Shown here in pieces: positions 1-64,000 of a stretch of DNA of 64,000 bases (position 1 is its first letter; every line of letters begins with the position of its first letter). Source of the stretch: Allopusillimonas ginsengisoli (GTDB lineage: Bacteria; Pseudomonadota; Gammaproteobacteria; Burkholderiales; Burkholderiaceae_B); NCBI RefSeq assembly GCF_004153455.1, contig NZ_SDQE01000001.1, forward strand, positions 1 to 64,000, given 5' to 3'. A program made the position numbers and the translations under genes. Under the pieces are notes generated by a model. The model made no database searches. It had not been told where the DNA came from and was given only the letters and a program-made list of their open reading frames with translations.

Positions 1-300
1 TCCATCACTGTAGATAACGGGACGGAGTTCACATCGCGCGCCTTAGACGACTGGGCATACCGGCGCGGCGTAAAACTCGATTACACGCGACCCGGCAAAC
101 CAACCGATAATGGCTTAATCGAGTCATTCAATGGTCGGCTGCGTGACAAATTCCTTAACGTGCATGAATTCGTCACGCTGTACGACCTGCGAGAAAAGAT
201 GAAGACTTGGCAGCACGACTACAACCATTATCGTCCCCACGGCTCGCTCGGCCATCTGACCCCAAGCGAGTTCGTCCAAAAGTGGTCAGTGAAACCCTAA
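1..300 (+). CDS. IS3-family transposase (OrfB), C-terminal fragment
   Basis: An open frame enters from the left edge in frame 1 and stops at TAA 298-300, giving 99 residues. It has the end of the DDE integrase core: VDNGTEFTS holds the second catalytic Asp, and the third acidic residue is the Glu of NGLIESFNGRLRDKFLN. The Y-N-H-Y-R-P-H-G-S-L-G run that closes IS3 OrfB proteins follows. The enzyme catalyses copy-out/paste-in transposition. The start, OrfA and the left terminal repeat lie outside the window, so whether the element is intact cannot be judged. Family assignment is firm; the exact IS name is not claimed. Confidence 0.93.
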   Translation, partial: SITVDNGTEFTSRALDDWAYRRGVKLDYTRPGKPTDNGLIESFNGRLRDKFLNVHEFVTLYDLREKMKTWQHDYNHYRPHGSLGHLTPSEFVQKWSVKP

Positions 301-326
301 GAGGCAGCCCCTCTCCAGTTTTAAAC

Positions 327-350
327 CGTCCAATTTCCGGGGGCAGGTCA
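327..350 (+). repeat. IS3-type right terminal inverted repeat, copy 1
   Basis: This stretch contains GTCCAATTTCCGGGGGCAGG followed by TCA. It lies 27 bp past the transposase stop codon, the usual place for the right end of an IS3-family element. Its bases line up closely with the second copy at 379-402. Confidence 0.65.
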
Positions 351-378
351 TAAAAAACACCCCGAAGGTTGGATTGGT

Positions 379-402
379 GTCCAACTTTTGGGGGTCAGTT
401 CA
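379..402 (+). repeat. IS3-type right terminal inverted repeat, copy 2
   Basis: This stretch reads GTCCAACTTTTGGGGGTCAG followed by TTCA. Its reverse complement begins TGAACTGACCCCCAAAAGTT, a widespread IS3-family end. It is the same orientation as copy 1 but clearly a different version, so it probably belonged to another element. Confidence 0.6.
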
Positions 403-479
403 ATTATGGGGTAGAGCCAAACAAAACCGCCAGCCTGATTAAAGGCTGGCGTAAGTATTTGATACTGCTTAAGAATCCT

Positions 480-556
480 TGGTGGCGCATCCCTGATTCG
501 AACAGGGGACCTGCGGATTATGATTCCGTCGCTCTAACCGGCTGAGCTAATGCGCC
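480..556 (-). tRNA. tRNA-Met (CAT anticodon)
   Basis: The reverse complement folds as a 77-nt cloverleaf. The acceptor stem GGCGCAT pairs with ATGCGCC. The D arm begins GCTCAGCCGG and closes with GAGC. The anticodon loop ATCATAA carries CAT. The T arm is CCCTG-TTCGAAT-CAGGG, the discriminator is A, and CCA is encoded at 480-482. A CAT anticodon can be elongator Met, initiator Met or lysidine-modified Ile. The A-T top of the acceptor stem and the overall sequence fit elongator Met best, but Ile2 is not strictly excluded by eye. The gene sits about 80 bp from an IS end. Confidence 0.92.
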
Positions 557-870
557 AAAGAGCGCTAATATAGCATAATTTTTTTGGCCAAGTACAGCCC
601 CAAATGTCAGACGCATACTGTCGCGCTTGTTGCCCTATGTTGCACCCGCCAGGCAACCAGGCGAGTAAAATTCGGCAGGGTCGCTGCAAGAGAGAAGCCT
701 GCGCGCCCGGATCGCCTCAGTAGGCTCCCGCGCCACCCACCCATGGCGTCCTGCTCACGGGGCACTCGCATGATAAATCTCTGTTAGTGGTACAAGCTGT
801 TCAACGCAGACTGCATGCGGCCAGCTGGGTTATTGGTCGGCAAAGCCGATTGAACAACAAGGAGAAATTC
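557..870. other. Non-coding stretch between tRNA-Met and the acetyltransferase gene
   Basis: No convincing gene is visible here. A 67-codon open frame at 584-787 has no ribosome binding site, is rich in Arg, Cys and Pro and looks like chance. The right end holds the AAGGAGA-type ribosome binding site of the next gene. No clear promoter or hairpin was found. Confidence 0.5.
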
Positions 871-1305
871 GTGAATCACTCAGTCAAGATCATTGTCGGC
901 GACTGGAAAGCCTGCCAACGCGATGCCATGGCAATCAGGCAAGAAGTCTTCATCGAAGAACAGAACGTTCCGCCTGAACTGGAGCTGGATGCCGAAGATG
1001 AGCGCTGCGTTCACGCTGTCGCCTATAACGAACAAGGCCAGGCCATCGGTACCGGTCGCTTGCTGCCCAACGCTCATATCGGTCGTATCGCTGTCAAAGC
1101 CGACTACCGCGGCAGCGGAGTAGGATCCAAATTGCTCGACGCCCTGGTAGACGAGGCGCGACGCCGCCGTCATATGGAAGTCGTACTGTCGGCGCAAACC
1201 CACGCCAGAGGGTTCTATGCCCGACACGGTTTTGTGGCCGAAGGGGGTACATATATGGACGCAGGCATCGAGCATGTCACGATGCGCCATGCGCTGACGG
1301 CGTAA
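871..1305 (+). CDS. GNAT-family N-acetyltransferase
   Basis: A 144-residue protein of the GCN5-related acetyltransferase fold, of the small ElaA/YjcF-like kind. It would transfer an acetyl group from acetyl-CoA to an unidentified amine. The acetyl-CoA pyrophosphate loop is visible as RIAVKADYRGSGVG near residues 71-84, followed by the helix SKLLDALVDEA. The C-terminal part has the AQTHARGFYARHGF motif typical of these small acetyltransferases. The GTG start at 871 is chosen because AAGGAGA lies 7 nt upstream; the open frame extends to 787 without a better signal. The gene is convergent with the downstream permease gene. The substrate is unknown. Confidence 0.85.
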   Translation: MNHSVKIIVGDWKACQRDAMAIRQEVFIEEQNVPPELELDAEDERCVHAVAYNEQGQAIGTGRLLPNAHIGRIAVKADYRGSGVGSKLLDALVDEARRRRHMEVVLSAQTHARGFYARHGFVAEGGTYMDAGIEHVTMRHALTA

Positions 1306-1353
1306 AAAACAAGCCGCCAATCACTGCTCTGCCCGAACTGCTGAACCCGCTGA

Positions 1354-2163
1354 TTATCCGGCCAATCCTTTCCAGAGCATATAGATCGCCAGAAGATACA
1401 GCATGGTTGCAAAGACCCGTTTCAGCATTGGCACGGGCAGGCTGTGTGCAGCCTTTGCACCCAAGGGTGCGGTAACAACGCTGCTGCCTGCAATCAAGGC
1501 CAAGGCGGGCAGCCATATATAACCAAATGATCCTGGCGGCAGCCCCTGCACGGCGGTGCCTGACACCACATAGCCGAGCACATTGCTCAGGGCAATGGGA
1601 AAGCCCAACCCTGCACTGGTTGCAACGGCAGTGTGAATAGCGACATTGCACCAGGTCATGAAAGGAACACTGATAAAACCGCCCCCCGCGCCGACCAAGC
1701 CGGAAATCATGCCGATGACTGCACCCGCGATAAGCTGCCCAAATGTGCCAGGCATCTCGCGGCTGGCGGGTGGCTTCTTGTTCAGAAACATTTGTGTCGC
1801 GGAAAACGCCACAAACACACCAAAAAAGATCGCCAGATAGGCGCCCTTGAGCAGCGAAAACACACCGATACTGCCCACCAAACTGCCGACAATGATGCCC
1901 GGCGCCAGTTTTGCCACGATATCCCAGCGAACGGCCCCGCGCTTGTGATGCGCCCGCACACTTGAGATAGACGTAAACACGATCACCGCCATGGATGTGG
2001 CGATAGCCATTTTGACCGCCAAGCCACCCTCGACACCCTGCCCCGACAACAGAAAAGTCAGGATGGGCACCATGATCATGCCTCCGCCTATACCCAGAAG
2101 GCCAGCCAGGAACCCACTACCCAGGCCGATGATCAACAACTCAATGAAAAGAATGGCGTTCAT
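1354..2163 (-). CDS. TSUP family (TauE/SafE) membrane permease
   Basis: A 269-residue hydrophobic protein with about eight membrane segments and the duplicated glycine-rich motif of the TauE/SafE family: GLLGIGGGMIMVP in the first half and GLVGAGGGFISVP in the second. Members export sulfite, sulfoacetate or other small organic anions across the inner membrane. The ATG at 2163 is preferred over an upstream ATG at 2202 because the family starts just before its first helix. The gene is divergent from the GntR regulator and TRAP operon. A shared role with that transporter is possible but not shown. The substrate is unknown. Confidence 0.88.
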   Translation of the reverse strand: MNAILFIELLIIGLGSGFLAGLLGIGGGMIMVPILTFLLSGQGVEGGLAVKMAIATSMAVIVFTSISSVRAHHKRGAVRWDIVAKLAPGIIVGSLVGSIGVFSLLKGAYLAIFFGVFVAFSATQMFLNKKPPASREMPGTFGQLIAGAVIGMISGLVGAGGGFISVPFMTWCNVAIHTAVATSAGLGFPIALSNVLGYVVSGTAVQGLPPGSFGYIWLPALALIAGSSVVTAPLGAKAAHSLPVPMLKRVFATMLYLLAIYMLWKGLAG

Positions 2164-2247
2164 AAAAGAGATATAGAAATGGGGACATTCCCCCGCGCCC
2201 ATTTAAACAGGCAAAGTGCGCCCATGGTGCCAGCAATTCGGTACTTT

Positions 2248-2311
2248 GGTCAACCTTTAATGTAATATTTCGGCGTATTGGTGTATATTTCACGATATTG
2301 GTTAACCAATA
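2248..2311. promoter_or_regulatory. Putative GntR-type operator sites upstream of the regulator gene
   Basis: A perfect 16-bp palindrome TATTGGTTAACCAATA lies at 2296-2311, 15 bp before the ATG of the GntR-family gene. A related core, GGTCAACC, lies at 2248-2255. FadR-type GntR regulators commonly bind short GGT...ACC palindromes, and their genes are often autoregulated. The placement between two divergent genes fits a site controlling both. That the neighbouring regulator binds here is inference. Confidence 0.5.
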
Positions 2312-2326
2312 CATGGATTTGTTTGT

Positions 2327-3034
2327 ATGAAAGAGATGGCAACGTCCCTCCACACGATGACCAAAGCATCCCGTGCAGCGATGTCACCGGCTGCCCTGGA
2401 AGACGCGCTCACTGCGCTCATCGACAGCAAGGAATATGGTCCAGGCGATCGTCTGCCTACAGAACGGGCGCTCGCAGAGCGCTATGGCGTGACACGTGGC
2501 GCTATCCGGGCTGCACTGGGCCGCATTGAAGGCCGAGGGCGAATTGTGCGCATCGTGGGCAGCGGTACGTACATTGCAGGTCCATCAACTGCCATTTCGT
2601 CATCGAATCAAGCCCGGGACGCTAGCCCCCAGGAAATCATGGAAGCGCGCCTGCTGATCGAACCACAATTGCCTTTACTGGTGGTGGCACATGCCAATGG
2701 CGCCGATCTGGAAGAGATACGCATTGCCATGGAAGGCGCCGAAAAGGCAAAAACGCTGGATGATTTCGAGGCCTGGGATGGCCGCTTTCACCAGGCTATT
2801 GCCAACGCAACCCACAACAGCCTAGTTATCGCAATCTACCAAATGGTTACCGCAGCCCGCAATATCGCGGAATGGGGGGCTCTCAAACGTCGCAACGCAA
2901 CACGTGAGCGGCGGGCCGAACGCGAAACGGAGCACAAAGCCATTTTCGAAGCGCTGCAGTCTCGCGATGCGGCGGCCGCGCAGCAAGCGTTCGATCTGCA
3001 TCTGCACAAAGTGAAACGCAACCTGCTGAGCTGA
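2327..3034 (+). CDS. GntR family transcriptional regulator (FadR subfamily)
   Basis: A 235-residue regulator. The N-terminal winged helix-turn-helix includes YGPGDRLPTERALAERYGVTRGAIRAAL at about residues 37-64, the recognisable GntR signature. An all-helical FCD effector domain fills the rest, with EARLLIEPQLP, FHQAIANATHN and ETEHKAIFEALQSRDAAAAQQAFDLHLH. The His and Asp residues of this domain usually hold a metal or bind a carboxylate ligand. The protein probably controls the TRAP transporter immediately downstream, reading its organic-acid substrate. The start at 2327 is the first ATG after the palindrome; an ATG three codons later is an alternative. Confidence 0.9.
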   Translation: MKEMATSLHTMTKASRAAMSPAALEDALTALIDSKEYGPGDRLPTERALAERYGVTRGAIRAALGRIEGRGRIVRIVGSGTYIAGPSTAISSSNQARDASPQEIMEARLLIEPQLPLLVVAHANGADLEEIRIAMEGAEKAKTLDDFEAWDGRFHQAIANATHNSLVIAIYQMVTAARNIAEWGALKRRNATRERRAERETEHKAIFEALQSRDAAAAQQAFDLHLHKVKRNLLS

Positions 3035-3140
3035 CGCGCAAATATCCCGATCCTGCATTCGCATTGCTCGTGCAAGCACATTGTGGCCCGTCACCTGCAA
3101 TGCGCTAACGCCTGCATCGAGACAGCGCTCATCAGCACTG

Positions 3141-3181
3141 TTAAAACCGGTTCAAACATTCTTAAAACCGGTTTAAATATT
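3141..3181. repeat. Tandem 20-bp direct repeats upstream of the TRAP operon
   Basis: TTAAAACCGGTTCAAACATT at 3141-3160 is repeated as TTAAAACCGGTTTAAATATT at 3162-3181, with two mismatches. The start-to-start distance is 21 bp, two turns of the helix, so two protein dimers could bind the same face. Each unit is nearly palindromic around ACCGGT. The pair lies about 80 bp upstream of the sigma-70 -35 box. Confidence 0.7.
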
Positions 3182-3259
3182 CCCACAAATACTGACCGCC
3201 CATAGGAGAACTGCAGGTTTTCAATCCTGGTATAAGGGTTTTAACTGTCTTACAAATTG

Positions 3260-3288
3260 TTGACTATGCGTCGTCCATCGCCTATAAA
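3260..3288 (+). promoter_or_regulatory. Sigma-70 promoter for the TRAP transporter operon
   Basis: TTGACT at 3260-3265 and TATAAA at 3283-3288 are separated by 17 bp, close to the ideal for the housekeeping sigma factor. The predicted transcription start is about 65 bp before the binding-protein gene. The 328-bp gap 3035-3362 otherwise holds the direct repeats and no gene. Confidence 0.65.
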
Positions 3289-3362
3289 AGTATCCGCAGT
3301 CGAGACATCATAAACGTTGGGTCACACCATACTAAAGCTAGTAAAAGCCAGGAGACAAAACA

Positions 3363-4523
3363 ATGAACAGCAGGTCAAGCAAGGACGGCTCGTCCAATCA
3401 AACCCCGACGGCGCGCCGCCGATTTCTAGGCGGCGCAGCCGCCGGAACCGCGGCGGCAATGTCCATGGGTTTTCCTTCCATCGTCAAAGCACAGGGAACC
3501 ACCAACTTCAGGTTCCAGAGCACTTGGCCCACGGTGGACATCTTTCACGAATACGCGCTTGATTTCGCCCAGAAGATCAATGATATGACCGGCGGCGAAC
3601 TCAAAATCGAAGTGTTGCCAGCTGGAGCGGTGGTTCCGGCATTTGCACTGCTGGACGCAGTATCCAAGGGCACACTTGACGGTGGCCACGGTGTTCTGGG
3701 ATACAACTACGGCAAACAGAACGCCCTGGCGCTATATTCGTCCGGCCCGGCATTTGGCATGGATGCCAATATGGTTCTGGCCTGGCACAAATATGGTGGC
3801 GGCAAGGAACTGCTCGTCAAGCTCTATCAGGAAATCGGCGGCAACGTCGAGTCGTTCCTGACCGGCCCCATGCCAACCCAGGCTTTTGGCTGGTTCAAGA
3901 AACCGGTTACAAAAACAGCCGACCTGAAAGGCCTCAAATTCCGTACCAATGGCCTGGCCATTGACCTGTTCACCGCCATGGGCGCCGCGGTCAATGCCTT
4001 GCCTGGTGGAGAAATCGTTCCCGCGCTGGATCGAGGCCTGCTAGATGGCGCGGAATTCAATAACGCCACATCGGATCGTCTGCTGGGTTTCCCGGACGTC
4101 TCCAAGGTCTGCATGCTGCAGAGTTTCCATCAGTGCTCGGAAACCTTCGAGATCATCTTTAACAAGGACAAGTACAACGCGCTCCCGGACAAGATGAAAG
4201 CCATCATTGCCAATGCAGTCGAAGCCGCCTCGGCGGATATGTCGTGGAAAGCAGTTGATCGCTACTCTCAGGACTACATCAAGCTGCAACAGGAAGATGG
4301 CGTGAAATTCTACAAGACGCCAGATGCCATTTTGCAAGAGCAACTCACCACCTGGGACACCATTGTTGCCAAGAAGGGTGAAACCAACGCCTTGTTCAAG
4401 GAAATCGAAGAGTCGCAGCGCGCCTTTGCAGCAAGAGCTGTGTCTTGGGATATGGATACCAACAATAACCGGCGAATGGCTTATAACCATTATTTCGCCA
4501 AAAAACGCCCGGCACAGAGCTGA
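3363..4523 (+). CDS. dctP: TRAP transporter substrate-binding protein (DctP/TakP type)
   Basis: A 386-residue periplasmic binding protein that delivers an organic acid to the DctQM membrane subunits. The N terminus has a twin-arginine signal, ARRRFLGGAAAGTAAA at about residues 17-32, ending near VKAQG, so it is probably exported folded by Tat. The mature part has family motifs: FAQKINDMTGGELKIEVLP, and GLKFRTNGLAIDLFTAMGAAV followed by ALPGGEIVPALDRGLLDGAEF. The Arg of KFRTNG would be the carboxylate-binding Arg. It resembles the TakP / mannitol-chloroaromatic branch, whose members bind 2-oxo acids and similar anions, but the ligand here is unknown. A GGAGA ribosome binding site precedes the ATG. 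Confidence 0.93.
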   Translation: MNSRSSKDGSSNQTPTARRRFLGGAAAGTAAAMSMGFPSIVKAQGTTNFRFQSTWPTVDIFHEYALDFAQKINDMTGGELKIEVLPAGAVVPAFALLDAVSKGTLDGGHGVLGYNYGKQNALALYSSGPAFGMDANMVLAWHKYGGGKELLVKLYQEIGGNVESFLTGPMPTQAFGWFKKPVTKTADLKGLKFRTNGLAIDLFTAMGAAVNALPGGEIVPALDRGLLDGAEFNNATSDRLLGFPDVSKVCMLQSFHQCSETFEIIFNKDKYNALPDKMKAIIANAVEAASADMSWKAVDRYSQDYIKLQQEDGVKFYKTPDAILQEQLTTWDTIVAKKGETNALFKEIEESQRAFAARAVSWDMDTNNNRRMAYNHYFAKKRPAQS

Positions 4524-4636
4524 TCCACCCTTGAGCCGTCTAACGGCGCGCCACCCCGGCGCTGTCTTCAGGCACTATAGCAACCCGCTATAGTGCCTCG
4601 GAGATTTCTTTTCTCTCAGGCAGGGTGCAATCTACC

Positions 4637-5272
4637 ATGCAATCAATATTGCTCACCATAGACCGGGTCAATACCTGGATCGGCCAGTTGTTCGGCTGGT
4701 TTGTTCTGGCGCTTACTCTCTTCGTCACCTACGAAGTGTTTTCAAGATACGCGTTTGCTTCGCCGCATTCCTGGGCGTTCGACGCCATGAACATGATGTA
4801 CGGCACGCTGTTCATGATGGCCGGCGCTTATACACTATCCAAGAATGGCCACGTCCGCGGAGATGTGCTGTATGGTTTTTTCCCGCCACGCCTTCAGGCC
4901 GGACTGGATCTCACGCTATACATCCTTTTCTTTTTCCCAGGCGTCATCGCACTGGCATGGGCCGGCTACAACTATGCGCTGGAATCCTACATGATCAATG
5001 AGCATTCCACGATCACGGCCGATGGACCGCCCATCTATCCCTTCAAGTTCATCATTCCCTTTGCGGGCGTTACGTTGCTGTTGCAAGGATTCGTAGAAGT
5101 TGTCTACTGCATCCGTTGCCTCAAGCTCGGCGCATGGCCAAGCCGCGAAAAAGACGTGGAAGAAGTCGACGTCGACAAGCTTATGGATATGGTCAACGTC
5201 AAGTCGGAAGACATCGAGAAGCTCGATGAGATTGTCACCGAAGACACAAAAGAAAAGGGGAGCCCGTCATGA
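4637..5272 (+). CDS. dctQ: TRAP transporter small permease (DctQ)
   Basis: About 211 residues with four membrane segments, the small subunit that joins DctM in a sodium-driven symporter. The pattern FVTYEVFSRYAFASPHSWAFD near residues 32-52 is typical of DctQ. An acidic, Lys-rich cytoplasmic tail of about 50 residues (KDVEEVDVDKLMDM onward) extends the usual domain. The ATG at 4637 is preceded by AGGCAGGG at good distance; a GTG at 4625 in the same frame is an alternative start. The stop codon overlaps the start of dctM (ATGA), pointing to coupled translation. Confidence 0.9.
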   Translation: MQSILLTIDRVNTWIGQLFGWFVLALTLFVTYEVFSRYAFASPHSWAFDAMNMMYGTLFMMAGAYTLSKNGHVRGDVLYGFFPPRLQAGLDLTLYILFFFPGVIALAWAGYNYALESYMINEHSTITADGPPIYPFKFIIPFAGVTLLLQGFVEVVYCIRCLKLGAWPSREKDVEEVDVDKLMDMVNVKSEDIEKLDEIVTEDTKEKGSPS

Positions 5273-7212
5273 GGAAAGAGGTCTGGTTTGGGCTTTCCAT
5301 ATTGATTGCCATCGTCATTGCACTGTTCATCCTGATGCCGGCACCCGCCGATATCACCAATGGTCACCTCGGGCTGTTGATGCTGGCGCTAATCGTCGTC
5401 ACCATCATGCTTGGATTCCCAACGGCGTTCACGCTGATGGGCATGGGAGTCATGTTCACCTATCTGGCCTATCGAGGCATGGGTCCCGAGATCGCGATTG
5501 AACAGACGCTCGATCTCATGGTGCTGCGTACCTACGCAGTCATGACCAACGATGTATTGATTGCCGTGCCTTTGTTCATTTTCATGGGCTATCTGGTTGA
5601 ACGCGCCAATCTGATCGAAAAACTGTTTCACAGCCTGCACCTGGCTATGGCGAGAGTTCCCGGTTCTCTGGCTGTCGCCACCATCATTACCTGCGCCGTC
5701 TTTGCGACGGCCACAGGCATTGTCGGTGCCGTCGTCACCCTGATGGGCTTGCTGGCGATGCCCGCCATGCTCAAGGCGGGCTACAGTATCAGACTCACGG
5801 CAGGATCCATCACTGCCGGCGGATGTCTGGGCATCATGATTCCCCCCTCGGTTCTGCTCATCGTATATGGCGCGGTGGCGGGTGTGTCGGTCGTCAAACT
5901 CTATGCGGGCGCGTTCTTCCCTGGGATCATGCTGGCCACGCTGTATGTGGTGTATGTCATGATCGTCGCCAAGGTGAGCCCCAAGTCAGCCCCCCCGCTG
6001 ACTGAAGAAGAACGGCGAGTCACACTACCCGAGTTTGCCCAGACCATACGCGACACGCTGAGCAAGCGGGCACTGCCAGGCATGATCATGGCCATGAAGG
6101 GCCGCCGCAACGTCAATGTGCCGACGGGGATATTATTCCGTCATATGGTCATTGCGCTGCTACCCGCGCTGGTCTTTGCGGCCGCCATGGGTATGAGCTA
6201 TAAGATTGTGACGCAATCCGCGCCGGAACAGCAGTCAGGCTTGATGCCGATGGGGCTGGGCAGCAGCTATGAGGGAACATATAGCGGGCTCCAGGAACCT
6301 GACGGGTACATGGGCCTGCAAGAACCCGAAAGTGATGGTGGTCTGCAGGAACCGTCCAGTACGGGGCTGCAGGAACCCGAAGGCGCCGAAGCCCCAGCCT
6401 CATCTGCCACAGAGGATGCTGCCGAAGCAAGCCAGGAAGCGGAGGATGCAATCCCATCTCCCTCGGCGCCTGCTGGATTCTGGATTACGCTGGCGATCGG
6501 CGTCATCATACTGCTCATCTACTACGCCACGCTCAGCTTCGCGCATCTTGAAATATTCAAGATGCTGCTGAGTTCCTTCTTTCCGCTGGCCATCCTGATA
6601 TTGGCCGTACTCGGCAGCATCGTCTTCGGTTTTGCAACGCCCTCCGAAGCCGCTGCCATGGGATCTTTCGGCGGCCTGCTGCTCGCATTGGCCTACCGAC
6701 GGCTCAACATGCCCATGCTGAAAGAATCGGTGTACCTGGCTGCCAAGACCAGCGCCATGGTGTGTTGGCTGTTTGTGGGATCCAGTATCTTTTCGGCAGC
6801 CTTCGCACTGCTTGGTGGTCAGGAGATCATCAATAATTGGGTGCTGGGCATGGATCTGACCCCAGTGCAGTTCATGATACTGGCGCAGATTGTTATTTTC
6901 CTGCTGGGCTGGCCTCTGGAATGGACAGAGATCATTGTGATCTTCATGCCTATCTTCCTGCCTCTGCTGGCGCACTATCAGATCGACCCGCTGTTCTTCG
7001 GACTGCTGGTCGCGCTTAACCTGCAGACAGCCTTCCTGTCGCCACCCGTAGCCATGTCAGCCTTCTATCTGAAAGGCGTCGCGCCACCGCACGTAACGCT
7101 GAACCAGATTTTCGCGGGCATGCTGCCCTTTATGGGCATACAAATCATAGCGATCGTGCTGCTATATCTGTTTCCCGCTATCGGCCTCTGGCTGCCAAAA
7201 GTGCTTTATTGA
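5269..7212 (+). CDS. dctM: TRAP transporter large permease (DctM) with long insert
   Basis: A 647-residue inner membrane protein, the transport subunit of the TRAP system. Typical DctM features are PLFIFMGYLVERANLIEKLF near residues 101-120 and TAGGCLGIMIPPSVLLIVYG near 182-201, then the second half with TPSEAAAMGSFGG and LNLQTAFLSPPVAMSAFYLKG. DctM proteins are often about 430 residues. The extra length is a central insert at about 240-405 with additional membrane helices and a hydrophilic loop carrying GLQEP repeats. Branches close to the mannitol/chloroaromatic type often have such inserts, so the length alone is not alarming; the repeats are. It forms an operon with dctP and dctQ. Confidence 0.92.
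   Translation: MRKEVWFGLSILIAIVIALFILMPAPADITNGHLGLLMLALIVVTIMLGFPTAFTLMGMGVMFTYLAYRGMGPEIAIEQTLDLMVLRTYAVMTNDVLIAVPLFIFMGYLVERANLIEKLFHSLHLAMARVPGSLAVATIITCAVFATATGIVGAVVTLMGLLAMPAMLKAGYSIRLTAGSITAGGCLGIMIPPSVLLIVYGAVAGVSVVKLYAGAFFPGIMLATLYVVYVMIVAKVSPKSAPPLTEEERRVTLPEFAQTIRDTLSKRALPGMIMAMKGRRNVNVPTGILFRHMVIALLPALVFAAAMGMSYKIVTQSAPEQQSGLMPMGLGSSYEGTYSGLQEPDGYMGLQEPESDGGLQEPSSTGLQEPEGAEAPASSATEDAAEASQEAEDAIPSPSAPAGFWITLAIGVIILLIYYATLSFAHLEIFKMLLSSFFPLAILILAVLGSIVFGFATPSEAAAMGSFGGLLLALAYRRLNMPMLKESVYLAAKTSAMVCWLFVGSSIFSAAFALLGGQEIINNWVLGMDLTPVQFMILAQIVIFLLGWPLEWTEIIVIFMPIFLPLLAHYQIDPLFFGLLVALNLQTAFLSPPVAMSAFYLKGVAPPHVTLNQIFAGMLPFMGIQIIAIVLLYLFPAIGLWLPKVLY
6286..6378 (+). repeat. GLQEP-encoding short tandem repeats inside dctM
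   Basis: Four copies of the pentapeptide GLQEP occur at residues 340, 349, 358 and 366, spaced 8-9 residues apart. They lie in a loop rich in Gly, Ser, Glu and Pro between two membrane segments. The coding bases are variants of GGxCTGCAGGAACC. The loop then continues as an Ala/Glu/Ser-rich stretch to about residue 400. Confidence 0.85.
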
Positions 7213-7223
7213 TAGACGAGGAT

Positions 7224-7259
7224 GGCATGCCGCCAAGGCTTCGGCCTTCGCGGCATGCC
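7224..7259 (+). terminator. Hairpin terminator after the TRAP operon
   Basis: GGCATGCCGC at 7224-7233 pairs perfectly with GCGGCATGCC at 7250-7259. An inner AAGGC-TTCG-GCCTT hairpin extends the helix, with a stable TTCG tetraloop. It begins 11 nt after the dctM stop codon. There is no U-run, so termination may be Rho-aided or the hairpin may protect the mRNA 3' end. Confidence 0.7.
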
Positions 7260-7298
7260 TGCTTCAACGCCCTGCCCCCTCCTTTAGCCAGAACGTAC

Positions 7299-7325
7299 TA
7301 AAGTTCCTGCCGTGCAGACCGTAAA
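7299..7325 (+). promoter_or_regulatory. Sigma-28 (FliA) promoter of fliC
   Basis: The -35 TAAAGTTC (7299-7306) and -10 ACCGTAAA (7318-7325) are separated by exactly 11 bp. This closely follows the flagellar class-3 consensus TAAAGTTT-N11-GCCGATAA. Transcription would begin near 7332, giving a flagellin leader of about 135 nt. Confidence 0.82.
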
Positions 7326-7335
7326 CCCCGATGAA

Positions 7336-7416
7336 CAGGGGAAACAGCAGCCGTTCCTTACCGAACAGCTGCCTCACGCGGCACGATCGGCGTTGGAATA
7401 TAGGCTGTTTCCCCTG
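7336..7416 (+). repeat. Long-range inverted repeat in the fliC leader
   Basis: CAGGGGAAACAGC at 7336-7348 is perfectly complementary to GCTGTTTCCCCTG at 7404-7416. The 55-nt interval contains a smaller GTTC...GAAC hairpin. In the transcript from the sigma-28 promoter, the first arm would lie within a few nucleotides of the 5' end and the whole structure would precede the ribosome binding site by about 35 nt. Confidence 0.75.
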
Positions 7417-7466
7417 AACACAGGCGAATATGTATCGCCATACATCGTTCCTTCAGGAGTTAAAAC

Positions 7467-8843
7467 ATGTCTGTTATCAACACCAACTCGCTTTCCCTGG
7501 TTGCTCAAGGCAATCTGCTGAAATCACAATCCGCCTTGGGCAACGCAATTGAACGCCTTTCTTCGGGCCTGCGAATCAACAGCGCCAAAGACGATGCTGC
7601 CGGCCAGGCCATTGCCAATCGCTTCACGGCCAATATCAAAGGCCTCACGCAAGCAACCCGCAACGCCAACGACGGCATCTCCATCGCGCAAACCACCGAA
7701 GGAGCGCTTAGCGAAATCAACAACAACCTGCAGCGCATTCGCGACCTGTCGGTTCAGGCGGCCAATGGCACCAACTCCGCATCCGACCTTAAATCCATCC
7801 AGAATGAAATCGGCCAACGCCTCGACGAAATCAACCGCGTGTCGGCACAAACACAATTCAACGGTGTAAACGTGCTGGGCCAAGACGCCGGAAAACTGTC
7901 AATTCAGGTGGGATCCAATGACCATGAAACCATCGAGATCAACCTTCGGACGATAGATGCACAGTCGCTCGGATTGTCTACATTCAATGTAACGGGCCCC
8001 TTGAAGCGCACGGACGGCGCGACCAGTGCAAATGCCGCGGCTGCAGACTTTCAGAAAGCATTCGGCACAACCACCAAAGTCGCGGCGAGCTCCATCTCCG
8101 CGGGAGGCGCCGCCCCTGCGGCTGCCGCTACGCCGCCCGCCGCCCCTCCCGGGCCAGCCGCTGCTGCCGCAGGCCCCGAAGCAGCGGGAGTACAAGGAGC
8201 ATCTGGAGTGGCAGCGTCGGGTGCTGCGGCGGCAGTGCCCGTTGCTGCGGCAGCTGCAGGTGGTGGCGCCAATACAATGCAAGGCGCATTGGCAGCTCGC
8301 TTGGGCGTTGTCGCAGACAACGTGTCGGTAACCACTGAAACCCAAGTGGACGGCGCTGGCAACTGGTTCGCAAAGTTCTCCATCACCACCTCTGATGCGC
8401 AGGAAATCACCAACCTGGCGAACAATGGCATCAAGGTCGAGGCAGGTGTGACCAAAGATCTGTATCTGGCCCTGGATCCTTCCAATGCCGACCTTAGCAC
8501 CGAGGGCGAAGCCAACTTCACTATCGACGTCGCGACCCTTAATCTGACGGATCTGCGCGAAGGCCGCACCACTCAGGCTTTGCAAACGATTGATGTTGCG
8601 CTGTCACGCGTGGATGAACTGCGCGGTGAACTGGGTGCAGTACAAAACCGATTCGAGTCCACGATTGCCAACTTGAACAACACGGTTACCAACCTGTCCG
8701 CCGCACGTTCGCGCATCGAAGATGCAGACTACGCCGTCGAGGTATCGAACATGACGCGCGCTCAGATCCTGCAACAAGCTGGTACTTCCGTACTTGCACA
8801 AGCCAACCAAGTTCCTCAGACTGTTCTGTCGCTGCTGCGCTAA
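7467..8843 (+). CDS. fliC: Flagellin with Ala/Pro-rich variable domain
   Basis: A 458-residue filament subunit, secreted by the flagellar type III system. The conserved N-terminal D0/D1 helices begin [20 protein letters not shown] and include [20 protein letters not shown] near residues 30-49. The C-terminal D1/D0 helices end in [32 protein letters not shown]. The exposed middle contains a low-complexity segment of about 63 residues (206-268) dominated by Ala, Gly and Pro. AGGAG precedes the ATG by 6 nt. A sigma-28 promoter lies upstream, so it is a late gene. It is the only flagellin gene seen in this window. Confidence 0.97.
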
Positions 8844-8862
8844 TACGCAAACACCGCCACAG

Positions 8863-8899
8863 ACGGCGCGGCCCACTGAAATCAGGCGGGCCGCGCCGT
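8863..8899. terminator. Bidirectional terminator between fliC and fliA
   Basis: ACGGCGCGGCCC at 8863-8874 pairs perfectly with GGGCCGCGCCGT at 8888-8899 around a 13-nt loop containing CTGAAATCAG. The genes on either side converge, and the fliA stop codon begins at 8900, directly next to the hairpin, so it can serve both transcripts. Confidence 0.8.
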
Positions 8900-9673
8900 T
8901 TAAGAAACTTCTGAGCAAAAAATCTTCAATTCCAAATGGCTCCAGCCGTCTTCCTGTGCCAGCGCGGCCAGCGCCGCGCGTATCCGCACAATGGCTTGCG
9001 TTCGCAGCTGAGAGACGCGCCCTTCGCTGATTCCCATCACTACCGCAACTTCATTCTGGTTAAGCTCGCGCTCGACCAAAAGAGAAAGCAATTGCCGCTC
9101 CCGTTCAGGCAAGGCTTCAACCGCGTCGGCAATTGCCCGGTGCAAATCCCGCGAGATCACTTGATTCAAAGGATTGTTCCGCCGTTGCGCCGACTGTACA
9201 AACTCGCCAGCCAAGGCGCATTCCATACCATTCTCCGAGCCATCAAATGCCATGTCTTCGTAGTGAATCACCTGAACACCACATGCGTCATCCAACAGTT
9301 GCCGGTAGGTCGCCTGCGTAATGCCCAACTCGGCGGCAATCTCAGCTTCGCTCGCCCTTCTGAGCAACCTCTGGCTTAGGCTAACCATAGCCTGCTCTAT
9401 CAATCGCGCCTTGCCTCGTGCGGAGCGCGGCAGCCAATCAAGCCGGCGAAGCTCATCGAGCATCGCACCACGTATCCGGGTAACCGCATAAGTTTCAAAC
9501 TGCGCTTCTTGCACGTGCTGATAGCGACGAATCGCGTCAAGCAGACCCATCATACCTGCCTGAATAAGGTCATCAAGCTCGATATTGGAAGGCAGCCTGG
9601 CCGCCAACTGCAACGCCAGCCGTCGGACCAGAGAAGCGTACTGGCCAAGAAGGCGATCTTCGGTATTGGGCAT
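8900..9673 (-). CDS. fliA: RNA polymerase sigma-28 factor for flagellar genes
   Basis: A 257-residue sigma factor that directs late flagellar genes such as fliC, fliD, flgK and flgM in this window. Region 2 contains SNIELDDLIQAGMMGLLDAIRRY and FETYAVTRIRGAMLDELRRLDWLPRSAR; region 3 contains ASEAEIAAELGITQATYRQLL. Region 4 contains LPERERQLLSLLVERELNQNEVAVVMGISEGRVSQL, with its helix-turn-helix. FlgM, encoded at 35231-35518, is the expected anti-sigma factor. In relatives fliA also lies beside fliC. The start has an ATG with AAGGAAAAG upstream. Confidence 0.97.
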   Translation of the reverse strand: MPNTEDRLLGQYASLVRRLALQLAARLPSNIELDDLIQAGMMGLLDAIRRYQHVQEAQFETYAVTRIRGAMLDELRRLDWLPRSARGKARLIEQAMVSLSQRLLRRASEAEIAAELGITQATYRQLLDDACGVQVIHYEDMAFDGSENGMECALAGEFVQSAQRRNNPLNQVISRDLHRAIADAVEALPERERQLLSLLVERELNQNEVAVVMGISEGRVSQLRTQAIVRIRAALAALAQEDGWSHLELKIFCSEVS

Positions 9674-9789
9674 ACGCGCACATTGCTGACAAGGAAAAGA
9701 AAATGCATTGTCGAGCCGCAGTCAGCAAGGCGCTTGGGTGATCAGCAGATAATTGTTGATGCTATTCCGGCTTTATCGCGTGTCCTGGA

Positions 9790-9816
9790 TAAAGTTTGCT
9801 GGGCGCATGCCGTAAA
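9790..9816 (+). promoter_or_regulatory. Sigma-28 (FliA) promoter of fliDST
   Basis: TAAAGTTT at 9790-9797 and GCCGTAAA at 9809-9816, separated by 11 bp, match the class-3 consensus at all but one or two positions. It is the best such match in the window and lies about 75 bp upstream of fliD. Confidence 0.88.
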
Positions 9817-9890
9817 AGCAGCATCAGGAACAACCGCTGCAAGGCGCCGCCTGACGCCAGTTGCCCATCCCATCACACACGGAGTTATAC

Positions 9891-11291
9891 ATGGCCATTT
9901 CTTCCATTGGCGTAGGCTCGGGCCTGCCACTCGATGCGCTGCTAAGTGATCTGCGAAAGGCCGAAAACAGGCCATTGTCACTGATAGAGAGCAGGGCAGC
10001 CTCCACGCATAAAAAACTCGGGGCTTACGATTCAATAAAAGGCGCGGTTCAGTCCCTACGCTCGGCCGCCCAGGCGTTAGCGGCTCCGGCAACATTCGGC
10101 GCTCTTGCGGTTAACTCGCAAAGCAATGCAGTGACCGCAAAGGCATCCACAGCAGCCATCGCTGGCAAGTACGCCATAAGCATCCAGCAACTGGCAACGC
10201 ACCAGACACTGGCGAGCACAGGGCAGGCGGATCGCGAAGCCAGGCTGGCAAACGGAAGCGTGAGCATCACCTTCGCGTTCGCAACTGGAGAACCCAGAAC
10301 CATTACCCTCAGCCAATCAGAGACAAGCCTGGATGGCATCGTCAAGGCAATCAATGGCTATACAGGGGCTGGTCTTAACGCCACGCTCATCAATGACGGA
10401 AGCAATTCGCCGCATCGCTTGCTGCTTACTACAGCGGATTCCGGAACAGACAATGAAGTCTAATCCATCACAATCGCGGCTGTGGACACCAATACAGATG
10501 CAACAGCCTTGCAGACACTGCTCGCCTTCGAAAAAGGATCTGCGGGAAACCTCGCCGAGACAGCCGCCCAACAAGCCAGGTTGGACATCAACGGAATACA
10601 GCTGGAAAGCAGCAGCAACACCCTGCACAATGCAATAGAAGGCGTCACCCTGACGCTTTCGAGCACAACCGCTACGGGTGAACCCCACATGCTCACCCTG
10701 GCTCGAGACGATGCTGCGGCTCACGCTGCCATCAGGTCATTTGTGGGCGCGTATAACAATCTGCAAGGTGTTATCAAGTCGCTTACAGCCTACAACGCGG
10801 ATAAGCAACAAGGCGGTCCGCTCACGGGTGATGGCCTGGCCCGTCGACTTCCCGAAAGACTACGCCAAGGCCTTCACACTTCTGTTAACGGCGCCACCAC
10901 ACTTACGTTGCCCGAGCTCGGTATTACAAGCAAGCCCGACGGCACGCTCGCCATTGATGACACCCGGCTCGACAAGGCAATAAAGGACAACTTGTCCCAG
11001 GTAAAATCACTGCTCACCGGCGAAAATGGTTTCGGAAGCCGGATTTCCAGCATCGCGGATCTCTACCTCGAGCCTGGCGGTGAACTTGAGCGCATCAACG
11101 CCACAATGACTACCACGCTCAAGGCACTGAACAAACAGTTCGAGGCCGTCTCGGCCCGCATAGATGCAAAAATGGAAACCTACCGCAAGCAATTTGTGCA
11201 ACTGGATGCCATGGTGGCGCAAATGAACTCTCTGAGCAATTATCTAACCCAGCAGCTCTCCATGTTGGAACGTTCCGCCAAACAGAAATGA
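9891..11291 (+). pseudogene. fliD: Flagellar cap protein FliD, interrupted by an in-frame stop
   Basis: FliD caps the filament and helps flagellin subunits fold at the tip. The frame starts at ATG 9891 (MAISSIGVGSGLPLDALLSDL, the conserved N-terminal helix) and reads well for 190 codons to ...DSGTDNEV. It then meets TAA at 10461-10463 and continues in the same frame as SITIAAVDTNTDATALQTLL to a normal C-terminal coiled region ending LSNYLTQQLSMLERS. The full frame would encode about 466 residues, normal for FliD. No frameshift is needed; a single base change, for example TCA or CAA to TAA, explains it. A GTG at 10482 could restart translation of the C-terminal 269 residues. A sequencing error is possible. 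Confidence 0.85.
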
Positions 11292-11725
11292 AGAGAACCA
11301 TGCTGCATCACGCAAGCGCCAGGATACGGCAAGCAACGCTCACTTACTCCCGGATAGGTCTGGAAACCCAGGTGTTGGGCGCCAACCCGCAACAGCTCAT
11401 TGCCTTGTTGTTCGATGGCGCTCTGGCCGCCATACAACGGGCTCGCCTGCACCTGCGTAACGGCAACATTTCCGACCGGGGGCTGGCAATCTCAAAAGCG
11501 ATAGATATCATAGAGTCAGGCTTGAAATCCAGCCTGGATCACAAGGTCGGTGGAGACCTGGCCACCAAACTGGTCACCGTCTACGATCTGGCCATTCAAA
11601 ACCTGATGCTCGCAAATCTTCACGCAGACATGCAAAAACTGGAGCTGGCGGAACGGCTCCTCAGAAATATCGGCGAGGCCTGGAAGGTGGCGGCGGGTAT
11701 ATCAAACACGCCTGCATCCGAATGA
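11288..11725 (+). CDS. fliS: Flagellin export chaperone
   Basis: A 145-residue helical protein that binds the C-terminal helix of flagellin in the cytoplasm and keeps it unfolded before export. The family pattern is seen in YSRIGLETQVLGANPQQLIALLFDGALAAIQRA near residues 20-52 and NISDRGLAISKAIDIIESGLKSSLD near 60-84. The start overlaps the fliD stop (ATGA at 11288-11291), so its translation may depend on ribosomes reaching the end of fliD. The internal stop in fliD could therefore lower FliS output. Confidence 0.93.
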   Translation: MKRTMLHHASARIRQATLTYSRIGLETQVLGANPQQLIALLFDGALAAIQRARLHLRNGNISDRGLAISKAIDIIESGLKSSLDHKVGGDLATKLVTVYDLAIQNLMLANLHADMQKLELAERLLRNIGEAWKVAAGISNTPASE

Positions 11726-11756
11726 TTACTTGCCGCGCAACAGAATGGGACTGCAT

Positions 11757-12083
11757 ATGATTGATTCGCTGATCAGCCATTATCGCGCGGTAGAGGAAAT
11801 ATCGCGCCGCATGCTCGACGCAGCCCGCGCGGGTGACTGGGTGCAAGTCCTCGCCCTGTTTGAGCTATACACCCAGTCAGTGGAACACCTGCGTCAGCAC
11901 AAGGGGCTCAGCGATAAAGACCGGATTGCCCGTCGCGACCTGATTACGCGAATTCTCGAGAATGATGCGAACATACGTATACTCGTTGCGCCCGAACTTG
12001 CTCGCCTCGGAAAACAGATCGGACGGCTGAAGCAAGGGCAAAGCATGTTGGCTGCCTACTATCGGCGTGCTACGCCTTTATGA
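11757..12083 (+). CDS. fliT: Flagellar chaperone FliT
   Basis: A 108-residue all-helical protein in the usual place after fliS. In enterobacteria FliT is the export chaperone of FliD and can also bind FlhDC. The N-terminal helix MIDSLISHYRAVEEISRRMLDAARAGDW is typical. Assignment rests on position, length and helical pattern because the family is poorly conserved. ATG 11757 is preferred; an ATG at 11745 and a TTG at 11730 are in the same frame. With fliD interrupted, its main client may be missing. Confidence 0.8.
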   Translation: MIDSLISHYRAVEEISRRMLDAARAGDWVQVLALFELYTQSVEHLRQHKGLSDKDRIARRDLITRILENDANIRILVAPELARLGKQIGRLKQGQSMLAAYYRRATPL

Positions 12084-12196
12084 TTACAATCTCCCTTCAG
12101 GTGTTCCAGCCTAGCCAATTACGAACATGCTCAAGGCAGCAACACAGCCAAAGCGCTGGACTATTTTGTGCACGTAAGCACCAGACGCAAGCAGCT

Positions 12197-12544
12197 TTAA
12201 ACCGGCATACTGGCGATTTCCTGATACGCCGCAACAAGACGATTGCGCACCTGCACTGTTGTACTGAAGGCTAATCCGGCAATCTGCATATCCAGCATGA
12301 CATCATTTAATGCAACACCGGGAACACCAAGTTCAAATGCACGTGCCTGCGCAGCGGAGCTATTTTGCATGGCCGAAACACGGGCTAGCGAACGCGTCAG
12401 CTCGGCGGCGAATCCGCCCTCCCCTTGAACATCATGGCTTGCGGTCACGGAAGGCAGCGTCAGTTGCCGTACTGCGTTGCGCATATCGGTCAGCCTGGGT
12501 TCCATGAAAGAAAGTTGACTCAGTGACATAACGTTATCGACCAT
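12197..12544 (-). CDS. fliE: Flagellar hook-basal body complex protein FliE
   Basis: About 115 residues. FliE joins the MS ring to the proximal rod. The C-terminal half carries the family pattern: FAAELTRSLARVSAMQNSSAAQARAFELG, then VALNDVMLDMQIAGLAFSTTVQVRNRLVAAYQEI. The frame extends upstream to 12724, but those residues are unlike FliE; the ATGs at 12544 or 12529 both give a normal length. The gene is divergent from fliF, so 12545-12814 must hold promoters in both directions, although no clear one was recognised. Confidence 0.92.
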   Translation of the reverse strand: MVDNVMSLSQLSFMEPRLTDMRNAVRQLTLPSVTASHDVQGEGGFAAELTRSLARVSAMQNSSAAQARAFELGVPGVALNDVMLDMQIAGLAFSTTVQVRNRLVAAYQEIASMPV

Positions 12545-12814
12545 AAAATATGCAACGGGTAATGTAGCGGCCCGCATTCGTCGATGAGCGCGCATTGTGG
12601 CGGGAAAATACCTGCCTGTTCCACCATTCAAGGTCGCACTAGCCATTAGAGCTAAATGGGCCTCAAAACAAGCACTGTTCAACGCATGCTGCGTCGTACC
12701 GAACGACAATAATCTCGGACTCATTTACCTCGTCCCCCGCATGTCTATATCTTCCATCCCTCCCCTTCTTTCCTTCTCTCGCCAGCCACCCAAATTCCGC
12801 GCCCGAGGACGGGC

Positions 12815-14485
12815 ATGAATCCAACAACGTGGGTAACGGCACGATTTCCGCTCCTGGGCAAGCCACTGCACTGGCCGCGCCCGATACAAATGCTGCTTGG
12901 ATCAGCGGCGCTGGCGATCGCGATCGCGCTCGTCATGTGGAGTCGCTCTCCCGCCTATCGAGTTCTTTTTTCCAATCTGTCCGATCGCGATGGCGGCACA
13001 ATCGTGACCGCGCTCACGCAAATGAATATTCCCTATCAGTTGTCGGATACCGGACAGGCAATACTTGTCCCGGCCGACAAGGTACACGAAGCGCGCCTGC
13101 ATCTTGCCCAACAGGGGCTGCCGCGCAGCGGGGAAGCGGGGTTTGAGTTACTCGACAAGGCTAGGCTTGGATCCAGTCAATTTGCCGAGCAGCTCACCTA
13201 TCAACGTGCGCTTGAAGGCGAACTAGCCAACACCATACAGGCATTACATGCCATCCAGTCAGCGCGCGTTCATCTCGCCATTCCACGAGAGTCACTGTTT
13301 GTCCGCGAACGGCAAACTCCCTCGGCATCGGTATTGGTCACACTGTATCCAGGCCGAAGCCTGACTGAATCCCAGGTCAATGCGATCGCCTGGTTGGTGT
13401 CATCCAGCGTTCCCCGCCTGCCGGCCAGCGAAGTATCCATCGTGGATCAGAATGGGCGTCTTCTGACCTTGCCCGATAGCGAGGCATCCGCCGACGCGAC
13501 ACGTCAAAAGCTGGCCAATGACATTGAGCAACGCACGGTACAACGCATTCTTACATTGCTGAATCCGCTGGTAGGCCCAGGAAACGTACGCGCGCAGGTC
13601 AGCGCCGATATGGACTTTTCGCAGCATGAGCAAACCTCAGAAACCTACCGTCCGAACCAGGCCCCGGATCAGGCTGCCATCCGCAGTAAGCAAACCAGCA
13701 AATCCTTGCAGCGCAACGCCGTACCGCCTCAGGGCGTGCCTGGCGCCCTGAGCAATCAACCACCACCCAATGCTATCGCGCCAATTGAGATTCCTCCGGC
13801 CTCTTCCACCGCAACAACGTTGCTTACGCCACCGGGAACCGATAACAGGTTGCCGGCACTGACCAGCGGCACAGAACAGGGCATTGATTCGACAAACAGT
13901 GACGCCACGATCAACTATGAGCTTGACCGCACCGTCAGGCACGTAAAAAGCCCGCTGGGTACGCTGCGGCGGCTGTCGGTTGCTGTGGTCGTCAATTACC
14001 GCAGCACAGAAGACGGTCCTGAACCCCTTCCTGCCGAAGACCTTGCCAAGCTGAATCAACTCGTCAAACACGCCATGGGCTATTCGGCCGAGCGCGGAGA
14101 CACTCTCAGCGTGGTCAATAGCCAGTTCAACGAAACGGTTCCGGAATCATTGCCGCTGTGGAAAAACCCCACCTATATTGATCATGCGCTGGGTGCCGCC
14201 AAGTATCTGCTCGTTTTGCTGGCCGTTTACCTGCTTTGGCAGAAAATCGGTCAACCGTTGATGGAAAATGTGATCAGCGCCAGTATCAAGGCACAGGAAG
14301 AAGAAGAGAAAAGCGCTGAGCCAGAAAGCGCCGCTGACAAGCAGGAGGCCGCAGAACGACTGGCACGGGAGCTGAGCCGCCATGAAGAAAACCTGAACAC
14401 CGCGCGTGATATGGCCGTTAAGGATCCTCGCGCTGTCGCCATGGTATTGCGTTCCTGGATGGAGAACAAACATGAAAACGGTTGA
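12815..14485 (+). CDS. fliF: Flagellar MS-ring protein
   Basis: A 556-residue inner membrane protein that forms the MS ring, the base of the flagellum. Two membrane segments are visible, at about residues 28-44 (LGSAALAIAIALVMW) and 457-470 (LLVLLAVYLLW). Between them lie ring-building motifs: YRVLFSNLSDRDGG, ARLGSSQFAEQLTYQRALEGELANTI, and ARVHLAIPRESLFVRERQTPSASV. The cytoplasmic C-terminal tail NTARDMAVKDPRAVAMVLRSWMENK is the FliG-binding part. GAGGACGG precedes the ATG. It is the first gene of a fliFGHIJK operon and overlaps fliG by 14 bases. Confidence 0.97.
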   Translation: MNPTTWVTARFPLLGKPLHWPRPIQMLLGSAALAIAIALVMWSRSPAYRVLFSNLSDRDGGTIVTALTQMNIPYQLSDTGQAILVPADKVHEARLHLAQQGLPRSGEAGFELLDKARLGSSQFAEQLTYQRALEGELANTIQALHAIQSARVHLAIPRESLFVRERQTPSASVLVTLYPGRSLTESQVNAIAWLVSSSVPRLPASEVSIVDQNGRLLTLPDSEASADATRQKLANDIEQRTVQRILTLLNPLVGPGNVRAQVSADMDFSQHEQTSETYRPNQAPDQAAIRSKQTSKSLQRNAVPPQGVPGALSNQPPPNAIAPIEIPPASSTATTLLTPPGTDNRLPALTSGTEQGIDSTNSDATINYELDRTVRHVKSPLGTLRRLSVAVVVNYRSTEDGPEPLPAEDLAKLNQLVKHAMGYSAERGDTLSVVNSQFNETVPESLPLWKNPTYIDHALGAAKYLLVLLAVYLLWQKIGQPLMENVISASIKAQEEEEKSAEPESAADKQEAAERLARELSRHEENLNTARDMAVKDPRAVAMVLRSWMENKHENG

Positions 14486-15473
14486 TCAAGGGCTGGAGCG
14501 CTGTGCGATCTTGATGATGTCACTCGGAGAGGATGCGGCCGCCGAAGTGTTCAAGTATTTATCAGCGCGCGATGTGCAACGAATCGGTGGCGCCATGGCC
14601 GGTCTAAGACATATCACGCGGGCCGATGTCGATGTTGTTCTGGAGGAGTTCCGTCAGGAAGCAGACCAGTTCCTCTCCGTCTCTCTGGGCTCCGAAGAAT
14701 ACATTCGTTCGGTACTGAACAAAGCGTTAGGCAGCGACCGCGCAGCCGGTCTGATAGAGGACATTCTCGAAGCCGCCGACGGGAACAATGGCATCGACGC
14801 TCTGAACACACTGGACGCCACCAGCGTTGCCGAGCTCATCAGCGATGAACATCCTCAGATTATCGCCACGATACTTGTTCATCTCGAACGCGAACGCGCC
14901 TCTGCCGTACTAGTCTCATTGAACGAGAGATTGCGCAATGATGTAATACTGCGCATTGCCACATTTGGCGGCGTACAGCCTGCCGCGCTCAATGAGCTGA
15001 CCGAAGTGCTGAACAGTGTGCTGTCGGGTCAAGGTGCAAAACGGAGCAAAATGGGTGGCGTGCGGACTGCGGCTGAAATACTGAACTTTATGAGTGCGGC
15101 GGACGAGGACGCGCTTATTGCGAGCCTGCGCGATCTCGACGCGGATGTAGCACAGCGCATTATCGAAGAAATGTTTGTGTTCGAGAACCTTATCAGCGTC
15201 GAGGATTCAGCTATTCAGCTCATACTCAAGGAAGTCGACAGTGCCGACCTGACCATTGCTTTGAAGGGCGCCCCCATAGAGCTACGCGAGAAAATCTTTC
15301 GCAATATGTCCAAGCGAGGGGCCGACATGCTGCGAGAAGACCTCGAGGCACAGGGACCGGTCCGTATGTCTAAAGTCGAGGAGGAGCAAAAACGTATAGT
15401 GCAGGTCGCTCGCCGGCTGGCTGAGTCAGGCGCATTCAATCTGAGTGGGTTGGCCACTGATGAGTACGTCTGA
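14472..15473 (+). CDS. fliG: Flagellar motor switch protein FliG
   Basis: A 333-residue rotor protein that links FliF to the C ring and receives torque from MotA. The N-terminal domain starts GLERCAILMMSLGEDAAAEVFKYL. The middle domain has the EHPQ motif in SDEHPQIIATILVHLE near residues 126-141. The C-terminal torque domain includes LILKEVDSADLTIALKGAP, and its charged helix REKIFRNMSKRGADMLREDLE carries Arg and Asp/Glu residues that face the stator. The start lies within the end of fliF, so translation is coupled. Confidence 0.97.
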   Translation: MKTVDQGLERCAILMMSLGEDAAAEVFKYLSARDVQRIGGAMAGLRHITRADVDVVLEEFRQEADQFLSVSLGSEEYIRSVLNKALGSDRAAGLIEDILEAADGNNGIDALNTLDATSVAELISDEHPQIIATILVHLERERASAVLVSLNERLRNDVILRIATFGGVQPAALNELTEVLNSVLSGQGAKRSKMGGVRTAAEILNFMSAADEDALIASLRDLDADVAQRIIEEMFVFENLISVEDSAIQLILKEVDSADLTIALKGAPIELREKIFRNMSKRGADMLREDLEAQGPVRMSKVEEEQKRIVQVARRLAESGAFNLSGLATDEYV

Positions 15474-16257
15474 TTGCGCTCCTGGGCAGACGAATCCGCT
15501 GCCATGGCAACCTTGGAAACCCGATGAACTCTTGGCGCACAAGGCAGTCGGCACCCCGCCGGAACCTCTTTGCGAAAGCCATGCTGGTTCCACTCATGTG
15601 ACCGATGCCGAGCAATGCCCCCTCATTGAGTGCAGTCGCGGTGAAACGACAGGCATCAACTCCGACCACCTCCGCGAAGAGGCCTATGCTTTGGGACATG
15701 CTCAAGGCTATGCGCAGGGCTTTGCCGAAGGCATGGCTGATGGCCGAGCCAGCGGATATGACAATGGGTACGAAGAGGGATCCACCGCAGGCCGTCATGA
15801 GGGATATGCCAAAATTCACGCAGAGATAGAGCGTTTGACGACACTGGCTGACGCTTGCGCTGCGTCACTTGAACAGCTCGAATCTTCTGTCGGCGAAGCG
15901 CTGGTCAACCTGGCAGTATGTATTGCCAGGAGACTCGTGAAAAACAGTCTGGCGGCGCAGTCCGAAGCCATACTTGAGCTTGTGCGCGATGTACTGGCAG
16001 ATTATCAAGGCAATCACGTTCTGCTGACGCTCCGTATGCATCCAGACGACCTGCAACTTGTGCGGGATCAGATAGAAACCATCCAGAGCAGTTGCCCCTG
16101 GCGGTTGGTAGCGGACAGTTCGATAGAAAGGGGCGGCTGCGCTGCTTGCTCAGCAGTCGGCGATATAGACGCCACACTACCCACGCGTTGGGAACGTATC
16201 CTGGGTTCTCTTGGCCGCCCTCGTCCCTCCCCCGGAAGCTCACAGTATGGCGACTGA
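15460..16257 (+). CDS. fliH: Flagellar export ATPase regulator FliH
   Basis: About 265 residues. FliH dimers hold the FliI ATPase and guide it to the export gate. The middle contains the FliH-type Gly-spaced repeats, seen as [20 protein letters not shown] and [24 protein letters not shown] near residues 73-117. The C-terminal domain begins [20 protein letters not shown], as in FliH/SctL. ATG 15460 is inside the end of fliG and replaces a GTG at 15445 in the same frame. A proline-rich N terminus resembles the FlhA-interacting region with Trp residues (PWQPWKP). Confidence 0.94.
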
Positions 16258-17755
16258 CGCCTTCTCGCGCGGCCATCAACGCCATAGCGCCGACGCAGCC
16301 AAACATCATGTTGACAACGCTGGCTCGCGCTGGCGCAATCTGCTGAACAAACACGCGCGCTTGGTGCAATCGGTTGATACCTGGGCCCGGCAGGGCAGGA
16401 TTACGCGTGCAACTGGCCTGGTCCTCGAAGCCACTGGGCTTCGCCTCGCCGTAGGCGCTGCCTGCCGCATCGACATGTCGGCAGACGGGAATCACTGGAC
16501 CGAAGCGGACGTGGTGGGGTTTCATGGACAAACGCTATTCCTTATGCCGCAAGGCGACATCTCGGGTCTGACGCCAGGCGCGCCTGTTGTTCCCGGGGCT
16601 TCCTCTGCGGGTTCAAATCACGAAGGCAATCAGGTAAGTTGTCCGGGCAACCTCACAGCCCAACCACGTCGTCTGCCGGTTGGCGATGCGTTGCTCGGGC
16701 GCGTCGTGGATGGCGCCGGAAATCCACTGGACGGATTGGGCGATCTAATCGGCTTAGAAACGTCTTCACTGATTGCTCCCCGGCTCAATCCATTTGACCG
16801 ACAGCCAATTGACACCGTTCTTGACGTCGGTGTTTGCGCAATCAACGGTCTGCTTACGATCGGTCGAGGCCAACGGCTGGGTCTGTTCGCCGGCTCAGGC
16901 GTGGGAAAAAGCGTGCTGCTAGGCATGCTGGCACGTTATACGCAGGCAGATGTCATTGTCGTCGGCCTGATCGGGGAGCGTAGCCGGGAAGTCAAAGAGT
17001 TTATCGACCATAACCTCGGCCCGGCAGGCCTGAGCCGAGCCGTGGTGGTCGTCGCCCCAGCCAGCGTATCGCCACTGCTCAGACTGCAGGCCGCCACCTA
17101 CGCAACACGACTGGCCGAGTATTTTCGTGATCAAGGCCACCATGTGCTACTCATTATGGACTCACTCACTCGCTATGCAATGGCTCAGCGAGAGGTTGCG
17201 CTGGCCATAGGAGAACCTCCCGCGACCAAGGGCTACCCGCCCTCTGTGTTTGCCCGCATTCCCGCGTTGATCGAGCGCGCCGGCAACGGCGCCAGCACAG
17301 CGGGCCTGCCGCCTGGCTCAATCACCGCCTTCTACACCGTCTTGACGGAGGGCGATGACCAGCAAGATCCCATCGCAGACGCTGCGCGATCCATACTGGA
17401 TGGCCATATCGTATTATCTCGCAGCTTGGCCGAAGCAGGCCACTACCCTGCGATCGACATAGAAGCCTCCATCTCTCGCGTCATGACGGCCATCGTTCCG
17501 CCAGAGCAGCTCGCACAAGCGCAGTACTTCAAGAGACTCATTTCATGTTATCAGCGCAACAAGGATTTGATTGCGGTAGGCGCATACGCATCAGGCAATG
17601 ATCCCTTCTTAGACCAGGCCATAGCCAGATACACTGACTTGGAGACTTATCTCAGGCAGAACACAACTGCCAGAACCAGCTACCAGGAGGCAGTGGAAAG
17701 CCTGCATAACCTGCTTGGCGGCAGCTCGCCAGTACCTGGAGATATTCACCAATGA
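16247..17755 (+). CDS. fliI: Flagellum-specific ATPase FliI
   Basis: A 502-residue cytoplasmic hexameric ATPase of the type III export system, related to the F1 beta subunit. The Walker A loop is GSGVGKS at residues 216-222, and Walker B is in [38 protein letters not shown]. The arginine-finger region [11 protein letters not shown] follows. The part before the catalytic domain has an unusual hydrophilic stretch near residues 118-138 ([11 protein letters not shown]) that may be a small insert. ATG 16247 overlaps the fliH stop; the frame's earlier ATG at 16211 is less likely. Confidence 0.97.
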
Positions 17756-18204
17756 GTCGAAGCCAATCCTTCAATACCTTGACAGAACTCGCTCAGACAC
17801 ACGTTGATCTCGCCGGGCAAGAACTACGCCGGATCCAACAGGAAAGGCGCATTGCCCAGCGTCAACTGGACACACTGAAAAGCTATCAAGAAGACTACCG
17901 ATATAACCTCGCAAAGCATTTCGGCATAGGGTTGTCCGTCTCGAACTACCAGAACGTTCAGCGGTTTATCACGTCTTTGGACACGGTGATCGCCAATCAG
18001 AATACAGTGTTGGCACGAATGAACGAATATCTGTCTGCAGCATATAACCGTTGGTTCGAACTGCAGGGCAGGCTTAGGGCTTACCAAGCGCTTCATGCAA
18101 GAAAGCTGCGTCAACAACGACACGATGACGACCGCGCCGAACGACGCCTGAATGATGAAACGTCCATAGGTATGCATCATCGGCGAAGATCGCTTTTCTA
18201 TTGA
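17752..18204 (+). CDS. fliJ: Flagellar export protein FliJ
   Basis: A 150-residue predicted coiled-coil protein that sits in the centre of the FliI ring and helps couple ATPase activity to the export gate. Heptad-rich helices run through [37 protein letters not shown]-like sequence in the first half and an Arg/Gln-rich second helix. ATGA overlap with fliI. FliJ is poorly conserved; position, length and coiled-coil pattern support the call. Confidence 0.92.
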
Positions 18205-18218
18205 ACAGGGATAGATAA

Positions 18219-19532
18219 ATGAATATTCATGCTTCAGACCTGTTGCCCGCGACAGCCAGCCGCCGCGCATTGGCTGGCCATTCTGAAGATCGCCTCAAGG
18301 AAGAAGACAGCGCGGACTTCTCTGACATCCTGGCTCAACAGGCCACTCTATGCGCGATGGCTTCGTCTCCTCCACCAAGACAAGGCATCTCCGATGGTTC
18401 CGCCCAGCCAGACTTGCAACCAGAAAATCAGGCGCAGACTAACGCCATCCACACACTGCACGCGCACACTACATCAACGGGTTTCGACGACGATATCGAT
18501 CAGGGGTGCACCCGGGTTCCCGTCCGGGCACTACCGAGCGACACGCAGCAAGCCGTGTCGTTCGCCCTTGAAACGGCCGCGCAAGTCGTCGATCCAGGTG
18601 GAGATACATCTACCCACCACGCCTCCCCGACGTTCGCACAATTGCCGCCGCAGACTCGTATGTTGGTCCATGCATCGTCGACACCAACCCACGCCGTTGC
18701 CTTCACCGCGTCCGGGCCAACCGATTATTCAGGGAAGACGAAGAACAGCGCCAATAAAACTCATACTTCTACTCCTCTTGTTGGCATGCGCGAATCGCTG
18801 CGTTTGCAGGCAATGGACAAGAACCCGGATTCGGAACGCACGATCCAAGCTTTGCGCAATACACCTCCTCCCGCCGCGCTTAGCCTGTCCGCCACCATTA
18901 AGCAAGCCGAGTCAAATCTGTACACAGCCATTGAGCGTCAACCGGCCCGTGCTATCGCATCCGAGTCAGGGAAAATATTTACAGAATCGCGCGAGCTTGG
19001 AAACGCGATATTGGAGATGCCCTACCTGACAGCCAGCGGCATGAAATCGAACATTGGTTCGCACAACAACGCTTACTCCGCCACAGAGTTCACCATCAAT
19101 ACGCCTATCAGTGATACCCATTGGCCGAGCGCGTTCAGCAAACACTTTCTGAATATCGTGCGAAGCACTGAACACGGGCAACAGACGGTGGAGCTGCGAC
19201 TCGATCCTCCCGAACTTGGCCCCCTGCATGTCTCGCTCAGCGTTATTGACAATACCGCACAGGCCGCATTCTTCTGCACGCAGGCCTCGGTTCGGCACGC
19301 GGTAGAGAACGCTTTGCCTCAACTTCATCAGCTTTTGGCGCAGGCGGGCATCTCATTGGGGCAGGCCAGCGTCAACGACTCGCATCACACAGGCCGAGCA
19401 TTCACGGAAGAAAGTGCGTCTGATGGTGCCAGAGAGCATGCGAAAGAAAGCACTCAGACGGTCGCCATGGCTTCACCGTCCGACGCCGGTCGCTCAAGAA
19501 GCCTGGATACGCAGATAGACATCTATGCCTGA
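18219..19532 (+). CDS. fliK: Flagellar hook-length control protein FliK
   Basis: A 437-residue secreted ruler protein that ends hook growth and switches FlhB specificity. The N-terminal 280 residues are low in conservation and rich in Thr, Ser, Pro and His, as usual for the ruler part. The C-terminal globular domain has the hallmark HGQQTVELRLDPPELGPLHVSLSV near residues 313-336, followed by SVRHAVENALPQLHQLLAQAGISLG. It is the last gene of the fliF operon; a 164-bp gap follows, with only a short AAAAGCGCTTTT palindrome near 19569-19580. Confidence 0.93.
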   Translation: MNIHASDLLPATASRRALAGHSEDRLKEEDSADFSDILAQQATLCAMASSPPPRQGISDGSAQPDLQPENQAQTNAIHTLHAHTTSTGFDDDIDQGCTRVPVRALPSDTQQAVSFALETAAQVVDPGGDTSTHHASPTFAQLPPQTRMLVHASSTPTHAVAFTASGPTDYSGKTKNSANKTHTSTPLVGMRESLRLQAMDKNPDSERTIQALRNTPPPAALSLSATIKQAESNLYTAIERQPARAIASESGKIFTESRELGNAILEMPYLTASGMKSNIGSHNNAYSATEFTINTPISDTHWPSAFSKHFLNIVRSTEHGQQTVELRLDPPELGPLHVSLSVIDNTAQAAFFCTQASVRHAVENALPQLHQLLAQAGISLGQASVNDSHHTGRAFTEESASDGAREHAKESTQTVAMASPSDAGRSRSLDTQIDIYA

Positions 19533-19696
19533 ACCAATCGTGCGCAAAGGTGAAAGCTATCGCGCATAAAAAGCGCTTTTCCCTTGGACCCTGCCCTTTT
19601 CCCTACCTCACAATGAGGCATTGAACTTCTTTTTTCTTTCACCTCGACATTCGATAACCAGGCCTTAACAACCCTGTACATTCACGCCAACCAGCC

Positions 19697-20188
19697 ATGT
19701 CTCAGAAATCGTCAAACAATACTATCACGGCTGCAAAGCTCGCCATGCTCATCGCTTTCATTGCTGTAGCCAGCTCGGGAGCTACATTGGCCTTTCAGAA
19801 ATACGCCGGCCTGAGTCCGGCGAACGCGGAGTTATCGACGCGTGGTGGCTACGCGCCAGCGGCACCCGCACCTGATCCTATATTCGTGCCGCTGGATCCA
19901 TTCACCGTAACCCTGCCCGGCGATTATAAAAACCGCGTCCTGTACGCAGCCATTACCTTACGTGTCGGTGATCAACAATCGGCCAGCATCATAAACGCCT
20001 ATATGCCTGAAGTAAGAGACCGAGCACTCAGACTGCTGGCCCAGCAAAACGTTCATGATGTTCAAACCAGCGAAGGGCGCGCCGCGCTTGTTGATATTCT
20101 TCGCAGCGAACTTGCTCAGCCATACACGCCAGAACCGGAGGGCCCAAACATTGGCGATGTATTGTTCACCGCCTTCGTGGTTCAGTAA
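19697..20188 (+). CDS. fliL: Flagellar basal body-associated protein FliL
   Basis: A 163-residue single-pass inner membrane protein that surrounds and supports the MotAB stator. One membrane helix at about residues 13-33 is followed by a periplasmic domain. That domain holds FVPLDPFTVTLPGDYKNRVLYAAITLRVGD and ends in DVLFTAFVVQ, the family's typical end. It is the first gene of the fliLMNOPQR operon and overlaps fliM by one base (TAATG). Confidence 0.95.
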   Translation: MSQKSSNNTITAAKLAMLIAFIAVASSGATLAFQKYAGLSPANAELSTRGGYAPAAPAPDPIFVPLDPFTVTLPGDYKNRVLYAAITLRVGDQQSASIINAYMPEVRDRALRLLAQQNVHDVQTSEGRAALVDILRSELAQPYTPEPEGPNIGDVLFTAFVVQ

Positions 20189-21180
20189 TGTCCTACCAAA
20201 GCCTGCTGTCGCAGGAGGAAGTCGATGCACTTCTGGCCGGCATTACGGGCGAAAGCCAAAGTCAAACCCCAGAAACCGTCAGTAGCAGCGGAATCCGATC
20301 TTATGACCTTGGCTCGCCAGACCGCGTGGTCCGGCATCGCATGCAAACGCTCGAGCTCATCAACGAGCGGTTTGCACGCAGCCTACGCGCAACGCTGCTG
20401 TCGTTCATGCGGCGTAACGCTGATATCACAGTCGGCAATATCCGCATCCAGAAGTATTCCGACTTTGAACGGAACCTGCCAGTACCCAGTAACCTGAACA
20501 TGGTCAGCATGAAACCGCTGCGCGGTATTTCGCTGTTCACTTACGATCCCAAACTGGTCTTTCTGGTGATCGACAGCATGTTCGGCGGGCACGGACGCTA
20601 CAACATCCGCGTGGAAGGTCGAGACTTCACGACAACAGAGCAGCGCATCATCCGGCGTCTGCTCAATCTGACGCTGGAAAGCTATGCGTCGGCCTGGGCG
20701 CAGGTTTATCCGATAGAGTTCGAATACATACGATCGGAGATGCATACCAAGTTCGCCAGTATCACCAGCGGCAACGAAATCGTGGTCGCAACATCATTCA
20801 ATATCGAACTGGGCGCGTCTGGCGGAAATCTGAACATATGCCTGCCCTATTCAATGATAGAACCCGTACGCGATCTGCTGACGCAGCCCTTCCAAGAGCT
20901 AAGCACGCGCGACATCGACCAACGATGGACACAGCAACTAACGCGCCAGGTTCGCAGTGCCGATATTGATCTGATCGCAGAGCTCGGCAAGGTGCAAACC
21001 AACATTGCCCGGCTCATGACGCTCAAAGTTGGCGATGTCATGCCTGTCGATGTTCAGCCCACAATAATTGCCAGCGCCGGTGGTGTGCCCGTCATGGAAT
21101 GCGACTACGGCATCGTCCATGGACGCTATGCCCTGCGCGTGAAACGTATGTTCACGATGTCCGAAACCGAAATTTCCTGA
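20188..21180 (+). CDS. fliM: Flagellar motor switch protein FliM
   Basis: A 330-residue C-ring protein that binds phosphorylated CheY. The start MSYQSLLSQEEVDALLAGI is the conserved CheY-binding peptide and is intact, so a CheY-P response remains possible on this side. The middle CheC-like domain has MVSMKPLRGISLFTYDPKLVFLVIDSMFGG. The C-terminal SpoA domain (DVQPTIIASAGGVPVMECDYGIVHGRYALRV) pairs with FliN. Confidence 0.97.
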   Translation: MSYQSLLSQEEVDALLAGITGESQSQTPETVSSSGIRSYDLGSPDRVVRHRMQTLELINERFARSLRATLLSFMRRNADITVGNIRIQKYSDFERNLPVPSNLNMVSMKPLRGISLFTYDPKLVFLVIDSMFGGHGRYNIRVEGRDFTTTEQRIIRRLLNLTLESYASAWAQVYPIEFEYIRSEMHTKFASITSGNEIVVATSFNIELGASGGNLNICLPYSMIEPVRDLLTQPFQELSTRDIDQRWTQQLTRQVRSADIDLIAELGKVQTNIARLMTLKVGDVMPVDVQPTIIASAGGVPVMECDYGIVHGRYALRVKRMFTMSETEIS

Positions 21181-21184
21181 AAAA

Positions 21185-21718
21185 ATGACCTCATCTTCTA
21201 AAAAAACTCGACCGGACAGCAGCGCTTTCGCCCCCGCGGCCCAGGATGTCAAGGCAGACAATCACGACGCTGAATGGGCTGCGGCCTTTGCCGAGCAAGG
21301 CAACCCGACCACCTCGCCAAAAGGTGCTGCGGTGACAGGCAACGACAACACCAGCGCTCAGGATGCGCAGACTGCAGCGCACCAAACAGAAGCGCAATCT
21401 GCGGAGGACAACATCTTTAAACCCCTCATTCACAGCGATGCCTTGGGCAGCACGGATATCGACATGATTGGGGATATTCCAGTACAGCTTTCAGTGGAAC
21501 TTGGCCGCACCCGACTGACCATCAAGAATATTCTGCAGCTTGGGCAGGGCTCCGTCGTAGAGCTGGACGGGCTTGCTGGCGAACCCATGGATATTTTCGT
21601 GAACGGGTACCTCATTGCTCAGGGCGAGGTGGTGGTAGTGGATGAAAAATATGGAATACGCATCACCGACATCATTACACCAGCGGACCGGATCAACCGT
21701 CTGAACGGTCGACGGTAA
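21185..21718 (+). CDS. fliN: Flagellar motor switch protein FliN
   Basis: A 177-residue protein at the bottom of the C ring. The last 80 residues form the SpoA domain: DIPVQLSVELGRTRLTIKNILQLGQGSVVELDGLAGEPMD, then VNGYLIAQGEVVVVDEKYGIRITDII. The first 95 residues are an Ala/Asn/Gln-rich linker of low conservation. Four bases separate it from fliM. Confidence 0.96.
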   Translation: MTSSSKKTRPDSSAFAPAAQDVKADNHDAEWAAAFAEQGNPTTSPKGAAVTGNDNTSAQDAQTAAHQTEAQSAEDNIFKPLIHSDALGSTDIDMIGDIPVQLSVELGRTRLTIKNILQLGQGSVVELDGLAGEPMDIFVNGYLIAQGEVVVVDEKYGIRITDIITPADRINRLNGRR

Positions 21719-21722
21719 GTTC

Positions 21723-22070
21723 ATGGATGCCTACTCCGTTCTGAAGCTTGCAGGTAGTCTAGCCCTTGTGGTGGCCATGATCTACCTTGCCGCCTGGCTG
21801 ATACGCAAGTTTGACCGGCATCTTCCCCACTCGGCAAATACGATCAAAATTCTTGACACCCGAAGCGTCGATCCCAGACATTCCGTCATCGTCGTAGATG
21901 TAAGCGGGGTTCGGCTCATCCTGGGCGTCACGCCGCAATCCATGTCGCTGCTGCAAGTTCTGCCACAGCCTAGGGCTCGCGTCGACAGCATGACCGCCGA
22001 CCATTGTGTTGGCAGCGGGGATAAAAAATCACTTGATCGCCACGGCATGCATGCGCAGGAGCAGCCTTAA
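21723..22070 (+). CDS. fliO: Flagellar biosynthetic protein FliO
   Basis: A 115-residue small membrane protein that helps assemble the FliP ring. One membrane helix at about residues 9-24 is followed by the cytoplasmic pattern IKILDTRSVDPRHSVIVVDVSGVRLILGVTP, a family mark. It is immediately followed by fliP (no gap). The tail after residue 80 is short and variable. Confidence 0.9.
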   Translation: MDAYSVLKLAGSLALVVAMIYLAAWLIRKFDRHLPHSANTIKILDTRSVDPRHSVIVVDVSGVRLILGVTPQSMSLLQVLPQPRARVDSMTADHCVGSGDKKSLDRHGMHAQEQP

Positions 22071-22823
22071 ATGTGTCGGCTCCGAACCCTGCTCCCCGCA
22101 GTGACCTTATTGGCCCTGTGGACACCCGCAATTGGTCAGGCTCAGTTGGCCTTGCCAGCCCTGACCTCCTCCACGCCCGACGGCAGCGTCCAGACATGGT
22201 CACTCAGCATACAGACATTGGTCATGCTGACCATGTTGTCCTTTCTCCCGGCAATGCTGCTGATGATGACAGGCTTTACTCGCATCATCATCGTGCTGAG
22301 CCTGCTTCGCAATGCGCTTGGCACAGGCGCGTCGCCACCAAACACCGTGCTGATAGGAATCGCCCTGTTCTTGACACTTTTTGCCATGTCGCCGGTCCTC
22401 GACAGAATCTACGCCGAAGCGTACAAGCCACTAAGTGAAGGGACTATTGTCTTTGAACAAGCCCTGGATCGTGGCGCCGCGCCGCTGCGGGAGTTCATGC
22501 TGCGTCAGACACGGGAGAGCGATCTGGCCATGTTTGCCCAGATGTCCGGCACATCAGATATCCACACGCCAAAAGACGTACCACTTAGGATACTGGTGCC
22601 ATCCTTCATCACCAGCGAGTTGAAGACAGCTTTTCAGATCGGGTTCACCATCTTCATTCCGTTTCTCATCATCGATCTGGTCGTCGCCAGTGTTCTCATG
22701 GCCCTGGGGATGATGATGGTTCCTCCGGTGACAATCTCGCTGCCCTTCAAGCTCATGCTGTTCGTACTGGCCGATGGGTGGAATCTGCTCCTGGGCGCGC
22801 TGGCTCAAAGTTTTCATCAGTGA
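22071..22823 (+). CDS. fliP: Flagellar export gate protein FliP
   Basis: A 250-residue membrane protein, five copies of which form the core of the export gate with FliQ and FliR. A signal peptide covers about residues 1-24. Typical sequences are [57 protein letters not shown], and the C-terminal [23 protein letters not shown]. The length is normal. Translation probably follows directly from fliO. Confidence 0.97.
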
Positions 22824-22830
22824 GCTTATT

Positions 22831-23100
22831 ATGAATACTGAAACAGTCATGACCATGACCTACCAAGCCATGAAAGTGGTGCTTATCATGGCCGCGCCCG
22901 CCTTGCTTGCAACACTGGTTGTCGGGCTCATCGTCAGCATTTTCCAGGCAGCCACTCAGGTCAACGAAATGACCTTGTCCTTCATTCCCAAACTGCTGGC
23001 TGTCGGTGCAACCCTGGCACTGCTCGGCCCCTGGCTCGTAGGCACCATGGTGGATTACATCCAGGCGCTGCTCGCGCAGATCCCGGAAATGGCTTCGTGA
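22831..23100 (+). CDS. fliQ: Flagellar export gate protein FliQ
   Basis: An 89-residue protein with two membrane helices, MNTETVMTMTYQAMKVVLIMAAPALLATLVVG and LLAVGATLALLGPWLVGTMVDY-like, joined by IFQAATQVNEMTLSFIPK, a highly conserved linker. ATG 22831 is chosen because FliQ proteins are about 89 residues; the frame continues upstream into fliP without reason. Confidence 0.96.
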   Translation: MNTETVMTMTYQAMKVVLIMAAPALLATLVVGLIVSIFQAATQVNEMTLSFIPKLLAVGATLALLGPWLVGTMVDYIQALLAQIPEMAS

Positions 23101-23116
23101 TCGCATCGGTATAAGT

Positions 23117-23905
23117 ATGGTCACGTTTGACATTGGCCTGCTGTATGACTGGATGAACGCCTTTCTCTGGCCATTTTTTCGTATTCTCGCTCTGGTCACC
23201 GTAGCCCCCGCGTTGGGCGAGTCCTCCATTCCCATGCGCGTCAAGATTGGTTTGGCCGCAACCGCCACAGTCGCCGTGGCGCCCACACTTGCGCCTATGC
23301 CCTCGTTGCCTACGGGCTCCTTCACCGCCCTGTGGCTGACTTGCCAACAGGTTCTGATTGGTATTGCCTTGGGCCTGGTCATGCGCATCGTGTTCGCCGC
23401 GGTACAGGCCGGCGGAGAAATCGTAGGACTTCAGATGGGGCTTTCTTTCGCTTCGCTATTTGATCCGGCAACGGGTGCCAACACGGCTGTGCTCTCACGT
23501 TTTTTCAATGTGATCGCCATATTGCTTTTTCTTGTGCTCGATGGCCATCTTTATATGCTGACGTGCCTGATACACAGCTTTCATACTTTGCCAGTGCAGC
23601 CAGGAAAACTGGACATCAACGGATGGGGCGTGCTGCTTGAATGGAGCGGCCAGGTGATGGTTTCCGGCGTAATGCTCGCCCTACCCCTGATTATTGTGCT
23701 TCTTACGATCAATCTTTCGCTGGGCATCCTCAATCGAACCGCCCAACAACTGTCCGTGTTTTCTGTTGGATTTCCAATCAGCCTGATGGCAGGATTGACG
23801 TTGCTGACGATTGTGTTGCCTCAGACCACGTCTTTTCTCTCCAATCTGTTCGACAAAGGCTACAGCGAAATGGCACGGCTGGCGCAAGGGTTATCCGGCC
23901 TGTAA
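23117..23905 (+). CDS. fliR: Flagellar export gate protein FliR
   Basis: A 262-residue membrane protein with about six helices that completes the FliPQR gate. Family features are FRILALVTVAPALGESSIPMRVKIGLA near the start, GEIVGLQMGLSFASLFDPATGANTAVLSRFFN in the middle, and a C-terminal region with NRTAQQLSVFSVGFPISLMAGL. It is the last gene of the fliL operon and converges with flgL; the 57-bp gap has no strong hairpin. Confidence 0.96.
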   Translation: MVTFDIGLLYDWMNAFLWPFFRILALVTVAPALGESSIPMRVKIGLAATATVAVAPTLAPMPSLPTGSFTALWLTCQQVLIGIALGLVMRIVFAAVQAGGEIVGLQMGLSFASLFDPATGANTAVLSRFFNVIAILLFLVLDGHLYMLTCLIHSFHTLPVQPGKLDINGWGVLLEWSGQVMVSGVMLALPLIIVLLTINLSLGILNRTAQQLSVFSVGFPISLMAGLTLLTIVLPQTTSFLSNLFDKGYSEMARLAQGLSGL

Positions 23906-23962
23906 GCAACCGCATGACATGCCAGCCAAGCCGCCGTGTTGCCACAGCGCTTCGCCATTGAG

Positions 23963-25204
23963 CTAGTTCGCAACCAAGTTGAACAGGCTGGTGGACTGAA
24001 TTTTTCTGAAAGCAAGCGAGGCAGCTTCCAGGGCAGATAGTCGCAACTGCAGTTGCGTTGAAGCACGGTAGTAGTCCAGACCTTCGAGATTGGAGAGATG
24101 CATTGCGTAGCCAAGATCCCGTAGGCTGCCGCTATCGTCCAGTGCATCAAGCTCATTCATGCGTGCGCCTACCGATGCGCGTACCGTGAGCACATTGTCG
24201 TAGTGGCTGCCTATCCGTTGCGTCGCACTTGCCAGAACGTTACTGAAACATGCTTTGGCATGATCGTTCCCTTCCATCGGGCTGCGAAGCGCGGCAATGA
24301 CACTGTCGAGCGTGTCGAAGATATTCAAACGCGTTGCCTCGCCATTGAGAGGCTCTGCAAAGAAAGTATCTTCGCTTGCGGGCGATCCGCACACCATAAC
24401 CCGTACCCCCGAAGACAGGACGATGGTGTTCTCTTTGTCGGGGATGTAACGCTGGTTTTCGCGTGTTTCGACGGTTTCCCCCAACCCATCAGTAACCGTT
24501 ACGTTATAGGTGATCTCATCCGTGAACGTAATCGTGAAATAGTGCCCTGCCTGTGCTGCCCTCGGATCGGTGATCACAGGCGCGCCAATGCGCCCGGTGC
24601 CGATGTTATCGACCGTGGCCCGCGTCAGGTAAGCATTTGAACCGGGTACTGCTCGCTCCAGAATATCGCTGCCTATGTCACTACCTGCAATGCGCCGTGT
24701 GGGGTCGGCCTGTACCGTGCGTTGCAGCTGATCGCCGCAATAGACAATACGCCCGGCTTCCTCCTGATATGCGGCCACTTCTCCACGAGAACCTGAGAAC
24801 AGGTACTGGCCGTTGCCATCCGTAGCATTGGCCAGGCCGAGCAGATTATCGCGCGCCCCCAAGAGTACATTCCCCAGTGCGGCACGGTCGTGATCAGACA
24901 GGGTGCCATTGCCCGCTTCTATCAGCCGGGTCTTGATTTCCTGCAATAGCAGCGTCATCGACAACAGGGTATTTTCCGCGGTGCCCAGGCTGCGCCTGGC
25001 AATATCACGATTTTCCGCAAGGCGCTGATTGAGCGATTGAGACTGGCTGATATTGATGGCCTGCGCAGCCGCAAGCGGATCGTCCGCCGGGGTAATGAGC
25101 CGTTTGGTACTCCCAAGCTGCTTATATAGATGCATAAGTTCGGACTGCTGGCTATTGATGGCATGCAGGCCGGTTTGGTAGAACTGGTTGGAACTAACGC
25201 GCAT
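23963..25204 (-). CDS. flgL: Flagellar hook-filament junction protein FlgL
   Basis: A 413-residue secreted adaptor (HAP3) between FlgK and the flagellin filament. The N-terminal helix MRVSSNQFYQTGLHAINSQQSEL and the flagellin-like RLITPADDPLAAAQAINISQSQ are clear. The C-terminal helix has LEGLDYYRASTQLQLRLSALEAASLAF. Length is normal, with no sign of decay. It follows flgK with a 46-bp gap and probably shares its promoter. Confidence 0.95.
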   Translation of the reverse strand: MRVSSNQFYQTGLHAINSQQSELMHLYKQLGSTKRLITPADDPLAAAQAINISQSQSLNQRLAENRDIARRSLGTAENTLLSMTLLLQEIKTRLIEAGNGTLSDHDRAALGNVLLGARDNLLGLANATDGNGQYLFSGSRGEVAAYQEEAGRIVYCGDQLQRTVQADPTRRIAGSDIGSDILERAVPGSNAYLTRATVDNIGTGRIGAPVITDPRAAQAGHYFTITFTDEITYNVTVTDGLGETVETRENQRYIPDKENTIVLSSGVRVMVCGSPASEDTFFAEPLNGEATRLNIFDTLDSVIAALRSPMEGNDHAKACFSNVLASATQRIGSHYDNVLTVRASVGARMNELDALDDSGSLRDLGYAMHLSNLEGLDYYRASTQLQLRLSALEAASLAFRKIQSTSLFNLVAN

Positions 25205-25250
25205 AATTGCAGTCTCGAAATTCAGATGTAAAAATATGAGCCACTCATCG

Positions 25251-26894
25251 TTAGCTGCGCAAACTCAACAACGTGTCGAATAATGCATTGCTCACAGAGA
25301 TAAGGCGAGCGGCCGCCTGAAATTGCTCCATGTGCCGCTGTATATTGATGTACTCTTCGTTTAGGTTCACGCCAGACACCGACTGCTGGGTCGCAAAACT
25401 TTGCTGAATCAATGCCGCCTGAGCCTTGGCCTGCGTGCTGTTTTGTTGCGTCAGCACCCCCACTCTGTTCACAATCTGCGAGAACGCTTCGTTCAGGCTC
25501 ACGGTGCCATTGTCGAAGATCTTGGCCGTCTGCAGCTGTGCAAGCGCAAGGGCGGTATCGCCATTGGCGGTGCCTGTATTGGACGCGGCCGCGGCGATCG
25601 AGGCTGGATCCGTGATGGCCAGCGCCAGCGTTGCGCCCGCTGACCGCGTGGGTTGTACAAGCCAGCTATCTCCCACCGCGGCCTCGCCATCCCCAAACGC
25701 AAAGCTGATGCCATCGATATTGGTCTGATCCGCGCTAAGTTGGGTTACAACGCCCGCTGGGATGCTGGTTACGACGTAACCGCCCTCTCTATGCTCTACG
25801 CGGTAGTCCTGCCCGCTCAACGCGCCCACGTCGAAGTAGCTCGCCGTTACACTGCCCGAACCGGCGTTTACGGCGTGCGGCATTCCTGCAACGCCGCCCA
25901 GTACGAAAAAGTCCTTGCCTTCCGCGCCCGTCAAATCCATCCCGGTTCGGTGTATTTCATTGAAAGCCTGCGAAAGCCCCACCGCCATGCGGCCAAGCTG
26001 ATTCTGCAACTGACCCAGCGTTTCGTTCCGATACTGCAGCAAGCCTCCCAGCGTCCCACCTTTGATACGATCTTCCGGCAAATCGGCCAGCAGCATTGCG
26101 CCATCAGGCCCCTGCACCGAATAGGCAACTGCGACACGCGCGGGGTCAGACGGCGACGGCCTGGTGTTCAAAGGGAACACCTTATTGCCGCCCAGCAACA
26201 GCTGCCCGTTACCTACCGCGAGACTGAATTGACCGTCCTGATCGACCACCTTTACACCAATGAGCTGCCCAAGCTCAGATACCAAGCGATCACGCTGATC
26301 AAGCAGATCGTTCGGTTCATGGCCGATCGCGGTGGCGCGCGCGGTGATAATCTGCGTGTTCAAATCGCGTACGCGTTCGGCATAGTTGTTTACCTGCGTG
26401 ACGATGGTGGAAATTTGCGTATTGATGTTATCGCGCTGGCTATCGAGAAATTCGTTGGTATCGTTGATTTGGCCAACCAGGCCTGACGCACGGCCCAACA
26501 GCTCCTGGCGCGCAGCGCTGTCCGCCGGAGCTGATGCCACCGCCTGCACACTCGCAAAGAACTTCTGCAATGCCGGGGCGATGCCGACAGTATGATCGGC
26601 GAGCAGATTATTGATCTGCGAGATTTCTGCACCGTAGGCCGCAATGGAAGCACTGGTGGTCTGGGCACTGTCCAGCTTGCGAGCAAGAAACTCATCATAA
26701 GCGCGCTGAACCGTAACAACCTGCACCCCACGGCCAACATTGCCTGCGGAGCCTGTCGCCCCACCCGCACTGGAAACCAGCACAGACTGCCGGCTGTAAC
26801 CCTGCGTGGCGGCGTTATTGATATTGTGGCCCGACGCCTGCAGACGACTTTGCGCGGCATTAAGCCCCGAAAGACCAAGATTGGCTAGATTCAT
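25251..26894 (-). CDS. flgK: Flagellar hook-filament junction protein FlgK
   Basis: A 547-residue secreted adaptor (HAP1) that sits on the hook tip. The N terminus MNLANLGLSGLNAAQSRLQASGHNINNAATQGYSRQSVL carries the rod/hook family signature, and FGRGVQVVTV-like sequence follows. The C terminus SGVNLNEEYINIQRHMEQFQAAARLISVSNALFDTLL is the conserved closing helix. ATG 26894 fits the family; an ATG 4 codons upstream is also in frame. A sigma-28 promoter overlaps an inverted repeat upstream. Confidence 0.96.
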   Translation of the reverse strand: MNLANLGLSGLNAAQSRLQASGHNINNAATQGYSRQSVLVSSAGGATGSAGNVGRGVQVVTVQRAYDEFLARKLDSAQTTSASIAAYGAEISQINNLLADHTVGIAPALQKFFASVQAVASAPADSAARQELLGRASGLVGQINDTNEFLDSQRDNINTQISTIVTQVNNYAERVRDLNTQIITARATAIGHEPNDLLDQRDRLVSELGQLIGVKVVDQDGQFSLAVGNGQLLLGGNKVFPLNTRPSPSDPARVAVAYSVQGPDGAMLLADLPEDRIKGGTLGGLLQYRNETLGQLQNQLGRMAVGLSQAFNEIHRTGMDLTGAEGKDFFVLGGVAGMPHAVNAGSGSVTASYFDVGALSGQDYRVEHREGGYVVTSIPAGVVTQLSADQTNIDGISFAFGDGEAAVGDSWLVQPTRSAGATLALAITDPASIAAAASNTGTANGDTALALAQLQTAKIFDNGTVSLNEAFSQIVNRVGVLTQQNSTQAKAQAALIQQSFATQQSVSGVNLNEEYINIQRHMEQFQAAARLISVSNALFDTLLSLRS

Positions 26895-26931
26895 AAAAAT
26901 TTCCACTGAATGCGACGGCAGTACGATCCAT

Positions 26932-26975
26932 CGCGCATGGTGACGTTAACGATCGTGTTAACGTCACCATGCGCG
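26932..26975. repeat. Perfect 19-bp inverted repeat upstream of flgK
   Basis: CGCGCATGGTGACGTTAAC at 26932-26950 is perfectly complementary to the arm at 26957-26975, with a 6-nt spacer GATCGT. One arm holds the spacer and -10 box of the flgK sigma-28 promoter; the other copies these bases in mirror orientation, downstream of the predicted start. No U-run follows on either strand, so a simple terminator for flgJ is not evident. Confidence 0.85.
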
Positions 26976-26984
26976 AAAGATTTA
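26958..26984 (-). promoter_or_regulatory. Sigma-28 (FliA) promoter of flgKL
   Basis: Read on the minus strand, -35 TAAATCTT (26984-26977) and -10 GACGTTAA (26965-26958) are separated by 11 bp, with 6 of 8 matches to consensus in each box. It lies about 60 bp before the flgK ATG, as expected for a class-3 gene. Transcription would start inside the spacer of the inverted repeat. Confidence 0.6.
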
Positions 26985-27039
26985 ATGCTCAAGCAAGTGA
27001 AGCTAGCCCGAGGTGCCCAGCCAACGGTGCCCAAACATC

Positions 27040-27861
27040 TCAATGATCCGCATCAAAATACGACATGATGGAAATCAGTTTATTTGCATACTCGGGGTCG
27101 GTGGCGTAGCCCGCATCCTGTATCCGACGCGCAGCCTCTTGCGCGCAGTCCGTCTGGGTAACGCCGCGATAACGAGCGCTTTGAGTTATCAGGCGAGCAT
27201 AGTCGGAGAATGATTCCATATAGGAACCATAGGCACGAAAAGCCTGAATCAATTTTTGAGGCTTGCCGTCCACGTATTCCGTGGTGACAACATTCGCCAC
27301 TTTTCCGGACCAGCCCGCGCCAGCTTTGATGCCAAAGAGATTAAAGCTGCCTGAGCCATCCTCATGCCTGATCTCCCGCCGACCCCACCCCGACTCCAGG
27401 GCGGCCTGGCTAAGTATCAATTTTTCGGGTATACCGCTATGCCGGGCAACCAAGCTGGCCGAATCAGCAAGCTTGTCAATAAACGCCCTGACATGCCCGG
27501 GTATGTTCCTCACAGCCTTTGCCACGCCGGTTGGCGAGGCCGTTGCGCGCAGTTGCTCAAAGAGCGCTTGAGCCAATCCCAGACCAGGGTTTGCCAGGCC
27601 AAGCGCAGTCTGCTCATCGTTCAAAGCCTGCGCCATCCTCACCGGCTCCCCATCCAATAGGGGCGTTGCAACACTCGCTTGCCTGGCCTGCTTGAGCATC
27701 AACTGAATGAACAAAGCTTCGAACTGCTGCGCCACTTGTTGCTGCGCTGCCTTGGGTTCAGTGTCCGTTCTGAGCTTCTGCCGCAAGGATGCAAGGCCAT
27801 TGAAATCCAGCGAAGTTCCAAGCCCTTCAACAGGGCGCGGTATGTATCGAACAAAGGACAT
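27040..27861 (-). CDS. flgJ: Flagellar rod-assembly protein / peptidoglycan hydrolase FlgJ
   Basis: A 273-residue two-domain protein. The N-terminal rod-cap domain has LRQKLRTDTEPKAAQQQVAQQFEALFIQLMLKQARQA near residues 26-62. The C-terminal glucosaminidase-type domain includes LILSQAALESGWGRREI near residues 145-165, with the catalytic Glu in ALESGWG, and then NLFGIKAG. It opens the cell wall for the growing rod. It lies 8 bp after flgI in the flgB-flgJ operon. Confidence 0.95.
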   Translation of the reverse strand: MSFVRYIPRPVEGLGTSLDFNGLASLRQKLRTDTEPKAAQQQVAQQFEALFIQLMLKQARQASVATPLLDGEPVRMAQALNDEQTALGLANPGLGLAQALFEQLRATASPTGVAKAVRNIPGHVRAFIDKLADSASLVARHSGIPEKLILSQAALESGWGRREIRHEDGSGSFNLFGIKAGAGWSGKVANVVTTEYVDGKPQKLIQAFRAYGSYMESFSDYARLITQSARYRGVTQTDCAQEAARRIQDAGYATDPEYANKLISIMSYFDADH

Positions 27862-27869
27862 TCTCGCTC

Positions 27870-29075
27870 CTAGATGACTTCCAGATCGGCGCGCAGGGCA
27901 CCTGCGCTTTTGAGATTCTGTAGTATTGAAAGCAGATCCTGCGGGGTAGCACCCAAAGCGTTCAATGCCTTGATGACATCAGAGAGATTGGTACTCGTGT
28001 GCACACGCTGCAAACTGCCGCCATCTGTACGCATCTCCACTCGAGCAGTGTCCGAAACGACAGTCTGCCCACCCGCGAAGGGTGTTTCGGGCTGACTGAC
28101 CTCGGGATCGCGGCTGATGACCACGGAAAGATTTCCGTAGGCGATCGCCGCCTCTTCTATTGTCACGGTACGGTTCATCACCACAGAGCCAGTCCGGGCG
28201 TTGATGACGACTTTGGCCCTGGCCGGTGGAAGTGCTACCTTCAGGTTTTCGACCTGCGACAGGAACGCGGCCTGCCGGGCAGGGTCCGGTGGACCTTGCA
28301 GTTGAATGACGCGCCCGTTAAGCGCATGCGCCGTTCCGGGGCCAAAGTGGCTGTTCAATGCCGCCAGTACGTTTTGCGTCGCGGCGAAATCGATATTGTT
28401 CAGTTCCAGGCTGATAACGCCATCGCGCATATACACGGTAGGGACATCCCGTTCGACGATCGCCCCATTCGGAATAATCCCACCATTGAGCTGGTTGACC
28501 TGCACACTCGCCCCGCCCGCCTGCGCGCCTGCGCCGCCGACAAGCAGATTGCCCTGAGCAATCGCATAGACCTGACCATTGGCGCCCTTGAGCGGCGTCA
28601 TCAACAGCGTTCCCCCGCGCAGGCTTTTCGCGTTCCCCATGGACGACACGACGACGTCTATGCTTTGTCCCGGCGCAGCCAAGGCAGGAAGCGTGGCCGT
28701 CACCACCACAGCCGCTACGTTCTTGACTTGCATATTACTTCCCTGGGGAAGGGTCACGCCCAGCTGTGAAAGCATGTTGGTAAGGCTTTGTTGCGTGAAT
28801 GGCGCTTGCCGCATCTGATCGCCGCTGCCATCCAGGCCCACGACCAATCCATAGCCGATCAGGGGATTCTCGCGTAAGCCCTGAATGGTCGCTATGTCCT
28901 TGATGCGTTCAGCGAACGCATTCGCAGCCAGGAGCAGGCCCAGAACAGTGGCGAAGGACAGGACAAGGCGTACCCCGAAGCGCTGTGTCCGGCGGAAGCG
29001 TCCCGGCTTGACGTGTCTGACGCCGCCCGATGCAAGATCGAGGTCGGAGAACAGGGATGCAGAGGGAGATCTCAT
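27870..29075 (-). CDS. flgI: Flagellar P-ring protein FlgI
   Basis: About 401 residues, the periplasmic P ring that surrounds the rod in the peptidoglycan layer. The mature part starts near [31 protein letters not shown], which is strongly conserved, and ends [37 protein letters not shown]. The signal peptide is unusual: the hydrophobic core ([19 protein letters not shown]) begins only about 32 residues after the ATG at 29075, so there is a long basic n-region. No closer start codon was found. A GTG at 29126 would make it longer still. Confidence 0.94.
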
Positions 29076-29132
29076 TTGAGCGTATGCATATAAATCAAGG
29101 ACACGTCCTGCGTGAGAAGGAAACACGTTCGA

Positions 29133-29822
29133 CTAAAACGGGGCGATATTCAGGAAAAACCGCTGCAGCCACCCCATGTTCTGGACTTCATCCATGGTTC
29201 CATGACTGCGAAGCTCTATGCGCGCATCGGCCACCTGGGTCGACAGAACGGTGTTGGATGCGGTGATGGAGCGCGGATCCACAACGCCCGAAAACCGTAT
29301 ATGTTCGCTGCCACGATTGATGGCCATCTGTTTGTCACCGGCGATCTGCAGATTGCCATTGGGCAGCACGCCAACTACTGTGGTTGTCACAGACCCCGAA
29401 AACATATTGTCGGCACGGCTGGCCCCTTTTCCGGACGACTCGTTTTCACCGTTCAGATCGAATGATTGGCTCGCACCGATCTCGCGGGGGAGTATGCCCG
29501 GGGAGGTTTTAACGCCAAACCCTGCGCTGCCTTTCCTGGCGGTGGTAGTCTGCACATTCTTGGCGGCATTTGTTTGCTCCTGAATAATGACAGTGACGAT
29601 ATCGCCAACGGCGCGTGGACGACGGTCTTCAAACAGGGGATGATTGCCGAACACGGTGGGCTGATAGATGGCACCATTGGGCTGTGCAACGGAAATCGGG
29701 GCATCTGGCGGGCGCGCCGTCAAGGGCCCGGTTACCACCGGCTCGGGCGGTACTAGCGCACACCCTGACAATAAGGCAAGCCACAGGCAGGACAGCCGGC
29801 AGGAGAATTGATCAGATCGCAT
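29133..29822 (-). CDS. flgH: Flagellar L-ring lipoprotein FlgH
   Basis: A 229-residue outer membrane lipoprotein that forms the L ring. The lipobox is LLSG-Cys, with Cys21 the expected lipid site. Family marks are LFEDRRPRAVGDIVTVIIQEQTNAAKN, then NGNLQIAGDKQMAINRGSEHIRFSGVVDPRSI and TQVADARIE. The ATG overlaps the flgG stop (ATGA), so translation is coupled; a TTG one codon earlier is not needed. Confidence 0.96.
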   Translation of the reverse strand: MRSDQFSCRLSCLWLALLSGCALVPPEPVVTGPLTARPPDAPISVAQPNGAIYQPTVFGNHPLFEDRRPRAVGDIVTVIIQEQTNAAKNVQTTTARKGSAGFGVKTSPGILPREIGASQSFDLNGENESSGKGASRADNMFSGSVTTTVVGVLPNGNLQIAGDKQMAINRGSEHIRFSGVVDPRSITASNTVLSTQVADARIELRSHGTMDEVQNMGWLQRFFLNIAPF

Positions 29823-30607
29823 CAAAGCTGCGTCAGCCGGGCAAGCATCTGATCGGACGTTTGCACTACTTTGCTGTTCATCTCGTAAGCGCGTTGCGTC
29901 GTAATCATATTCACCAGTTCTTCTGCCACATTGACATTGGATGTTTCGTTATATTGCTGGAGTACAAGGCCGGCGCCGTCGAGCCCGGGCTGCGCAAGGT
30001 TGGCGGCGCCCGACGCGTCTGTTTCCACGTACAGATTTTCGCCCGCGCTCTGCAAGCCGGTAGGATTGACAAACGTGGCAAGCTGTATCTGGCCAACCTC
30101 TACATTTGTACCTGCCGCGCCCGCCTGAGTTACGGACACAAGACCGTCGCGTGCAATCGTGACGGACAGCGCATTATCAGGAATACTCACTGGAGGCTGG
30201 ATCGGATAACCGCCCGCGGTTACCAACTGGCCACTCTGATCAACCTGCAAGCTGCCGTCACGCGTGTAGGCAAAGCTTCCGTCGGGCATTTCGACTTGCA
30301 GAAAGCCACGCCCCTGTATGGCAATATCCAGACTGTTTCCCGTGTCTTTCAGATTTCCCTGAGTATGGATGCGCTGTGTGGCTACTGTGCGCGCACCCGT
30401 ACCAATCTGCAGCCCGGACGGCAACTGCCCTGCCGGGCCTACCTGTGCTCCTGGTTGGCGCAAGGTCTGGTACATAAGGTCTTCAAAAACTGCACGGCTG
30501 CGTTTGAATCCAGTTGTATTCACATTTGCAAGATTATTGGAGATCACATCCATGTTGGTCTGCTGCGATTCCAGGCCCGTCTTGGCTATCCATAGAGAAC
30601 GTATCAT
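29822..30607 (-). CDS. flgG: Flagellar distal rod protein FlgG
   Basis: A 261-residue rod protein. It begins [35 protein letters not shown], the rod/hook signature, and ends [33 protein letters not shown]. The sequence [25 protein letters not shown] is also typical. Length matches the family. The frame extends 8 codons upstream to 30631, but the family starts at this ATG. Confidence 0.97.
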
Positions 30608-30656
30608 TGTTTTCCTTCTGGCGCGACGCAACGCGGCGCCCGTGTTATCAGACGAT

Positions 30657-31394
30657 TCAACCTACCGAGAGTATGGCGTTGGCACGTTCCGCATTCGCGC
30701 CGGCATCCTGTATGACTTTCATCTGCATTTCAAAATGCCGCGCATTGCTGATCATGCCGACCAAAGCCGAAGCGGCGTTGACATTGCTTTTTTCGAGAAC
30801 CCCCCCAAGAATGCGAACCTGCGGGTCGTAGGGCGCGTTTGCGCCACCGGCCAAACGAAATGTGCCGTCTCCGCTTCGCTGCATGTCAGCAAGCGAAGGA
30901 TTCACCAGCTTCAGTCGCGCAAGTTGCTGGGCATCTCTCCCAGCTGGCCCCTGTATGAACACCTGCCCATCACCAGAAAACGCCACAGCACCGCCTTCAG
31001 GAATCGACACCCAGGCGCCGTCTTCGGACAGCACGGGCCACCCCTGCTGTGTTACCAGCACGCCTTGAGCGTTTACGGCAAATTCCCCGGAACGGGTATA
31101 AGCTTCTCCGGCCGGCGTTTGCACGCTGAACCAGCCTTCGCCGGCAATGGCTGCGTCCAGTGTTCTGCCAGTCTCGACGAGAGAACCTTTCGCGTAACTG
31201 CTGCCGGGCGTCGACATCACCGTGGACACGCGCGTGGGCAGGCCAGCCGAACCTATTACCGGAACGGACCGGTAGAGCGAAATCTGCTCGCGAAACCCCG
31301 TGGTACCTATGTTGGCCAGGTTGTGGCTGATAACGGCCTGTTGCTCAAGAATACGGGCCGCCCCAGACGCTGCGGTATAGATCATTCGGTCCAT
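30657..31394 (-). CDS. flgF: Flagellar proximal rod protein FlgF
   Basis: A 245-residue rod subunit. It starts [35 protein letters not shown] and ends with the family closing helix, [52 protein letters not shown] is the shared middle motif. It lies 11 bp after flgE and about 50 bp before flgG in one operon. Confidence 0.96.
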
Positions 31395-31405
31395 GATTTC
31401 TCGCG

Positions 31406-32626
31406 CTAGCGCATTGATATAAGCGTCTGCATGACCTGATCCTGCGTCTTGATCGTCTGCGCATTGGCCTGGTAGGTTCGCTGCGCAATGATCATGCTGA
31501 CCAGTTCCTGGCTCATATCAACATTGGACTCTTCGACAGCCTGGCCCTTTATCCTGGCCATGCCATTTGAGCCCGGCACGCCCAATATGGCCTGACCCGA
31601 ATCAGCGGTTTCCACCCAGGCATTGCCACCCACAGGCTTCAGGCCCTGTAGATTGGCGAAGTCGGCCAACACCAGCGAGCCCAGCGCCTGGGTTTTCCCG
31701 TTTGTATAGCTGGCTACGATAGTGCCATCGCCCGCAATCGACATGCTGGCATACTCGCCGGTCGAATAGCCGTTCTGGGTAAAGTTATAGGTGAAGTCTC
31801 CGCCGAACTGAGTAGACCCTCCGTAATCAATCGAAAAAACAAGCGGCAGTGCGGGTGAGTCGGTTCCACCTATGCCTGCTACCGTCATTGGGACGGGCGC
31901 CGCCGGCACTGTCATGCGACCGCCGGCATCGAAGACGAGCCCAACAGGATTGGCGTCGTTGCGTGGTTCGGGAAGCGGATTGCCATTCAGACGGTAATAA
32001 ACCTGCCAATTGCTTGCCGTGCCGGCGACACCTGTTCGCTTCACAAAGTACTGAGTCAGCTGATGCGCATTGCCCAGGCTATCGTAGACATTCACGGGGA
32101 AGGCGTGAGTATAGCTATTGGCATTCTGCGGAGAGAAAACGGTGTCGGCCGGAATCACAACCGCGTTCGCATCGACATTCACGACCGATGTGACAGTACT
32201 CGTGGCGGAAGGCGCGATATTTCCCGACGGTACGCGTATGGGTTGGGGTGTCGTGTCGCCATCCATGTAACCCGTCAATCTGTGCCCTTGCGCATTGACG
32301 ACATAGTGGTTCTTGTCGGCAAGAAACTGACCGTTGCGGGTGTAGAGCACGCTGCCACTTGTGTCAACCATACGGAACATGCCCTTGGCGCCATCAATGG
32401 CCATATCAAACTGGTTGCCCGTATTTGCGACCATGCCCACCGTAAAGCGTTGATTGATGCTTGCCACTTGCGTGCCCAGCCCAACGCGTGAACTGGCATA
32501 TACGTCGGCAAACGTAGCCGAACCCGATTTAAAGCCAACCGTGGCGGCGTTGGCAATATTGTTGCCAATGACATCCAGCGATTGCGAAGCTGCGCTCAAC
32601 CCGCTCAGCCCTTGCCCGAAACCCAT
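31406..32626 (-). CDS. flgE: Flagellar hook protein FlgE
   Basis: A 406-residue hook subunit. The start MGFGQGLSGLSAASQSLDVIGNNIANAATVGFKSGSATFADVY is typical, and the C terminus is VEESNVDMSQELVSMIIAQRTYQANAQTIKTQDQVMQTLISMR. The middle domains are of normal size. FlgD, encoded just upstream in the operon, caps its assembly. Confidence 0.97.
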   Translation of the reverse strand: MGFGQGLSGLSAASQSLDVIGNNIANAATVGFKSGSATFADVYASSRVGLGTQVASINQRFTVGMVANTGNQFDMAIDGAKGMFRMVDTSGSVLYTRNGQFLADKNHYVVNAQGHRLTGYMDGDTTPQPIRVPSGNIAPSATSTVTSVVNVDANAVVIPADTVFSPQNANSYTHAFPVNVYDSLGNAHQLTQYFVKRTGVAGTASNWQVYYRLNGNPLPEPRNDANPVGLVFDAGGRMTVPAAPVPMTVAGIGGTDSPALPLVFSIDYGGSTQFGGDFTYNFTQNGYSTGEYASMSIAGDGTIVASYTNGKTQALGSLVLADFANLQGLKPVGGNAWVETADSGQAILGVPGSNGMARIKGQAVEESNVDMSQELVSMIIAQRTYQANAQTIKTQDQVMQTLISMR

Positions 32627-32729
32627 GATCTACCTCTTTTGAAATTAGAAATTAAGTTGCCTGGGTGATCGCGCTCTTTAACCGGATACTGCTAACGAAA
32701 AGCCCAAACCTTGTCCTGCTGCAAACCTG

Positions 32730-33413
32730 CTACATAATTTTTCTGACATCCAGAAGGGCATGCGTGCCGGCCAGGCCCAGGTCTATCCGCATGCCGCCAG
32801 ACGACTGGCCAACGCTGGAGACCATGCCATAGGTCAGCGGCACAACCGGAACCGACGCGCCGTCTTTGCCTGACGCGGTGGCCTGTATGGCGTAGGCGCC
32901 ATCCGGCAAATCCACGCCCCCATCCGCTTTCCCATCCCACTGCAGCGACATCACCCCTTCAGGCTGCGGCCCGAACTCCAGCTTGCGCACGACCGATCCC
33001 GCGCCATCATGAATGGTCACCACCAACTGCTCTGCTGCCGAGACGACATCAACGCCAAAAGGCGTGGCCTGCCGCGAGGCGCCCTGCCCACCCAGCGCCA
33101 CTTTGGATCCTGGAACAAGCACTCCTTTGCCGATCAGGCCCGCCGCCTGCATAGACTGAGACATATCGATCTGGCCGGCGAGGGACAACAGGGTATCGTT
33201 GAGCTGGCCGATCCCGTGAACCGTCGATAGTTGAGCCATCTGGGAAGTAATCTGGGCATTGTCCATCGGGTTCAAGGGATCCTGATTCTGCAACTGCGTA
33301 ATCAACAGTGCCAGAAACCTGTCTTGAGCATCGCCCGCCAACTGCTTAGTGCCGGCATTGCGGACAGCCAGTGCGGCGCCCGCAGACATGCCGGCTGCGC
33401 GAATATCTGTCAT
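32730..33413 (-). CDS. flgD: Flagellar hook-capping protein FlgD
   Basis: A 227-residue scaffold needed for hook growth. The N-terminal part has FLALLITQLQNQDPLNPMDNAQITSQMAQLSTVHGIGQLN near residues 28-67, a strong family mark. The C-terminal part is a tudor-like/FnIII region with GAGSVVRKLEFGPQPEGVMSLQWDGKADGGVDLPDGAYAI. About 100 bp separate it from flgE; no gene or clear signal was seen there. Confidence 0.95.
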   Translation of the reverse strand: MTDIRAAGMSAGAALAVRNAGTKQLAGDAQDRFLALLITQLQNQDPLNPMDNAQITSQMAQLSTVHGIGQLNDTLLSLAGQIDMSQSMQAAGLIGKGVLVPGSKVALGGQGASRQATPFGVDVVSAAEQLVVTIHDGAGSVVRKLEFGPQPEGVMSLQWDGKADGGVDLPDGAYAIQATASGKDGASVPVVPLTYGMVSSVGQSSGGMRIDLGLAGTHALLDVRKIM

Positions 33414-33453
33414 GCCGATGTATCTTCTGTTTCTGTGTTTGACGCATGCATGG

Positions 33454-33870
33454 CTATTGCCCCATGGCCAGGGTTCGCATCACCAGATTCTTTGCAGTAT
33501 TGATGACCTCAACATTTGCCTGATAGGATCGCGACGCAGAAATCATATTGACAGTTTCAGCGATCGGATCAACATTGGGCATGGCGACATAACCTGCATC
33601 ATTCGCCAGCGGGCTCGAGGGTTCGTAAACCAGGCGAGCGGGCGCGCCGCTCTCATACACTGCGGCAACCTTGACTCCACCCACGACCCCCAGACGCCCG
33701 CCAGCCGTTAACGGCATCATCTTGAACACCACCTGCCGCGCCCGATAAGGCAGCCCGTCGGGCCCCGCCGCGCTGTTGGCATTCGCCATATTGCTGGCCG
33801 ATACGTTCATGCGCTGGGATTGCGCCGTGAGCGCTGAACCTGCAATCTGAAAAATACTCATCGAAGACAT
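33454..33870 (-). CDS. flgC: Flagellar proximal rod protein FlgC
   Basis: A 138-residue rod subunit. It contains [43 protein letters not shown] and closes with [41 protein letters not shown]. Both ends are typical. Several ATGs are possible near the start (33870, 33861); the first gives the usual length. Confidence 0.95.
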
Positions 33871-33895
33871 ACATATTTCCTGCAACGGATGACGC

Positions 33896-34306
33896 CTATT
33901 GCTGCAAGGCAGTCATCATTGTTCTGATACGCGCGGAAATCGCCGCAAGATCCGCCTGATAGTGCAAAGCGTTATCAGCAAAACGCAAACGTTCCGTATC
34001 CATATCGACCGTGTTGCCATCCATGCTGGGCTGCAGTGGTTGACGGTACAGCAAATGCTCGGGACCGAGCGTGGATGCCTTTGCGGGAATATGGCGTGCG
34101 GAAGTCAGGGTCAGCTGCGTATCGGATAGACGCAACGATGCGTCGGACAGTGCCTTCTTGAGCGTTGACGGGAAATCAAAATCACGCGCCTTGTAGTTGG
34201 GTGTATCTGCATTGGCAATATTGGCCGCCAGGACTTCCTGGCGATAGTGACGCAAACTGAGCGCCTGCCTGTAGAAGCCAAGCTCTTCGCCTAGCCGGTC
34301 TATCAT
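33896..34306 (-). CDS. flgB: Flagellar proximal rod protein FlgB
   Basis: A 136-residue rod subunit, first gene of the flgBCDEFGHIJ operon. [45 protein letters not shown] is the conserved N terminus. The end [24 protein letters not shown] fits FlgB. The gene is divergent from flgA across 140 bp. Confidence 0.94.
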
Positions 34307-34405
34307 TTTTTGCCTTGGATGTTGAATGAGGTCTATTGAATGTCAGCATGGTAGATGGGGCGAGCAATGCATAAATCAGAAAACAAGGCATCAATAGATA
34401 GCCAG

Positions 34406-34433
34406 TTTCGGCATTGCCATCGCAATGCCGAAA
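34406..34433. promoter_or_regulatory. Perfect hairpin in the flgB-flgA divergent region, next to flgA
   Basis: TTTCGGCATTGC at 34406-34417 pairs perfectly with GCAATGCCGAAA at 34422-34433 around a CATC loop. It ends 13 nt before the flgA ATG, so it would overlap or precede its ribosome binding site in the mRNA. It could be an operator in DNA or a translation-limiting hairpin in RNA; which cannot be told by reading. Confidence 0.6.
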
Positions 34434-34446
34434 ATAGAATGCCTTC

Positions 34447-35154
34447 ATGCTTCGGTTCTCCGCTCTCTATCTTCTGAATCTGGCTGCCTTCCTGGCGCCG
34501 GCGCTTGCGGCATCGCCCGATTCGCCGCGGTTAGGCCAGGATCCGGTAATGGTCGCCAACGCCGTCGAAAGCTTCATACGTAACCTGGCTGGCGTATCGC
34601 CCGACAATATTGAAGTATCAGTACAGGCGCCGCGGGTAAGCCAGCTTCCGGCATGTGACCGTATTCAGCCCTACCTGCCACGTCACCAGCATCTGCGCGC
34701 ACGCATGACCGTAGGCGTTCGCTGTACAGGCGCCCAGGCGTGGACGACTTTTGTACCTGCAACCATCCGGCGGTACGGATACTACTATGTGGCGAAGCAG
34801 GTGATCCGGCCAGGCGACGTCATCACGCATGACCTTCTGGCAACACGCAGAGGGGATCTGCTCAGCCTGCCCAAAGATGTCGTGCTTGATGAGGCGCAGG
34901 CGCTCGGTCATTTTGCAATGCAGCGCATTGCGGCAGGGGTGCCTGTAAGCAGACGAACTCTGCGCACTCCCAATATGATTCGCCGTGGCCAAACCGTGCG
35001 CACACAAATCTACGGCCGGGGTTTCGTCGCCACCAGCCAAGCACAGGCTTTGCAGAATGGAAAGCCCGGTGCCGAAATAAAGATTCGAACGAGCGGGGGA
35101 AAAATCATCACGGGTGTGGTCCTGAACGGCCATACTGTACATGTGCCTATGTAA
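34447..35154 (+). CDS. flgA: Flagellar P-ring chaperone FlgA
   Basis: A 235-residue periplasmic protein that helps FlgI assemble. A signal peptide covers about residues 1-22 (FSALYLLNLAAFLAPALA). The SAF/antifreeze-like domain is seen in YYYVAKQVIRPGDVITHDLLATRRGDL, then the FlgA end GKPGAEIKIRTSGGKIITGVVLNGHTVHVPM. Length is normal. It is the usual neighbour of flgM and flgN. Confidence 0.95.
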   Translation: MLRFSALYLLNLAAFLAPALAASPDSPRLGQDPVMVANAVESFIRNLAGVSPDNIEVSVQAPRVSQLPACDRIQPYLPRHQHLRARMTVGVRCTGAQAWTTFVPATIRRYGYYYVAKQVIRPGDVITHDLLATRRGDLLSLPKDVVLDEAQALGHFAMQRIAAGVPVSRRTLRTPNMIRRGQTVRTQIYGRGFVATSQAQALQNGKPGAEIKIRTSGGKIITGVVLNGHTVHVPM

Positions 35155-35158
35155 CCAC

Positions 35159-35185
35159 TAAACTATTTTCAATGCGTGCCGTAAC
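35159..35185 (+). promoter_or_regulatory. Sigma-28 (FliA) promoter of flgMN
   Basis: -35 TAAACTAT (35159-35166) and -10 GCCGTAAC (35178-35185) are separated by 11 bp and fit the class-3 consensus well. It begins 5 nt after the flgA stop codon and lies about 45 bp upstream of flgM, so flgM can be read both with flgA and from its own late promoter, as in enterobacteria. Confidence 0.75.
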
Positions 35186-35230
35186 CAGCTCCGAACGACC
35201 AGTTGTCCCGCTCACCGACTACGGAGAATC

Positions 35231-35518
35231 ATGTTGAAGATCGCGCCTTGTCTGCTGTCCCCGCTAACGCCAAACCGATATGCCGCTCAGCGGTCTCAAG
35301 ATGCGGCCTCTGCCACGCCTGCACTGCTGCCAGATCAAAAGCCCGTCCAGCTAAGTTCCGCTGCAAGACATTTGTCCAGCGGGCAGAATACAGGCAGCGA
35401 CCTCGATGCGGCGCGTGTTCAGGCATTTCGCGAGGCCATGATCGCCGGCCGGCTGGATATCGACACAAGGCGCATCGCTGATGGCCTGCTTGCAAACGCC
35501 CGCGAGCTGCTCGGTTAA
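35231..35518 (+). CDS. flgM: Anti-sigma-28 factor FlgM
   Basis: A 95-residue protein that holds FliA inactive until the hook is finished and FlgM is exported. The C-terminal sigma-binding half, VQLSSAARHLSS followed by DLDAARVQAFREAMIAGRLDIDTRRIADGLLANARELLG, fits the family well: the V-x-L-S pattern, then DxxRVxxxRxAIxxGxYxID, with variants. The N-terminal half is low in conservation, as expected for an unstructured export region. It lies between flgA and flgN. ATCATG start with GGAGAATC upstream. Confidence 0.9.
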   Translation: MLKIAPCLLSPLTPNRYAAQRSQDAASATPALLPDQKPVQLSSAARHLSSGQNTGSDLDAARVQAFREAMIAGRLDIDTRRIADGLLANARELLG

Positions 35519-35520
35519 TC

Positions 35521-35994
35521 ATGGACGCCGCCGATCTTCTCTATGCCACGATATGCGAAGAGAACCGCCTCTTGGCGCAGTTCATCGAGATGCTTGAACA
35601 AGAGGAACTATTGCTGGCAGGGCCACCGGATATCGATAAGCTTCAGAAAATAACGGTTGAAAAAAATCACCATATCGACCAACTCGTTGCCACGGATGCC
35701 AAACGACAGGCACTGCTCGCTCAATGCGGATTCAGTGCCGGGCTCGACGGCTTGGCCCAAGCGGCAGCAAAGCATCGATTCATCAGCGAGCCTTGCGATC
35801 TTCTTTTAGAGTTCGCCAAACGCGCCAAGCATCTTAACACCAGCAATGGCGCAACCATCGCTGCATGTTGGTCGCACCACCATGAAGCCTTGAACCAGTT
35901 GTCTCGCCTTTGCGGTCACGACGGGCTCTATGATGCCCGCGGACGCAACCTCAGCGGCAGTACCGGCAAGCATGCTAACTTTCGAGCCGCCTGA
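35521..35994 (+). CDS. flgN: Flagellar chaperone FlgN
   Basis: A 157-residue helical cytoplasmic chaperone for FlgK and FlgL. The first helix EENRLLAQFIEMLEQEELLLAGPPDIDKLQKITVEKNHHIDQLVATDAKRQAL is typical of FlgN. It begins 3 nt after flgM. The family is poorly conserved; context makes the call secure. Confidence 0.9.
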   Translation: MDAADLLYATICEENRLLAQFIEMLEQEELLLAGPPDIDKLQKITVEKNHHIDQLVATDAKRQALLAQCGFSAGLDGLAQAAAKHRFISEPCDLLLEFAKRAKHLNTSNGATIAACWSHHHEALNQLSRLCGHDGLYDARGRNLSGSTGKHANFRAA

Positions 35995-36035
35995 GATGCT
36001 TCGACTTCAGGTGCGCGCGGCCCAGCTTGTATATA

Positions 36036-36057
36036 CCTACCCTTCCCCAAGGGCAGG
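36036..36057. terminator. Hairpin between converging flgN and flhA
   Basis: CCTACCCTT (36036-36044) and AAGGGCAGG (36049-36057) form a stem with one mismatch around a CCCC loop. The genes on both sides point at it. No clear U-run, so this is a moderate call. Confidence 0.4.
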
Positions 36058-36065
36058 CCGAATAC

Positions 36066-38201
36066 TCAACCTGTGCCGCTCCCTGTGTCTGCACTTGCAC
36101 CGATAACGACACCGAACTTCAATACCCGTTCTTCTGGAATTTCCGCGCTGGAAAGCACCGTCATTTGCGGAAAATGGTGACGCAGGAATCTTGACAAAGA
36201 GGCCCTCAGCGACGGCGATGTCACCAGTACAGTTGGATCACCATTTGCATCCTGATGGGTCACTGCCCGCTCGGCTTCCTGCAATAGTTTCTCCGCCAGG
36301 CCCGGCTCCAACGCGCCGCTCGTCGTGAGGGCCTGCGTCAGTACTTGCTCCAGTCGGCTGTCCAATCCAATAACCTGCATTTCGGCCCCGCCGGGGAATA
36401 AATGCTGTGTGATCGCTCGTCCTAATGCTATTCGTGTCAACGCCAGCAACTCGGCGGCGTCCGGGCCAACCCCCGCCGGATCCAAAGCGGCCAGGCGTGG
36501 CGCATGCTCGGAGACCGTATCAATAATGCCGCGCAGGTCGCGAATATAAACGCCTTCCTCAAGCAATCCCCTGAGCAGTTTCTGCAGCTGAGGTAGTGTA
36601 ATCGTCTTGGGAACCAGCTCATCGATGAGTTTCGGCGCCTGGCGCCCAATATGATCAACCAATTGCTGCACCTCCTGGCGCCCGAGCAGTCGCGCGCTAT
36701 ATCTGTGCATGAGGTGATTCAGATGCGTGGCGATGACGGTGCTGGCATCGACAACGGTATAACCAGCGACCTGCGCCTGTTCACATAGCGTTACGTCGAT
36801 CCACGTGGCGGGAAGACCAAACGCGGGGTCTATCGTTTTGTCCCCGGGCAACGCCATGGCAATGCCGCCAGGATCAATCGCAAGCCATTGACCCATGGAC
36901 GCAGCGCCTCTACCCACCTCAACCCCAGACAAAAGTATGCGATAGTCATCAGGACGCAGTTCGAGATTATCGCGAATATGGACTACCGGCGGCAGAAAGC
37001 CCACCTCTTGCGCGAACTTCTTGCGCAGGCTGCGGATACGGTGCAGCAAGTCGCCATTTTGCGTGTGATCCACGAGTGGAATCAATCGGTAGCCTACCTC
37101 GAGCCCCAAAGGATCGACCAATGACACATCATTCCAGCTGGCCTCCTCCGCGGCAGGCTCTACACCTTCCTTTTGCTGCGATTTCTTGTTGGCCGGTTGC
37201 GCCGTCTCTTTCAGGGCACGCACATGCCGCCACCACCCTGCCCCGGCCAGCAGCGCCGCCAACAGAAGAAAAGCGGCATGAGGCATACCGGGAATCAACC
37301 CCAGCGCCCCCATCAAGCCGGACGTAATAAACAGTACGTGCGGGTTGGAGAACAGTTGACTTGCCATTTGCTGGCCAACGTCCTGATCCGTTGCTACGCG
37401 GGAGACGATCACACCCGCTGCAGTGGAAATGATCAACGCTGGAATCTGCGCGACCAGGCCATCGCCTATCGTCAGTAGTGTATACATCCTAGCGGCGTCG
37501 CCCAGGCCCAAGTCGTGCTGGGCCATTCCGATAACCAGACCGCCCGCCACGTTGATGGCCATTATCAGCAACCCGGCAATCGCATCGCCCCGCACAAACT
37601 TGCTGGCGCCATCCATCGAACCATAGAACTCAGCTTCCTGGGCCACCTCGGTGCGGCGGCGGCGCGCCTCATCCTCATTGACGAGACCGGCGTTCAGGTC
37701 AGCATCAATGGCCATTTGCTTGCCGGGCATGGCGTCAAGCGTAAAGCGAGCGCCCACTTCAGCAATGCGTCCGGCACCTTTGGTAATCACAACGAAATTG
37801 ATGATGACAAGAATCAGAAATACGACAACACCCACGGCAAAATTGCCGCCAACCAGAAAATGCCCAAAGGCCTCGATCACCTGACCGGCGGCATCCGCGC
37901 CCTTATGTCCGTGCAGCAGCACAACCCGGGTCGAGGCGACATTCAAGGCAAGGCGCAACAAGGTGGCAAACAAAAGCACCGCCGGGAAAGCCGCAAAGTC
38001 CAGCGGTTTTTTCGTGAACATCGCCACCAGCAATATCATGATTGACAGCGAAATATTGAAAGTAAAAAGCAGATCCAGAAAGAACGGCGGCAACGGAAGA
38101 ATCATCATGGCCAATACCATGACAATCAGTATGGGACCTACCATGAGCCTGGCGTATGAAGCGCCAACGCTATCTCCGAGCAGTGAGCGTATCGCATTCA
38201 T
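36066..38201 (-). CDS. flhA: Flagellar export gate protein FlhA
   Basis: A 711-residue export gate subunit. Eight membrane helices fill about residues 1-330, with the FHIPEP-family patterns FAAFPAVLLFATLLRLALNVASTRVVLLHG, GAGRIAEVGARFTLDAMPGKQMAIDADLNAGL and RRTEVAQEAEFYGSMDGASKFVRGDAIAGLLI. The cytoplasmic domain binds chaperones, with VHIRDNLELRPDDYRILLSGVEVG and the usual end region. It overlaps flhB by 4 bases (ATGA). Confidence 0.97.
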   Translation of the reverse strand: MNAIRSLLGDSVGASYARLMVGPILIVMVLAMMILPLPPFFLDLLFTFNISLSIMILLVAMFTKKPLDFAAFPAVLLFATLLRLALNVASTRVVLLHGHKGADAAGQVIEAFGHFLVGGNFAVGVVVFLILVIINFVVITKGAGRIAEVGARFTLDAMPGKQMAIDADLNAGLVNEDEARRRRTEVAQEAEFYGSMDGASKFVRGDAIAGLLIMAINVAGGLVIGMAQHDLGLGDAARMYTLLTIGDGLVAQIPALIISTAAGVIVSRVATDQDVGQQMASQLFSNPHVLFITSGLMGALGLIPGMPHAAFLLLAALLAGAGWWRHVRALKETAQPANKKSQQKEGVEPAAEEASWNDVSLVDPLGLEVGYRLIPLVDHTQNGDLLHRIRSLRKKFAQEVGFLPPVVHIRDNLELRPDDYRILLSGVEVGRGAASMGQWLAIDPGGIAMALPGDKTIDPAFGLPATWIDVTLCEQAQVAGYTVVDASTVIATHLNHLMHRYSARLLGRQEVQQLVDHIGRQAPKLIDELVPKTITLPQLQKLLRGLLEEGVYIRDLRGIIDTVSEHAPRLAALDPAGVGPDAAELLALTRIALGRAITQHLFPGGAEMQVIGLDSRLEQVLTQALTTSGALEPGLAEKLLQEAERAVTHQDANGDPTVLVTSPSLRASLSRFLRHHFPQMTVLSSAEIPEERVLKFGVVIGASADTGSGTG

Positions 38202-39385
38202 GCGCCATCACCTTGATATGAAACATTTGTTGCCCGCGATGCCGGACTGCCTGGCTGAGCGGGGTCAAGCGTCGTGGGAACTGGCAGCGACTCGGGCAGG
38301 CGAGGCTTATAACCTTTGCCACGCTGCCAGTTGCGCAACTGGAACGCCCAAGCCAAGACCTCTGCGGCCGCCGAGTACAGCGCCGTTGGGATTTCCTGGC
38401 CAATATCGACATTGTGATAAAGCGCGCGGGCCAATGGCGGCGCGCTCAGGATGGGTATGCGATGTTGTTCGCCAAGCTGGCGGACCCGGGCGGCCACCAG
38501 GCCTACTCCCTTGGCGACGACACGCGGGGCGCCGCCGTCCTCCTCGCGGTAAGCCAGCGCGACGGCATAATGCGTCGGATTGGTAACAATGACATCTGCA
38601 CGAGGCACATCGGCCATCATCCTGCGGCGAGCCATGGCACGCTGCTGCTGACGTATGCGTGCCTTGACCTGGGGATCGCCATCGTTTTCCTTGTTTTCCT
38701 GCCTGACATCCTTGAGCGACATGCGTAGCTTTTTCTGATGGCTGAAAAGCTGCCACGGCACATCGATGAGCGCTACCAAGATCAAAGTTGCGACAATAAG
38801 CGCGCAACACAAAGCCACAAGCCCTGTTCCCATCGCCATGGCTCTAGCCTGTGGCACATACGTGAGCCCTAACATCTGCGTCAGATAATGACTAATCACC
38901 CATACGCTCATCATGCCTATCAAGAACACCTTGGCCAACGTCTTGATCAGCTCGATCAGCATTTGAGCGGAGAACATGCGGCGAATGCCCTTCATCGGAT
39001 TCAAGCGCTCGAACTTGGGCTGCAGCGCGCGCATGGAAAGCACAATTCCGCCCAATGCCGCCGGTGCCAGAAGTGCTGTCAAGGTCAGGGCGAAAAGGAA
39101 AGGCGCCAAAGACCAGTAAGCATCCAACGCAGACTTTTCAGCCTGAAAGCGCATCAGGCTTTCATCCCGGGCAGCTTCGGGTACAAACCACAGTCCCGCA
39201 TGCATGATGCGTGACAAACAGCGGTACATGCGTTCCCCGCCCAACCAAAGCCCCGCCAGTCCTATCGACAACAGGAAAAATGTACTCAATTCACGCGAGC
39301 GGGCTACTTGCCCCGCTTCGCGCGCTTTCTGCAGGCGCTGTGGTGAAGCCGGCTCGGTCTTTTCCAGATCACTGTCTTCCGCCAC
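38198..39385 (-). CDS. flhB: Flagellar export switch protein FlhB
   Basis: A 395-residue export protein that changes substrate class when the hook is complete. Four membrane helices are followed by the cytoplasmic domain with the self-cleaving NPTH motif at residues 269-272, in the normal position (VIVTNPTHYAVALAY). The start SDLEKTEPASPQRLQKAREAGQVARSRE is typical. The C-terminal tail of about 40 residues after YKPRLPESLP is longer than the conserved core. It follows cheZ after 3 bp. Confidence 0.97.
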   Translation of the reverse strand: MAEDSDLEKTEPASPQRLQKAREAGQVARSRELSTFFLLSIGLAGLWLGGERMYRCLSRIMHAGLWFVPEAARDESLMRFQAEKSALDAYWSLAPFLFALTLTALLAPAALGGIVLSMRALQPKFERLNPMKGIRRMFSAQMLIELIKTLAKVFLIGMMSVWVISHYLTQMLGLTYVPQARAMAMGTGLVALCCALIVATLILVALIDVPWQLFSHQKKLRMSLKDVRQENKENDGDPQVKARIRQQQRAMARRRMMADVPRADVIVTNPTHYAVALAYREEDGGAPRVVAKGVGLVAARVRQLGEQHRIPILSAPPLARALYHNVDIGQEIPTALYSAAAEVLAWAFQLRNWQRGKGYKPRLPESLPVPTTLDPAQPGSPASRATNVSYQGDGA

Positions 39386-39388
39386 GCC

Positions 39389-40036
39389 TTACAGCCCTAG
39401 ACTAGCCAGCAACTCATCCACCTGATCCTGGCCAGTGACGATATCCTTTTTTTGCTCGTGACCGCGCCCGGGACCATTCAAGCGAGAAAATGCTTCATCG
39501 CGCCGTTCCTGGGGTACGCTATCTATCAGTACTTGGACGAGTTCGGTTTCCAGGGTGGCCATCACGCCTAGCATCTTCGTGATGACTTGACCAGTCAGAT
39601 CCTGAAAGTCCTGCGCCAGGATGATTTCTCTCAGCAAATCCTGTGTTTCCTGGACCTTGCCTGGCACGTCGGCCAACAGCGTACATGTGTCGTCGACAAT
39701 CAGACGGGCCTCCGGTATATCCAAGGGCGTTTCGAACCAGTTTTGCCAGCGCATCGCCAGGCCTTCGGCATCGCGCCTGAGTTGATCTTGCAGCGGCATG
39801 GTGCGCTCCGCCGCGTTCAGGACGCGATTTGCGGCCTGCTCTGTCATGCTCGCAACGTAGTGCAGCCTATCGCGTGCATCGGGAATGGCGTGCGCCGCAT
39901 CCTTGATCGCCGTGTCCAACCCCAGTTCACGCATGCTTTGCCTGAGCGTACGGGTTACCAAGGCAATGCGGTGTATGAGGTCGGGGTTTCCGGAGGCATC
40001 GTTGTCTGAGACCAGGAAAGTGTCTTTGCTATTCAT
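39389..40036 (-). CDS. cheZ: CheY-P phosphatase CheZ
   Basis: A 215-residue four-helix-bundle protein that removes phosphate from CheY. The catalytic helix [24 protein letters not shown] contains the conserved DFQDLTGQ with the catalytic Gln. The C-terminal CheY-docking helix [12 protein letters not shown] is intact. It overlaps cheY by 4 bases. It appears intact although the upstream kinase is truncated. Confidence 0.95.
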
Positions 40037-40434
40037 GATGTTTTCTTCGCCGCAAGCTTCTCGAAAATCCTGCTCAGTTTTTCCTCCAGCGTCGCCGCTG
40101 TAAAGGGCTTGACCACATAGCCATCGGCTCCGGCCTGGGCTGCCGCGATGATGTTTTCCTTTTTTGCTTCGGCCGTCACCATGAGCACTGGAAGTGCGCT
40201 CAGCGCCGGTTCCGCCCGAATGTGCTTGAGCATGTCCAACCCATTCATGTGCGGCATGTTCCAGTCCGAGACTACGAGCTCAAAGCTGCCGTTCCGCAGC
40301 TTCTCCAGACCCTGCGCACCGTCCTCGGCTTCGTCCACGTTCTCGAACCCCAGATCCTTCAACAGGTTCTTGATGATCCTGCGCATGGTCGGAAAATCGT
40401 CGACCACCAGGATTTTCATCGTTTTCTGTACCAC
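40033..40434 (-). CDS. cheY: Chemotaxis response regulator CheY
   Basis: A 133-residue single-domain response regulator that binds FliM when phosphorylated. Active-site residues are all present: Asp12 and Asp13 in [10 protein letters not shown], the phospho-acceptor Asp57 in [12 protein letters not shown], Thr87 in [10 protein letters not shown] and Lys109 in YVVKPF. The GTG start at 40434 has a GGAGAG 6 nt upstream; the internal ATG at 40419 has no such site. It sits directly after the shortened cheA with only 132 bp between. Confidence 0.96.
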
Positions 40435-40566
40435 TTATGCTCTCCGGTTAATACTTGCTTCCCCGCCCTTCATCCGGTTTGGCCGATGGCGTTGCCGCCC
40501 TCCGCGTGCGGACCGTGCTCTTTGGCGTGACGGGCGCTGCGCGAATTAGTCTCGAAGCTTTTAAGC
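40435..40566 (-). other. Short cheA-cheY gap where other chemotaxis genes are expected
   Basis: Only 132 bp separate the cheA stop codon from the cheY start. Related genomes carry cheW, a receptor gene, cheR, cheD and cheB here. One minus-strand frame is open to a TAA at 40448-40450 and reads basic, Pro-rich sequence (APVTPKSTVRTRRAATPS) that could be the tail of a lost gene or chance. A likely deletion junction lies within or next to this stretch. Confidence 0.5.
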
Positions 40567-42192
40567 TCACCCGGGTGCGGCCTGTACAGGCCTGCCATCC
40601 CGCGTGGCCCGCGTCAGCGGCAGCGTAATCCGTGTAGTTGTGCCTTGCCCCGCCCGCGAGAACAGCTGTATCTGCCCGCCTATAGCGTGGATGTTGTGCC
40701 TGACCACGTCCATGCCAACGCCTCGTCCCGAGATTTCGGTAACCTGATTGGCGGTGGAGAAACCTGGCAAAAGAATGAGCGGCCACAATTCATTGTCTGG
40801 TGTACTGTTGGTGACAGGCAGCCCCAACGACAACGCCTTGCGTAAAATGCGGTCTCGTTGCAACCCGGCGCCATCATCCGACACTTCAATGACAAGGTGG
40901 GCGCCATGAGGCGCTGCCGAAAGCGTCAGGTTTCCGTGAGAGCTCTTTCCCGCTGCCCGGCGCTTTTCGGGTGTTTCTATGCCATGATCCACGCTATTGC
41001 GCACAATATGCGTAAGCGGGTCGATGATGCGCTCTATCAGGCTTCTGTCCAGCTCGACTTCTCGGCCTTGGATAGCTAGCCTGACCTTCTTGCCCAGCTT
41101 TGCGGCACTGTCCCGCGCGATTCGCGCCAGGCGGCCGAACACGGCATCCATCGGCATTGCACGCATGAGCATCATTGCTGATTTCAGGTCGAGCGCATTG
41201 CGCTCGAACCGTTGGATCGCCCGGAACAGACGGGGATGATCGGCCGGATCAAGTGCAGACGATGCGTTCACGGCCATCGCCTGCGTCATGATAAGTTCAT
41301 CGACCAGATCAATGACTTGGTCTAACTTTTCAACACCCAGCCGGATACTGCGGCCCAAGGGGGTCTGCGGCTGTTCGCTGGAAACGGGCGGCGAAGATTT
41401 TGACGGCGCGTCAATGGCTGAGCTGAGTCCGGCTGTGTTGGCCGAAAACGCAGAGCTCGTAAGATTGTTGCAGCCAAGCGGATTTTCATTGAACACCCGG
41501 ACTTGATCCGCTTTAACGGTGAAGCCGCATACGGCAGCGATGTCGGCAGCCGAGGCACTTGTGTCGAGCCAAACGTCCAGTTCGCCGGCTGACTGTTCCT
41601 GATGTACTATGCTGCCCAGCAATGACAGCTCGGCGAGCAATGCCCCGACATCGTTGTCAGTGACCCGTGATACCCTAACGCAAAATACGGAAGCGCGCGC
41701 AGCCGTCGCTGCCGGCTCACGCATAGGGCTTGGCATGCCCGCAACCACCGAGGCGTCTGGCGTAGCATCCCCATGGCAAGGGGCTGCTGCCGCAGCTGCT
41801 TGCAACCGGGCGCAGATTCGTCGGCTAGCCTGAACATCAGGCTCTTGCCCATTGCGATAGGAAATGACCTGGCCCTCCAGCACGTCCTTCGTTTCCAGCA
41901 GAAGATCCAGCATCCAGGTTTGCAAAGGCATTTTGCCACTGCTGAGCAGGGCGACCACGTTTTCCAGGGAATGGCTGGTCTCCGCCAGGATTCCACACGC
42001 CCCGACCATAGCCGCCCCCCCTTTTATGGAGTGGGCTGCGCGAAATATCGCTTGAAACTGATCAACGTCGGGATTGCTGGTATCAAGGCTTAGCAGCTGC
42101 TGCTCAATCGTCGCCAGCAACTCCTCAACTTCTTCGAAGAAGGCTTCGGAGAGCTGGTCGTCATCCCCATCTGCGCTCATGCCTGTACCCAT
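40567..42192 (-). CDS. cheA: Chemotaxis histidine kinase CheA lacking the P5 domain
   Basis: A 541-residue kinase. P1 holds the phospho-His at residue 54 in FRAAHSIKGGAAMVG. After a short variable P2-like region comes P3, with IRLGVEKLDQVIDLVDELIMTQAM. P4 has the N box HIVRNSVDHGIETPEKR, the G1 box VSDDGAGLQRDRI and the G2 box ISGRGVGMDVVRHNI, so the catalytic core looks complete. The chain then ends at TTTRITLPLTRATRDGRPVQAAPG. P5, of about 140 residues, which binds CheW and receptors, is absent. The last ten residues look like a decayed P5 beginning. Typical CheA proteins are about 650-700 residues. It follows motB after 4 bp. Confidence 0.88.
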   Translation of the reverse strand: MGTGMSADGDDDQLSEAFFEEVEELLATIEQQLLSLDTSNPDVDQFQAIFRAAHSIKGGAAMVGACGILAETSHSLENVVALLSSGKMPLQTWMLDLLLETKDVLEGQVISYRNGQEPDVQASRRICARLQAAAAAAPCHGDATPDASVVAGMPSPMREPAATAARASVFCVRVSRVTDNDVGALLAELSLLGSIVHQEQSAGELDVWLDTSASAADIAAVCGFTVKADQVRVFNENPLGCNNLTSSAFSANTAGLSSAIDAPSKSSPPVSSEQPQTPLGRSIRLGVEKLDQVIDLVDELIMTQAMAVNASSALDPADHPRLFRAIQRFERNALDLKSAMMLMRAMPMDAVFGRLARIARDSAAKLGKKVRLAIQGREVELDRSLIERIIDPLTHIVRNSVDHGIETPEKRRAAGKSSHGNLTLSAAPHGAHLVIEVSDDGAGLQRDRILRKALSLGLPVTNSTPDNELWPLILLPGFSTANQVTEISGRGVGMDVVRHNIHAIGGQIQLFSRAGQGTTTRITLPLTRATRDGRPVQAAPG

Positions 42193-42196
42193 GCGC

Positions 42197-43120
42197 CTAG
42201 GGCTTGGCGCTCGAAGCGGACGTAGAATCTTGCTGCATCGAACTCAGATGCTCATCAACCCTGGCACCAGATGCGCGTGATTCATGCTGCTGGTCTATAC
42301 GCCGCTCGGCCTGCCGATTGAGAACGACAATGCTGATTCGACGATTAACAGCCGCTGCAGGATTCTCTTTGACCAGGCTCACGGACGAAGAAAGACCAAC
42401 AACACGCTTGATCTTGGCCTCGTCCATTCCACCATTCACCAGCTCTTTGCGCGCGGCATTGGCCCGATCAGCGGACAGCTCCCAATTGCTGTACTCTCGC
42501 TCGCCAGTCGCATACCGCAGAGAATCTGTATGGCCCGAGATGCTGATACTGTTGGGCAGGCCGTTGAACATGGGACCAAGCTGCTGAAGAATGTCTTGCA
42601 TGTAAGGCTGAACCTGAGCGCTGCCTGTCGCAAACATAGGCCTGTTTTGCCTGTCGATAATCTGCACTCGTAACCCGTCAGGCGTCATGTCCAACAAGAG
42701 TTGCGGGCGGAACTGCCGCAATATGGGATCGGTCTGAATCAGGCTTTCGAGGTCGGATTTTAGATTTTCAAGACTCAAGGTATCGCGCTGATCCATGTCG
42801 AGTTCCTGAGCATCGCCTGCGCCGTTTCCCGGCAAGGGCTGTGTGTTGGGAATCACGCTGGGTTCTCCACCAGGAATCATGTTACGCGCATCGCCCATCC
42901 GGGGGCCGCCCGTAATTGCTGTCATCAAAGGCATACGAAAATACTCAGCGATTGCACCCAATTCGTTCCGGGGAACCATGGAGAGCAGCCACATAACAAG
43001 GAAAAAGGCCATCATGGCGGTCATGAGATCGGCATAGGCGATTTTCCAACTTCCGCCGTGGGCGGCTTCGGCGCATGGTCGTTTTCTGCGTATAACAACA
43101 CGCGGCTGGGATTTGCTCAT
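42197..43120 (-). CDS. motB: Flagellar stator protein MotB
   Basis: A 307-residue stator subunit anchored to peptidoglycan. The single membrane helix includes SWKIAYADLMTAMMAFFLVMWLLS, with the proton-carrying Asp of YADLMTAMMAFF. The OmpA-like domain has NSISISGHTDSLRYATGEREYSNWELSADRANAARKELV. The plug region follows the helix. It overlaps nothing and lies 6 bp after motA. Confidence 0.96.
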   Translation of the reverse strand: MSKSQPRVVIRRKRPCAEAAHGGSWKIAYADLMTAMMAFFLVMWLLSMVPRNELGAIAEYFRMPLMTAITGGPRMGDARNMIPGGEPSVIPNTQPLPGNGAGDAQELDMDQRDTLSLENLKSDLESLIQTDPILRQFRPQLLLDMTPDGLRVQIIDRQNRPMFATGSAQVQPYMQDILQQLGPMFNGLPNSISISGHTDSLRYATGEREYSNWELSADRANAARKELVNGGMDEAKIKRVVGLSSSVSLVKENPAAAVNRRISIVVLNRQAERRIDQQHESRASGARVDEHLSSMQQDSTSASSAKP

Positions 43121-43126
43121 GCCTTT

Positions 43127-44002
43127 CTACTGCGCCGTTTTGTTTGTGCCGCGAGCTTGCCGGACGTGCGCCTCAAGCTCCATGAAAGAGGGGCGCACAT
43201 GGGAATACAACACCTTGCGTCCAAACTCCACGGCCAGTTGAGGAGGATAGCCGCTCATGCTTGCGAGCATAGTCACCTTGATACATTCGAGCACCTTGAG
43301 GAAGGTCCCCGAACGGCGCTCTATGGTGCTTGCCAGCGGTCCGACAAAGCCGTAGGCCATCAGGATTCCCAGGAATGTGCCCACCATGGCTTTGGATATC
43401 AGGTCGGCCAACACGACGGGAGGAGCATCGACTGAGGCCAGCGCCTTGATGACGCCCAGCACCGCGGCCACAATGCCGAAGGCGGGCAATGCGTCGGCCA
43501 CGGCTCGCAATGCATCAACGGGAACGTGCTTCTCGTGGCGCTGCGTCTCCAGATCCTGATCCATCAGGGTCTCGATTTCGTATGCGCTCATGTTCCCACT
43601 TATCATCAGCCGCAAGTAGTCTGCGATGAAGTCCATCAAGCCCTCATCATTGAGGATGCGCGGATATTCGGCAAATATCGGACTGGAGGCGGGGTCTTCG
43701 AAATCGCTTTCGATGGACATGAGGCCATCGCGTCGCGCTTTGTTCAGCAGCACATACAGCAGAGCCATCAGCTCCATGTACAGATCCTTGCCGTATGGAT
43801 TCTTGGCGACGGCAAGCGGTATGGCTCGCAACAGCATTTTGACTGATTTGCCGTTGCTGGCGGCCAGGTAGGCACCCAGCGCCGCGCCCCCAATCAGCAC
43901 AAACTCAAATGGCTGATACAAGGCGCCCAAGTGGCCACCCAACGCAACAAACCCACCGAATACGGAGAGAAAAACAATCAAAAAACCAATCAGAATAAAC
44001 AC
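43127..44002 (-). CDS. motA: Flagellar stator protein MotA
   Basis: A 291-residue stator subunit with four membrane helices. The N terminus VFILIGFLIVFLSVFGGFVALGGHLGALYQPFEFVLIGGAALGAYLA matches MotA starts, so GTG 44002 is preferred. Further ATGs at 44044 and 44194 are in frame but add residues unlike the family. The cytoplasmic loop has ELMALLYVLLNKARRDGLMSIESDFEDP with the charged residues that meet FliG. The end GTFLGILMAYGFVGPLASTIE is typical. The leader 44003-44306 must hold a promoter, but only a poor sigma-28 match was found. Confidence 0.93.
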   Translation of the reverse strand: MFILIGFLIVFLSVFGGFVALGGHLGALYQPFEFVLIGGAALGAYLAASNGKSVKMLLRAIPLAVAKNPYGKDLYMELMALLYVLLNKARRDGLMSIESDFEDPASSPIFAEYPRILNDEGLMDFIADYLRLMISGNMSAYEIETLMDQDLETQRHEKHVPVDALRAVADALPAFGIVAAVLGVIKALASVDAPPVVLADLISKAMVGTFLGILMAYGFVGPLASTIERRSGTFLKVLECIKVTMLASMSGYPPQLAVEFGRKVLYSHVRPSFMELEAHVRQARGTNKTAQ

Positions 44003-44306
44003 CGTTAAACCTTGAACAGATAGGTGTGTCAATGATCCGCGCATTCGGTTGACCGAAATGCACTGACAACAGGGCTTTTCAGGGCCAGATCCACGTGCTG
44101 TTTTGACAACGCTGCGATCGCTGCAAGCCAGTGATATCGACCGGAAATACAGCCCCCCCAACCCAAGGTCGGAGGTGCCTGAAACGCCTGGCACTAGCCT
44201 TGGCGACTGTCCAGGAAACCGAAGCGGGCCAGAAACTGCGCCCGAAAGGCTGGAAAGGTGCTCAACTTTATGGCGTCAGTTCACTTCGCGACGCTGTCCG
44301 ATGCCC

Positions 44307-44924
44307 TCAGGAATTGCGCGATCTGGCGTTCGCGGCGCGCGGGCTGGCCGTGAGCAAGGACTGTTGCGCGTGCGGGGCCGCCGGGTTCGCCGCGCGAGCC
44401 CGGCACTTGCCGGCACGCGGCGGGGGCTTGCAGATGGCGCAAACGAAATCCGCCTGCGGATCGTAGGCGTGCGCCACAAAATCGCCACCGCAACGGACGC
44501 AACGAGACAGTTGCAACATGTTGCTGTCAAAGAAGCGAATCAGCATCCATGCCCTGGTAAAGCTCAACAGTGGCTGCTCATCGGCGCCTTCAGGGCGACC
44601 CACCGAGGACTGCTCAAGATAGAGCCGATATGCCTCAACCAGGACATCAGCCTTGGCGAGAGGGAAATTGGTTTCCAGATAGTGATAGATGCTGTAGAAC
44701 AGGCTGGCGTGAATATTGGGGAGCCAGGTCATGAACCAGTCTACCGAGAACGGAAGCATTCCCTTGGGAGGTGAGCAGCCGCGGATTTCTTTGTACAACC
44801 GGGCCAGGCGATCATAGCTGAGCGCGGTTTCCGCCTGAAGCACCTGCAGGCGGGCGCCCAGGCGTACCATACTGGATGCCCGCACGATGTCTTCGGCCTC
44901 GCGAGTTACGCTTTTGTTTGCCAT
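44307..44924 (-). CDS. flhC: Flagellar master regulator subunit FlhC
   Basis: A 205-residue DNA-binding activator that forms the FlhD4C2 complex. The zinc cluster is made of the four Cys in LSRCVRCGGDFVAHAYDPQADFVCAICKPP. FlhC motifs IVRASSMVRLGARLQVLQAETALSYDRLARLYKEIRGCSPPKGMLPFSVDWF open the protein. ATG 44924 is the family start; the frame runs on to 45296 only as an overlap with flhD in another frame. It turns on class-2 flagellar operons. Confidence 0.95.
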   Translation of the reverse strand: MANKSVTREAEDIVRASSMVRLGARLQVLQAETALSYDRLARLYKEIRGCSPPKGMLPFSVDWFMTWLPNIHASLFYSIYHYLETNFPLAKADVLVEAYRLYLEQSSVGRPEGADEQPLLSFTRAWMLIRFFDSNMLQLSRCVRCGGDFVAHAYDPQADFVCAICKPPPRAGKCRARAANPAAPHAQQSLLTASPRAANARSRNS

Positions 44925-44929
44925 CCTGA

Positions 44930-45265
44930 CTACGCGCGCTCGCCGGCCATTTCGACGGAACCTCGCTGAGCAAGCAGTATTGTGGAGTGTGCCTGCTGCA
45001 AGATGCCACCCAGGACGTCTTGGGTCAATGTAGACAGTAAATCGTAGTCGTTGAGCCGGAACTGGCAGAGCAGCGAGTTTGAAGCCGAAAGCTTGACCAC
45101 CTGTGCGGGAGAAAGATTCATGACGATTTTTCCCACATCCAGTCCAAATCCGAGCCGAAAAGCGCCGGCCGCGAAATTCTCGTGAAGCAAGCGCTGTGCA
45201 AGCATGAGATAAGACAGGTTGACTTCTTGGATATCGTTTAACAGTGTATTGTCCGATACAGGCAT
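44930..45265 (-). CDS. flhD: Flagellar master regulator subunit FlhD
   Basis: A 111-residue partner of FlhC. The family pattern is clear: [36 protein letters not shown] near residues 8-43. It is first of the flhDC pair, 5 bp before flhC. AACAAATGCC around the start has CGGGGAACAAATG, a workable ribosome site. Confidence 0.95.
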
Positions 45266-45585
45266 TTGTTCCCCGCAAAAACAAAAAAGGTCGCATGGCG
45301 GCGAGCGCCGCCTTGAATCAAAAACACATTAAAAAAAACGTTTTGTTACAACAAGGACAAGCAGAGGCAATGAAAACGACATGATCCCATCTTGAGTGGT
45401 GACAATATTGTTTGTAATTCAGCTTGCGATGCAAGCCTGAATAGCAATCCCGAGCAGTCGCAGAAGTCTGTGTCTGTAAAAACCTAAGTAAAAATACTAG
45501 CAAATATTGATATAAAGTAACATGACAATCATCATCGAACTATTTTTTTTAGGCCAAATTGACAGAAAAATTCGGGCGATTTGTG
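45266..45585. other. Divergent regulatory region of flhDC and a cell-wall hydrolase gene
   Basis: About 320 bp without a gene. It is much richer in A and T than its surroundings, with runs such as TTAAAAAAAACGTTTTGTTA near 45330 and several TAT/AAT tracts. This is the natural place for control of the flagellar master genes, by BvgA-like or H-NS-like proteins in relatives. I could not assign individual sites with confidence. Confidence 0.5.
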
Positions 45586-46119
45586 ATGCAAAAACAACAA
45601 CTTGAAACTTTTCGTCGCATTAAGATAGGAAGCTGGATTGTTCTGGGCGCTTTGCTAATGGTATTGGCGGCGTGTGCTGGACCTTCTTCACGCACAGGCA
45701 GTCAGGGCGCGAATTTCCAGGCCGTTTCGGTTGATCCTGCACAGCGCGGCAATGTCGTGCTGACTGCGTTGGGTCTTGTCGACACGCCTTACCGATATGG
45801 CGGCAACGGGCCCAATCAGGGGTTCGACTGCAGCGGGCTGGTGGCGTATGTCTTTGATGACGCCGTGCAGCGGCGCTTGCCACATCACACGGCCAGTATT
45901 GCGAAAATGAGCCGCCCGGTGTCGCGGCGCCAACTCAAAGCGGGCGATTTTGTGTTTTTCAACACGCTGAATCGGCCCTATTCCCATATGGGCATTTACA
46001 TAGGGAACGGGCAATTCGTGAATGCGCCCTCTTCGGGTGGCCGCGTACGAGTCGACTCTCTGGATAATCCCTACTTTGCCCGGCATTTTGAAGCAGCCGG
46101 CACGCTGTTCATGCAATAG
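45586..46119 (+). CDS. NlpC/P60 family peptidoglycan hydrolase lipoprotein
   Basis: A 177-residue lipoprotein with a papain-like endopeptidase domain that cuts peptide stems in peptidoglycan. The lipobox is LAA-Cys at Cys30. The catalytic Cys is residue 82 in GFDCSGLVAYVF, and the His is residue 134 in PYSHMGIYIGNG. The usual third polar residue appears as Asn in FVNAPSSGG. PYRYGGNGPNQGFDCSG is the family signature. The start at ATG 45586 leaves a normal signal peptide; a TTG at 45559 would add nine residues. It ends 8 bp before glpD on the other strand. A link with flagella is not shown. Confidence 0.9.
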   Translation: MQKQQLETFRRIKIGSWIVLGALLMVLAACAGPSSRTGSQGANFQAVSVDPAQRGNVVLTALGLVDTPYRYGGNGPNQGFDCSGLVAYVFDDAVQRRLPHHTASIAKMSRPVSRRQLKAGDFVFFNTLNRPYSHMGIYIGNGQFVNAPSSGGRVRVDSLDNPYFARHFEAAGTLFMQ

Positions 46120-46127
46120 CGCGCAGA

Positions 46128-47723
46128 TCAGGCCGGCAAATGCTGATATTGTTCCGCCAGGGCTTGAAAACGCTCGAGCTCGGGCTCGTGCCCACCCAGT
46201 TCTTCGCGCAGGATCTCAGCACATCGAGGGGCCAGCGCTGCAGCCAGGCGCGCATCAAGAAACAGAATGCGCGACCGGCGGGCGAGAATGTCCTCGACAT
46301 TGCGCGCATATTCGTAACGGGCGCCAAAGCGCACCATGGCTTCGGTCAGCCCCGGCGCCAGGTCGATGTCTGCACCGGGCAGCGCTTGCACCATGGCGGC
46401 TTCCGAACCGTAGGCGTTCAGGCCCGGCGCCGCGCTGATGGAAACGCGGCTGGTGGCGCCCTGCTGGGCGCCCACCAGCGGGAAATCCGCTGTTCTGGAT
46501 CGAGGCAGTGGCGCCAGCAGGCCATCCTGGACACACCGTTCAAGCACGTCTTCCGCCATGGCCCGATAAGTCGTCCATTTACCACCCGTGACGGTGACCA
46601 GCCCGCTAGGGCTGACCAGCACGGTATGCTCGCGGCTCAATTTCTTGGTCATGCCTTCATCGCCCGTAGGGCGAACCAGGGGACGCAAACCAACCCAGAC
46701 GCTTCTGACATCGTCGCGCGCTGGGGCGCGTCGCAGATACTTGCCCGCCTCGCCGAGAATGAACTTGACCTCGTCCGCAAATGGCGTGGGTTCCCGTGAC
46801 AGATCGTGACGCGGGGTATCGGTCGTGCCCAGTATGACTTTGCCCAGCCACGGAACGGCGAACAACACACGACCGTCTTCGGTCTTGGGCACAAGAAGCG
46901 CGTGATCTCCCGGGAAAAACTCACTGTCGACCACCAAGTGCACGCCCTGGCTGGGCGCGACCATCGCAGTCGTGGCCCGGCCTGTGGCCTCGCCATCCTT
47001 GGCACGAATTTCGTCTACCCAGACGCCTGTCGCATTGACAACGCAACGAGCCTTGACCTCGTAGGCCTGGCCGGTTTCCGCATCTTCGCATTGCAGCCCA
47101 GCGACTTTGCCGTTTTCGTGCAGCAGACCTTTGACGGGACAGTAATTAACAAGCAGCGCACCCTGAGCAGCTGCGGTGCGGGCCAGCGCGAGGGCCAGCC
47201 GCGCATCATCAAACTGACCATCCCAGTACTTGACGCCGCCTTTGAGGTTCTGCTCCCTGACGCCGGGAATGCAGGCGCGTGTGCGGGCAGCGTTGAGAAA
47301 CTCTGTAGCGCCCAGGCCCGCGCTACCAGCCAGCGCATCGTATACCTTGAGTCCAACGCCGTAAAACGGCGCCTCCCAGCATTTGTAGCTAGGCATCACG
47401 AAAGGCAGCGGACGCGCCAGATGCGGGGCGTTATGCAGCAATGTGGAGCGCTCGTGCAGCGCTTCGCGCACCAACGAAATATTGCCTTGCGCGAGATAGC
47501 GAACCCCACCATGCACGAGCTTGGTAGCGCGTGACGAGGTGCCTTTGGCAAAATCGCAGGATTCAAGCAGAACAACGGAAAGCCCCCGCAGCGCGGCGTC
47601 CAGTGCCACGCCCAGGCCGGTAGCGCCCCCGCCTATGATCGCCAGATCAACCTGGCCAAGTTCGGCCAATGCCGACAACAAGCCGGCCCTGTCGGGTGCT
47701 TGCGGGGATGAAGGTGTTGTCAT
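46128..47723 (-). CDS. glpD: Glycerol-3-phosphate dehydrogenase (FAD-dependent, aerobic)
   Basis: A 531-residue membrane-associated enzyme that oxidises sn-glycerol 3-phosphate to dihydroxyacetone phosphate and passes electrons to quinone. The FAD-binding loop is VDLAIIGGGATGLGVALDAALRGLSV, with GGGATG near residues 31-36. KGTSSRATKLVHGGVRYLAQGN follows, a signature of the family, and then LFAVPWLGKVILGTTDTP. The frame extends to 47828, but the ATG at 47723 gives the normal N terminus. It lies downstream of the glpSTPQUV transporter and acts after GlpK, encoded at 54905. Confidence 0.95.
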   Translation of the reverse strand: MTTPSSPQAPDRAGLLSALAELGQVDLAIIGGGATGLGVALDAALRGLSVVLLESCDFAKGTSSRATKLVHGGVRYLAQGNISLVREALHERSTLLHNAPHLARPLPFVMPSYKCWEAPFYGVGLKVYDALAGSAGLGATEFLNAARTRACIPGVREQNLKGGVKYWDGQFDDARLALALARTAAAQGALLVNYCPVKGLLHENGKVAGLQCEDAETGQAYEVKARCVVNATGVWVDEIRAKDGEATGRATTAMVAPSQGVHLVVDSEFFPGDHALLVPKTEDGRVLFAVPWLGKVILGTTDTPRHDLSREPTPFADEVKFILGEAGKYLRRAPARDDVRSVWVGLRPLVRPTGDEGMTKKLSREHTVLVSPSGLVTVTGGKWTTYRAMAEDVLERCVQDGLLAPLPRSRTADFPLVGAQQGATSRVSISAAPGLNAYGSEAAMVQALPGADIDLAPGLTEAMVRFGARYEYARNVEDILARRSRILFLDARLAAALAPRCAEILREELGGHEPELERFQALAEQYQHLPA

Positions 47724-47819
47724 AAACAATAAAGACCAAAAATTACAGCAGCCATAAGTGTAAAACACGGAGGATGCCCCGATGTAACGGCGAAGGGCCG
47801 CATACTCAAGGCGGCAGCT

Positions 47820-47846
47820 GCGGGCCATGCAAATGCGCAGGCCCGC
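47820..47846 (-). terminator. Possible hairpin between glpV and glpD
   Basis: GCGGGCC (47820-47826) pairs with GGCCCGC (47840-47846), with a further TGC/GCA in the 13-nt loop. It starts just after the glpV stop codon on the minus strand. There is no U-run, so partial termination or mRNA 3' end protection before glpD is as likely as full termination. Confidence 0.4.
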
Positions 47847-47868
47847 CCTGCGTCCTCGTCCAGACCGA

Positions 47869-49599
47869 TTACCGGACGCGCCCTTCCTTCCAGGCGGTCA
47901 GCAGTGCATCGTAGGCCACGGTTTCACCTTTGGGGCTTTCGTTATCGAGCTTTTTCCATGGCGCCTGGGTATCGCTCAGCCACTTGGATGGATCGCTCTT
48001 TTTGTTCAGCTTGGGTGCGCAGTGGCTCATGCCGGCGCGCTCAAGGCGTGCCATGATCTTGTCCATTTCGTCGGCAAGATTATCCATGGCTTGCTGTGGC
48101 GTTTTTTCGCCTGTGATCGCCGTTGCGACGTTTTTCCACCACAGCTGCGCCAGCTTGGGATAATCAGGAACGTTGGTGCCGGTAGGTGTCCATGCAACCC
48201 GCGCAGGGCTGCGATAGAACTCGATCAAACCGCCGTACTTGTCGGCATTCTCGGTGAAGTAGTCGCTGTGGATATCGCTGTCGCGGATGAAGGTCAGACC
48301 CTCGATCGATTTTTTGAGCGAGGTGGTTTTGGCGGTTACGAACTGCGCATAAAGCCAGGCCGCCGCAATTTTCTTGGGATCATGGTCCTTGAAAAAGCTC
48401 CATGACCCAACATCCTGATAGCCATTCTGCATGCCATCTTTCCAGTACGGGCCATGCGGCGCCGGCGCCATGCGCCATTTGGGCGTGCCGTCGTCGTTGA
48501 CAACGGGCAAACCCTTCTTGGTCATGTCGGCCGTGAAGGCGGTATACCAGAAAATCTGCTGGGCGATATGGCCTTGCGCCGGCACGGGGCCGGACTCGCT
48601 GAAGGTCATGCCCTGAGCCTCTTTGGGCGCGTACTTTTTCATCCAGTCGATGTACTTGGTCAATGCATAGACGGCTGCAGGCGAGTTGGTGGCACCGCCA
48701 CGCTCCACGGAAGCGCCCACCGGCGTGCATTTGTCGTCCGCGACACGTATGCCCCACTCATCAACAGGCATGCCGTTTGGCGTGCCCTTGTCGGCGGTGC
48801 CTGCCATCGACAGCCAGGCATCCGTGAAACGCCAGCCCAAGGAAGGATCTTTTTTCCCGTAGTCCATGTGACCGTAAATGGGTTTGCCATCTATGGTCTT
48901 TACATCATTGGTAAAGAAGTTCGCAATGTCCTCGTAGGCCGTCCAGTTTACGGGTACGCCCAGTTCATAGCCGTACTTTTCCTTGAATTGTTGCTTGAGA
49001 TCATCACGATTGAACAGGTCTGCGCGGAACCAGTACAGATTGGCGAACTGCTGATCCGGCAGTTGATACAGCTTGCCATCCGGCGCGGTGGTAAAAGACC
49101 GTCCGATGAAATCATCGATGTCCAGCCCGGGATTGGTCCACTCTTTGCCCTCCCCATTCATATAGTCGGTGAGTGACAGCATTTCGCCATAGCGGTAGTG
49201 CGTGCCGATCAGGTCGGAGTCCGAGATCCAGCCATCGTAGATGGATTTGCCTGACTGCATGGATGTCTGCAGCTTTTCGACGACATCCCCTTCCTGTATC
49301 AGGTCGTGATGAACGGTAATGCCGGTGATTTCAGCGAAAGCCTTGGCAAGGGTCTTGGACTCGTATTCGTGCGTGGTGATGGTTTCCGACACAACCGAGA
49401 TCTCGTTGACGCCTTGTTCCTTGAGCTTTTTCGCTGCATCGATGAACCATTGCATCTCTGCCATCTGTTCATCCTTGCTGAGCGTGGATGGCTGGAACTC
49501 ATTGTCTATCCATTTTTTTGCCTCGGCTTCGCCCGCGAAGGCATGGCCGGATAACGCGCACGTGATGGCAAAGGCCAGCGCGGTATGACGAAATAACAT
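47869..49599 (-). CDS. glpV: Glycerol ABC transporter substrate-binding protein
   Basis: A 576-residue periplasmic binding protein of the GlpV type. The signal peptide covers residues 1-22 (MLFRHTALAFAITCALSGHA-FA), then GEAEAKKW. The length, well above usual sugar-binding proteins, and the motifs DLIQEGDVVEKLQTSMQSGKSIYDGWISDSDLIGTHYR and LPDQQFANLYWFRADLF fit the glycerol-uptake family known from rhizobia. ATG 49599 has a GAGGAGAAAGC ribosome site. It is the last transporter gene. Confidence 0.9.
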   Translation of the reverse strand: MLFRHTALAFAITCALSGHAFAGEAEAKKWIDNEFQPSTLSKDEQMAEMQWFIDAAKKLKEQGVNEISVVSETITTHEYESKTLAKAFAEITGITVHHDLIQEGDVVEKLQTSMQSGKSIYDGWISDSDLIGTHYRYGEMLSLTDYMNGEGKEWTNPGLDIDDFIGRSFTTAPDGKLYQLPDQQFANLYWFRADLFNRDDLKQQFKEKYGYELGVPVNWTAYEDIANFFTNDVKTIDGKPIYGHMDYGKKDPSLGWRFTDAWLSMAGTADKGTPNGMPVDEWGIRVADDKCTPVGASVERGGATNSPAAVYALTKYIDWMKKYAPKEAQGMTFSESGPVPAQGHIAQQIFWYTAFTADMTKKGLPVVNDDGTPKWRMAPAPHGPYWKDGMQNGYQDVGSWSFFKDHDPKKIAAAWLYAQFVTAKTTSLKKSIEGLTFIRDSDIHSDYFTENADKYGGLIEFYRSPARVAWTPTGTNVPDYPKLAQLWWKNVATAITGEKTPQQAMDNLADEMDKIMARLERAGMSHCAPKLNKKSDPSKWLSDTQAPWKKLDNESPKGETVAYDALLTAWKEGRVR

Positions 49600-49686
49600 T
49601 GCTTTCTCCTCGGTAGAACAATTCCCCGTCTTCTGGCTCAACGTCGTGCCGGGGGGATGACCGGAACGCACAGCGATATTCATTCT

Positions 49687-49995
49687 TCAGCCTTTTCGGA
49701 TGACCAATCCCAATACCAGCAACGAAAAAATAAAACTGATCCAGACACTCGGCTCGTCGTCCAGGCTCAGCCAGTCCATGAAATGCTCGCCCATGCCGAG
49801 AAACGTCAGGTTGATATACGCTGCGATCAACAGGCCGATGAACAAGCGATCGCCGCGCGTGGTGGAAATCGGCAGAAACCCTTTGCGCAAGGCCGTGGGA
49901 GAGCGCAGCTCCCACAGCGTCATTGCCACCAACATCAATGCAATGCAAATAAAGAACACTGCAGTAGGCAGAGTCCACATCATCCAGCCGAACAT
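49687..49995 (-). CDS. glpU: Small membrane protein of the glycerol transporter operon (DUF2160)
   Basis: A 102-residue protein with three probable membrane helices. It holds MMWTLPTAVFFICIALMLVAMTLWE, then RRGFLPISTTRGDRLFIGLLIAAYINLTFLG-like sequence and a last helix ending VLGLVIRKG. The family (DUF2160) is found in glpSTPQUV operons at this position; its role is unknown. It lies between glpQ and glpV. Confidence 0.85.
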   Translation of the reverse strand: MFGWMMWTLPTAVFFICIALMLVAMTLWELRSPTALRKGFLPISTTRGDRLFIGLLIAAYINLTFLGMGEHFMDWLSLDDEPSVWISFIFSLLVLGLVIRKG

Positions 49996-50032
49996 GGAGA
50001 GCTCCTGAGTTGTGATTCAAAGAGGGGGTTGC

Positions 50033-50848
50033 TCATACACGCCCCATCGCAAAACCCTTGGCGATATAGTGGCGCACAAACCAGATCACAATGGCGCCCG
50101 GAATAATGGTGAGCGTGCCCGCCGCCGCAAGCGTGGCCCAGTCCATGCCGGAGGCCGACACGGTTCGTGTCATCGTTGCGACAATGGGCTTGGCATTGAC
50201 GCTGGTCAGTGTTCGCGCCAGCAAGAGTTCTACCCAGCTGAACATAAAGCAGAAGAATGCCGCGACACCGACGCCTGCCTTGATCAGCGGCAAAAAGACA
50301 GTGAGAAAGAAACGCGGAAAGCTGTAGCCGTCTATGTACGCCGTTTCGTCGATCTCGCGCGGTATTCCGCTCATAAAGCCTTCGAGTATCCATACCGCCA
50401 GCGGCACATTGAATACCAGGTGAGCAAGCGCAACCGCCCAATAGGTATCCATCATGCCGAGCGTGCTGTACAGCTGGAAAAAGGGAAGCAAAAATACCGC
50501 GGGCGGCGTCATGCGGTTGGTAAGCAGCCAAAAGAAGACATGCTTGTCGCCCAGAAACTGATACCGGGAGAAGGCATAGGCGGCAGGCAACGCCACCGTC
50601 AGTGAAATGACGGTATTGAGCGCCACGTAAATCAAGCTGTTGATATAACCGTTGTACCAGGAAGGGTCGGTAAAGATCGTGACGTAGTTCGCCCAGGTGA
50701 AGTTCTGGGGCAACAAGGAAAAGCTGGACAGGATGCCGGCGTTGGTCTTGAAGCTCATGTTGACCATCCAATAGATGGGCAGCATGGCGAACAGCAGATA
50801 GAGCAGCAGAAATAGTGTGCGTATCCTGAGAGGTTTGCGTCTACTCAT
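50033..50848 (-). CDS. glpQ: Glycerol ABC transporter permease
   Basis: A 271-residue inner membrane permease of the MalG/UgpE type, with six helices. The EAA-type cytoplasmic loop that meets the ATPases is ILEGFMSGIPREIDETAYIDGYSFPRFFLTVFLPLIKAG, near residues 154-192. It pairs with GlpP and overlaps it by 8 bases. Not to be confused with GlpQ phosphodiesterase of enterobacteria. Confidence 0.9.
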   Translation of the reverse strand: MSRRKPLRIRTLFLLLYLLFAMLPIYWMVNMSFKTNAGILSSFSLLPQNFTWANYVTIFTDPSWYNGYINSLIYVALNTVISLTVALPAAYAFSRYQFLGDKHVFFWLLTNRMTPPAVFLLPFFQLYSTLGMMDTYWAVALAHLVFNVPLAVWILEGFMSGIPREIDETAYIDGYSFPRFFLTVFLPLIKAGVGVAAFFCFMFSWVELLLARTLTSVNAKPIVATMTRTVSASGMDWATLAAAGTLTIIPGAIVIWFVRHYIAKGFAMGRV

Positions 50849-51734
50849 CGCTCGAACTCCTGTCCTGAGTGCCTACGCGCAACATCCAGTTGTAAAGGAT
50901 GAAGCAGAACAGCAGAATGATCAGGAAGTAAATCAGTGAAAATGCCGCGGCGGGCCCAAGGTCGAACTGGCCAACCGCCTTCTGGGTCAGATATTGGCTA
51001 AGAAAGGTCGTGGCATCGCCAGGCCCACCACCGGTCAGGACAAAGGGTTCGGTATAGATCATGAAGCTATCCATGAAACGCAACAGCACGGCAATCATTA
51101 GCACGCCACGCATCTTGGGCAACTGTATGTAGCGGAACACGGCTAAACGGCTGGCGCCATCAATGCTGGCCGCCTGATAGTAGGCATCGGGAATGGAGCG
51201 CAACCCCGCGTAAGCCAGCAGCGCGACCAGCGGCGTCCAGTGCCAGACATCCATCAACAACACAGTGAGCCACGCCTGAGTGGGGTTAGCCGCATAGCTG
51301 TAGTCGATACCCAAAAGGTGCAGTGTGCGCCCCATAAGTCCGATATCCGTACGGCCAAAAATCTGCCATATCGTACCCACCACGTTCCACGGAATAAGCA
51401 GCGACAGCGCTACCAGCACCAGCACGGCAGACGCGCGCCAGCCTGTGGCGGGCATGGACAGCGCCAACAGGATGCCCAGGGGAATCTCGATAGCGAGTAC
51501 TGATAGCGAAAAGCCCAGTTGTCGCAATAGCGCCGCATGCAGTTCTTCGTCGCGCATGACGGCAGCAAACCACTCTGTGCCTACAAATACCGACCTTGTG
51601 GGCGAGATCACATCCTGAACGGAATAATTCACCACAGTCATCAAGGGAATGACGGCTGAAAAAGCCACGCACAGGCAGACCGGAAGAATAAGCCACCATG
51701 CCTTCTGATTGACCGGCTTTATGGATTGACTCAT
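50841..51734 (-). CDS. glpP: Glycerol ABC transporter permease
   Basis: A 297-residue inner membrane permease of the MalF/UgpA type. The first helix is WWLILPVCLCVAFSAVIPLMTVVNYSVQD, and the EAA loop is GLRSIPDAYYQAASIDGASRLAVFRYIQLPKMRGVLMIAV. ATG 51734 is chosen (MSQSIKPVNQKAWW) with GGAGG directly upstream; the frame continues upstream into glpT. It is a partner of GlpQ. Confidence 0.9.
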   Translation of the reverse strand: MSQSIKPVNQKAWWLILPVCLCVAFSAVIPLMTVVNYSVQDVISPTRSVFVGTEWFAAVMRDEELHAALLRQLGFSLSVLAIEIPLGILLALSMPATGWRASAVLVLVALSLLIPWNVVGTIWQIFGRTDIGLMGRTLHLLGIDYSYAANPTQAWLTVLLMDVWHWTPLVALLAYAGLRSIPDAYYQAASIDGASRLAVFRYIQLPKMRGVLMIAVLLRFMDSFMIYTEPFVLTGGGPGDATTFLSQYLTQKAVGQFDLGPAAAFSLIYFLIILLFCFILYNWMLRVGTQDRSSSDE

Positions 51735-51783
51735 TGTGCCGCCCTCCTTGTGTGGCGGTCGCAGAAGATGACGCAGGCAGTAC

Positions 51784-52860
51784 TCATGGCACCAGTTCCT
51801 CATGACGGTAGAAGCAGGTATGAGGGCCAATCAGCGCAAGGCCCGCAGCGCTTCCAACAACCGGGGGCTGCTGATCCAGATCGAGCCTGGCCCTGAGGGT
51901 ATGCTCGCCAATGCGTGCTGTCAGCAGCCAGCACGCGCCTATGTTCTGCACCTTTTCGACCTGCGCTGGCATCACGCCGGCTTGGCCGACCGGTGCGAGC
52001 CGGGTGTACTCAGGCCGTATGCCGAGCTTCAGATCACCCGTTGGCAAGGACATGCCCTGGGGCACCGCAACGTTCTGCCCCGCCACCACCAGACCGTCCG
52101 CACTGCCCTGTGCGGGCAGCAGATTCATGCCTGGCGAGCCGATGAAATGTCCAACAAAGGTATGGGCGGGCCGCTCGAAAAGCTCGGCCGGTGTTCCCAT
52201 TTGCACCACCCGGCCACGCGACATGACCATGATTTGTTCAGCAAAAGTCAGCGCTTCGACCTGGTCATGCGTGACATAAATGAGCGTGAGCTTGAGCTCT
52301 CTATGTATCTGCTTGAGCTTGCGGCGCAGCTGCCACTTGAGCTGGGGATCGATCACGGTAAGCGGCTCATCGAACAGAATGGCGGAAACATCCGGCCTGA
52401 CCAGGCCGCGTCCCAGCGATATTTTTTGCTTGGCGTCGGCAGACAAATGCGCAGCGCGATGATCCAGCTGATGGCTGAGCTCCAGCATTTCGGCAATCTG
52501 CCCAACCCGCTCCTTGATCCGTTCGGAAGGCATCTTGCGATTGCGCAACGGAAACGCAAGATTCTCGCCTACCGTCATGGTGTCGTAGATCACGGGAAAC
52601 TGAAACACTTGTGCGATGTTGCGTTCCTGCGGGGTGGCGGCAGTCTTGTCTATGCCATCGAAACTAACCGTGCCTTGCGATGGCTCGATCAAGCCGGAAA
52701 TAATGTTGAGCATGGTGGTCTTGCCGCAACCTGATGGGCCTAGCAAGGCATATGCGCCGCCATCTTCAAAAGTCATCTTGAGCGGCAGCAACGCGTAATC
52801 CTCTTCACGCTGAGGATTGGGCCTGTAGGCATGCGCCAGATCCAGATCAATACGGGCCAT
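51784..52860 (-). CDS. glpT: Glycerol ABC transporter ATP-binding protein
   Basis: A 358-residue ATPase. Walker A is GPSGCGKTT near residues 42-50, Walker B is AILFDEPLTVIDP, and the H loop is YVTHDQVEAL. The signature loop, usually LSGGQ, reads LSADAKQKISLGRGLV, a clear variation. The C-terminal TOBE-type region starts near IRPEY. It forms the nucleotide-binding pair with GlpS. Despite its name it is unrelated to the enterobacterial GlpT antiporter. Confidence 0.9.
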   Translation of the reverse strand: MARIDLDLAHAYRPNPQREEDYALLPLKMTFEDGGAYALLGPSGCGKTTMLNIISGLIEPSQGTVSFDGIDKTAATPQERNIAQVFQFPVIYDTMTVGENLAFPLRNRKMPSERIKERVGQIAEMLELSHQLDHRAAHLSADAKQKISLGRGLVRPDVSAILFDEPLTVIDPQLKWQLRRKLKQIHRELKLTLIYVTHDQVEALTFAEQIMVMSRGRVVQMGTPAELFERPAHTFVGHFIGSPGMNLLPAQGSADGLVVAGQNVAVPQGMSLPTGDLKLGIRPEYTRLAPVGQAGVMPAQVEKVQNIGACWLLTARIGEHTLRARLDLDQQPPVVGSAAGLALIGPHTCFYRHEELVP

Positions 52861-52862
52861 GT

Positions 52863-53936
52863 TTATGCTCCTGTTCGCGGCGCAAGGATAAGATCGCCGG
52901 CGTCGTCAAAGACAAAACATGCTGCGGGCGAAAAATACAGAGGTAGCTGGCCTCCGATCTCCAGGTTGTGAACGCCCGGAAGCTGTGCGACCAGGTCTCC
53001 AATTTCTGTCCTGAGATGCAGAAAGGTATCGGAACCGGAAATTTCCCCCAGCAGTACACGGCCATCCAGGCTGATGTCCCCTTCACGACGCTGCAACCGC
53101 AAGGAAACCGCCCGCAGGCCGACTGTGACTTTCCCGGGCGCCCCCAGACTATCGTCCATCGTCAGTGGCAACAGGCCGGATCGCGGCAGCTGCACGCCGC
53201 CGGATACGCGTGGCGCAGTAAAGAAATTCATGGGGGGATCGCTGTACGCCCTCGCGACCTTCAGGGTTTGCGGATGCTGAAACACATCCAGCGCAGGGCC
53301 ATATTGCAAAACCTTGCCTTTATCAACCACGGCCGTGTACCCCCCCAGCAGCAAGGCTTCTGTCGGCTCCGTGGTGGCGTACACAATGGTTGAGTCGCCA
53401 CTGGCAAATACCTGCCCAAGCTCTTCACGCAACTCTTCGCGCAATTTGTAATCCAGATTCACCAACGGTTCGTCAAGCAGCATGAGCGGCGCATTTTTGG
53501 CCAGCGCCCGCGCCAGCGCAACGCGCTGCTGCTGCCCGCCCGACAACTCTTCCGGCAGCCGGTCAAGAAACATGTCGATATGCAGGCGCTGAGCGAGCTG
53601 GCGTACTCGCTCTTGCGTGTTGCGTTCACCGCGCAAACGCAGCGGCGAAGCGATATTCTGCGCGACCGTCATGGAGGGGTAGTTGATGAACTGCTGATAC
53701 ACCATGGCAACATTGCGCTGACGTACCGGCATGCCGGTCACATCCTTGTCATCGACAAGCACGCGACCCGAACTCGGCCGGTCCAGCCCGGCCATGATGC
53801 GCATGAGGCTGGTCTTGCCCGCCTGCGTGGCGCCCAGCAGCACAGTCACCGCGCCAGGAGCAAGCTCGAGGGAGGTGTTATACAGCCAAGTGTTCCGCCC
53901 TTCTTTCCGGGTTATCTCTTCAAGCGCCAACCGCAT
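52863..53936 (-). CDS. glpS: Glycerol ABC transporter ATP-binding protein
   Basis: A 357-residue ATPase, first gene of the glpSTPQUV operon. The signature loop is canonical (ELSGGQQQRVALARALA), and Walker B is LMLLDEPLVNLD. Walker A reads GATQAGKTS, in which the second usual Gly is replaced by Ala, and the H-loop position (YATTEPTEAL) has Thr instead of His. With GlpT's altered signature, the pair may have two unequal ATP sites. Two bases separate it from glpT. Confidence 0.9.
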   Translation of the reverse strand: MRLALEEITRKEGRNTWLYNTSLELAPGAVTVLLGATQAGKTSLMRIMAGLDRPSSGRVLVDDKDVTGMPVRQRNVAMVYQQFINYPSMTVAQNIASPLRLRGERNTQERVRQLAQRLHIDMFLDRLPEELSGGQQQRVALARALAKNAPLMLLDEPLVNLDYKLREELREELGQVFASGDSTIVYATTEPTEALLLGGYTAVVDKGKVLQYGPALDVFQHPQTLKVARAYSDPPMNFFTAPRVSGGVQLPRSGLLPLTMDDSLGAPGKVTVGLRAVSLRLQRREGDISLDGRVLLGEISGSDTFLHLRTEIGDLVAQLPGVHNLEIGGQLPLYFSPAACFVFDDAGDLILAPRTGA

Positions 53937-53983
53937 GATTTTCCCTCGGTTCTTTTCTGATTTGTTCTAATTCGCTCATTATC

Positions 53984-54044
53984 TTTCGTTTTGACGCAGA
54001 TTTCCGTCATAGAAAACCCTAAGATCGATTCGTTTTCTTTCGAT
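53984..54044. promoter_or_regulatory. Putative GlpR operator region between glpS and glpR
   Basis: The element TTCGTTTT occurs at 53985-53992 and 54029-54036, and TTTCGAT follows at 54038-54044. DeoR-type GlpR repressors bind repeats built on TTCG/CGAA. The site lies between the transporter operon and glpR-glpK, so one repressor could control both. Spacing and half-site order are irregular, so this remains tentative. Confidence 0.4.
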
Positions 54045-54079
54045 GTAAAGTTTCACATCACTATGGAACATCTTTGCTC

Positions 54080-54850
54080 ATGAACCCCAACCCCCGTCAA
54101 ATCCGTTTACTGCAGCACGTGCACGCGCGCGGCACGAGTTCCCTGGAAGACCTTGCACAGTATCTGGAAGTCACGGTGCAGACTGTCAGGCGCGATGTGC
54201 GGCGCCTGTCCGAGGCAGGTCTGCTGGCACGTTTTCATGGCGGTACCAGCCTGCCCAATTCCACGATCGAAAATATTGCCTATCACCAGCGCGAGAATCT
54301 GCATGCCGAAGGCAAAACCCGCATTGCCCAGGCTGTGGCGCGCGCGGTGCCCAACGATTGTTCGCTGCTGATCAATATAGGCACGACAACCGAAGCCATT
54401 GCCAAGGCCCTCATGAACCATTCGGGGCTTCGCGTCATCACGAACAACATCAATGTGGCGGCCATTCTCAGCCGCAATGACCGGTGCGAGGTCATTGTGG
54501 CAGGCGGGGTCGTGCGCCCCCGCGACAATGGCATCATTGGCGAAGCGACCGTAGACTTTATCCGTCAGTTCAAGGTGGATATCGCGTTGATCGGCATTTC
54601 GGGCATCGAAGAGGATGGGTCGCTGCGCGACTACGACTACCGGGAAGTCAAGGTGACGCAGGCCATCATGGCGCATGCGCGCGAGGTCTGGCTCGCCACT
54701 GACGCCAGCAAGTTCAATCGGCAGGCCATGGTTCAGGTCGCCAGTCTGTCGCAGATAGACCGACTGTTTACCGACGAAAAACCCCCGACGCCATTTACCG
54801 ACCTGCTCGCCCAGGCGCAGGTTAGCCTGGAAATCGCGGGGCGCTTGTGA
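54080..54850 (+). CDS. glpR: DeoR family repressor of glycerol genes
   Basis: A 256-residue repressor. The N-terminal helix-turn-helix has SSLEDLAQYLEVTVQTVRRDVRRLSEAGLLARFHGG near residues 20-55. The sugar-phosphate-sensing domain has LLINIGTTTEAIAKAL, ITNNINVAAILS and GIIGEATVDFI, as in GlpR. Its ligand is probably glycerol 3-phosphate. ATG 54080 has GGAACA upstream; a TTG two codons earlier is also in frame. The gene is divergent from the transporter operon and precedes glpK. Confidence 0.92.
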   Translation: MNPNPRQIRLLQHVHARGTSSLEDLAQYLEVTVQTVRRDVRRLSEAGLLARFHGGTSLPNSTIENIAYHQRENLHAEGKTRIAQAVARAVPNDCSLLINIGTTTEAIAKALMNHSGLRVITNNINVAAILSRNDRCEVIVAGGVVRPRDNGIIGEATVDFIRQFKVDIALIGISGIEEDGSLRDYDYREVKVTQAIMAHAREVWLATDASKFNRQAMVQVASLSQIDRLFTDEKPPTPFTDLLAQAQVSLEIAGRL

Positions 54851-54904
54851 CGGCATTGTCCACCTCGTAAACTGCCAGTCAACTCTTCAGCTTTCCACTC
54901 AGCC

Positions 54905-56398
54905 ATGACTTACATTCTCGCTCTCGATCAGGGTACATCCAGCACACGCAGCATCGTCTTCGACAAAGCAGGCCACATTATTGGGCTGGCCCAGAAAGAG
55001 TTCACCCAGATTTATCCGCAGCCAGGCTGGGTGGAACACGATCCTGCGGAAATCTGGCAAACGCAGCTGGATACTGCCCGGGAAGCCATCGACAAAGCCG
55101 GCCTGAAGCCGTCGGACATTCACGCTGCGGGCATCACCAACCAGCGCGAAACGACCCTGGTCTGGAACCGCAAGACGGGGCAGCCTATTTACAACGCTAT
55201 TGTGTGGCAGGATCGCCGTGCCGAAGCCACCTGCGCCGCCTTGCGCGAACAGGGGTTTGGCGACGCAATCCTGCAAAAGACCGGCCTGCGTGTCGACGCC
55301 TACTTTTCGGCCACCAAGTTGAAATGGATACTGGACAATGTGCCGCAGGCGCGCACGCTGGCCCGCAACGGCGAACTGGCGTTCGGAACGGTGGACAGCT
55401 GGCTCATCTGGCAACTGACCAAAGGACAGCAGCATGTCACGGATGTCAGCAATGCCTCGCGCACCATGCTTTTCAACGTGCATGACAACCAGTGGGATCC
55501 TGATCTGATGCAGATGCTGGATATTGATCCGTCACTGATGCCCAGAGTGCTGCCCTCCGGGGCGGAATTCGGCGCCATTGATACTTCGCTGCTTGGGCAT
55601 GCCATCCCGATCTGCGGTGTGGCGGGCGATCAGCAAAGCGCACTGTTCGGGCAGGCCTGCTTCAGCGAGGGCATGGCCAAGAACACCTATGGCACGGGTT
55701 GCTTCATGCTGATGCACACGGGCAGCAAGTTCCAGGTATCGCAGAATGGGCTGGTCACAACCAGCGCCGCTCAGGTCAGCGAACAAACCGAATATGCCAT
55801 GGAAGGCAGCGTATTCGTGGCCGGCGCCGTGGTGCAATGGCTGCGCGACGGACTGGGCGCCTTTCACAAGAGCAGTGAAATCGAGGCACTGGCCCAATCC
55901 GTGCCTGATGCGGGAGGCGTCATGGTCGTTCCGGCGTTCACTGGCCTGGGCGCGCCCTATTGGAAGCCAGATGTACGCGGCACGATCACCGGCTTGACCC
56001 GTGGCTCCACCATGGCCCATATTGCTCGCGCGTCGCTGGAAAGCATTGCCTACCAAAGCGCAGCCCTGCTGCAAGCCATGAGCCGCGATGCCGTGGCATC
56101 CGGCGGCGCCCCCCTGACCGAGCTGCGCGTAGATGGCGGCGCATGCGTGAATGATCTGCTCATGCAGTTCCAGGCCGATCTGCTGGGCATCCCGGTGTTG
56201 CGCCCCACCATGGTTGAAACCACTGCACTGGGCGCCGCATATCTGGCAGGGTTGACCAGCGGAATCTATAAGGACAAGGAGGAGCTTGCTTCTCACTGGA
56301 AGGTGGAGCGGCGCTTTGACCCGCAATTGCCCTCAGCACAGGCCAAGGGCCTCATGGAGCGCTGGGAGCACGCCGTGCGTCAAGCGTGCGCCGAATGA
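54905..56398 (+). CDS. glpK: Glycerol kinase
   Basis: A 497-residue cytoplasmic kinase that converts glycerol and ATP to glycerol 3-phosphate, trapping it in the cell. It opens with [43 protein letters not shown], and [12 protein letters not shown] and [13 protein letters not shown] follow, with the FGGY-type end [22 protein letters not shown]. All are strongly conserved. Length is normal. The stop overlaps the next gene (ATGA). Confidence 0.98.
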
Positions 56399-57591
56399 GT
56401 CCAAACCTTGCTTTGGCTTGCTGGACAGAAAACGAGCAGAAACGCCAGGCGGGCTGGCTGGCAGCGCAGTATGGCCCGGCGCCGCGACGCATTCTTATTG
56501 GCGACGATACACTGAATGCCGATGCGGCCTATCGCCTGGCCAGCCAGGGCACAGCCATACTCTGGCGGGGCGATTTTCATAATGGCCGACAACTGCTGCA
56601 GGCGATGGCGCGGCGTATCGACGCCCGGCGCAACGATGCTCACAAAGCAAAGCGTACCCCACGCAACACCGCCGATGTACGCAGCGCATCCCTGTCGGCA
56701 GCCGATATATTCAACCAGCACCGCCTGCGGCAATCCCAGCGCGCGCAAATTCTTAACCGCCTGCTGATAGAGCTGGTGGACACCCCGTCGGCACAGCATG
56801 ACACAACCTTGTCGCTCGATCTTCGGCGCGCACCCGACGTTGGCCAGGCATGCGAAGCCGCGATAGGCCCGGTCGCGGGGCCCTTATTGCTCCCGCTGCG
56901 AGCCTTGCAAGGCTATATCGGCGCTTATGAATGGCTCAGAAAAGGCGTGGCCGTTCCCGGCTTGCCAGGTCGGATCCATGTCAGCTATGGCGTATTCTCG
57001 CCAAATCGGGGCGAATATTTGGATCTGGTCCAGCAGGCGCCGCTACCCTCCACCCGTCTGGCCTTCGACATCGGCACGGGCAGCGGCGTGCTCGCCGCAG
57101 TGCTGGCGCAGCGCGGGGTGCAGGCAATTGTGGCCACGGACCTGGATGATCGGGCGCTGGATTGCGCGCGCCGCAACATCGAACGGCTTGGCTTCGAGCA
57201 GATTGTCGAACTACGCAAGGCGGATCTCTTTCCTGCGGGCACCAGCCCATTGATCGTCTGCAACCCTCCCTGGCTGCCGGCCAGGCCAACGACGGCAATC
57301 GAAAACGCGATCTATGATCCCGACAGTCGCATGCTGCTCGGCTTTCTGCACGGCTTGGGCGCTCACCTGGACAACGAGGGCGAAGGTTGGCTCATCATGT
57401 CCGACCTGGCCGAGCACCTGGGTCTGCGTGCCCCGGACTTTTTACCCCAAGCGATATCCGACGCGGGATTACGCGTCATTGACCGACTGGATACGCGTCC
57501 GCGCCACGCCAAGCCACTGGACACATCAGACCCGCTTTATGCCGCAAGGCGCTTGGAAACCACCTCGCTTTGGCGCCTGGGACAGCGCTAG
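56395..57591 (+). CDS. Class I SAM-dependent methyltransferase (PrmC-like core)
   Basis: A 398-residue protein. The C-terminal half is a methyltransferase with SAM loop [18 protein letters not shown] near residues 224-241, the acidic [21 protein letters not shown], and the catalytic-type NPPW motif in VCNPPWLP near residues 291-298. NPPW/NPPY motifs occur in enzymes that methylate glutamine, adenine or guanine nitrogens. The N-terminal 180 residues are less familiar and may bind the substrate. It overlaps glpK by 4 bases, so it is translated with the glycerol kinase, but any tie to glycerol is unproven. Confidence 0.85.
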
Positions 57592-57647
57592 CGGCGAATA
57601 CTCATTAAACTATCTCTTTTATGCGTACCGGAGGCTTCGCCCTCATC

Positions 57648-58115
57648 ATGTTGCAGAAAATCGTACTGGCCGTTGCCATCTTCATCGTCATTCTGGTTGC
57701 ACTGACCTTCGGCGAAACCATAGCCATCGAGGCCTTCCAGTGGATATCGCATCTTGCCGGCGTGGTCATCCATAATTTCTCGGACCTGTATTACGCGTTA
57801 GTGCAATACGTCTCGACGCACAGTGTCAAGGTGCTCATCGCCCTGCTGCTGACTATCCCAATCTGCTACTGGATCATCAAAAGCAAGGGAAATGAGATGC
57901 GCAAGCCCAACAGCCAGCGCAAGATTGCCATTGTGCTTGCCATCTTCCTGGGGTGGCTGGGCGCGCACCGCTTTTACCTGGGCCAGACAGGCTGGGGCAT
58001 TATTTATCTGCTGATTCTTTACCTGTTCGCCCCGTTGGCGGTGGTGCTGGGATTCATTGACGCCATTCGCTATCTGTTCATGACAGAAGAAGAGTTTTCC
58101 CCCCGCCAGGTTTAA
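57648..58115 (+). CDS. TM2 domain-containing membrane protein
   Basis: About 155 residues with hydrophobic helices near residues 3-22 and 64-80, then a TM2 domain near 93-145. The TM2 domain is seen as KIAIVLAIFLGWLGAHRFYLGQTGWGIIYLL followed by APLAVVLGFIDAIRYL, with the conserved GxHRFYLG. Function is unknown; these proteins often occur near unrelated genes. GGAGG lies 13 nt before ATG 57648; an ATG at 57621 is in frame but has no such site. Confidence 0.8.
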   Translation: MLQKIVLAVAIFIVILVALTFGETIAIEAFQWISHLAGVVIHNFSDLYYALVQYVSTHSVKVLIALLLTIPICYWIIKSKGNEMRKPNSQRKIAIVLAIFLGWLGAHRFYLGQTGWGIIYLLILYLFAPLAVVLGFIDAIRYLFMTEEEFSPRQV

Positions 58116-58129
58116 GACGCCAGCACGTC

Positions 58130-58876
58130 ATGATGTTCAGACTGGTCGCCAGCCAGGCCGCGAATCCGCAGGATCCGCGCTCCGACGAGCCCCTCATTGA
58201 GCTGGCCAGCCGACAGGGGCCCGTCGCCTGTATCTGGGAATCGGCCCAGAGTTTGGTGGTACCGCGCACCTATCGGCGTTTTGGCAATTTTCCCGAAGCC
58301 TGCGCCCAGTTTGCCGCGAGCGGGTGGCCTGTTGCCGTCAGGCTTTCGGGAGGGGGCATCGTCCCGCAGGGGCCTGGCATCATCAACCTGAGCCTCGCCT
58401 ACAAGGCAGAGGGAAAGCCGCTGGATGCGTCGGATCATGCCTATCTGCTGATCTGCCAAATGATCAGCCGGGCGCTGACGCCCTTTGGTATTTCCTGCCA
58501 TCCCGCTGCCGTCGAGGGTTCATTCTGTGATGGGCGCTACAACCTGGCGATAGGCAGGGGCGAGAATCTCCGAAAGGTCGCGGGTACAGCCCAAGTATGG
58601 CGACGTCTGCCCACCCCCGACAATGAACAGGCGCATACCCAGGTTGTTCTGGTGCACGCGCTGATTCTGGCCTGCGTTGATATTCAGGCGGTGACCACAC
58701 AGGCGAACCGTTTTGAGCAGATGCTGGGGAGCGACAAACGCTACAAGCCCGATCGGGCGGCCTCCCTGTTCGATCTATGTACGCTACCCGAGTGTTCACC
58801 GGGTGATTTTCTGGATGCGCTCAAGGCGTCTCTTGCCCGCAGCGTGGATTCAACACACATCCCGCAGGCAGTCTGA
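58130..58876 (+). CDS. Lipoate-protein ligase A-like protein
   Basis: A 248-residue member of the BPL/LplA/LipB fold. It shows the cofactor-binding core VAVRLSGGGIVPQGPGIINLSLAY near residues 67-90 and the lysine-bearing KVAGTAQVWRR near 145-155, the Lys expected to contact lipoyl-AMP. EGSFCDGRYNLAIGRG matches the LplA pattern EGxxDx...gRK. The usual His/Asp in GGGxVxHDxGN is Pro-Gln here, so substrate or activity may differ. Its target protein is not evident nearby. Confidence 0.78.
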   Translation: MMFRLVASQAANPQDPRSDEPLIELASRQGPVACIWESAQSLVVPRTYRRFGNFPEACAQFAASGWPVAVRLSGGGIVPQGPGIINLSLAYKAEGKPLDASDHAYLLICQMISRALTPFGISCHPAAVEGSFCDGRYNLAIGRGENLRKVAGTAQVWRRLPTPDNEQAHTQVVLVHALILACVDIQAVTTQANRFEQMLGSDKRYKPDRAASLFDLCTLPECSPGDFLDALKASLARSVDSTHIPQAV

Positions 58877-58975
58877 CGCGCGCCTGAAAAGATGTCCGCC
58901 TTTCATTTGAATTGAATTACAATAGCATTATCATAACGAGAAGTCTGGATCCACCATCCAGCAGATCATTCAGCC

Positions 58976-59176
58976 ATGGAAAGCAAGACAGCACGACTCA
59001 CTGTGCTCATCGACCCCAACAAGAAAAAAGCCTTTGAGCGCCTGTGCGCCAGTCAGGACATTACCCCTTCGCAGGTGGTCCGACAATTGATACGCAATTA
59101 CCTGGCCGAGCACGGCGTAAGTTACACACGCGCCGAACCAGTCAGCAACCCGAAAGTTTCAACCAAGGCAGGATAA
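58976..59176 (+). CDS. Small ribbon-helix-helix protein (CopG/Arc-like)
   Basis: A 66-residue protein. The first 46 residues fit a ribbon-helix-helix DNA-binding fold: a beta strand ARLTVLID, then helix KKKAFERLCASQ, turn ITPS and helix QVVRQLIRNYLAEHG. The tail is short and basic. It probably binds DNA as a dimer; no toxin or partner gene is next to it. AACGAGAAG and an AT-rich stretch lie upstream. A T-run follows the stop codon. Confidence 0.7.
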   Translation: MESKTARLTVLIDPNKKKAFERLCASQDITPSQVVRQLIRNYLAEHGVSYTRAEPVSNPKVSTKAG

Positions 59177-59202
59177 GGTACTTTTTTTGCCTCTCGAGAA
59201 AC

Positions 59203-59802
59203 TCAGGCGCTGGCCGGCCAGGCTGCCATTGCCTGACGCACGATCGCCTGAACACTTGTACGTGAAGCGCCGTCTCGTGTCAGGACGGCCAGGCCATTGA
59301 GCACCGTCGCGTAAAAATCCGCCAGGGCGCCCGCGTCCGCATCCGGCGCCAATTCGTTGGCCGATTGTCCTTGCCGTATGCGATGGAAAATCGCTTCTCG
59401 CGTGCCTTGCCGGTAGCCCTGCAGAAATTCGTCGACCTTTTTATTCTGCTGGGCACAATTGGCGGCGCCCAACACGACCAGACAGCCACGCGGCCGATCC
59501 GGCCCCTGGGCGGCCGAGCCTGCCGCCTGCAGCATCGCTTCGATTGCCTTGTACGCGGTTGCGCCTTCGCGCAGCGCGCGCGCGGTAGTGCCACCATCGC
59601 GGGCAACATAGAATTCCACCGCCTCCCGGAATAACTGCTCCTTATTGCCGAACGCGTTATACAGACTGGGGGGGGTAATGCCCATTGCGCTGGTGAGGTC
59701 TGCGATGGACGTGCCCTCATAGCCATGCTCCCAGAACATTTCCATCGCCACGCGCAAGGCTGCCGTGCGGTCAAAATTCCTTGGACGCCCTCTTTCAGCC
59801 AT
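59203..59802 (-). CDS. TetR family transcriptional regulator
   Basis: A 199-residue repressor-type protein. The helix-turn-helix is in LRVAMEMFWEHGYEGTSIADLTSAMGITPPSLYNAFGNKEQLFREAVEFY near residues 15-64. The C-terminal ligand domain includes GCLVVLGAANCAQQN, as in AcrR/YcdC-like proteins. It is divergent from an SDR gene, which it probably controls together with itself. Confidence 0.9.
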   Translation of the reverse strand: MAERGRPRNFDRTAALRVAMEMFWEHGYEGTSIADLTSAMGITPPSLYNAFGNKEQLFREAVEFYVARDGGTTARALREGATAYKAIEAMLQAAGSAAQGPDRPRGCLVVLGAANCAQQNKKVDEFLQGYRQGTREAIFHRIRQGQSANELAPDADAGALADFYATVLNGLAVLTRDGASRTSVQAIVRQAMAAWPASA

Positions 59803-59821
59803 GATGATCCAATTTATTTAG

Positions 59822-59886
59822 CGAACACTATAAAAACTTCTTGACGAGATAACCGGATTGATTTTACTATTTTATAACGATCACTA
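59822..59886. promoter_or_regulatory. Promoter and repeated sites between tetR and SDR genes
   Basis: TTGACG at 59841-59846 and TACTAT at 59865-59870, 18 bp apart, form a plausible promoter for the SDR gene. It is flanked by direct repeats CGAACACTA (59822-59830) and CGATCACTA (59878-59886), candidates for the TetR protein. TetR proteins normally prefer palindromes, so the site is tentative. Confidence 0.45.
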
Positions 59887-59903
59887 CATTAAATGGAAAT
59901 TAT

Positions 59904-60644
59904 ATGACTGCTCTCTCTGGAAAAACCGCCGTCGTCACGGGTGGAAGTCGCGGCATCGGCGCTGCGATCGTGCGCCAATTTGCCCAGGCGGGCGCCAATG
60001 TTGCGTTCACGTATGCAAGATCTGGCGAGGCGGCGCAACAGCTTGTCACCGAACTCGAAGCGGCCGGCGCGGGTGCTTTGGCCATACAGGCCGATAGCGC
60101 CAATCCCAGCGAGATCAGCGCAGCGATTGCGCGGGCAACACAACAATTCGGCCAGCTCGATGTTCTGGTCAACAATGCCGGGGTTTTCGAGGTGAAATCC
60201 CTGAATGACTGTACCCTGGAGGACTATGAGCATGTAATGAATATCAACACGCGCGCGGTGTTCATGGCCATGCGCGACGCCGCGAAGATCATTCAGGACA
60301 AAGGGCGCATCATCAATATAGGCAGCAATCTGGCCGAGCGTGTTCCACAAGCAGGATTAACGCTGTATACGATGAGCAAGGCCGCCGTGTGGGGGTTGAC
60401 CAAGGCCGCGGCGCGAGACCTTGGACATCGGGGCATTACCGTAAACATCATTCAACCTGGTTCAACGGATACTGACATGAACCCCGCGGACGGGCCTCAC
60501 GCCGACCATCAACGCCAATTGAGAGCCATCCCCGTATATAACTCACCCGATGACATCGCTGCCATGGCGGTTTACCTTGCCTCCGACGCTGCCCAACATA
60601 TTACGGGCAGCAGCCTGCTCGTTGATGGCGGGGCGAATATCTGA
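59904..60644 (+). CDS. SDR family NAD(P)-dependent oxidoreductase
   Basis: A 246-residue short-chain dehydrogenase. The cofactor loop is VTGGSRGIGAAIVRQFAQAGANVAFTYA near residues 11-38, with NNAG at LDVLVNNAGVF. The catalytic set is Ser in IINIGSNLAE, then Tyr-x3-Lys in LYTMSKAAV. The C-terminal signature QPGSTDTDMNP and GSSLLVDGGANI are typical. Substrate unknown; Arg near the cofactor loop suggests NADP. It is divergent from TetR and about 200 bp before the converging SulP gene. Confidence 0.93.
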   Translation: MTALSGKTAVVTGGSRGIGAAIVRQFAQAGANVAFTYARSGEAAQQLVTELEAAGAGALAIQADSANPSEISAAIARATQQFGQLDVLVNNAGVFEVKSLNDCTLEDYEHVMNINTRAVFMAMRDAAKIIQDKGRIINIGSNLAERVPQAGLTLYTMSKAAVWGLTKAAARDLGHRGITVNIIQPGSTDTDMNPADGPHADHQRQLRAIPVYNSPDDIAAMAVYLASDAAQHITGSSLLVDGGANI

Positions 60645-60841
60645 AACTACGCTTGAGGGCCTCGCAACCCTGCCCGCTGGCGCGACGGCCCGCCGTGACC
60701 CCGCGGATGTACGGGTGCAACCTTTACCTGATAATCATCATGGATTGAACGCTTGGCAAACCGGGGGCGCCCATGGACGAGGGGAAGTCGACGACATGAC
60801 GGTGCCAGGTCGGGGCAAATGCGCTGCCGATTGGCTGCGCA

Positions 60842-62485
60842 TTAAGATTGCTCCCGAAGACGCATCAATGCATCGGCCAGGGTGGATCTTGCACAGTCTC
60901 GCTCCAGCCGGTTCAGCAAACCCATTTTGCGCAACTTGCCATAAACGCGCGGGTTGGCCTCGACCACCAGAACGCGCACGCTCCGCGCCTGCAGTGCGGC
61001 AACGACGGAATCCAGCGCCTCCAGGCCGGTTGCATCCATGAAGGGCACATGGGCCAGCCGAATGATGACCGTACGAGGATCGGTGTGGGTGTTGGCCAGC
61101 GCTCGCTGAAAAGCATCGGCTGCGGCAAAGAAGAACGGCCCTTCGACAGAATATACAAGCACGTCTTCCGGCCAGCGCTCGGTATTGTCCAATCCGAGTT
61201 CCTGGCCCAACACGCTGTGGTCCTCCTGACGGACGACCACGCTTTCGGCCATGCGGCGCATGAAATGAAGCATGGCAAGCACTACCCCAATGTTGACCGC
61301 CACGACCAGATCGGTAAATACGGTAAGGCTGAGCGTGACGATCAGAATGGCAACGTCGGCGCGCGGCGCCGTGCGTATCATGCGGACCACATGCCGCACC
61401 TGGCTCATATTCCACGCCACCACAAACAGAATTGCCGCCAGCGTGGCCAAGGGGATATTGGCGGCAAGCGGCGCCAGCGCCACCAGTACCAGCACCAAGG
61501 TAAGCGCGTGGATGATCCCGGCGATTGGGCTATTACCCCCGTTACGGATATTGGTGGCGGTACGCGCAATCGCACCCGTGGCGGCAATGCCGCCAAACAG
61601 TGGCGTGAGCACATTGGCTATACCTTGCCCGATGAGCTCCTGATTTGAGTTGTGACGCGTGCCGGCCATGCCATCGGCCACAATCGCGGAAAGCAGCGAC
61701 TCGATGGCGCCAAGCATGGCAATGGCAAATGCCGGCCCGATGAGCTCCACGAGCCGGGTCAGCGTGATTTGGGGGACTTGCAGCGCCGGCAGCCCGCGCG
61801 GAATCTCGCCAAACATGGTGCCTATGGTTGCCACGCTGTCGAATCCGACGACGGCCTGCACGACAGTCATCGTTACAAGCGCGACCAGCGGCCCCGGAAC
61901 CCGGGCCATGCGAGGCAAGCGCGTGGTATAGATGACCAACATCAGAGACATGATCCCCACTGCCGTTGTTGGCCAATCCAACTGAGGAAAGGCCTGCAGC
62001 AGGCCCCAGAATTTTTGATGGAAATGCTGGCCGGCAACCTGCGGCAAGCCAAAGAACGCCTGCCATTGCCCGACCCAAATAATAATTCCGATGCCAGCCG
62101 TGAAGCCAGTGATGACAGGAAGCGGAATGAACCTGATTACGCCGCCCATGCGAGCCACGCCCAGCAGAAGAAGAATGATGCCTGCCATCAGCGACGCAAT
62201 CTGCAGGCCATCTACACCATGTTCCGCCACGACGCCGGACAGAATCACGATAAAGGCGCCAGTAGGGCCTGCGATCTGCACCCTGCTGCCGCCGAAAAGC
62301 GACACGACAATCCCCGCCACGATAGCCGTGTAGATGCCCTGTTCGGGCTTGACGCCTGACGCAATGGCAAATGCCATGGCCAGCGGCAATGCAACCACCC
62401 CGACAATCACACCCGCAAGCAGGTTGGCCGGCCAGTTAGCGCGTGCCAGCAAGCCTGCGCGCTTTGCTTCGAGGAAGGCGATCAT
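60842..62485 (-). CDS. SulP family inorganic anion transporter
   Basis: A 547-residue membrane protein with about 10-14 helices and a C-terminal STAS domain. Family marks are LLAGVIVGVVALPLAMAFAIASGVKPEQGIYTAIVAGIVVSLFGGSRVQIAGPTGAFIVILSGVVAEHG at the start, with the SulP signature. The STAS domain covers about residues 430-540 (VLVYSVEGPFFFAAADAFQRAL, then FMDATGLEALDSVVAAL). It could carry sulfate, bicarbonate or C4-dicarboxylates; no neighbour settles it. An AT-rich region with promoters lies at 62486-62625. Confidence 0.9.
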   Translation of the reverse strand: MIAFLEAKRAGLLARANWPANLLAGVIVGVVALPLAMAFAIASGVKPEQGIYTAIVAGIVVSLFGGSRVQIAGPTGAFIVILSGVVAEHGVDGLQIASLMAGIILLLLGVARMGGVIRFIPLPVITGFTAGIGIIIWVGQWQAFFGLPQVAGQHFHQKFWGLLQAFPQLDWPTTAVGIMSLMLVIYTTRLPRMARVPGPLVALVTMTVVQAVVGFDSVATIGTMFGEIPRGLPALQVPQITLTRLVELIGPAFAIAMLGAIESLLSAIVADGMAGTRHNSNQELIGQGIANVLTPLFGGIAATGAIARTATNIRNGGNSPIAGIIHALTLVLVLVALAPLAANIPLATLAAILFVVAWNMSQVRHVVRMIRTAPRADVAILIVTLSLTVFTDLVVAVNIGVVLAMLHFMRRMAESVVVRQEDHSVLGQELGLDNTERWPEDVLVYSVEGPFFFAAADAFQRALANTHTDPRTVIIRLAHVPFMDATGLEALDSVVAALQARSVRVLVVEANPRVYGKLRKMGLLNRLERDCARSTLADALMRLREQS

Positions 62486-62625
62486 AAAGTGCTATACAGT
62501 CGAATTACATGTGGGTCATATTATAATCAAATGATACCTTCACTGATATTTTCCTCCCTAACACCTGGGCACAGCATTTGCTGATACCTTGGGCACAGAA
62601 ACACTCGCCACAACAAGGAGCCCGA

Positions 62626-62964
62626 ATGCTTACACTATTCAGTGAATCTCACGCCCCTCGCAAGCATCGCCGGCGCATGAGCCGGGATGTCCAGAAGCTC
62701 ATTGCGAGCTCGGAAGACCTGCTGCACTCAACCGCCTCTTATACCGGCGCAGAAGTCGAGCGGGCGCGCACGCGGCTCAGGCAGCAGCTTGATGCAGCGC
62801 GCGACAACATGGATGACTGGAGAGAAAGCGCCAGCCAGGCCGTCCACCGCGGCTACGACCAAACCGAAGAATATGTCCGCGAGCATCCGTGGCGCACCGC
62901 AGGCCTGGCGCTGGGCCTGGCCGCCATCGTCACGGCATTGCTGGTAGGTAATTCACGCCGATAA
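62626..62964 (+). CDS. DUF883 family (ElaB/YqjD-like) membrane-anchored protein
   Basis: A 112-residue protein with a helical N-terminal part, LIASSEDLLHSTASYTGAEVERARTRLRQQLDAARDNMDDWRE, and a single C-terminal membrane helix (WRTAGLALGLAAIVTALLVG). The YVREHPWRTAG motif before the helix is the family signature. Enterobacterial relatives bind ribosomes to the inner membrane in stationary phase. AAGGAG lies 6 nt before ATG 62626, which is chosen over an upstream in-frame start at 62578. Confidence 0.9.
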   Translation: MLTLFSESHAPRKHRRRMSRDVQKLIASSEDLLHSTASYTGAEVERARTRLRQQLDAARDNMDDWRESASQAVHRGYDQTEEYVREHPWRTAGLALGLAAIVTALLVGNSRR

Positions 62965-63018
62965 CCGGCAGCGGCGCGCAGCCAGGCTACGCGCCTGGCG
63001 CGCCCGCAGCACCCGCTC

Positions 63019-63042
63019 AAGGCAATGCCATGGCATTGCCTT
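63019..63042. terminator. 24-bp perfect palindrome between converging genes
   Basis: AAGGCAATGCCA at 63019-63030 is followed at once by its reverse complement, up to 63042. It can form a 10-bp stem with a CATG loop in both transcripts. It lies next to the stop codon of the P-type ATPase (63045), and the DUF883 gene also points at it, so bidirectional termination is likely. Confidence 0.65.
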
Positions 63043-63044
63043 AT

Positions 63045-64000
63045 CTATTTGCGCAGTAGCCTGAGGCTGTTTGCCACGACCAGCAGGCTTGCACCCACAT
63101 CGGCGAATACCGCCATCCACATGGTTCCCAAACCGACCAGTGCCAGGGCAAGAAAAAACAGTTTTATTCCGAGGGCAGCACTGATGTTCTGCATCAGCAC
63201 CGCATGCGTCGCACGCGACAACTGGATAAATTTGGGAATTTTGCCCAAATCATCATCCATGAGGGCCACATCGGCTGTTTCGATGGCCGTATCCGTTCCC
63301 ATGGCTCCCATGGCAAAGCCGATATCGGCACGTGCCAGCGCGGGCGCATCGTTGATGCCATCGCCGACCATGCCAACCGCCCCGTTTGCGGCATATCGTT
63401 TCAGCACGGCCAACTTGTCTTCCGGCAATAACTCTGCATGAATCTCGTCAATGCCAACTTCGCTGGCGATCTCCCTGGCGACCGCTGTGTTGTCTCCCGA
63501 CGCCATGACGGTGCGCAGGCCCAATCGATGCAGCATGTTCACGGCTTCTCGACTTGAAGGCCTGGCATAATCCGCGACGCCAAACAGTGCCTTTGCCGTG
63601 CCGTCAGCCGCCAGGACTGCAACGCTGCGGCCCCGCGCCTGCAGTGTCTGGACAGCCCGCCGACCGGCGTCGTCCAGCGCAGCACTCAGCCACCTGGGGC
63701 TGCCCAGGCTGTACGCCACCCCATTGATGCGGCCCTGCACACCCGCGCCCTGGATTGCCTGAAAGCCTTCCACGTTTTGCTCGCGGATCGTCAACACGGT
63801 TTCATCTACTTGGAGCGAGGCGATCGCCAGCGACACAGGATGATCAGATCGCTTGCCAAGGCTGAGCGCTATGGAGCGGGTGTGCTCCGTGTCGGCGGCA
63901 GCATCCAGCGGCACAACGTCCGTCAAGCTGGGCCGACCGGTGGTGAGGGTACCGGTTTTGTCCAGGATCACCCAACGCAACTTGCGGCCTTGCTCAAGGT
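63045..64000 (-). CDS. Heavy-metal P1B-type ATPase, C-terminal part (runs off the window)
   Basis: About 318 residues of an inner membrane metal-export ATPase; the N terminus lies beyond 64000. The phosphorylation site DKTGTLTTG is visible near the upstream edge of the fragment. The nucleotide-binding HP motif is SDHPVSLAI, and the hinge motif is GDGINDAPALARADIGFAMG. Two last membrane helices follow. It fits the CadA/ZntA/CopA group; the metal-choosing CPC/CPx motif is not in view, so the metal is not named. Confidence 0.92.
   Translation of the reverse strand, partial: LEQGRKLRWVILDKTGTLTTGRPSLTDVVPLDAAADTEHTRSIALSLGKRSDHPVSLAIASLQVDETVLTIREQNVEGFQAIQGAGVQGRINGVAYSLGSPRWLSAALDDAGRRAVQTLQARGRSVAVLAADGTAKALFGVADYARPSSREAVNMLHRLGLRTVMASGDNTAVAREIASEVGIDEIHAELLPEDKLAVLKRYAANGAVGMVGDGINDAPALARADIGFAMGAMGTDTAIETADVALMDDDLGKIPKFIQLSRATHAVLMQNISAALGIKLFFLALALVGLGTMWMAVFADVGASLLVVANSLRLLRK

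Follow-up and report, generated by a model that had tools for sequence, protein, structure and literature searches.

Natural departures from the five-domain layout of the histidine kinase CheA have been described in a broad survey (Berry, Andrianova and Zhulin 2023, PMC10782961). The cited portion of this survey reports a CheW domain (P5) in 100% of the 13,673 CheA proteins considered, calls it a core domain and states that the P3 domain always co-occurs with it. The archaeal set of the survey was collected with CheW as the query, therefore P5-less forms may have been left out and a claim to describe the first of them would be unsafe. A P5-free fragment has been solved for Thermotoga maritima CheA, namely the P3P4 construct (PDB 4xiv). 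In Pseudomonas putida the proteins CsoR and PhaD bind to P1, P3 and P4 of CheA, not to P2 or P5, and the cited part of that study suggests that they inhibit autophosphorylation through these three domains (PMC11978298). Input that bypasses P5 is thus conceivable and non-array proteins can bind without it, but P. putida CheA itself possesses P5 and works within a chemotaxis system. Our literature search, which covered titles and the openings of abstracts and few subscription papers, returned nothing on a natural P5-less CheA or on a CheA in a receptor-less genome. Here we describe a CheA from Allopusillimonas ginsengisoli that, like the surveyed proteins, departs from the five-domain layout and, unlike all those in the cited portion of the survey, carries no CheW domain.

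The window analysed here comprises 64,000 nucleotides (positions 1-64000) of a 994,801-bp contig (NZ_SDQE01000001.1, C11) of the A. ginsengisoli assembly GCF_004153455.1 (G000), which amounts to 4.52 Mb in 33 contigs and is rated 100% complete with 0.13% contamination. The cheA locus lies in the interior of this contig, where open reading frames and Pfam matches give the minus-strand order flhD, flhC, motA, motB, cheA, cheY, cheZ, flhB, flhA (Table 1). The nearest named CheA relatives are those of Pollutimonas harenae (52%) and Pusillimonas caeni (51%) among the best 80 of 579 relatives, a comparison beyond which P5-less CheAs outside the family may exist. On this basis we assign the organism to the Alcaligenaceae side of Burkholderiales. 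These canonical Burkholderiales flagellar CheAs share with the A. ginsengisoli protein the order motA motB cheA ... cheY cheZ flhB flhA in the stretches read, the succession P1-P2-P3-P4 and the catalytic residues. A. ginsengisoli differs from them in the absence of P5 and in having no CheW, MCP, CheR or CheB match in its assembly.

Table 1. Positions of the cheA locus and of related flagellar features in the window
Feature	Position	Strand	Basis
cheA core, 541 aa, P1-P2-P3-P4 without P5	40567..42192	-	Pfam; AlphaFold2 model; alignment with 22 relatives
P1/Hpt domain, residues 14-96; His54, Lys57, His74, Glu77	41905..42153	-	Pfam PF01627, E 4.6e-14; four residues invariant in 40 CheAs
P2/CheY-binding domain, residues 172-233	41494..41679	-	PF09078, E 2e-18
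P3 dimerisation domain (H-kinase_dim), residues 281-341, strongly diverged	41170..41352	-	PF02895, 35.9 bits, cut-off 23
P4 ATP-binding domain (HATPase), residues 391-527; N, G1, F and G2 boxes kept	40612..41022	-	PF02518, E 1.4e-16
132-bp cheA-cheY junction; place of the P5 part, cheW, MCP gene, cheR and cheB in P. harenae and G004	40435..40566
cheY	40033..40434	-	PF00072; 4/86 invariant sites changed
cheZ, ending in a 13-residue C-terminal peptide	39389..40036	-	PF04344; 5/72 invariant sites changed
motB and motA, upstream neighbours of cheA	42197..44194	-	Pfam; 1/93 and 4/122 invariant sites changed
fliM, with N-terminal stretch LSQEEVDALL	20188..21180	+	Pfam; 330 aa
fliD (flagellar cap gene), split by an in-frame stop (TAA, 10461-10463) into a FliD_N-bearing and a FliD_C-bearing part	9861..11291	+

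The initial annotation had claimed that P5 is missing from this CheA and that the residues of its active site are kept, and both claims hold. Pfam recognises P1 to P4 and no CheW-like domain, and in an AlphaFold2 model all four domains are folded with good confidence (mean pLDDT 83.1, pTM 0.50), although such a model carries little information on damage from substitutions. The last P4 strand spans residues 517-525 of the model and is followed by a loose tail of 16 residues up to residue 541. The model matches solved CheA structures of P3-P4 and of P1, and the T. maritima P3P4 construct aligns with residues 279-527; that construct is a laboratory truncation, whereas the short CheA of A. ginsengisoli is a natural protein. 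Residue H54 is invariant across 40 CheAs, the A. ginsengisoli protein included. By analogy with the E. coli and T. maritima proteins we take His54 to be the phospho-acceptor, and the roles of Lys57, His74 and Glu77 are assumed from the same two proteins. The P1 and P4 residues that we presume to be catalytic likewise do not vary among these 40 CheAs. The canonical CheA core consists of P1, P3, P4 and P5; the protein has P1 with the histidine presumed to accept the phosphate, P3, and P4 with its N, G1, F and G2 boxes, and because P5 is missing it cannot be filed as canonical. It is a CheA by descent, yet it stands outside canonical CheA.

The break point in cheA may lie within the first P5 strand, since, as judged by eye, similarity to the first residues of P5 in relatives (e.g., LDGMSVQVG) persists in the tail of the protein (DGRPVQAAPG). 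Downstream of it, the interval to cheY has the annotated length of 132 bp. Comparison of this junction with the che intervals of ten relatives by blastn and tblastx gave chance-level matches only, the lowest tblastx E value being 0.007 in antisense. A search for direct repeats that would mark a deletion yielded short, imperfect pairs that fall into six families, and no pair tellingly links both sides of the junction. Between positions 40000 and 42400 we counted one promoter-like and one terminator-like site, at or below the means of shuffled sequences (1.0 and 2.6, respectively).

In P. harenae and in one congener (G004) the cheA-cheY interval contains cheW, an MCP gene, cheR and cheB according to Pfam, which agrees with four of the genes that the initial annotation had placed there; cheD, the fifth, was not among the separate open reading frames listed. 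The intervals of G002 and G027 resemble this arrangement by open reading frame size and sequence only. The gap measures 4212-4636 bp in 16 of the 20 relatives with both cheA and cheY in the stretch fetched and 2449-2612 bp in the other four, so that the missing block is nearer 4.3 kb than the 5-6 kb first proposed. Two of the short gaps belong to congeners (L122 from G001, L117 from G003) and two to other genera (L126 from G012, L120 from G022); in G001, cheW, cheR and cheB are present and the MCP gene is absent. Shorter versions of the block therefore exist, and the interval is empty in none of the 20 relatives. Two of the fetched loci show irregular frames of their own. The cheB of G004 (L116:8847-9919) consists of two overlapping frames with the receiver apart from the methylesterase, either through a frame break or as a natural split, and in L124 (G021) the reading frame of cheA is broken close to the P4 end, with the P5 match in a separate 218-aa frame, reflecting either a frameshift or an error.

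We then consider the remainder of the chemosensory input. Profile searches of the whole assembly at E <= 0.001 returned no match to CheW/P5 (PF01584), none to the MCP signalling domain (MCPsignal, PF00015) and none to CheB, CheR or CheD, and they found one CheA. Among 14 control genomes the CheW/P5, MCP, CheB, CheR and CheD profiles matched in 7, 7, 6, 7 and 5, respectively, and the congeners G001, G002, G003 and G004 have 3, 6, 3 and 4 MCP matches with two CheW-type matches each. The searches read through stop codons, therefore the assembly contains no broken copy of the input genes at this threshold either. Since the input profiles match nowhere in the assembly, the single internal deletion originally thought sufficient does not account for the locus, and the loss is larger than claimed. 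These searches also refute, as far as this assembly goes, an unlinked CheW or a free P5 domain encoded elsewhere, a possibility raised in the initial annotation. We rejected a CheV-type protein on the absence of any CheW/P5 match, and a second CheA on the whole-assembly search that gave only one. A chemotaxis system is defined by an array of receptors, CheW and CheA; here MCP and CheW are lacking, as are CheR and CheB, and the output-side genes for CheY, CheZ and FliM are present. The A. ginsengisoli che set cannot be filed as a chemotaxis system.

To place this genome among its relatives, the lists of CheW and P3 matches from 268 genomes of the family were matched up by eye. A CheW match was found in 193 genomes and a P3 match in 190, and P3 without CheW occurred in A. 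ginsengisoli and in G252, an 89% complete draft of 540 contigs whose P3 match falls within a 1582-aa open frame that does not resemble a flagellar CheA. A. ginsengisoli is thus the only one of the 268 with a flagellar-type CheA and no CheW, in a count based on a weakly conserved profile that could miss a CheA with a below-threshold P3. Among 61 genomes, 51 match the CheA of the window and 49 match CheW; the two with CheA and without CheW are A. ginsengisoli and G033, in which the only CheA match is a 51-residue stretch (E 4.7e-4) within a 472-aa frame. G033 and another genome of the family, G023, each have one MCP signalling match and no CheW match.

Next, proteins of the window were aligned with those of up to 22 relatives. 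CheA has a mean identity of 52.2% to the relatives, which share 69.2% among themselves. The corresponding pairs of values are 73.0% and 75.1% for MotA, 64.5% and 64.3% for MotB, 75.5% and 80.2% for FlhA, 59.3% and 66.5% for FlhB, 83.8% and 88.2% for CheY, and 61.6% and 69.5% for CheZ. Within CheA the largest drop is in P3 (50.9% against 90.4%), followed by P1 (54.9% against 78.6%) and P4 (66.7% against 82.3%), and the drop in P2 is small (41.4% against 50.3%). A fixed 20-taxon tree was used to compare the A. ginsengisoli branch with the other branches and with four control proteins. Its relative acceleration was 4.7 in P1 (1.8 in the next taxon), 3.0 in P4 (2.2 in the next taxon), 1.05 in P2, 1.3 in CheY and 1.6 in CheZ; the P3 branch length of 9.3 is saturated and was not used as a number. 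G021 was kept in the identity averages and dropped from the acceleration, domain, box and invariant-site counts on account of its CheA frame break. G036 and G024 have no cheY, cheZ, flhB or flhA in the fetched stretch and therefore stand outside the acceleration tree and the invariant-site counts of those genes.

The same pattern emerges from sites that are invariant in the relatives (21 for CheA, MotA and MotB; 19 for CheY, CheZ, FlhB and FlhA). Of 242 such sites in CheA, 68 (28.1%) are changed in the window protein, against at most 2.0% in any other focal taxon. The changes number 2/67 in FlhB and 4/225 in FlhA, and the counts for the other proteins are given in Table 1. CheZ (6.9%, maximum in relatives 6.5%) and MotA (3.3%, maximum 3.2%) fall just above the range of the relatives and CheY falls within it (4.7%, maximum 5.5%), in line with the initial claim that the key residues of CheY and CheZ are preserved; a slight relaxation of CheZ is possible because of its position just above the range. 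By domain, the changed sites of CheA are 20/59 in P1, 1/12 in P2, where 12 sites were available for the test, 23/50 in P3 (residues 279-345) and 21/110 in P4 (P3 versus P4, p 0.001).

Constraint within P4 is uneven. The ATP-binding boxes are changed at 3/50 invariant sites compared to 18/60 in the rest of the domain (Fisher p 0.0014). All 12 of the changed hydrophobic sites in P3 remain hydrophobic (expected 7.5, p 0.003), as do 25 of 28 in the whole of CheA (expected 17.9, p 0.0025), and this test taken alone is not significant in P1 (7/8, p 0.21) or P4 (6/8, p 0.38). We defined the box borders and the class of hydrophobic residues ourselves, following known motifs, and the tests assume independence among sites. 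We also simulated neutral evolution, without indels and with undated divergence, from two present-day relatives to the divergence observed in P3. The frame remained open in 1/800 and 0/800 runs, and the simulated P4 boxes had a mean identity to the starting relative of 0.58 and 0.55 with maxima of 0.82 and 0.81, compared to observed values of 0.89 and 0.87. The gene does not behave as a pseudogene, in that no stop or frameshift interrupts P1-P4 and the catalytic residues are still constrained. Its GC3 of 0.64 resembles that of its neighbours (0.60-0.74), which is uninformative. The uneven constraint and the neutral simulation indicate that, over much of the period of P3 drift, selection acted on both the open frame and the ATP site. 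P3 is the part of CheA near the receptors in the array, and its divergence consequently fits a release from the array with catalysis kept. The drift of P3 could have begun before P5 was lost; because the short CheA occurs in one genome only, comparison cannot demonstrate conservation after the loss, and the order of events is undated.

On the output side, Pfam identifies CheY, CheZ, FliM, FliG, FliN and flagellin; the C-terminal peptide of CheZ and the N-terminal stretch of FliM are both in place. The end peptide of CheZ is presumably its CheY-binding element, and the LSQEEVDALL stretch of FliM we take to be the docking site of phosphorylated CheY. FliM and FliG both align over their full length in all six relatives compared, FliM with 74.5-79.4% identity. 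FliC does so in two of the six, with partial alignments in two and no hit in two, and FliH, FliK, FliN and FlgN are among several proteins that align only partly with some relatives. The genes fliQ, flgF and flgG were observed solely as open frames. FlgJ (27040-27861) has 273 residues compared to 328-332 in six relatives and aligns end to end, with about 50 residues missing inside. In six relatives, one uninterrupted frame of 468-474 aa corresponds to the two parts of fliD on either side of its TAA. The stop is either recent or an error, since the part after it (47-52%) is about as conserved as the part before it (46-55%). A profile search found no second FliD_C in the genome, the sole match being the interrupted gene itself, and a second fliD was rejected on this result. 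If the stop is real, the isolate may now be without filaments and its flagellum may not work today.

What is directly observed, namely the loss of the domain, the absence of the input genes from the assembly, the uneven constraint and the intact frame, is best explained in our opinion by retention of the P1-P4 core as a receptor-free CheY kinase that gives undirected switching, to which we assign an even chance. The lineage would long ago have lost its whole chemosensory input, that is, the receptors, CheW, CheR, CheB and the P5 domain of CheA, and selection would afterwards have kept P1-P4 for some time as a receptor-free kinase. P3 would dimerise CheA, ATP bound in P4 would be used to autophosphorylate P1, and P2 would dock CheY; phosphorylated CheY would then reverse the motor via FliM, and CheZ would strip the phosphate. 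The motor would then switch at a roughly constant rate without sensing, so that the cell turns at random and does not steer. Of the alternatives offered in the initial annotation, a functional direct CheA-CheY pathway is the better supported; we infer its activity, and fliD is interrupted. Kinase activity, phosphotransfer to CheY and the behaviour of the cell, like the age of the loss and a divergence of CheA after it, belong to this reconstruction. The interrupted fliD argues against a present use of the pathway. The divergence of P1 (4.7), the hydrophobic-site test that is not significant in P1 or P4 alone, and the values of CheZ and MotA just above the range of the relatives also count against our reading. 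Receptor-free E. coli CheA is a weak kinase. It further counts against our reading that, in the cited part of a study of E. coli strains deprived of CheW or of every receptor, spreading in soft agar was not regained in short-term evolution (PMC12270135).

The strongest competing account is a decaying remnant, in which the pathway stopped working with the deletion, CheA, CheY and CheZ survive as genes still to be lost, and the divergence of P3 and P1 reflects relaxation, perhaps begun before P5 was lost. The disappearance of all input genes and the in-frame stop in fliD speak for this account, and CheA alone lies far beyond the range of the relatives, with CheZ just above it. The 541 codons without a stop or frameshift are harder to reconcile with decay, as are the spared ATP boxes, the changed P3 sites that are still hydrophobic, the rarity with which an open frame survives the neutral simulation and a CheY inside the range of the relatives. 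We regard it as rather unlikely, with an appreciable chance left to it. A bolder form of the receptor-free kinase is improbable: P1, P3 and the P3-P4 linker would have been reshaped after the loss of P5 and the receptors, giving an array-free, one-piece motor kinase with direct cytoplasmic input. Improbable too is a CheA re-plugged to a non-receptor input, such as a cytoplasmic protein or metabolite acting on P1, P3 or P4, or to a non-flagellar output. P1 and P3 are indeed the most changed domains, and CsoR and PhaD of P. putida set a precedent in the cited part of that work (PMC11978298), but no gained gene is visible in the 132-bp junction, and the retention of the flagellar output proteins points to the motor as the target. 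That the che block and the receptors exist in the organism and were dropped from the assembly, a draft of 33 contigs, is very improbable given its 100% complete rating, the position of the locus inside a 995-kb contig, the absence of cheW, cheR and cheB from any other contig on which a misjoin would have left them, and the diverged P3, which an error does not explain.

If the bolder form were true, A. ginsengisoli would possess a one-piece flagellar-motor kinase that the present definition of CheA excludes. For the receptor-free kinase that we prefer, a kinase core, a response regulator and a phosphatase without a sensory part would amount to a natural test of CheA acting alone. The locus would separate the parts of CheA that are conserved for catalysis from those conserved for the receptor array, with P3 the most released, and it would show how evolution dismantles a chemotaxis pathway, down to a domain reported as universal in CheA in the cited portion of the survey (PMC10782961).
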